Source of the DNA: Sulfuritalea sp.
GTDB lineage: Bacteria > Pseudomonadota > Gammaproteobacteria > Burkholderiales > Burkholderiaceae_C
NCBI GenBank assembly: GCA_021737875.1
Contig: JAIPDD010000011.1
Location: 1 to 33,198, forward strand
Direction: 5' to 3'
Length of the DNA stretch: 33,198 nt
Shown: in pieces, positions 1-33,198 of the stretch
Layout: each line of letters starts with the position of its first letter
Numbering within the stretch: position 1 is the first letter of the stretch
The notes under the pieces: model-generated
Databases searched by the model: none
What the model saw: the letters and a program-made list of their open reading frames with translations, nothing else
Told to the model about the DNA's origin: nothing
Position numbers and translations under genes: made by a program

Positions 1-124
1 GGGGAGTAGGGTTTTTAAACGTTAGCAATTCAATGGCTTTATCAGCTTGCATTACAAAAATGCAATGCAATTTCGCCACAGGAGAAGTGCGGGTTAACCC
101 TTGGATTTGTGAGCGCTTGGAAGC

Positions 125-724
125 TCATTTTTTAATTGCTTGGGTCGAAATTAAAATTCTGTCGGTGTAAGCAATGGCCAAGGCGCTGAGTAAAAAAGTG
201 ATATGAATCACGGTTTGTGCAATCAGGACTTTGCTGTCGTAGTTGGCGGCGTTGATAAAAGTCTTGAGCAAATGGATGGAGCTGATGCCGATGATGGCGG
301 TTCCGAGTTTGACTTTCAATACCGACGCATTCACGTGGTCTAACCACTCGGGTTGATCGCGGTGGCCCTCTAAGTCCATGCGGCTGACAAAGGTTTCGTA
401 GCCGCCTACTATCACCATGATCAGCAGGTTAGAAATCATCACCACATCAATCAAGGCCAAGACCACCAACATGATGAGCGTTTCATTGAGCGCTATCAAA
501 GGCACATCGGCCTGGTAGCCCATGCTGCTTACCAAAGCTTGCAGTGCGGTTTGGTTGCCAAACGCCGCCTCGATGAGATGAACTAGCTCGACCCAAAAGT
601 GGAAAACGTATACACCTTGCGCCGCAATCAATCCTAAGTACAAGGGCAGTTGCAACCAGCGGCTGGCAAAAATAAATGCCGGCAAGGGCCGCAGTGGTTT
701 GGGCGCAGGTGCTTTGTTTTGCAT
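125..724 (-). CDS. yqhA: YqhA/UPF0114 family membrane protein (TIGR00645-like)
   Basis: 199-aa ORF with several hydrophobic helices and family-like segments ([55 protein letters not shown]). Confidence 0.85.
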
Positions 725-748
725 GGGACTTCCTGTTTTATGGATTAC

Positions 749-1792
<1,044 letters not shown>

Positions 1793-3868
1793 TTAGCGCT
1801 TTGCGCGCAAAGCTGCTTCCACCGTGTCGGCCACGTTCTCAGGCGTGAAACCAAAATGTTTGAAAAGCACAGGGGCGGGCGCTGATTCTCCGTAGGTGTC
1901 AATGCCGACCACAGCGCAGCAGCCATATTTCCACCAGCCCTCGGTGACGCCCATCTCCACTGCAATGCGGGGGATTCCCTCGGGCAAGACAGATGCTTTG
2001 TAGGCGGGCGTCTGGTGGTCAAACGTGGTGTTGCTGGGCATGGAGACCACGCGCACTGCGATTTTTCGGGTGGCGAGCAGGGTTTGCGCTTGGAGCGCGA
2101 GCTGGACTTCGGAGCCTGTGGCAATGAGGACCGCTTGGGCTTTTTTCTTCAGACCCACTTCAGATGGTTCGGCCAATACATAGGCCCCTTTGCTGATGGC
2201 ATCCAAGCCGCAGGCGTTGGGCGCCAGCGCAGATTCGGCCTTGGGCGCGTAGGTGATGTTTTGGCGCGATAACAAAAGCGCTGTGGGTTTGGTTTTATTT
2301 TGTAAAGCCACCGTCCAAGCGACCGCTGTTTCTGCGGTATCACCCGGACGCCAAACATCCAAATTGGGAATCAAACGCAAAGACGCTGCGTGTTCAATCG
2401 ACTGGTGTGTCGGGCCGTCTTCGCCCAAGCCAATGCTGTCGTGGGTGAACACATGGATCACGCGTTGCTTCATTAGCGCGGCCATGCGAATGGCGTTGCG
2501 GCTGTAGTCGCTGAACGTGAGAAAGGTACCACCGTAAGGAATAAATCCACCATGCAGCGCCACGCCGTTCATGATGGCCGCCATGCCAAATTCGCGCACA
2601 CCATAGTTGATATGGCGACCGCCCACCAGGTGGCCTTGCGCGTCTGCGGTTTGGATGACATGGCCCTGCGCGTCAAAGCGCAAGTTGGGCGTGGATTTGG
2701 TGTTGGTGAGGTTCGATCCGGTCAAGTCGGCAGATCCGCCGAGCATCTCCGGCAGCGCCGCGGTGAAAGCTTCTAGCGCGAGTTGCGAGGCTTTGCGTGA
2801 AGCAACGGTTTCGGATTTGGTGTGCGCCGCAATCACGGTATCTACCGCCGTTTGTACAAAGTTTTTAGGCAGGTCACCTTTCATGCGACGCAGCAGCTCT
2901 TTGGCAAGCGCGGGGTACGCGCTTTGGTAGGCGGCAAAGGCGGTGTCCCAGGCCTTTTCACGGGCGCGGCCTGCTTCTTTGGCGTCCCAGTCGGCATAGA
3001 CTTCTTTGGGAATGGTGAACGGCGCATGCGACCAGCCAATGGCTTCGCGGGTGAGTTTGATTTCTTCCGCGCCCAAGGGTTCGCCATGGGCTTTGGCGGT
3101 GTTGGCGCGGTTGGGGCTGCCTTTGCCAATCGATGTTTTGCACACAATAAGCGTGGGTTGGGTGCTGCTTTGCTTGGCGCTTGCAATGGCTTGGGAAACT
3201 GCGGCTGCGTCATGGCCGTTGACGGCGTCAATGACATTCCAGCCGTAGGCCGCAAAACGCTGCGGCGTGTTGTCGATAAACCAAGGCGCCACTTGGCCGT
3301 CAATGGAGATGCCGTTGTCGTCGTACAGTGCAATGAGCTTGTTGAGCTTCCATGCGCCGGCCAAGGCGCAGGCCTCGTGGCTGATGCCTTCCATCAAGCA
3401 GCCGTCACCCATAAACACATAGGTGTGGTGGTCCACCACCGCATGGCCTTCGCGGTTGAATTCTTTAGCCAACAGCTTTTCTGCCAGCGCCATGCCGACC
3501 GCGTTGGTAATGCCTTGGCCCAAGGGGCCGGTAGTGGTTTCTATACCGGGGGTGATGCCGACTTCGGGGTGGCCTGCGGTTTTGCTGTGCAGTTGGCGAA
3601 AGTTTTTGAGCTCGCCCATGGGCAGCTTGTAGCCGCTCAAATGCAACAAGGCGTAAATAAGCATGGAGCCGTGGCCATTGGAGAGCACAAAGCGGTCGCG
3701 GTTCATCCAATGCGGATTGCTCGGGTTGTGCTGCAAATGCTGGCCCCACAAGGCGGTTGCCATATCGGCCATCCCCATGGGGGCGCCGGGGTGTCCGGAG
3801 TTGGCAAGTTGAACAGCATCCATTGCCAGTGCGCGGATGGCGCTGGCCATTTGTTGGGTATTTGCCAT
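1793..3868 (-). CDS. tkt: Transketolase
   Basis: ORF runs to 3901, but [32 protein letters not shown] (start 3868) is the typical N-terminus; TPP motif [27 protein letters not shown]. Confidence 0.96.
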
Positions 3869-3986
3869 GGGGGGCGACTCCGGGGTAGTTAAGGTAATCA
3901 ATGCGAAAGAACAGATTTTACCGGGGCGCTCAGCCTGTGGCCTTTGGGCTATGCTGATGTCTGAATTGACTCACCCTACTGCCGCC

Positions 3987-5108
3987 ATGAGCCTGTTGTT
4001 TTCGCCCTTCACCCTTCCCTCGCCGCGCGGGGGACTCACCTTGCCCAACCGCATTGTGGTGGCGCCCATGTGCCAGTACCAGGCCATCAACGGCCAAGCC
4101 ACCGATTGGCACTTGATGCATTGGGGCAATCTGCTCAACAGCGGTGCAGCGATGTTCACCATTGAAGCCACCGCCGTGTTGCCCGAGGGACGCATCACGC
4201 CCTCGTGCTTGGGTTTGTGGGATGACGCCACCGAAGCGGCGCTGCACAGCCACTTGATTCGAGCCCGCGCCTTGGCGCCCGAGGTCGCGGTGTGTATTCA
4301 ATTGGCCCATGCCGGGCGCAAAGCATCTAGCGCCCTGCCTTGGCAAGGTGCGCAATTATTGGGCCCGGCCGATGGGGGTTGGCAAACAGTGGGTCCCTCT
4401 GCGCTGCCACAGCTGCCCCATGAGGCGCCGCCCAAGGCGATGACAGCCCAGGACATGGCCACGGTTCGTGATGCCTTTGTCCGTGCCGCGCAGCGATCCA
4501 AACGCTTGGGCGTAGAGGCCATCGAGTTGCACGCCGCCCACGGGTATTTGATGCATGAATTTCTGTCTCCCATCGCCAACCAACGCAGTGATGCGTATGG
4601 CGGCAGCTTAGACAATCGCATGCGTTTCCCACTGGAAATTTTTGCCGCAGTGCGCGCCGTTTTTGACGGGGTGTTGGGTGTGCGCTTATCGGCAAGCGAC
4701 TGGGTCGAAGGGGGCTGGGATGTGGAACAAAGTGTGGAGTTTTCCAAACAGCTGAAAGCCTTGGGTTGCGACTTTGTTCACGTGTCCTCAGGTGGCGTAT
4801 CTCCGAACCAAAAAATCGCTTTGGGCGCGGGCTACCAAGTGCCCTTTGCCCGCGCGCTGCGCGATGCCAGCGGCATGGCGACCACCGCGGTGGGTTTGAT
4901 TACCGAGCCGAGTGAAGCCGAGGCAATTTTGCAAGCCGGAGATGCCGACCTGATTGCACTGGCCCGCGCTTTTTTGTACCAACCGCGTTGGGGCTGGCAA
5001 GCCGCAGTGGCTTTGGGCGGCGAAGTCGCAGCCAACCCTGCCTATTGGCGTTGCCTGCCGCGTGGCGCGCAAGCCGCGTTTGGCACAGTGTCTGTTGGCG
5101 CGCGTTGA
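3987..5108 (+). CDS. NADH:flavin oxidoreductase / Old Yellow Enzyme family (YqjM/NamA-like)
   Basis: MSLLFSPFTLPSPRGGLTLPNRIVVAPMCQY start; ELHAAHGYLMHEFLSPIANQRSDAYGGSLDNRMRFPLEI motif. The track start at 3837 lies in the tkt 5' region; the ATG at 3987 is preferred. Confidence 0.93.
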   Translation: MSLLFSPFTLPSPRGGLTLPNRIVVAPMCQYQAINGQATDWHLMHWGNLLNSGAAMFTIEATAVLPEGRITPSCLGLWDDATEAALHSHLIRARALAPEVAVCIQLAHAGRKASSALPWQGAQLLGPADGGWQTVGPSALPQLPHEAPPKAMTAQDMATVRDAFVRAAQRSKRLGVEAIELHAAHGYLMHEFLSPIANQRSDAYGGSLDNRMRFPLEIFAAVRAVFDGVLGVRLSASDWVEGGWDVEQSVEFSKQLKALGCDFVHVSSGGVSPNQKIALGAGYQVPFARALRDASGMATTAVGLITEPSEAEAILQAGDADLIALARAFLYQPRWGWQAAVALGGEVAANPAYWRCLPRGAQAAFGTVSVGAR

Positions 5109-5116
5109 ACCGCAAG

Positions 5117-5905
5117 ATGTCCCCATTGTTCACTGGCCGCGTGGCGGCGATGGTGTTGGCCGCAGGCCGCGGTGAGCGGATGCGCCCTTTGACCGACAGC
5201 ACACCCAAACCTTTGCTTGCGGTTCACGGCAAGCCCTTGATGCAATGGCATTTGGAAGCGCTTGCGCGCGCAGGCTGCACCTGCGCGGTTGCCAATACCG
5301 CGTGGCTGGGCGACCACATTGAGGCCGCCTTTGGCGATACCTTTGACTACCTCGGTGCGCATGTCCAAATGACCTACTCCCACGAAGGCAAAGACTTTGG
5401 CGGCGCGCTTGAAACGGCAGGCGGGATTGCGCGGGCATTGCCTTTGTTGTGTGATGGCGCAAGCAATGACCCGGGAATTTTTTGGTTGGTGGCCGGTGAT
5501 GTTTTTGTCCCTGATTTTGCGTTCGATCGCCAGGCCGTCCAACGCTTTGCAGACAGTGGCCGCTTGGCGCACTTGTGGTTGGTGCCCAATCCAGAGCACA
5601 ACCCTTTGGGTGATTTTGGTATGCAAGCGCTGCCAGGTGCAGGAGAGCCAAGCCACTTGGCTTTGAATTTGAATCAAGACACGTCCTTGCCCCGCTACAC
5701 CTACAGCACCATTGGACTTTTTCACAAGGACTTGTTTTTGCAGCCGTGGTGTGACATTCCCCAAGGCAACCCCTCGGGCATCAAGGCCGCATTGGCGCCC
5801 TTGCTGCGACGCGCAATGGACCAAGGCCAGGTGAGTGCCCAGCTTTACACTGGGCGCTGGACCGATGTGGGAACGCCTGAACGATTGCGACAGCTCCATT
5901 CTTGA
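5117..5905 (+). CDS. murU: Nucleotidyltransferase, N-acetylmuramate 1-phosphate uridylyltransferase-like
   Basis: MVLAAGRGERMRPLTDSTPKPLLAVHGKPLMQWHLEALARAG sugar-nucleotidyltransferase signature; ends GRWTDVGTPERLRQL. Start 5117 lies just after the OYE stop. Confidence 0.85.
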   Translation: MSPLFTGRVAAMVLAAGRGERMRPLTDSTPKPLLAVHGKPLMQWHLEALARAGCTCAVANTAWLGDHIEAAFGDTFDYLGAHVQMTYSHEGKDFGGALETAGGIARALPLLCDGASNDPGIFWLVAGDVFVPDFAFDRQAVQRFADSGRLAHLWLVPNPEHNPLGDFGMQALPGAGEPSHLALNLNQDTSLPRYTYSTIGLFHKDLFLQPWCDIPQGNPSGIKAALAPLLRRAMDQGQVSAQLYTGRWTDVGTPERLRQLHS

Positions 5906-5916
5906 AAGCCAAACGT

Positions 5917-7341
5917 ATGAAACCCTCTTTACTGCCGTATTCATTCAAGCCCTTTGCACCTCCAGCGGTTTATGCCGCACGCCGCGCCACGCTGGCCGCG
6001 CAACTGGGCCCCAAGGGGATTGCGGTGATGCCAACCGCACCGGAGCAGCAGCGCAACCGGGATGCCGATTTTTTATACCGATTTGACAGTTACTTTCAGT
6101 ACCTCAGTGGCTTTACCGAGCCCAAAGCCTGGTTGGTGATTACTGGCACGGGAAAGTCGATTTTGTTTTGCCAGCCCAAAGACACCGAGCGCGAAATTTG
6201 GGACGGCTACCGCTTAGGCCCAGATGCCGCACCACGTGACTTAGGCGTGGACGAGGCCTATTCGGTCTCTGAAATGGACGCACGCATGGCGCAACTGCTC
6301 GATGGTTGCGACACAGTGTGGTATCCCTTTGCTACCCACAAAGGCTTGGATGCGCGCATCACGGCATGGTTGCAACCCCTGCGCGACCGGGTGCGTTATG
6401 GCGCGCTCTGTCCTGCCGCGCAGCGTGATGTGTGCGTGCCCCTTGATGAAATGCGCCTGGTCAAAGACGCGCATGAGCAAGACACGATGCGCCGTGCTGG
6501 AGTGATCAGTGCGGGTGCCCATATTCGGGCCATGCAACAGAGTGCGCGGATGCTGCGCGAGGGCAAAGAGGTGCGGGAATACCATTTGGATGCCGAGCTC
6601 TTGCATGAATTTCGCTTGCACGGATCGCAGTGTCCCGCCTACGGATCGATTGTGGCCGCGGGTGCCAATGCCTGCGTGTTGCACTACCGCGCTGATGCGG
6701 GTGCCGTGCGTGATGGCGAGCTGGTGTTGATAGATGCGGGCTGCGAGCTCGATGGCTACGCCTCGGATATCACGCGCACTTTCCCGGCCAACGGTGTGTT
6801 TAGCGGACCGCAGCGCGCGCTCTACGAGCTGGTGTTGGACTCACAAAAAGCGGCCATTGCAGCCACCCGCGCGGGCGCGCGGTTTACCGATCCCCATGAC
6901 GCCACCGTTAAGGTATTGGCGCAAGGCATGTTGGACCTGGGCCTGTTGGATAAAAACAAGGTAGGCAATCTGCACGACGTGATAGAAAAACGCGCGTACT
7001 TTCAGTTTTACATGCACCGCACCGGCCATTGGTTGGGCATGGATGTGCACGACTGCGGCGCCTACACCGAGCCCAGCGAAATTGGCAAGGCATCCACGCG
7101 TTTGGACGCGCTCACGGGGGAGAAAATTGTCAGCCGCCCCGCGCGCGTGTTGAGCTCCGGCATGGTGTTGACCATTGAGCCTGGCATTTATGTTCGCCCT
7201 GCGCCCGGTGTTCCTGAGCAGTTTCACCACATCGGCATTCGCATTGAAGACGATGCGATCGTTACCGACACCGGCTGCGAACTCATCAGCCGTGGAGTTC
7301 CGGTGGAGGCTGATGAAATTGAAGCATTGATGCGGAATTAG
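5917..7341 (+). CDS. pepP: Xaa-Pro aminopeptidase (aminopeptidase P, M24 family)
   Basis: Metal-ligand motifs LVLIDAGCELDGYASDITRTFP, HRTGHWLGMDVHDCG, VLTIEPGIYV; the ORF track start at 5902 is a TTG. Confidence 0.93.
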   Translation: MKPSLLPYSFKPFAPPAVYAARRATLAAQLGPKGIAVMPTAPEQQRNRDADFLYRFDSYFQYLSGFTEPKAWLVITGTGKSILFCQPKDTEREIWDGYRLGPDAAPRDLGVDEAYSVSEMDARMAQLLDGCDTVWYPFATHKGLDARITAWLQPLRDRVRYGALCPAAQRDVCVPLDEMRLVKDAHEQDTMRRAGVISAGAHIRAMQQSARMLREGKEVREYHLDAELLHEFRLHGSQCPAYGSIVAAGANACVLHYRADAGAVRDGELVLIDAGCELDGYASDITRTFPANGVFSGPQRALYELVLDSQKAAIAATRAGARFTDPHDATVKVLAQGMLDLGLLDKNKVGNLHDVIEKRAYFQFYMHRTGHWLGMDVHDCGAYTEPSEIGKASTRLDALTGEKIVSRPARVLSSGMVLTIEPGIYVRPAPGVPEQFHHIGIRIEDDAIVTDTGCELISRGVPVEADEIEALMRN

Positions 7342-7351
7342 AAAGTTCGGT

Positions 7352-7446
7352 GATAGCCGCTATCAATCAATTAGCCATTATCAATTGGCTAAATTAATAG
7401 ATAAATCCTATGATCCACGCCATGCCGATAGAAAACCTTCTATTGG
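7352..7446. promoter_or_regulatory. Promoter/operator region of the rubrerythrin operon with nested inverted repeats
   Basis: GATAGC-C-GCTATC (7352-7364); TTAGCCA-N8-TGGCTAA (7371-7377/7386-7392); ATAG-N7-CTAT (7397-7411); CCGATAGAA-AACC-TTCTATTGG (7425-7446); possible -35 TTGGCT (7385-7390), 18-bp spacer, -10 TATGAT (7409-7414). Confidence 0.5.
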
Positions 7447-7474
7447 CTCTGTGTCAATCTAAAGGAATTTAAAA

Positions 7475-7960
7475 ATGCAACACACAACGCGCCCCGAAAT
7501 CAAAACCCTTGCCAACCTCGAGTCTGCTTTTGCAGGCGAGTCGATGGCGCATATTAAATACCGCTACTTTGCAAAAATAGCCCGTGAAATGGGCGATGAG
7601 CTCACAGCGCGCACCTTTGAAGAAACGGCCGACCAAGAAGTCATGCACGCCTTTGGCCACCTGGATTTGCTCTACCCCAAGGCCACGATGACGCCAGCCA
7701 AGGCACTGCAAATCGCCATTGAAGGCGAAACCTATGAGTACACCGAGATGTACCCAGGCTTTCGTAAAACGGCTGAACAAGAAGGCAATGCAGCAGCGGT
7801 CGCTGAAATGGATGAACAAATCGAAGAATCCAAGGTCCACGCAGCGCAATTTCGAGTGACGCTAGAAAAAGCCCAAAAGCGTTTTGCGGCATTGGCGAAA
7901 GTCGAAGAGCGCCATGCCAAACATTACCAATCGGTACTCGATACCGTGTTGGCCCATTGA
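7475..7960 (+). CDS. Rubrerythrin-family diiron protein lacking the rubredoxin domain
   Basis: 161 aa; NLESAFAGESMAHIKYRYFA, EETADQEVMHAFGHL (ExxH), EGETYEYTEMYPGF; no cysteine anywhere in the protein. Confidence 0.92.
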   Translation: MQHTTRPEIKTLANLESAFAGESMAHIKYRYFAKIAREMGDELTARTFEETADQEVMHAFGHLDLLYPKATMTPAKALQIAIEGETYEYTEMYPGFRKTAEQEGNAAAVAEMDEQIEESKVHAAQFRVTLEKAQKRFAALAKVEERHAKHYQSVLDTVLAH

Positions 7961-7995
7961 TGCGTTGAAGCAGTGAATTTAGAAAGAACTAAAAA

Positions 7996-8160
7996 ATGAA
8001 AACATATATATGTGTGGTGTGTGGCTTTGTGTACGACGAGGCCGCTGGCCGCCCAGAAGATGGGATTGCCGCGGGAACCCTGTGGGCCGCAGTGCCTGAA
8101 AGCTGGGCCTGCCCAGACTGTGGCGTTGCCAAAGCGGATTTTGAAATCGTGGAAATTTAA
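7996..8160 (+). CDS. Stand-alone rubredoxin
   Basis: 54-aa ORF below the track length cutoff: [54 protein letters not shown]; CxxCG...CPDCG iron-binding pairs. Confidence 0.95.
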
Positions 8161-8162
8161 GC

Positions 8163-9344
8163 ATGAGCGCTACCTCAACTCCTTTGGTCATTGTGGGCGC
8201 AGGTCTGGCGGGTTGGACGGTAGCGCGTGAATTTCGAAAATTAGACGCCACCCGTGCCATCGTGATGGTTACGTTGGATAACGGGGATTTTTACGCCAAG
8301 CCGACGCTATCAAATGCTTATGCTCAGAAGCGAACGCCTGATCAATTGGTCACGACGGCGGCCGCCAAAATGGCCGAAACATTGAAGGTGGAGCTCCATG
8401 TTCACACCCGCACATTGGCCATAGACACCCAAGCGCAGACACTCACCATCCAAAAGGGCGCAGTGGAGCAAACGCTGGCGTATGGACAGTTGGTCTTAGC
8501 CACCGGCGCCCACCCCATTCGCGTCCCGGTAGAAGGCGATGCCGCATACCAAGTTCGCTCGGTCAACCACCTCGGAGACTTTGCACAATTTCACGCAGCC
8601 TTGGGCGCTGCTCCGAAAACCGTGCTGGTCTTGGGCGCAGGCTTGATTGGTTGCGAGTTCGCCAACGATTTGGTTCTCGGGGGCTACACCGTGCACGTGG
8701 TGGATCCGGCGGCAACGGCGCTGTCAGCGCTGCTGCCAAGCCAAGCCAGTGCGCAGTTGCGCGATGCGCTGCAGGACTTGGGCGTGGTGTGGCATTTCGG
8801 TACCACGCTGCAATCGCTCACGCACAGCGAAGGGCGTATGCAGGCGCGCTTGGCCAACGGAGATCAAGTCAGTGCCGATGTGGTGCTCAGCGCCATCGGC
8901 TTGCGGGCCGACATGTCCTTGGCCCAACACGCAGGACTTGAATGCGACCGGGGCATCGTGGTCTCCCAGACCCTGCAAACCAGCGCATCACATGTTTATG
9001 CCTTGGGTGATTGCGCCCAGTACGCCAGTGCGCAATCGAGAACACTGCCGTATGTCATGCCGATCATGAACGCCGCCAGGGCATTGGCTGCCACCTTGCA
9101 CGGCACCGACACGCCGCTTGTTTTCCCGGTGATGCCAGTGTCCGTGAAGACGCCCGCATTGCCCATCGTTTTGGTTTCTCCGTCGCCCCATGACCTAGGC
9201 CAATGGACGCAAGACCCAACTGCCGACAGCAGCTTGGGCGGGGCATGGCGTTTTGTTGATGCCAAAGGCCATGTCCGCGGTTTTGTGCTCACCAGCAAAC
9301 ATACGAGCAAGCGCATGGAATGGAGCAAGGACATCGTTGTTTAG
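8163..9344 (+). CDS. FAD-dependent NAD(P)H oxidoreductase, probable rubredoxin reductase
   Basis: PLVIVGAGLAGWTVAREFRK FAD motif, VLVLGAGLIGCEFANDL NAD motif, YALGDCAQ; starts 3 nt after the rubredoxin stop. Confidence 0.88.
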   Translation: MSATSTPLVIVGAGLAGWTVAREFRKLDATRAIVMVTLDNGDFYAKPTLSNAYAQKRTPDQLVTTAAAKMAETLKVELHVHTRTLAIDTQAQTLTIQKGAVEQTLAYGQLVLATGAHPIRVPVEGDAAYQVRSVNHLGDFAQFHAALGAAPKTVLVLGAGLIGCEFANDLVLGGYTVHVVDPAATALSALLPSQASAQLRDALQDLGVVWHFGTTLQSLTHSEGRMQARLANGDQVSADVVLSAIGLRADMSLAQHAGLECDRGIVVSQTLQTSASHVYALGDCAQYASAQSRTLPYVMPIMNAARALAATLHGTDTPLVFPVMPVSVKTPALPIVLVSPSPHDLGQWTQDPTADSSLGGAWRFVDAKGHVRGFVLTSKHTSKRMEWSKDIVV

Positions 9345-9527
9345 CGTCGGCTTAGCAGCAAGCAGCTTGGAGTCATCACACGCAAAAGGGTTCAAACTGT
9401 TGTGCGCAAAGCGCTGTGTTGCGCTGCGCGCGGTGCACAAGCAGGGGGTCTACAATGAAAAGTCAATCACAGCGCACCGATTCAGGGCAAGCTTTGCCCT
9501 AGGTCAGAAGTGCTACTAGGACGTACG

Positions 9528-11879
9528 ATGGCCCAAGACGCAAGCAACTCCACACCTCTCGATCACGCAAACGCCAACGCGCAGGAAAAAAAAGAGCAGC
9601 TTCGACTTGCTGCGCTGGAATACCACCAATTTCCAACGCCTGGAAAAATCTCTGTTACGCCCACCAAGCAGCTGCTCAACCAGCACGATTTAGCGCTGGC
9701 CTATTCGCCCGGTGTGGCCGCGCCCTGTGAAGAAATCGTCAAAGACCCCAACAACGCATTCAAATACACCAGCCGCGGGAATTTGGTCGCGGTCATCACC
9801 AACGGCACGGCGGTCTTGGGCTTGGGCGACATTGGCCCCTTGGCGGCCAAGCCGGTGATGGAGGGCAAAGCGGTCTTATTCAAAAAGTTTGCTGGTATCG
9901 ATGTGTTTGATATTGAAATCAATGAAAAACACGATCTCGACAAGCTGGTGGACATCATTGCGTCTTTAGAGCCGACCTTTGGCGGCATCAACTTAGAAGA
10001 CATTAAGGCGCCCGACTGTTTTTATGTGGAGCGCAAACTGCGCGAGCGCATGAAAATTCCCGTGTTTCATGACGACCAGCACGGAACCGCGATTGTGGTG
10101 GGTGCCGCCATTTTGAACGGCCTTAAAGTGGTCGGTAAAGACCCTAAGAAAATCAAGCTGGTCACGTCTGGTGCCGGCGCAGCCGCCTTGGCTTGCTTAG
10201 GTCTGCTGGTCAAATTGGGTATTCCCCGTGAAAACATTTACGTCACCGACTTGGCAGGCGTGGTCTACGAAGGCCGCACCGAGCTCATGGACGAAGACAA
10301 AATTGTCTTTGCGCAAAAAACCGACGCCCGCACACTGCGCGACATCATTGCAGGTGCTGATGTGTTTTTGGGGCTCTCTGCGGGCGGTGTGCTCAAAGCA
10401 GACATGGTCAAAAGCATGGCTGCAAAGCCTTTGATTTTTGCCCTGGCCAACCCGACGCCTGAAATTTTGCCCGACGAAGTGAAAGCCGTGCGCGATGACG
10501 CCATCATGGCCACTGGCCGCAGCGACTTTCACAACCAAGTCAACAACGTCTTGTGTTTTCCGTATATTTTTCGCGGAGCCTTGGATGCTGGCGCCTCGAC
10601 CATCACGGTGGAGATGGAAATTGCAGCCGTTCATGCCATTGCCGAACTCGCCCAAGCCGAGCAAAGCGATGTGGTTGCCGCAGCCTATGCCGGTGAACAA
10701 CTCGCATTTGGTCCCGAGTACCTGATACCCAAGCCCTTTGACCCGCGCTTGATGATGAAGATTGCGCCTGCGGTTGCCAAAGCCGCCGCAGACAGCGGCG
10801 TCGCCCTGCGCCCTATTGCAGATTTAGACGCTTACCGTGAGCAGCTGCAAAGCTTTGTCTACGCATCCGGCACCACCATGAAGCCGATTTTCACCGCGGC
10901 TAAAAACGCTTTGAAAAAGCGCGTAGCCTATGCCGAGGGCGAAGATGAGCGGGTCTTGCGGGCCGCCCAAATTGTGGTCGATGAGCGGCTGGCGATTCCA
11001 ACCCTCATCGGTCGTCCGGCGGTGATTGCGGAGCGCATTGAAAAGTTCGGCTTGCGCTTGCGCGAAGGCCAAGACTATGCGGTCGTGAATGTGGAACAAG
11101 ACCACCGTTACCGTGATTTTTGGCAAACCTACCACCGTATGGCAGAGCGAAAAGGGGTAACGGTCCAAGCCGCGAAAATTGAGATGCGCCGCCGGCTCAC
11201 GCTGATTGGCGCCATGCTGCTTAACAAGGGTGATGTCGACGGATTGATTTGTGGCACCTGGGGTACCACTGCGCTGCACCTGCACTACATTGACCAAGTC
11301 ATTGGTAAGCGTAACGCGCCAGAGCAAGAGGTGCAAATTTACGCATGTATGAACGGATTGATGTTGCCCGGTCGCCAAGTGTTTTTGGTCGATACCCATG
11401 TCAACTACGACCCCACCGCCCAAGAACTGGCAGAAATTACCATCATGGCGGCGCAAGAAATGCAGCGCTTTGGTTTCAAACCCAAAGCTGCATTGCTCAG
11501 CCACTCCAACTTTGGCAGCAGCAACGAGCCCAGCGCCATCAAAATGCGCGATACCTTGGCGATTTTGCAAACCAAAGCCCCGTGGCTTGAAGTCGATGGC
11601 GAGATGCACGGCGACATCGCCCTCGATGGCGAAGCCCGCAAGGCGCTCATGCCCCACAGTAGCTTGCATGGGGATGCCAACTTGTTGGTGTTGCCTAATA
11701 TTGATGCAGCCAACATCGCCTACAACTTGCTCAAAACCGCAGCCGGCGGCAACATCGCAATCGGGCCGGTTTTACTGGGTGCGGCCAAGCCTGTTCATGT
11801 ACTCACCGCCAGCACCACCGTTCGCCGTATCGTGAATATGACGGCTTTGACGGTGGCAGACGCGAACGCACACCGCTAA
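9528..11879 (+). CDS. maeB: NADP-dependent malic enzyme with C-terminal phosphotransacetylase-like domain
   Basis: Malic enzyme motifs ([38 protein letters not shown]) plus PTA-like C-terminus ([17 protein letters not shown]); ATG at 9528 preferred to TTG at 9510. Confidence 0.95.
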
Positions 11880-11935
11880 TCCACCAAAAGCGCCATGCGG
11901 CGGGCCGCATAATCAGGCAATTAACAAAGGCAGCA

Positions 11936-12256
11936 GTGAAGAAAATTTTTAAACTCCAAGTCGAGGGTCGCAACCGGGACCGGCAATTAGAAGCCAGCAA
12001 ACACGAGGTGCGTAAATATGTGGCAAGGCAGCGCCGCGCCAGCCTGCCCGAAGGCGTGGACTACTGGGATTTCGCCTGCCGATTTGGCTTGACACAAGCA
12101 GACGCCAAGGAGGTCCATTTCGCCACCTTGATAGGGCACATGGATGAGGCAGCGCAAGCGGGAGCACCTGAATTTTTTGTGGGTATCTTGGGGATAAATG
12201 GAATTCGCAAGGCCAAACCGGAAGCCTTCGCCCTTTCTGAGAGCCCACTTGCATAA
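11936..12256 (+). CDS. DUF6172-type small conserved protein
   Basis: 106 aa, GTG start; KIFKLQVEGRNRDRQLEASKHEVRKYVARQRR...VDYWDFACRFG; family name from memory. Confidence 0.7.
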   Translation: MKKIFKLQVEGRNRDRQLEASKHEVRKYVARQRRASLPEGVDYWDFACRFGLTQADAKEVHFATLIGHMDEAAQAGAPEFFVGILGINGIRKAKPEAFALSESPLA

Positions 12257-12261
12257 ATAAA

Positions 12262-12282
12262 AACGCCCCATTTTGGGGCGTT
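12262..12282 (+). terminator. Hairpin terminator after the DUF6172 gene
   Basis: AACGCCCCA-TTT-TGGGGCGTT perfect 9-bp inverted repeat, 5 nt after the stop codon; short downstream T content. Confidence 0.65.
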
Positions 12283-12414
12283 AATTGTGCTTTCCTTAAG
12301 GGCAAACCCTAGTCATCTCTTGCTTTTTTAAGTCAATTCAACGAGAATGCGTTGCTTGATTGTGGCGATTCTCGCGCAATCTAGAAGAATTAGACTTAAT
12401 TTAAAGAAAGTGAA

Positions 12415-12822
12415 TTGGGGATGGACATGCCACTTCGAACCGTAAGAACGAATATCGTTCAATCAATCCGCGCGTTTCGCGTGACGGACTTGCAAGAAGC
12501 TGCCCAAGGTTTGGGGCACCACTTTTTGTACGCGAATCTGGCCCATGCCCAGACCAAACAAGATGTGCTGGACCTGATTGGCCAACAGTTCACCTTGTCA
12601 ACAACGTCTGGCAAAAACTTCGATTCCTTGTATGACAGTATGACTGATCCTGTGCATAAGTCAGGCCCACAGCCTGGCTTTATTGCCGTGTTGGAACACA
12701 TTCCTGCCAACCTCAAGTTTGACAAAGAGGCGCGCGAGCAGCTCTTGGACATTTTCAGAGATACCGCTGACTACTGGGGAGATAGAAAAATACCGTTCAG
12801 GTGCTTCTATTCTTTTCTGTAG
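12415..12822 (+). CDS. Barstar family (ribonuclease inhibitor-like) protein
   Basis: GKNFDSLYDSMTD...GFIAVLEHIPANLKFDKEAREQLLDIFRDTADYWGDRKIPFRCFYSF matches the barstar-family pattern; the ATG at 12421 is an alternative start. Confidence 0.87.
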   Translation: MGMDMPLRTVRTNIVQSIRAFRVTDLQEAAQGLGHHFLYANLAHAQTKQDVLDLIGQQFTLSTTSGKNFDSLYDSMTDPVHKSGPQPGFIAVLEHIPANLKFDKEAREQLLDIFRDTADYWGDRKIPFRCFYSFL

Positions 12823-12855
12823 CCCGTTCTGCACACACCAGCCAAGCAGAACGGG
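12823..12855. repeat. Inverted repeat directly after the barstar gene
   Basis: CCCGTTCTGC (12823-12832) and GCAGAACGGG (12846-12855), perfect 10-bp arms; no T-run follows. Confidence 0.6.
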
Positions 12856-13040
12856 CGAATGAGGCAAACAGCGACGCGACAGCGGACGTTGGCATTGACT
12901 TAGCAGAGGGCGGCGAAAAAATGCCGACCGATCTGCTGTTGGATATTTCACCTTTGGCGTTGCGCATGAGCAGCCCCTTTAACTCAGGGTACTGGCTGGC
13001 AGCGGCTTAAATCCCGAAGGCCAAGGCCGCAGTGAAAAAG

Positions 13041-13065
13041 AAAAACCCGCGCAAGCGGGTTTTTT
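13041..13065. terminator. Bidirectional intrinsic terminator between convergent barstar and ksgA
   Basis: AAAAACCCGC-GCAA-GCGGGTTTTTT; T-rich on both strands. Confidence 0.85.
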
Positions 13066-13086
13066 GTTGCTTGCACGCGGTGGCCG

Positions 13087-13881
13087 TCAGTGCGCAAGCG
13101 TGCTTTGCAGCGTGAGTTGCTGGACCAAGCCAACATACTGCGCAACGGGAATTTCTTGCGCCCGTCGCTGAAGATCAAATGTGCCGCTGAAGTTTTTCGA
13201 CTCTAACCACCGCCCCAGCGAGTGGCGAATGAGTTTTCGGCGCTGGCTAAAAGCCACTTGCACCATTTCGCTGAAAAGAGCGATATCGATGTTTGGCGGT
13301 TCAGCTAATGGCACCATACGAACGACCGCACTGTCGACCCGTGGCGGCGGATCAAAACTCTCAGGCGGAACAAACAACACATCTTCCATCGCGTAACGCC
13401 ACTGCAGCATGACGCTCAAGCGGCTGAAATCCGAGGTGTCAGGCGCTGCCACCATGCGGTCAATCACTTCTTTTTGAAGCATAAAGTGCTGGTCTTCGAT
13501 GCAATCGACATACTGCAACAGGTGAAACAAAATCGGCGTGGAGATGTTGTAGGGCAGGTTCCCGACCACACGCAATTTCGCCGGCGGGGTGTTGACCGTT
13601 TGCTCTTGAGCAATGCGAAAAAAATCAACTTTGAGAACATCGGACTCAATGACGCGCAGTTGGGGATGTTCGCGCAGCCGCTTGGCCAAATCACGGTCAA
13701 GCTCGATCACCGTCAGTGCGCCCAAGCGCTCTACCAAGGGCTGCGTCAAAGCAGCCAAGCCCGGTCCAATTTCAACCATGTGCTGGTTGGGCAACGGTGC
13801 GATAGCGCTCACGATGGCGTCGATGATGCCGCCGTCAGATAAAAAATGCTGTCCGAAGCGCTTTCGGGCGATATGTTGCAT
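13087..13881 (-). CDS. rsmA/ksgA: 16S rRNA (adenine1518/1519-N6) dimethyltransferase
   Basis: [48 protein letters not shown] motifs. Confidence 0.97.
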
Positions 13882-13904
13882 GCAAAGAGCCCTCTGTGTT
13901 GGGT

Positions 13905-15203
13905 TTAGGGCTCGCGAATTTCCACAAAGGCACGGGCGCGCACATCACGCGCCCAGGTGGCGTAAGCGTCTTCAGCGCGGGCCGCCTTTAAAGTGTTGCG
14001 CATCTGTTCCCGTTGCTGTGCCAAACTCAATTCAACGCGCCTACGCTCGATCAATTGAATCAAATGCACGCCAAAACGTGAAACGACGGGCTGGCTGATT
14101 TCGCGGTCTTTCAGGCGGTCTAAAACGGCGTCAAACTCGGGTACAAACATGCCAGGAACAGACCAGCCTAAATCACCGCCTTGGGCTGCGCTGCCGTCTT
14201 GCGACACATCACGCGCGGCTGCTTCAAAAGACGTGGCGCCTGCCATGATGCGTTGGCGTACTTCGGCTAGCCGTGCGCTGGCTTGATTCGCCGTTACCTT
14301 CTCGGAGGTTCGCAGCAAAATGTGCCGCGCGTGGGTTTGAACCACGGTTTCAACCAAAGCACCGACACGGCGCTCCACGACCTTGAGCAGGTGAAAACCC
14401 GCATCCGAGCGCACCAACTCGGATACAGCGCCTACCCGCAATGCTTGTGTTGCCGTCACAAAACTCGCGGGATACCGGTCGGCGCGGCGCAGGCCCAGTT
14501 GCCCACCATTTTTACGTTCCGCAGCAGAAAATTCTTGAACCAAAGCCTCGAACTTCTCACCGGCCAGCACCCGTGCGCGCAGTTGTTGGGCTTGGGTTTG
14601 GGCTACATTGATTTGGGCCGGCGTTGGCTTTTCAGGCAGGGCAATGAGAAGCTGTGCCAGGTTGATGTCTTGTGCCAACGGGTCGGTGTTTGTGGCTTGG
14701 CGTTCAGCCAGTGCGCGGTCGACTTCGGTATCGCTGATACGCAAGCGGCTATCGACTTCTCTCTCGTGCAAACGAGCGACCATCAACTGGTCACGCAACT
14801 GGTCGCGAAAAGTTGCCACACTGGAGCCTTTGGCGCGCAGGCTTTGGTGCAATTGAGCCACGTCCATTTGATTTTGCGCAGCCACATTGCGCTCGGCTTG
14901 GTCAATGGCTGCAGGGTCAATCCGTATCCCTGTCTCGCGCGCGAGTTGCAGTTGCGCTCGCTCGCTGATCATGCGCTCAAGCACCGCACTGCGAAGCTCA
15001 GACGGGGGCGGCAGCGCGATGCGTTGTTGCGCCCGTTGTTCGCTGACTTGCTGAATTTGAAGCGTCAGTTCCGCGTGGGTAATCGGCTCGGAGTTGACCA
15101 AGGCCACAATAAAGTCGGCTTGCTGCGTGGTTTGTGCGTGGCCAAGAACGCTGCCTAAAAGGAGAAGGGCGCTAGCCCAAGAGTGCAATTTCATGGTGTT
15201 CAA
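13905..15203 (-). CDS. surA: Periplasmic peptidylprolyl isomerase/chaperone SurA
   Basis: Signal peptide; two parvulin domains ([14 protein letters not shown]..., [16 protein letters not shown]); overlaps the lptD stop. Confidence 0.94.
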
Positions 15204-17554
15204 TCGAAATTATTGAAACGGCTGACAGTGCCGCCAGTATCACGCAAGTTTTGGTAGCGTGAAATATTGGTCGTTAAGGATTTTTGGGGGCTGAGACCCA
15301 AACGGGTGAAGCCGACAAACTCTAACTGAAACATCACACTGGAAGTGGAGGAGCTGACACTGGTTTGGACGCGGTCTAAAACCACACGGCCCAACCAACA
15401 ACCGGCATCGTACTCGAGGCCCATGACAGTATTGATCACGCGGCCTTCGGTGATGCTGTAGTTCACGCGCCCGACGGCATAGTAGCGGCCCTCGCCTTCG
15501 CCTTGACCGCTACCTAAATTGCGTCCTTTGTCACCCCACAGGTCGTTGAGTGGCCACTGGCCACTGGCATCGATTTGCTCGCTGGTATTGCGTTGAAAGC
15601 GGTAGGCCAGATTAAAGACGCGGTAATTGCCCGGGCTGTAGCGCGCACCCACCACGGCCCGGCCGAGCTCGTCGGTTTTTCCGTTGTACTGCAGCATGGA
15701 GTCCAGCATCCAGCGCTCATTGACATTCACACCCGCACTGAGAAGCACATCGCTAAAACCAGCCAAAGAGCCGGTGACGAGCTGGTCAGCAAAGCGCAAT
15801 CGTTGCGCAACCCCCAACCGCGCCAGTTGTACGCCTGTGTCGGCATCCAAGTAACGCGTCGTCAGTCCCAGTGTCAGCAAGTTGTTGTCTGAAATTTTGT
15901 CATTGCCCACGTAGGCGTTTTCGGTAAAGATCGTGGCGAAATTGAAGTCGTTCAAGCCGGTGTCGTAGTTGGGGAGAAGGCTTTGGTTGACATAGGGCGT
16001 GTTGACGTAGAAGGCCCGTGGCTCCAGTGTTTGTTGCAAATTCCTGCCCCCTAGCGTGGTGTCACGCTCAAACACCAAGCCACTGTCGAGGCTGAATGTG
16101 GGAACCGTGCTTGCTGCTGTTTGGCTGCCGTTGTAAATGGCATCGTATTGGTAGCCTCTGGTGTGCAATTGAAGTTTTGGGGTGACAAAGCCCGCCGGAC
16201 GAATGAAGGGGTAGCTCACTTGCGCCAAGCCAAAAATTCGCTGTGCGTTGGGCTGGCCAGTGAGCTTGCTCAGCGATTCAAACTGCGTAAAGTCACCATC
16301 GATCGACCAATCAAAACTGGCGGTGTTGTAGCGCGCATAGCGCCCGGTCATTTGCGGCACGCGGTCGTAGGGTGTGACAATCGGTGCGCTGATGTCTTGC
16401 AGGGTTTGCCACTTCAAGACCTTCACACTCGACGAAAAATAGCCGCGTCCCCAAGTCGCTGTCACGTCGGCGGGCAGCAAGCGCGGGGACGCACCGGGTG
16501 CTAAGGCGGTGTTGGTAAAGTCCCGCCAATAGTCATCGTCACTTACCCGGCTGATGTTGAGGGCGACCCCCACCCCGCCAATGGGGGTATTTACGCCGCC
16601 GTTGTGCACCACGGAGCCGCTCCAGCGGTCGAGGCTTCGCAGTTTGTCCGCCGGCATGTAGCTCATGCGGGCCGTTCCGGAATAACTGGGCTCCAGGTAG
16701 CGAAACTCCCCACCCACATTGACACCCCGGGCCGCCATATAGACCGGGGTAAGCGTGGCATCGCGGTTAGGCGCAATGTCAAAGTAGTACGGCGTCGTTA
16801 ACTCTGTTCCATTGGCAGTGTCAAACGCCACGCTTGGCGGCAAGAAACCAGATTTGCGCTTGCTCGACAGCGGGAAACTGATGGGCAAGACGCCAAGCAC
16901 CGGAACCCCTTTGAACTGCAAAAATGCACTTTGGGCAACGCCAATGTCTTCGTCGTTGTCAAAGTCAATGCGCCCCGCTTTGAGAATCCAATCGGGCGCC
17001 CAGTCAGGGCCGGGTTTGCGTCTGCATGTGGTGTAGGTTGCTTGGTGAACGCTCAAATGGGTGCTGTCGATAAAGTCTGCACGTTTGGCTTGGCCATGGG
17101 CGTCGTTTTGTAAAAACTGGTAGCGCGGCTCGGTGAAAAAACCTTTGAAGGCATCGAGCTCCACCTCCAAATAAGGACCTTCGTAGCGATTGCCGTTGCG
17201 GTTGACAAGCGCGTTTCCCTTGGCACGCGCGATATCGGTAGAGTGGTCGTACTCTAGCTGGTCCCCTTTGACCACCATGCCCGGTTTACGCAGCACCGCA
17301 TCGCCTTGGGCCATCGTTTCTAAATCGGTACTGCCGCTGAGCGAATCGGCTTGAATAAAAACGGGTGCTGATTTGGTTTGGTCTGAAGGCAGATCTTCTT
17401 CAAGACGTGCTGAAGGCTTGAGTTGCAGCGGCGGGTCTGTAGCGGTTTGGGCCCACCCAAGACGAGCCATGCCCAGCCAAAGCACCATCCCCGCGCACAG
17501 CAGCAGACTTCGACAAGACCGCCGCGCAGCGGAGCCAGGCACTAAATAAGACAT
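15200..17554 (-). CDS. lptD: LPS-assembly outer membrane protein LptD
   Basis: 784 aa, N-terminal signal, OstA-like domain (QADSLSGSTDLETMAQGDAVLRKPGMVVKGDQLEYD), C-terminal beta-barrel; upstream of surA. Confidence 0.95.
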   Translation of the reverse strand: MSYLVPGSAARRSCRSLLLCAGMVLWLGMARLGWAQTATDPPLQLKPSARLEEDLPSDQTKSAPVFIQADSLSGSTDLETMAQGDAVLRKPGMVVKGDQLEYDHSTDIARAKGNALVNRNGNRYEGPYLEVELDAFKGFFTEPRYQFLQNDAHGQAKRADFIDSTHLSVHQATYTTCRRKPGPDWAPDWILKAGRIDFDNDEDIGVAQSAFLQFKGVPVLGVLPISFPLSSKRKSGFLPPSVAFDTANGTELTTPYYFDIAPNRDATLTPVYMAARGVNVGGEFRYLEPSYSGTARMSYMPADKLRSLDRWSGSVVHNGGVNTPIGGVGVALNISRVSDDDYWRDFTNTALAPGASPRLLPADVTATWGRGYFSSSVKVLKWQTLQDISAPIVTPYDRVPQMTGRYARYNTASFDWSIDGDFTQFESLSKLTGQPNAQRIFGLAQVSYPFIRPAGFVTPKLQLHTRGYQYDAIYNGSQTAASTVPTFSLDSGLVFERDTTLGGRNLQQTLEPRAFYVNTPYVNQSLLPNYDTGLNDFNFATIFTENAYVGNDKISDNNLLTLGLTTRYLDADTGVQLARLGVAQRLRFADQLVTGSLAGFSDVLLSAGVNVNERWMLDSMLQYNGKTDELGRAVVGARYSPGNYRVFNLAYRFQRNTSEQIDASGQWPLNDLWGDKGRNLGSGQGEGEGRYYAVGRVNYSITEGRVINTVMGLEYDAGCWLGRVVLDRVQTSVSSSTSSVMFQLEFVGFTRLGLSPQKSLTTNISRYQNLRDTGGTVSRFNNFD

Positions 17555-17641
17555 GAAGAGGCGGGATGGATCACAAAAAGATAGAAAATGGATTATCCAT
17601 GACCCCAGCCCCTCTTTTCCTCCTTTCCCTGCCCATTAGCC

Positions 17642-18769
17642 ATGCCACTGACAGACCCCGCCTCTCATCTTCCTGACCCTGCCCCCATGGAGCAAGCGCT
17701 GTTGTGGCAAGACCTGCAGCGACAAAGCCAGTTTCAAGCGTGGCTGGAAGGCGTGAGCAAACGCTTTTCCTTGGACAGTGCGAGCGTACGGCTTGCTTCG
17801 GCCGATGCCAGTTTTCGGCGGTATTTGCGTGTAAACACCACGCAAGGCGGTATGGGCCCCACCCTCATCATCATGGATGCGCCGCCAGAGAAAGAAAACA
17901 GCCAACCTTTCGTTAACGTAGCAGCTCTTTTAAAAGATGCAGGGATTCGCTCGCCGCAGGTATTGGACTGGAACGAGCCACAAGGCTTCATGCTGCTTAC
18001 CGACTTGGGCAGCCGCACCATGATGCAAACGATGGACCCGACACGCCCGCCCCCGCTGGACTTGTATTTGCAGGCCATCGATGCGTTAATTGCGTGGCAG
18101 TTGGCTTCGCGCGAAGGCGTATTGCCGCCCTATGACTATGCCTTGTTGCGCCGCGAGATCGATCTTTTCCCGCAGTGGTACCTCAAAGAACACCGCCACG
18201 TCACGCTCACGGAGAAACAAGCCCAGGTGATGGAAAGTGCTTTCGAAGCCATCATCGCGAGTAACTTGCGCTGGCCCAGTGTGTATGTGCACCGCGACTT
18301 CATGCCGCGCAATTTGATGGTGGCCGATGATGTGCCATCCCTTGGCGCATTGGGTGTCTTGGATTTTCAAGATGCGGTGTACGGCCCCATCACGTATGAC
18401 ATTGCCAGCCTCATGCGTGATGCATTTTTGAGCTGGGACGAAGATTTTTGTTTAGACGTCACCATCCGCTACTGGGACAAGGCCCGCAAAGTCGGCCTGC
18501 CGGTAGGGGATGACTTTGGTGAGTTTTACCGCGGCGTAGAGTGGATGGGTTTGCAGCGCCACCTCAAAATTGCAGGCATTTTTGCGCGACTGACCCTGCG
18601 TGACGGCAAACCCAAGTACTTGGCCGATACGCCCCGCTTCATCGGCTACATCCGTGCCACCTGCGACCGCTACATTGAACTCAAACCCCTGCTGCGTTTG
18701 ATTGAAGACATCGAGGGCATTGTGCAGCCCATCAACTTGGCGTACCCGCGTTTGAATAAACCCAAATAA
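17642..18769 (+). CDS. amgK: Aminoglycoside phosphotransferase-fold sugar kinase, AmgK-like (MurNAc/GlcNAc anomeric kinase)
   Basis: VYVHRDFMPRNLMV and GVLDFQDAVYGPITYDIASLMRDAF kinase motifs; divergent from lptD as in pseudomonads. Confidence 0.85.
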   Translation: MPLTDPASHLPDPAPMEQALLWQDLQRQSQFQAWLEGVSKRFSLDSASVRLASADASFRRYLRVNTTQGGMGPTLIIMDAPPEKENSQPFVNVAALLKDAGIRSPQVLDWNEPQGFMLLTDLGSRTMMQTMDPTRPPPLDLYLQAIDALIAWQLASREGVLPPYDYALLRREIDLFPQWYLKEHRHVTLTEKQAQVMESAFEAIIASNLRWPSVYVHRDFMPRNLMVADDVPSLGALGVLDFQDAVYGPITYDIASLMRDAFLSWDEDFCLDVTIRYWDKARKVGLPVGDDFGEFYRGVEWMGLQRHLKIAGIFARLTLRDGKPKYLADTPRFIGYIRATCDRYIELKPLLRLIEDIEGIVQPINLAYPRLNKPK

Positions 18770-18790
18770 ACTTCTTAATTTCCCACTGCC

Positions 18791-19543
18791 ATGCCCCGTT
18801 TTTACTGTCCTGCCGCGTTGCAAACCGGCCTCATTCTGGAGCTTCCAGCGGGACCTGCGCGGCATGTGCAGGTGCTGCGTTTGCAGCCCGGTGACGCGAT
18901 TACTCTCTTTAACCATGGTCCCGATGGGGTGGGATGGGACCAGTACCAAGGCGGTGAGTTTGATGCCACGGTGACGCAGATGGGGCGCAGCAATGTGCAA
19001 GTCCAGATTGGCAAGCACCACGCCATTGAACGTGAAAACACCAACGTCGTGCATTTGGCCATCGGCATGCCTGCCAACGAACGCATGGACTGGTTGGTAG
19101 AAAAAGCGGTGGAGCTGGGCGTTGCCAGCATCCAGCCCCTGATGACCCAGCGCACGGTCTTGCGCTTAAGCGGTGACCGCGCTGTCAAAAAGCAAACCCA
19201 TTGGCAAAGCATCGCCATCGCTGCGTGTGAGCAATGTGGCGGCAACCGGGTGCCCGTGGTCCATCCCGTGATGAATTTCGACGCCTGGCTCACTCAAAGC
19301 CAAAGCCTGCGCCGTGCGGTGTTGTCCCTGCGCGAAGGCAGCGTTGCGCTGACACCGTGGGCAGCGCCAAACAGGCAGGAAGCCCTTGTGTTTTTGTGCG
19401 GCCCCGAAGGGGGCTTAAGCCCCGCAGAAGAAGAGGCCGCTATTGCCCAAGGTTTCGCTCCCGTGAGTTTGGGCAAGCGGGTCTTGCGCTCGGAAACGGC
19501 GGCGCTTGCGGCGCTAGTGCAAGCCAGTGGATGGGCTGCGTAA
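18791..19543 (+). CDS. rsmE: 16S rRNA (uracil1498-N3)-methyltransferase
   Basis: MPRFYCP...RHVQVLRLQPGD, EKAVELGVASIQPL, LCGPEGGLSPAEEEAA, SLGKRVLRSETAALAAL. Confidence 0.95.
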   Translation: MPRFYCPAALQTGLILELPAGPARHVQVLRLQPGDAITLFNHGPDGVGWDQYQGGEFDATVTQMGRSNVQVQIGKHHAIERENTNVVHLAIGMPANERMDWLVEKAVELGVASIQPLMTQRTVLRLSGDRAVKKQTHWQSIAIAACEQCGGNRVPVVHPVMNFDAWLTQSQSLRRAVLSLREGSVALTPWAAPNRQEALVFLCGPEGGLSPAEEEAAIAQGFAPVSLGKRVLRSETAALAALVQASGWAA

Positions 19544-19574
19544 AACCTTGTAACGCATGGGCGCAACGCAAGCG

Positions 19575-20426
19575 CTAAGACGCAATTGCGTGATCCAACC
19601 AAATGCGCATCCGCGCCAATACCTCTTGCCGCTCAGGCTCATTGAAAATTTCATGGTAAAAATTCTCATAGCAATGGCTTTGGACAAAGGCGCTGGGCGC
19701 GGCAGCAGCAAAGGCCCTGCTGCCTTGCGGATGCACTAAGCGGTCCTTCCCAGCAAAAAGCAACAAGGTCGGCGTGGACCAAAGCGCAGCGTGTGCAAGC
19801 ACCGCAGGGCCTTCGTCGGCAATGAACTTGGCCAAACGTGCAGCAATGCGGTCATGAACCAAGGGGTCGGCGCGGTAGGCGGCAACCACCGCGCTGTCGC
19901 GGCAAATCCAGGTGGCGTCTAGCCCATTGCCAATGCGTAAGTTGGGAACGATAGCTGGCAAGGTGGCCAACAGCATTTTTTGGAAGCCGCTCAAACCGGC
20001 GTCCAGCGCGGGCGATGAAAGCACCACAGCATCCACTGGGCGCATCTTGCGAGCGACCACACTGGCCACCACCAAACCGCCCATGCTGTGGCCGAGTAAA
20101 ACAAGCTTTTGTCCGGCTGGCATCGTGGCGCGGGTTGCGTCGATCACGTCAGCCAAGTCGTCAAGCAAACGGGTGTCGCTGGGCAAACTGCCAGGCGCGC
20201 CATAGGATTTGCCGTGACCACACTGGTCGTAGGTTCGAACAGCGCAACCCGCCGCTTGCAAAGCCGCAGCCACATGGCCGTAACGCCCGGCATGTTCGCC
20301 TAGTCCGTGCACCAAGATCACCTGCGCTTTGGCGTTTTCATCTGGAGCGGTGTGGCTGGCGTAATCCCAAGCGGCAAGCGTGTCGCCGCTGCGGTTGTGC
20401 AAAGTGACTGCAGTGGGCGCGTTCAT
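19575..20426 (-). CDS. Alpha/beta hydrolase (monoacylglycerol lipase-like)
   Basis: VILVHGLGEHAGRYGHVA, LLGHSMGGLVV nucleophile elbow, ENFYHEIFNEPER. Confidence 0.9.
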   Translation of the reverse strand: MNAPTAVTLHNRSGDTLAAWDYASHTAPDENAKAQVILVHGLGEHAGRYGHVAAALQAAGCAVRTYDQCGHGKSYGAPGSLPSDTRLLDDLADVIDATRATMPAGQKLVLLGHSMGGLVVASVVARKMRPVDAVVLSSPALDAGLSGFQKMLLATLPAIVPNLRIGNGLDATWICRDSAVVAAYRADPLVHDRIAARLAKFIADEGPAVLAHAALWSTPTLLLFAGKDRLVHPQGSRAFAAAAPSAFVQSHCYENFYHEIFNEPERQEVLARMRIWLDHAIAS

Positions 20427-21892
20427 GGCAAGCTCGCAATCACCTGCGCCACAGCCGCAGTGAGTTTTTTGGCATAGGGCACATGCAAAAATTCATTGGG
20501 CCCATGGGCGTTGCTTTTGGGCCCTAACACGCCACACACCATCATTTGTGCTTTTGGAAAACCCAGGCTGAGCATGTTCATCAGCGGAATCGTTCCGCCT
20601 TGGCCGATGTATCCGCAAGACGCGCCAAAGTGCGATTGGGATGCGCTATCGAGTACAGACTCCAGCCAAGGCGCTGTGTCTGGTGCGTTCCAGCCGGTGG
20701 CACCTGCGGCTTTTTCAAAAGTGACCCGCGCTTGGTAGGGCGCGTTGTCTTCAAGCAAGGCTTTGAGTTGTGCAACGGCAGGAGCGGCTTCTACGAGGGG
20801 TGGCAAACGCAGCGAAAGTTTGAACGCGGTGTAAGGGCGCAACACATTGCCTGCATTGCTCAGTTCGGGCATTCCTTCGACACCCGTCACGCTCAAGGTG
20901 GGGTTCCACGTTCGGTTGAGCAAAGCTTTCAAAGGATCGGTGGTGGTGGGCAAAGCAAACTGCGTGGAGCCGCCACAGTCGTAATGCGCCCAAGGGAAGC
21001 GCTTGTAAATTTCATCGCCCAATATGTCGGCCGTGGCTTGCGCTTGCGCGAGGCGCTCAGAAGGGACTTCGCAGTGAAAACTCGCGGGCAACAAGCGCCC
21101 GGTGGCGCTGTCCTCTAAGCGGTCAAGAACTTGGCGCATGATGCGAAAGCTCGACGGCACCAAGCCACTGGCGTCTCCTGAATGAACGCCCTCAGTCAAA
21201 ATTTCTACTTTTAAAACGCCGCTGACCATGCCGCGCAAGCTGTTGGTAAGCCACAGCTGATCGTAGTTTCCCGCGCCGGAGTCCAGGCACACCACCAAGC
21301 CGACCTCGCCCAAGCGCGGCCTTAGAGCGTCGATGTACGGCATCAAATCATAGGAGCCGCTTTCTTCACAGGTTTCAATCAAACCGACAATGCGCGGGTG
21401 ACCCACGCCTTGGTTTTTGAGGGCCTGAATGGCAGCGATCGCGGCGTAAGCGGCATAGCCATCGTCGGCGCTGCCGCGGCCGTAGAGTTTGCCGTCTTCG
21501 TATTTCGGGGTCCAAGGCCCTAAGTCTTTGCGCCAACCCGAAAACTCCGGCTGCTTGTCTAAATGGCCATACATCAAAACCGTTTGTGTCGTGGCCAAGG
21601 CGGCGCTGCGCGTGGCGTCGATTTCAAAAAATAAAACTGGCGTACGTCCGGGTAAACGGATGATTTCAACGCGCAAGCCCGCTACCTTTTGGGACTCGAT
21701 CCACTGCGCGGTATTGCGCACCACTGTCTCTAAGAGGCCGTTGGCGTCCCACGCAGCATCAAACATGGGCGACTTGGCGGGAATGGTGACATAGTCCGTT
21801 AAGCGCGCCACAATGTCTGTGTCCCACGCGTGGCTGACGTGGTCAAGGGCTTGAGTGGGGCTCAACGCGGCATCGGGAAGGCGGGCGGTCAT
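20423..21892 (-). CDS. M20 family metallopeptidase/dipeptidase
   Basis: VLMYGHLDKQPEFSGW, LYGRGSADDGYAAYAAI, GLIETCEESGSYDL; 4-nt overlap with the downstream hydrolase; internal ATG at 21892 preferred. Confidence 0.9.
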   Translation of the reverse strand: MTARLPDAALSPTQALDHVSHAWDTDIVARLTDYVTIPAKSPMFDAAWDANGLLETVVRNTAQWIESQKVAGLRVEIIRLPGRTPVLFFEIDATRSAALATTQTVLMYGHLDKQPEFSGWRKDLGPWTPKYEDGKLYGRGSADDGYAAYAAIAAIQALKNQGVGHPRIVGLIETCEESGSYDLMPYIDALRPRLGEVGLVVCLDSGAGNYDQLWLTNSLRGMVSGVLKVEILTEGVHSGDASGLVPSSFRIMRQVLDRLEDSATGRLLPASFHCEVPSERLAQAQATADILGDEIYKRFPWAHYDCGGSTQFALPTTTDPLKALLNRTWNPTLSVTGVEGMPELSNAGNVLRPYTAFKLSLRLPPLVEAAPAVAQLKALLEDNAPYQARVTFEKAAGATGWNAPDTAPWLESVLDSASQSHFGASCGYIGQGGTIPLMNMLSLGFPKAQMMVCGVLGPKSNAHGPNEFLHVPYAKKLTAAVAQVIASLP

Positions 21893-21975
21893 GAGTAACT
21901 CCTGGGGCAATGAAGCCACCATGATGCCACGCTTAGTACACTGGTAAAACCCCGCCCAACCATGGAGCTGCTGCT

Positions 21976-22707
21976 GTGAATTCCCCTTCCATACAAAACG
22001 CCCAAGGCGATCACCGTGCCATCCAAGTGCTTGCCTTTGATATTTTTGGAACCGTGGTGGATTGGCATGGCAGCATACAAAAGGAGATGGCCGAGCTTTA
22101 CCCGCAAGTGGATGGCGACGCCTTTGCGCTGGCTTGGCGCAAGGGCTACCAACCTGCGATGGCCCGGGTGATGCAGGGAGAACTGCCTTGGACCTTGATT
22201 GATGATTTACACCGACTGATTTTGGATGGACTGTTGCCCGAGTTTGGCTTAGACCATTTGAGCGAAGCCCAAAAAAAATACCTCAATCGCGTTTGGCACC
22301 GGCTTCAGCCCTGGCCCGACACCGTCGAGGCATTGCACCGCCTCAAACAAAAGTACATTCTTTGCACCCTGTCCAATGGCAATGTCAATTTACTCACCCG
22401 CATGTCCAAAAGCGCAGGATTGCCTTGGGATTGCATTTTGAGCGCCGAGGTGTTCCACGCCTATAAACCGGATCCTAAAACCTATCTGGGTGTTGCGCGC
22501 ATCTTTGATGTCGCACCGCATGCGGTCATGCTGGTTGCCGCACACCACGACGATCTCGAGGGCGCAAAAGCATGCGGCTTGCAAACGGCTTATGTGGAGA
22601 GGCCGCAGGAGCTCGGCTTAGGCCGGCCCAAAGACGTCAGCCCCCGCGCAGCCCATGACCTCCATGCACACGACTTGAACGACCTGGCCAACCAACTGGG
22701 CTGTTAG
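21976..22707 (+). CDS. Haloacid dehalogenase type II (HAD superfamily)
   Basis: LAFDIFGTVVDWHGSI, CTLSNGNVNLL, HAYKPDPKTYLGVARIF, VAAHHDDLEGAKACGLQTAYVERP; GTG start. Confidence 0.88.
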   Translation: MNSPSIQNAQGDHRAIQVLAFDIFGTVVDWHGSIQKEMAELYPQVDGDAFALAWRKGYQPAMARVMQGELPWTLIDDLHRLILDGLLPEFGLDHLSEAQKKYLNRVWHRLQPWPDTVEALHRLKQKYILCTLSNGNVNLLTRMSKSAGLPWDCILSAEVFHAYKPDPKTYLGVARIFDVAPHAVMLVAAHHDDLEGAKACGLQTAYVERPQELGLGRPKDVSPRAAHDLHAHDLNDLANQLGC

Positions 22708-22715
22708 TGGGGCTG

Positions 22716-23534
22716 TTACCGGGGCATCCACCCCAAACCATCGCGGGTGGCGTGCGGCGCTGTGCCACGCACAGGGCGGTACTCGCAACCGATCCAGCCG
22801 GTGTACCCCAAGCGGTCAATCGCTTCGAAAATAGCTACGCATGGGAGCGCACCCTGATCGGGCTCGTTGCGCGTGGGGACACCTGCGATTTGCAAATGAC
22901 CTACGTTCCCGCTTGGCAAGTAAGTGTGCAGTGCGTGGAGGATGTCGCATTCCATGGTTTGACAATGGTAGATATCCATCTGGACTTGCACATGCGCTGA
23001 GCCAACTTCGCGCACCACGGCGTGGGCATCGGCTTGGTATTGCAAAAAATACCCGGGCATATCGCGTCCATTGATAGGCTCAACCATCAAGCACACCCCT
23101 GCATTAGCGGCAAGCGTTGCTGCCCAGCGCAGATTGCTGACATAGGTCGCGTGAAGGATGTCGCGCGCCACACCAGAAGGTGCAATGCCTGCCATCACAT
23201 GAATGCGTTTGCAATTCAACGCGGCTGCATACGCCAAGGCCTGATCGATGCCTGCTTGAAACTCTTCTTCGTGTCCGGGCAAGCACGCCGTACCGCGTTC
23301 TCCACGTTCCCACGCGGTGGCCATTTCGGCCAAGGTTTTGCCGCCCGGCGGGGCGTTAAAAAGAACCTGTTCCAGCCCATGGCGCTGCAGCTGCTCAGTC
23401 AAAAAAGCAGGCGCAAAAGCATAGGGAAATAAAAACTCCACGCCAAGAAAACCATCGCTTGCTGCAGCCGCAAAACGGTCGAGAAAAGCGTATTCGTTGT
23501 ATTGAAAACTGAGGTTGGCAGCAAAACGCGGCAT
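22716..23534 (-). CDS. hyi: Hydroxypyruvate isomerase / OtnI-like TIM-barrel protein
   Basis: MPRFAANLSFQYNEYAFLDRFAAAASDGFLGVEFLFPYAF, MVEPINGRDMPGYFLQ, GWIGCEYRP; start moved to 23534 because the longer ORF overlaps chrA. Confidence 0.87.
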   Translation of the reverse strand: MPRFAANLSFQYNEYAFLDRFAAAASDGFLGVEFLFPYAFAPAFLTEQLQRHGLEQVLFNAPPGGKTLAEMATAWERGERGTACLPGHEEEFQAGIDQALAYAAALNCKRIHVMAGIAPSGVARDILHATYVSNLRWAATLAANAGVCLMVEPINGRDMPGYFLQYQADAHAVVREVGSAHVQVQMDIYHCQTMECDILHALHTYLPSGNVGHLQIAGVPTRNEPDQGALPCVAIFEAIDRLGYTGWIGCEYRPVRGTAPHATRDGLGWMPR

Positions 23535-23556
23535 ATAAACAATGAAAAAAGCGAGA

Positions 23557-24906
23557 CTAAAAAAGAGCCCGGTGCGCCACGCCCACAATTGCGCAACAGG
23601 CGATGACCATAACCACTCCCCACTTCAGTCGCATGAGAGCAAACCCGGCAAGCACTGCGATCAACAAAGCGGCCCAGTCAAGAGATGCAGGGTTGCCACC
23701 TTGAGCGGGCTGGTAGGCGAGATGCACCAAGAAAAACACTGCCAAGCTGGCAATCACCCCAACCACTGCAGCTGTGATGGCTGTCAGGGGTGCAGTCAAG
23801 GCAAGCTTGCCGTGGGTAGATTCAACCAAGGGGCCGCCTGCCAAAATAAAAATAAAAGAAGGTAAAAAGGTAAACCACGTCACCACTACCGCAGCCAAAG
23901 CCGCACCTAGAAAAAGAGAATCTGGTCCAAGGATCGCTTTGCTCCACCCCCCTAAAAATCCAACATACGCCACCACCATGATCAGCGGCCCGGGCGTTGT
24001 CTCGCCCAGTGCCAAACCGTCCATCATTTGTGGGCCAGTAAGCCAAGCAAAATGTTCAACCGCCCCTTGGTACACATAGGGCAACACAGCATACGCACCA
24101 CCAAAAGTCAGCAAAGCTGCCTTGGTAAAAAACCACCCCATTTGCACAAGCGTACCGTCCCAACCCCAGGCCCAGACCAAGCCTGCCATCGGCAGCAGCC
24201 ACAAAGCGAAGCCCACGCCAAGAACGCGTGCTAATCGATCTTTGCTAAAAAGGGCGTGGGCGGGTGTGGGCGTGTTGTCGTCAATCCAAGCAGGTGCCTG
24301 CCCCGCGTTGGTTGGCGCTTTGCCAACGTTGTGCGCCGCGCTGGCTAAAAATTGATGGGGAACCCAGCGCTGGCCCAACCAACCGCTTACTGCGGCAGCA
24401 AAAACCACAGCCGGAAATGGAATCTGCACCACCGCAACAGCCACAAAACTCAAAACAGCAATCGCCCGCAGCAGGGGTGCCTGGCGGGGGGAGCGTAAGG
24501 TTTTAGAACCGATACGGTGCACCGCTTGGATTACCAGTGCGGCCACTGCGGGTTTGATGCCCCACAAGACAGCCGCAATCCAAGGCACGTCGCCAAATGC
24601 AACTACCACCCAACTCAGCCCGACCAACAAGAACAAAGAAGGCAGAACAAACAAAACCCCCGCCGCTACGCCGCCCCAGGTGCGGTGCATCAACCAACCC
24701 AAGTACGTGGCTAGTTGTTGTGCCTCGGGGCCGGGCAGCAGCATGCAGTAATTCAGGGCATGTAAAAAACGCCGCTCTGAAATCCAGCGGCGTTCTTCTA
24801 CGAGCTCGCGGTGCATGATTGCAATTTGCCCTGCAGGACCGCCAAAGCTAATGCAGCCTAGCTTGAACCAAAAGCGCAGGGCCTCGTTAAAGCCGATGGG
24901 CGCCAA
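23557..24906 (-). CDS. chrA: Chromate efflux transporter, long-chain (two CHR domains)
   Basis: ALRFWFKLGCISFGGPAGQIAIMHRELVEERRWISERRFLHALNYCMLLPGPEAQQLATYLG and second-half GWFFTKAALLTFGGAYAVLPYV...LALGETTPGPLIMVVAYVGFLGG. Confidence 0.93.
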   Translation of the reverse strand: MAPIGFNEALRFWFKLGCISFGGPAGQIAIMHRELVEERRWISERRFLHALNYCMLLPGPEAQQLATYLGWLMHRTWGGVAAGVLFVLPSLFLLVGLSWVVVAFGDVPWIAAVLWGIKPAVAALVIQAVHRIGSKTLRSPRQAPLLRAIAVLSFVAVAVVQIPFPAVVFAAAVSGWLGQRWVPHQFLASAAHNVGKAPTNAGQAPAWIDDNTPTPAHALFSKDRLARVLGVGFALWLLPMAGLVWAWGWDGTLVQMGWFFTKAALLTFGGAYAVLPYVYQGAVEHFAWLTGPQMMDGLALGETTPGPLIMVVAYVGFLGGWSKAILGPDSLFLGAALAAVVVTWFTFLPSFIFILAGGPLVESTHGKLALTAPLTAITAAVVGVIASLAVFFLVHLAYQPAQGGNPASLDWAALLIAVLAGFALMRLKWGVVMVIACCAIVGVAHRALF

Positions 24907-25489
24907 GTGAGCGCTCCAGCTTATAGACCGACGTCCCCGCGCGCAAATTGGGCAGCCAGCGCACCATGTTGCCGTTTTGCAAGCCGAAACTGTCGATTAC
25001 ACGCAGGCCACTGCGCTGCGCAAGTTGGCCTAAATCGGCGTGGGTTCCAACGCGGATGTTGGGCGTGTCGTACCACTCGTAGGGCAGCCGTTTGGTCACG
25101 GGCATGCGTCCGCTTAAAACGCTCAAGCGGTTGGGCCAATGCGCAAAGTTGGGAAAGGCCACAATTCCAATGCGCCCGACGCGGGCGGTTTCACGCAACA
25201 TGACTTCTGCGTTGCGAAGGTGTTGCAAGGTGTCGATTTGCAAGACCACGTCAAACGACGCATCGTCAAACATCGCCAAACCTTCGTCCAAGTTCAGTTG
25301 AATGACATTAACGCCGCGCTTGACACAGGCCAGCACATTGGCGTCGTCAATTTCAATGCCATAGCCGCTGCATCCCCGGGTGGCTTGCAAGTGCGCCAGC
25401 ATCGCGCCATCACCGCAGCCTAAGTCCAAGACGCGGGCACCGATGGGAACCAACTGGGCAATTGCGTTTTGGGTGAGAAGATCGCTCAT
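24887..25489 (-). CDS. metW: Methionine biosynthesis protein MetW (SAM-dependent methyltransferase fold)
   Basis: [65 protein letters not shown]; overlaps metX by 4 nt. Confidence 0.95.
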
Positions 25490-26634
25490 ACGCCCACCTC
25501 CTGCGCAATCGCATCAAAGTACGCCCGAACCACGCCGTGGTAGCGGGCGTCGTCGAGCAAAAAGGCGTCGTGCCCGTGGGGCGCATCAATTTCGGCGTAG
25601 CTCACATCGCGTTGGTTGTCGAGCAAGGCCTTGACCAGTTCTCGGCTGCGTGAAGGCGCAAAGCGCCAGTCGGTCACAAAGCTCACCAACAAAAATTTGC
25701 ACGTGGCCCGCTCTAAAGCGGCGCTCAAACTGCCGCCATAGTCGCGCGCCGGGTCAAAATAGTCCAGTGCGCGGGTGATCAAAAGGTAGGTGTTGGCATC
25801 AAAGTAATCGGCAAACTTGTCGCCTTGGTAGCGCAGATAGCTTTCAATCTGAAACTCCACGTCTTGGGTGCTGTACAGATAGTTGCCGGCCGTCTCGGCC
25901 ACGTTGGCGCGCAAAGTACGGCCAAACTTCTCGTTCATCACATCGTCGCTTAAATAGGTGATGTGGCCAATCATGCGGGCAATGCGCAAGCCGCGCTTTG
26001 GTACCACGCTGTGTTGGTAAAAATTACCGCCATGAAAATCCGGGTCGGTCACGATGGCGCGGCGCGCCACTTCGTTAAAGGCGATGTTCTCAGCTGTGAG
26101 GTTGGGGGCGCTGGCAATGACTACCGCGCGCCGAACGCGCTGGGGGTATTGCAAAGCCCAACCCAAGGCCTGCATGCCACCTAAGCTGCCGCCCATGACC
26201 GCGGCAAGTGTTTCAATCCCTAAACGGTCAAGCAGCAGGGCCTGCGTGTTGACCCAGTCTTCCACAGTGACCACGGGAAAATCAGCGCCATACACTTGGC
26301 CATCAGGGCTGTCGGGGTTGGCATGCATGGGGCCGGTGGTGCCAAAGCATGAGCCCAGGTTGTTCACCCCGATCACAAAAAAACGGCTCGTGTCAACAGG
26401 CTTGCCTGGGCCAATCATGCTGTCCCACCAGCCTTCGGACTTGGCTTGGCCGGCGTAGGTTCCAGCAACATGGTGCGAGGCGTTGAGTGCGTGGCACACC
26501 AAAACCGCATTCGACTTATCGGCGTTCAGCGTGCCGTAGGTTTCAAACGTGAGCTTATAGGCGCGAATGGACGCGCCACTTTTTAACGCAAGCGGCGCTT
26601 CAAAATGCATGGTTTGTGGGGTAGCGAGCAACAT
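25486..26634 (-). CDS. metX: Homoserine O-acyltransferase MetX
   Basis: [47 protein letters not shown]-terminal [11 protein letters not shown]. Confidence 0.95.
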
Positions 26635-26641
26635 AGTTAAG

Positions 26642-27196
26642 CTAAATTAAAACCGCGACCCCTAAGGCCGCAAAAATCAGAGCCGAGACGGTATGCACCA
26701 CGCGCATCGGGACCAAACGCGTCATCCGTTCACCCAACCACACCACCGGCGCGTTAGCTAGCATCATGCCAAGTGTCGTGCCGGCAACCACCCAAAAATA
26801 CGCCTGGTATTGCGCAGCCAACATCACGGTGGCAATCTGTGTCTTGTCACCCATCTCGGCTAAAAAGAAGGCCAGCACCGTGGTTCCAAAAACACCCAAG
26901 CGCGGCTGCGCGTCAGAGGGGGCGTCGTCAAGGGTATCGGGAACCAACATCCAAACCGCCATAGCGATAAACGATGCAGCCAAAAACCAGCGCAAGATAT
27001 CAGGGCCGACCACCGTGGTGACCCACGCCCCAACGGCCCCCGCCAAACCATGGTTGAGCAAGGTGGCCACCAAAATTCCCCAAACGATGGGCCAAGGCTT
27101 TTGGTAGCGCACTGCCAAAACCAGCGCTAAAAGCTGTGTTTTGTCGCCCATTTCGGCCAGCGCAACGATACCGGTTGAAACAAAGAATGCATCCAT
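26642..27196 (-). CDS. GDT1/TMEM165 (UPF0016) family transporter, MntX-like
   Basis: Two E-x-G-D-K-T motifs ([27 protein letters not shown]) in a membrane protein of inverted-repeat architecture. Confidence 0.9.
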
Positions 27197-27273
27197 GGGG
27201 GAGGATGGTAACTCCCCAGAGCGTAAGCGCGGTAAAGTCTGCTTTGTCTTAATCGCCCCCCAGGGCCCACTCC

Positions 27274-27660
27274 ATGAAAACGACCTACCGCATTGTGTGG
27301 GTGCTTGCCAGCTTGGCCGGCGCCCTGTCCGTTCTCGCTGCTGCTTACGTAGCGCATGTGCCCGGGCTCGAAGCGGCTGCGTTGCGCTCGCTTCATTCGG
27401 CCCTGCAGATGCTGCAATTTCATACGCTGGCCTTGCTGTTGGTGGCGTGGATAGCCCCGCGTGACCGGTTCACATGGCCACTGCTTGTCAGCGCCTTAGC
27501 CTTTGTTGCAGGAATGGCGATGTTCAGTGTCAACATCTTGTTGAACCAACTCTTTGGAATAGGCCTGTTCAAACCGCTTGCGCCGTATGGCGGGATGGCT
27601 TTTGTCATGGGATGGCTGACATTGGGGCTGTCGTTTGGGCAGAAGGACAGTGCAAAGTAG
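27274..27660 (+). CDS. DUF423 family small membrane protein
   Basis: 128 aa; ALRSLHSALQMLQFHTLALLLVAW, FSVNILLNQLFGIGLFKPLAPYGGMAFVMGWL. Confidence 0.85.
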   Translation: MKTTYRIVWVLASLAGALSVLAAAYVAHVPGLEAAALRSLHSALQMLQFHTLALLLVAWIAPRDRFTWPLLVSALAFVAGMAMFSVNILLNQLFGIGLFKPLAPYGGMAFVMGWLTLGLSFGQKDSAK

Positions 27661-27695
27661 CGGTTGTGGGCAAGGAGTCTAGGAATCGTTGTGGC

Positions 27696-27722
27696 AAAAA
27701 AAAAGTCACCCGAAGGTGACTT
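27696..27722 (-). terminator. Strong intrinsic terminator oriented on the minus strand (distal of a tandem pair)
   Basis: Minus-strand reading AAGTCACC-TTCG-GGTGACTTTTTTTTT: 8-bp stem, C(UUCG)G tetraloop, long U tract; no comparable U tract on the plus strand. Confidence 0.8.
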
Positions 27723-27743
27723 AAAAAATCTCCGAAGAGACTT
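27723..27743 (-). terminator. Second intrinsic terminator on the minus strand (proximal of the tandem pair)
   Basis: Minus-strand reading AAGTCTC-TTCG-GAGATTTTTT: C(UUCG)G tetraloop, about 7-bp stem including one G-U, U6. Confidence 0.65.
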
Positions 27744-27908
27744 CGTTGGAACTGGAAACCCTTTGCAAAAACTGTGACAGCAGTGTGTGAACTTTAGAGG
27801 CGTTTGCACGAAAGCGGTATCCCCCAAATGGGTGAAAATCAGGATGGCTTGTGTTTTTTTTGCGTCCTTTTTCGATTAAATCAAGGAATCAGAGAAAATC
27901 AGAGCCCT

Positions 27909-29162
27909 ATGCCGACCCATGCACCGAAACCCAACGCCCCTTTAGTGGCTCCTCCCGTATTGCGCCCCCGGGGGTCTAACCATGTGGGCATGCGCCAGTT
28001 CAACGAGCGGGTGGTTTTGCAGGCGATTCGTTTGCATTCCAGTGTGCCCAAGGCGGAGTTGGCGCGGCTCACCGGCTTGAGCGCCCAAACCATTGGACTC
28101 ATTACCACCCGGCTCGAAGACGATGGCTTGGTGATCCGCCATGCCCCCGTGCGCGGGCGCATTGGCCAACCTTCGATTCCTTTGGCGTTGAACCCCGACG
28201 GCGCGTTTGCGCTGGGTATCAAAATCGGGCGGCGCAGTGCCGACTGGTTGTTGGTGGACTTTACCGGCCAAGTGCGGCAACGCGAAAGCCTGCCCTATGA
28301 CTTTCCTGATGTGGCGACCCTGCTGCCCACCATTGCGCAGCATATGCATGCCATTCAAAAAGGCATGGGCGACTTGGCGCCTCGGATGGTTGGCGTTGGC
28401 GTGGCTGCGCCCTTTAATTTGGGCGGCTGGCACAAAATGCTCGGCCTGTCGCAGGCGGTGTTTGATCCGTGGAACCGCATTGATTTGTGTGCCCAGGTTC
28501 AGGCCATGACCGAGACGCCTGTGAGTTTTGCCCGCGACACCCAAGCCGCTTGCGTGGCGGAGTTAGTCGCTGGACGCGGGCGCGATTTGAAAAGTTTTTT
28601 ATACCTTTTCGTGGATACCTTTGTGGGCGGGGGCATGGTGATCAACTCCCATCTTCACGGGGGAATTCATGGTAATGCAGGCGCTGTCGCTTCCTTGCCC
28701 TTGCAAGTGGCCAGCCCCCAAGCCCCGGCGATGGACAACGCCCCGCCAGAGCAATTGATTTCAATGGCGTCCTTGTGGGATTTAGAGCAACGGTTTTTGG
28801 CTGTGGGGTTGGAGCCCAGCGCTGCCTATGACGAGCGTGCAACAGATGGGCCCTATGCAGACCACACGGCGGCGTGGATTGACCGGGCTGCCTTGGGCTT
28901 GGCGCAGTGCGTGGTCAGCGGCACGGCCTTTTTGGACCTCGATGCCGTGGTCATTGACGGATCGTTCTCACGCACCATGCTTTCTCGTTTGATCGCGCAG
29001 ACCACTGCAGCGCTAGAGCGGTACAACTGGGAAGGTCTGTGGCGAACCCGCTTGATTGCCGGAGACATTGGCTCAGATGCGCGCGCTTTGGGCGGCGCTT
29101 TGCTGCCTTTGCACGAAAACTTTGCGCCTGACCAGGGTTTGTTTTTAAAGGCGCTGGCGTGA
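27909..29162 (+). CDS. ROK family transcriptional regulator (N-terminal HTH)
   Basis: HTH VPKAELARLTGLSAQTIGLITTRLEDDGLVIR then ROK domain (ALGIKIGRRSADWLLVDFTGQV, GGGMVINSHLHGGIHGNAGAVASLPL); start 27909 preferred. Confidence 0.87.
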   Translation: MPTHAPKPNAPLVAPPVLRPRGSNHVGMRQFNERVVLQAIRLHSSVPKAELARLTGLSAQTIGLITTRLEDDGLVIRHAPVRGRIGQPSIPLALNPDGAFALGIKIGRRSADWLLVDFTGQVRQRESLPYDFPDVATLLPTIAQHMHAIQKGMGDLAPRMVGVGVAAPFNLGGWHKMLGLSQAVFDPWNRIDLCAQVQAMTETPVSFARDTQAACVAELVAGRGRDLKSFLYLFVDTFVGGGMVINSHLHGGIHGNAGAVASLPLQVASPQAPAMDNAPPEQLISMASLWDLEQRFLAVGLEPSAAYDERATDGPYADHTAAWIDRAALGLAQCVVSGTAFLDLDAVVIDGSFSRTMLSRLIAQTTAALERYNWEGLWRTRLIAGDIGSDARALGGALLPLHENFAPDQGLFLKALA

Positions 29163-29169
29163 CGCCGTG

Positions 29170-29886
29170 CTAAACAGATCTTTGATTCACGCGCAGAGAA
29201 AGCGCTTGGGCTGACTCTTTGCGCTCGCTGTAGCGATCGACCAAGTAGGGTGCAACATCGCGGGTCAGCAGCGTGAACTTCACCAGTTCCTCCATCACAT
29301 CAACCACCCTGTCGTAATAAGCCGATGGCTTCATGCGGCCGTCTTCTTCAAACTCTAAGAATGCTTTCGCAACGGAACTTTGGTTTGGAATCGTGAGCAT
29401 CCGCATCCAACGCCCGAGGATTCGCATTTGGTTCACTGCATTAAAGGATTGCGAACCTCCGCAGACTTCCATCACGGCCAAAGTTTTTCCCTGCGTCGGG
29501 CGAACAGCGCCCACGGACAAAGGGATCCAGTCAATTTGACTTTTCATGATGCCCGTCATGGCGCCGTGACGCTCTGGAGAGCACCACACCATGCCTTCAG
29601 ACCATGCAGCCAAGTCACGTAACGCTTTGACCTTTGGATGTGTATCGGGTGCGGCGTCGGGTTGTGGCAGATCCAAAGGATCAAACACCTTCACCTCTGC
29701 GCCCATAGCGTCCAAGAGTCTGGCAGCTTCTAAAGTCAATAGCTTGCTGTAGGAGCGCTCACGCAGTGAGCCATACAACATTAAAATTCTTGGCGGATGT
29801 GTCGACACTTGGTGAGCTGCTAGCAAGGCCTGCTGAGGGCGCTGGAAGCAACGCTCATCAAGAAGGGGTAATTTATCAGTGACCAT
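29170..29886 (-). CDS. arsH: ArsH-type NADPH-dependent FMN reductase
   Basis: [80 protein letters not shown]; start [11 protein letters not shown] at 29886 overlaps the arsC stop by 11 nt. Confidence 0.94.
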
Positions 29887-30301
29887 GGACACGCAAGCCC
29901 CCTTCATTGACGACAACTTCACCGTCTTCTTTGGTAAATGCACCACGCTGTGGATTTTCAAGGATATCGAGCACCGCCTCGGATGGTCGGCACAACTTGG
30001 TTCCAATGGGCGTCACAACAATTGGACGATTGATCAGGAGGGGATGAGCCACCATGAAATCCATCAGTTCTTCATCTGACCATTGTGGGTTTCCTAAATC
30101 CAATGCCTCGTAAGGCGTGTCTTTTTGACGAAGCACATCCCTGACAGGAATCGACATATCAGAAATCAACTTTTGGAGTTGGTCTTTGGAAGGTGGTGTC
30201 TCCAAGTACAAAACCACCTCGGGCTCAACGCCTGAATTGCGAATCAGGGCCAATGTATTGCGGGATGTACCGCAGTTCGGGTTATGAAAAATAGTGATCA
30301 T
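29876..30301 (-). CDS. arsC: Arsenate reductase, glutaredoxin-coupled (ArsC/Spx family)
   Basis: [22 protein letters not shown] catalytic Cys; [22 protein letters not shown]. Confidence 0.95.
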
Positions 30302-30318
30302 TTGAATTGCTTGTGTGG

Positions 30319-31512
30319 TTACTTTTTCGCGTTAATTGCGTACAGGGCGCAAACAGATAGAACTCCAAGTGCGAAGGTTAGTCCTAGCGCTCCCGCTCCC
30401 CAATGGGTTAACGCCACTCCAAAAATCCATGGCGCAAATGCAGAGCTTAATCGTGCAGGAAACATGATCCAACCTTGTCTGTAGCCGTATCCGCCAGGGC
30501 CAAATAGCGCAAGCGGCAAAGTTCCTTTGGCGATGGTCAGTACACCATTGCCAGCCCCATGCAGAAATGCAAAAACAGGTGCTACGACTGGCCCAAAAAG
30601 CGCCAACAAGAGAGCGCCTAAGGGATGCGCCATTGCCGCAAGACGGGCTGAAAACAAGGGATGCATTTTGCGCAATAGCCCAAACTCGAAAATTCTTGCC
30701 AGCACCTGAGCCGGTCCAATGATGGCGCCAATGGCGATCGCGGCGACCAAGCTGACGCCAGTTGCTTCTAACATCCTTGGCCAGTGTGATGCCATCGCAG
30801 TGCTTGTAAACCAAGTTGCCGAGAACACAAAAGACAGAATGAGGGTCTGTTTCCATGGTGGCGCGGTCTCTTCTTTTGATGGCGCAGTCGGCGTGTTTGT
30901 TGGAGTCTTAAGACCTTCACTTGCATACGAAATAGCCGAACGCTTGAGAGACGATAGCCAGTCAATTGCCAAATTAAGCGGCAAGGCTAGCAATAAGTGC
31001 AACAAAGCCCATGTCCAACAAGCCTCTCGCCACCCCCAATAACTCAGAATCCACCCGCTCAATGGCCAGCCAACCGTACTTGCAAAGCCTGCAATGAGCG
31101 TGATACCAGTAATGGCAGATCTTGCATCTTGTCCGTAAATTCGAACCAAAGTTGAAAACGCTGACTCATACAGCCCGCCTGCCATGCCCACGCCAATCAC
31201 GAACCAAGAAAGATAAAGCGCAAACTCACTATTGGCAAATCCGAGAAGGGCTAGGCCACCTGCAAACAAAATATTTGATGCTGGCAATACCCTGTGTCCG
31301 CTCAATGAGTCGATCGCCTTTCCAAACACAGGACCGAACACAGCGGAGACTACAAGAGCCATCGAAAACGCCAAATAGAAATCTGAGGCGTCAATTCCTA
31401 AAGTCAGAGAAATTGGATTGGCAAGAATGGCAGGTAAGTAATAGGTAGAGGCCCAAGCGATGGTTTGCGTCACTCCCAAACTCGCGACTAATGGCCATGA
31501 CCTGCGCACCAT
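30319..31512 (-). CDS. Major facilitator superfamily transporter in the ars operon
   Basis: 397 aa, about 12 hydrophobic segments; between aqpS-like and arsC with 7- and 17-nt gaps; substrate unknown. Confidence 0.85.
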   Translation of the reverse strand: MVRRSWPLVASLGVTQTIAWASTYYLPAILANPISLTLGIDASDFYLAFSMALVVSAVFGPVFGKAIDSLSGHRVLPASNILFAGGLALLGFANSEFALYLSWFVIGVGMAGGLYESAFSTLVRIYGQDARSAITGITLIAGFASTVGWPLSGWILSYWGWREACWTWALLHLLLALPLNLAIDWLSSLKRSAISYASEGLKTPTNTPTAPSKEETAPPWKQTLILSFVFSATWFTSTAMASHWPRMLEATGVSLVAAIAIGAIIGPAQVLARIFEFGLLRKMHPLFSARLAAMAHPLGALLLALFGPVVAPVFAFLHGAGNGVLTIAKGTLPLALFGPGGYGYRQGWIMFPARLSSAFAPWIFGVALTHWGAGALGLTFALGVLSVCALYAINAKK

Positions 31513-31519
31513 AGACAGA

Positions 31520-32179
31520 CTAAGGCTTGTGCTTATCGTTGTACGCCAAGGCCTGGTGCAATGCCAATCCTAGCGCACCACCAATGAGCTGCGCAACCAT
31601 AAAGGCAGGTACATCAGAAGGTGCGATCCCTGCAAAGGTGTTGCTAAGCATACGTCCGAAGGCTGCGGCTGGATTTGCAAAAGAGGTACTGGCAGTGAAC
31701 CAATAAGCTGCACCAATGTAACAAGCCACGATAGACGATGCCTTGCCCTCCGGGGAGCGCAAAATTACGAATAACAAACCACCTGTTGCCACTGCTTCAG
31801 CAAACCACTGCGCTGGGCCCGTTCTGACTTTTGCGGACCATTGCAGTATTTCAAGCTCAAACATTGCATGGGCTGCCCAAGCGCCCAAGGCGGCGCCAAT
31901 GAGTTGCGCAACCACATAGCCAATCAAATGGTGGCGCGCTAAGTCTTTGCGAAACGCCATGACCATTGAAACAACGGGGTTGAAATGCGCGCCACTGATA
32001 GGCCCAATCGTCTCGATCAACACATAGAGAGCAAAGACGGTGGCAAGCGTGTTGGCTAAAAGCGCAATGGCGGTGTTCCCACCTGCCAATTGCTCTGCCA
32101 TGATGCCCGAGCCAATCACGGCACACAACAAGGCTGCCGTCCCAACCAGCTCAGCAAAATAGCGCCTCCAATGGATCAT
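31520..32179 (-). CDS. MIP/aquaglyceroporin family channel, AqpS-like
   Basis: ISGAHFNPVVSMVMAF (first box NPV) and SFANPAAAFGRMLS (second box NPA); starts within the arsC stop (4-nt overlap). Confidence 0.9.
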   Translation of the reverse strand: MIHWRRYFAELVGTAALLCAVIGSGIMAEQLAGGNTAIALLANTLATVFALYVLIETIGPISGAHFNPVVSMVMAFRKDLARHHLIGYVVAQLIGAALGAWAAHAMFELEILQWSAKVRTGPAQWFAEAVATGGLLFVILRSPEGKASSIVACYIGAAYWFTASTSFANPAAAFGRMLSNTFAGIAPSDVPAFMVAQLIGGALGLALHQALAYNDKHKP

Positions 32180-32691
32180 TTTTTAGCCAGTTCGCGTGCC
32201 GTATTTTCCAAAGCCATTTTGCTGAGGCTTGTTAAAGGTAGGCTGGTGAAGAGTTCAAGACGCCTTTTGATTTGATGCAGCGTTTGCTTGAACGCGTCTA
32301 GTTTTTGCTCATCCGTTCCAGCTGTTTCTGAAGGATCTGCATAGCCCCAATGGGCTGTGGCGGGCTGGCCTGGCCAATAGGGGCACACTTCGCCAGCTGC
32401 GTTGTCGCACACCGTGATCACCAAATCCATGTGAGGCGCATCTGGTGTCGCAAAAACATCCCAGCTTTTGCTGCTTAAACCATCCGTTGGGATTCCCGCT
32501 TTATCCAGTGTGGCTATGGCCATCGGATTGGGTTTTTGATTGTCCTTGGGGCTGCTGCCCGCTGAAAAGGCTTTGAATTTGCCTTTGCCTAGATGGTTTA
32601 ACAATGCCTCAGCCAAAATGCTTCGCGCCGAATTGTGCGTGCATAAAAAGAGAACAGTCAAAGGTTTTGCATTAGTCATTGTGGATTCCAT
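32176..32691 (-). CDS. arsC: Arsenate reductase, low-molecular-weight protein tyrosine phosphatase type
   Basis: VLFLCTHNSARSILAEALL (CX5R loop), VCDNAAGEVCPYWPG, WGYADPSETAG; the ATG at 32679 is an alternative start. Confidence 0.94.
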   Translation of the reverse strand: MESTMTNAKPLTVLFLCTHNSARSILAEALLNHLGKGKFKAFSAGSSPKDNQKPNPMAIATLDKAGIPTDGLSSKSWDVFATPDAPHMDLVITVCDNAAGEVCPYWPGQPATAHWGYADPSETAGTDEQKLDAFKQTLHQIKRRLELFTSLPLTSLSKMALENTARELAKK

Positions 32692-32695
32692 AGGT

Positions 32696-33022
32696 TCAAC
32701 AGGTTTTACAAATATCTTCAGGACTCACCTCGCAGGCGTCTCCTTGGCAACAGTTTTGCGACAGGTACGCCAGAACAGCATTCATGCGGTCGTACTGCGC
32801 TCGGTAAATCAGGTTGCGACCACTGCGCTCCTGAGAAATCAGATCGGCGTGCATCAACTCTTTCAAGTGAAATGAAAGCGCATTGGCGGCGATGCCTAGC
32901 GCTTGCGCCAGCAAAGCAGGCGTTAAGCCTTCATTGCCTTTAACAACCAAGGCGCGAAAAATCTGCAGCCGATGGGGCTGGGCCAATGCGGCAAGGGCGG
33001 CGATGACGAATTTATCTTCCAT
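32696..33022 (-). CDS. arsR: ArsR/SmtB family arsenic-responsive repressor
   Basis: Winged HTH (LLAQALGIAANALSFHLKELMHADLISQERSGRNLIYRAQ); Cys-rich tail NCCQGDACEVSPEDICKTC; first gene of the ars cluster. Confidence 0.95.
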   Translation of the reverse strand: MEDKFVIAALAALAQPHRLQIFRALVVKGNEGLTPALLAQALGIAANALSFHLKELMHADLISQERSGRNLIYRAQYDRMNAVLAYLSQNCCQGDACEVSPEDICKTC

Positions 33023-33060
33023 AGTTCAATGATAATTGAAATATGTGACTGTATTGTGAA
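33021..33060 (-). promoter_or_regulatory. Putative ArsR operator and ars operon promoter
   Basis: Imperfect palindrome ATAGTTCAAT-GATA-ATTGAAATAT (33021-33044, 9/10 arm match); minus-strand -35 TTCACA (33055-33060), 17-bp spacer, -10 AATTAT (33032-33037). Confidence 0.6.
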
Positions 33061-33086
33061 GGCGTTAAAAATCACCGGACTTTCGC

Positions 33087-33122
33087 GCACCAGTGCACAG
33101 TTGAATGGCTGAGAGCTGGTGC
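33087..33122. repeat. Inverted repeat after the partial histidine kinase gene
   Basis: GCACCAG (33087-33093) and CTGGTGC (33116-33122), perfect 7-bp arms; no T tract. Confidence 0.4.
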
Positions 33123-33198
33123 TCAGGTCAAAGGTAGCCGCAACACAAAACTCGCGCCCCCAACGGCACGGTTGTGGCAGCTCACGCTGCCGCCGTGG
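33123..33198 (-). CDS. C-terminal fragment of a sensor histidine kinase (cut by the window edge)
   Basis: Minus-strand translation HGGSVSCHNRAVGGASFVLRLPLT-stop resembles the HATPase_c G2 box end (HGG...GGA.F.L.LP). Confidence 0.7.
   Translation of the reverse strand, partial: HGGSVSCHNRAVGGASFVLRLPLT

Follow-up and report, generated by a model that had tools for sequence, protein, structure and literature searches.

A predicted small RNA gene with its own promoter layout ends at a pair of UUCG hairpins beside the ars cluster of Sulfuritalea sp.

The window considered here is a 33,198-nucleotide stretch of DNA from Sulfuritalea sp. (contig JAIPDD010000011.1). At 27696-27743 it carries two terminator-shaped hairpins that are read on the minus strand and lie between two plus-strand genes, DUF423 and ROK, which raises the question of which transcript ends there. 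The original prediction favoured read-through from the ars genes, antisense to ROK, and gave as its alternative an unannotated minus-strand small RNA (sRNA) arising from the 27745-27908 interval. It is the alternative that is well supported by conservation, covariation and a promoter layout of its own, and the sequence evidence indicates that 27835-27697 on the minus strand is very probably a gene in its own right, encoding a small non-coding RNA about 88 nt long.

Both hairpins are present at the predicted place. Hairpin 1 occupies 27744-27725 on the minus strand (GAAGTCTC-TTCG-GAGATTTT), and hairpin 2, at 27722-27703 on the same strand (AAGTCACC-TTCG-GGTGACTT), runs straight into a 9-T tract at 27704-27696, which is read from the sequence as the U tract (9 U) of an intrinsic terminator. 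The 59-nt hairpin pair folds at -19.0 kcal/mol, compared with -9.6 +/- 2.3 kcal/mol for shuffled sequences (z -4.1, 0/200 as good), and a terminator scan of the window lists both hairpins. When either is read on the plus strand there is no T run at its end, so the hairpins do not serve DUF423, as had been argued. Their description as 'tandem terminators' holds for this sequence but not for its relatives, in which hairpin 1 is followed by ATTTACAAG or ACTTTTCAAAG instead of a long U tract. Indeed a U tract behind hairpin 1 was found in this genome only, and only hairpin 2 is therefore regarded as the terminator; on this alignment the tandem arrangement is a feature of one sequence, the family-wide form being one structural hairpin and one terminator.

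A 271-bp query matched its own genome and 23 of 60 relatives. In the nearest relative the match spans most of the unit, and in the others it covers only the hairpins or another block that precedes them on the minus strand. Once oriented, the matches align as one unit consisting of TTCACCCGAATGGGGGATACC, about 17 nt, TAAAGTTCA, CTGCTGTCACAGT, a variable linker, GGTTCCAACGAAGTC, hairpin 1, hairpin 2 and the T run; this small RNA unit matches relatives independently of its flanks, and its conserved length, promoter and 5' hairpin included, is about 140 bp. Using 18 sequences from the genus, RNAalifold proposed three helices unaided. Across 48 sequences from the family, 13 of the 18 pairs in the three hairpins were changed on both sides with pairing kept (68 cells): 3/4 pairs in the 5' hairpin, 4/6 consensus pairs in hairpin 1 and 6/8 in hairpin 2, where 100% of cells are paired. 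None of 500 shuffles reached the observed value on any of five measures, and sliding the partners destroyed the signal, giving values that were far lower. The 5' hairpin (ACUG-CUGUCA-CAGU; 27771..27784, minus strand) is closed by CTG/CAG in most sequences and by TCG/CGA or TTG/CAA in others, around the loop CUGUCA. Both U-G and G-U pairs are present in the minus-strand RNA (one pair of hairpin 1 is U-G 25 times). Read from the other strand they would become C-A mismatches, which fixes the minus strand as the one transcribed, independently of the U tract. Conserved RNA structure with covariation support is thus found here, as expected of an independent sRNA gene.

The RNA would extend over 27784..27697 on the minus strand (about 88 nt), with its 3' end at the U tract and its 5' start, placed from promoter spacing, at or near the A before CTGCTGTCAC, at about 27784. 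Two covariance models match 27697-27784, with E values of 5.7e-12 (R1, built from 18 sequences) and 1.4e-12 (R2, built from 48), the window sequence being among those from which they were built. The unpaired stretch UUCCAACGA (27743..27751, minus strand) is a candidate target-pairing region. Its CCAACGA is found in 48/48 sequences and GCUGUCAC of the 5' hairpin is invariant in the aligned set, an invariance that is partly by construction for the letters of GCTGTCAC and CCAACG, the motifs by which the 48 sequences were collected; paired positions outside these motifs were free to vary. A short form of 84-90 nt with a shortened linker is seen in the window (27697-27784) and at loci L002, L036 and L040, and in most relatives the RNA is 106-144 nt long.

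The distribution of the RNA was assessed with both models under Infernal's stricter filters and with some candidates per genome scored, such that all counts are lower bounds: at least 75 of 301 family genomes (48 of 141 genera) with R1, and at least 85 of 100 genomes of the genus with R2, including 47 of the 49 with at least 90% completeness and low contamination. Order-wide, R2 matched 7 of 250 genomes: two belong to the family (the genome that holds the window and one more), and the five outside it have weak matches (E 4e-5 to 1e-3). Most family genomes are missed at the thresholds used, which suggests either that the gene is patchy or that the model is too narrow. A pattern scan picked out named genomes of Rhodoferax, Hydrogenophaga, Curvibacter, Polaromonas, Ramlibacter, Hylemonella and Caldimonas; those pattern matches in unrelated phyla that were looked at are without a T-run terminator and resemble chance matches. 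Two strong copies of the RNA were observed in each of genomes G589 and G597. When the window and 20 relatives were compared with Rfam 15 at gathering and permissive thresholds, no family was found above its gathering cut-off, and a search of the open-access literature found no published description of the small RNA.

Upstream of the RNA lies a promoter layout that consists of a 16-18 bp palindrome (TCMCCCnnnYGGGGGAT), 21-22 bp, and a TAAAGT- or TACAGT-like -10 hexamer just ahead of the 5' hairpin, the gap from palindrome to hexamer being fixed at 21-22 bp in 44 of 48 loci. In the window the palindrome TCACCCATTTGGGGGATA, a probable activator site, is at 27818..27835 on the minus strand, centred about 43 bp upstream of the predicted +1, and the -10 box TAAAGT is at 27791..27796 on the same strand. 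Column counts over the 48 loci revealed no conserved -35 box. This explains the earlier remark that no clean sigma70 promoter was visible: the promoter escaped notice because it is without a -35 box and uses the upstream palindrome instead. The -10 box and operator at fixed spacing thus provide, as sequence evidence, the promoter of its own that an independent sRNA gene should have. The palindrome (pattern TCMCCCNNWYGGGGGATR) has up to 17 occurrences per relative genome, counting both strands, while a reversed control pattern matched once in G195 and nowhere in the other 19 of the 20 genomes. In G186, G015, G007 and G182 further genes carry the full 45-bp layout (palindrome, gap, TANANT), a set that resembles a regulon whose activator sits at about -43.

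Elsewhere in relatives (loci L199-L282) the palindrome often stands 21-22 bp ahead of a -10-like box, and the genes that bear it, named by eye, encode secreted or surface proteins, a type I exporter, sensory kinases and a TM2-domain-like protein. It is also seen upstream of epsA in G001 and G033 (L223 and L220), as in G007 (L221). The LuxR-type protein EpsA (TIGR03020) was considered as the activator and rejected, as site-rich genomes are without EpsA and most epsA genes are without the motif: numerous sites are present in G186, which gave no EpsA match at E <= 1e-25, G182 is likewise not among the matching genomes, and of 30 epsA loci scanned only that of G007 carries the motif, the other 29 being without it. 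The adjacent OmpR-type regulator was considered as a further candidate for the activator and may still be it; with the strict pattern, no palindrome was found elsewhere near this regulator.

The genes around the RNA vary (kinase, ROK or other) while the RNA unit persists, and this variation bears on ars read-through, in which the hairpins would end an ars 3' extension running antisense through ROK, such that arsenic induction silences ROK in an excludon-like manner. ROK and arsH are convergent, with ends at 29162 and 29170 and stop codons 7 bp apart, and at their junction the terminator scan found no terminator-like site and the fold is unremarkable (z about 0.5), all in agreement with the original prediction; a terminator further downstream would halt such read-through. 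The ars cluster itself (29170-33022) comprises arsR, two arsC types, an aquaporin, an MFS exporter and arsH. The order in the window is ars genes, ROK converging on ars, sRNA and DUF423, whereas in G034 and G023 it is kinase, ROK converging on the kinase, sRNA and waaF; at these two closest comparable loci, both free of ars genes there, a kinase gene thus takes the position that the ars cluster occupies in the window. The comparison that had been proposed, of ROK and terminator synteny without ars, therefore finds the terminator kept. In an ars excludon the terminator would serve the convergent ars operon, but terminator, RNA body and promoter are conserved in relatives without adjoining ars genes, next to ROK or the kinase; the RNA gene is hence taken to be independent of ars. 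Read-through also gives the conserved promoter and 5' hairpin no role. As the main explanation it is highly improbable and, on these comparisons, unnecessary, although occasional ars read-through may happen to stop at the hairpins.

In most relatives a second source of the RNA can be envisaged, namely processing of a 3'-UTR fragment from an upstream mRNA. In 80 of the 100 loci with enough flank, the gene immediately preceding the RNA on its strand codes for a HAMP/HisKA/HATPase sensor kinase, and the coding match mostly stops 70-250 bp short of the RNA. An OmpR-like regulator gene is near the RNA in two loci; the kinase and regulator are OmpR/EnvZ/RstB-like. The kinase is present in G026, G023 and G034, but a search of the window's own genome, which is 82% complete, did not find it. 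That the RNA is mainly such a fragment is nonetheless very unlikely: a conserved promoter lies between kinase and RNA, and both the window and G023 have ROK as the upstream gene, oriented the other way, so that there is no upstream mRNA to process. Intrinsic terminators with UUCG loops are common, and the element might accordingly be a dispersed terminator or repeat without RNA function; with one copy in its own genome and one in most relatives, and with about 140 bp conserved including promoter and 5' hairpin, this can hardly be credited.

For the independent sRNA gene, the following course of events may be proposed. The palindrome, at about -43, is probably the binding site of a dimeric activator that brings RNA polymerase to the -35-less promoter, and the transcript would start at about 27784 and fold into the 5' hairpin, the unpaired UUCCAACGA, the middle hairpin and the terminator hairpin with its U tail. 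We infer both that the small RNA is expressed and that an activator exists. The RNA most likely pairs with mRNAs elsewhere, and would do so in trans, probably together with Hfq, by way of the CUGUCA loop or the conserved CCAACGA stretch. When genomes were scanned for TCGTTGGAA near ATG, i.e. for sites complementary to the unpaired stretch, no gene was found that the genomes share, and comparison of the RNA with the start regions of neighbouring genes found no consistent pairing. We tentatively suggest, as a possibility rather than an expectation, that the RNA is an output of an undescribed Comamonadaceae regulon, in which a palindrome-binding activator at -35-less promoters also controls secreted or surface proteins, a type I exporter and sensory kinases, and that the RNA links this regulon post-transcriptionally to envelope genes beside the two-component system.

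With trans-encoded, intrinsically terminated RNAs of the RyhB and GlmY class the predicted RNA shares a length of about 90-120 nt, its own promoter, a 5' hairpin, a conserved unpaired stretch and a U-tailed terminator. It does not belong to a common sequence family with RyhB (20.7 bits vs a gathering score of 55), and its likeness to the Burkholderia sRNA ncS54 (RF02871) is confined to the terminator region (17.0 bits vs a gathering score of 43). GlmY is described as an sRNA whose gene lies beside the QseEF two-component genes and whose promoter is activator-controlled (PMC8745638). The present RNA gene resembles it in adjoining two-component genes and in its predicted activator-controlled promoter, and differs from it in that the kinase and regulator are OmpR/EnvZ/RstB-like, the palindromic operator is a different one and the neighbour has been lost in the window. 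The locus has in common with excludons the convergence of arsH and ROK without a terminator between them; what sets it apart is that the RNA ending at the hairpins is served by a promoter of its own and is also present where ars genes are absent.

Where hairpins stand without an obvious gene, comparison with relatives thus offers a better explanation than assumed read-through. For a family of bacteria common in fresh water and soil, what emerges is a well-defined small RNA without an Rfam entry, with its promoter predicted and the genomes in which to test it clearly delimited. A recurring activator-like site has come to light as well, and the search for its regulator can begin.
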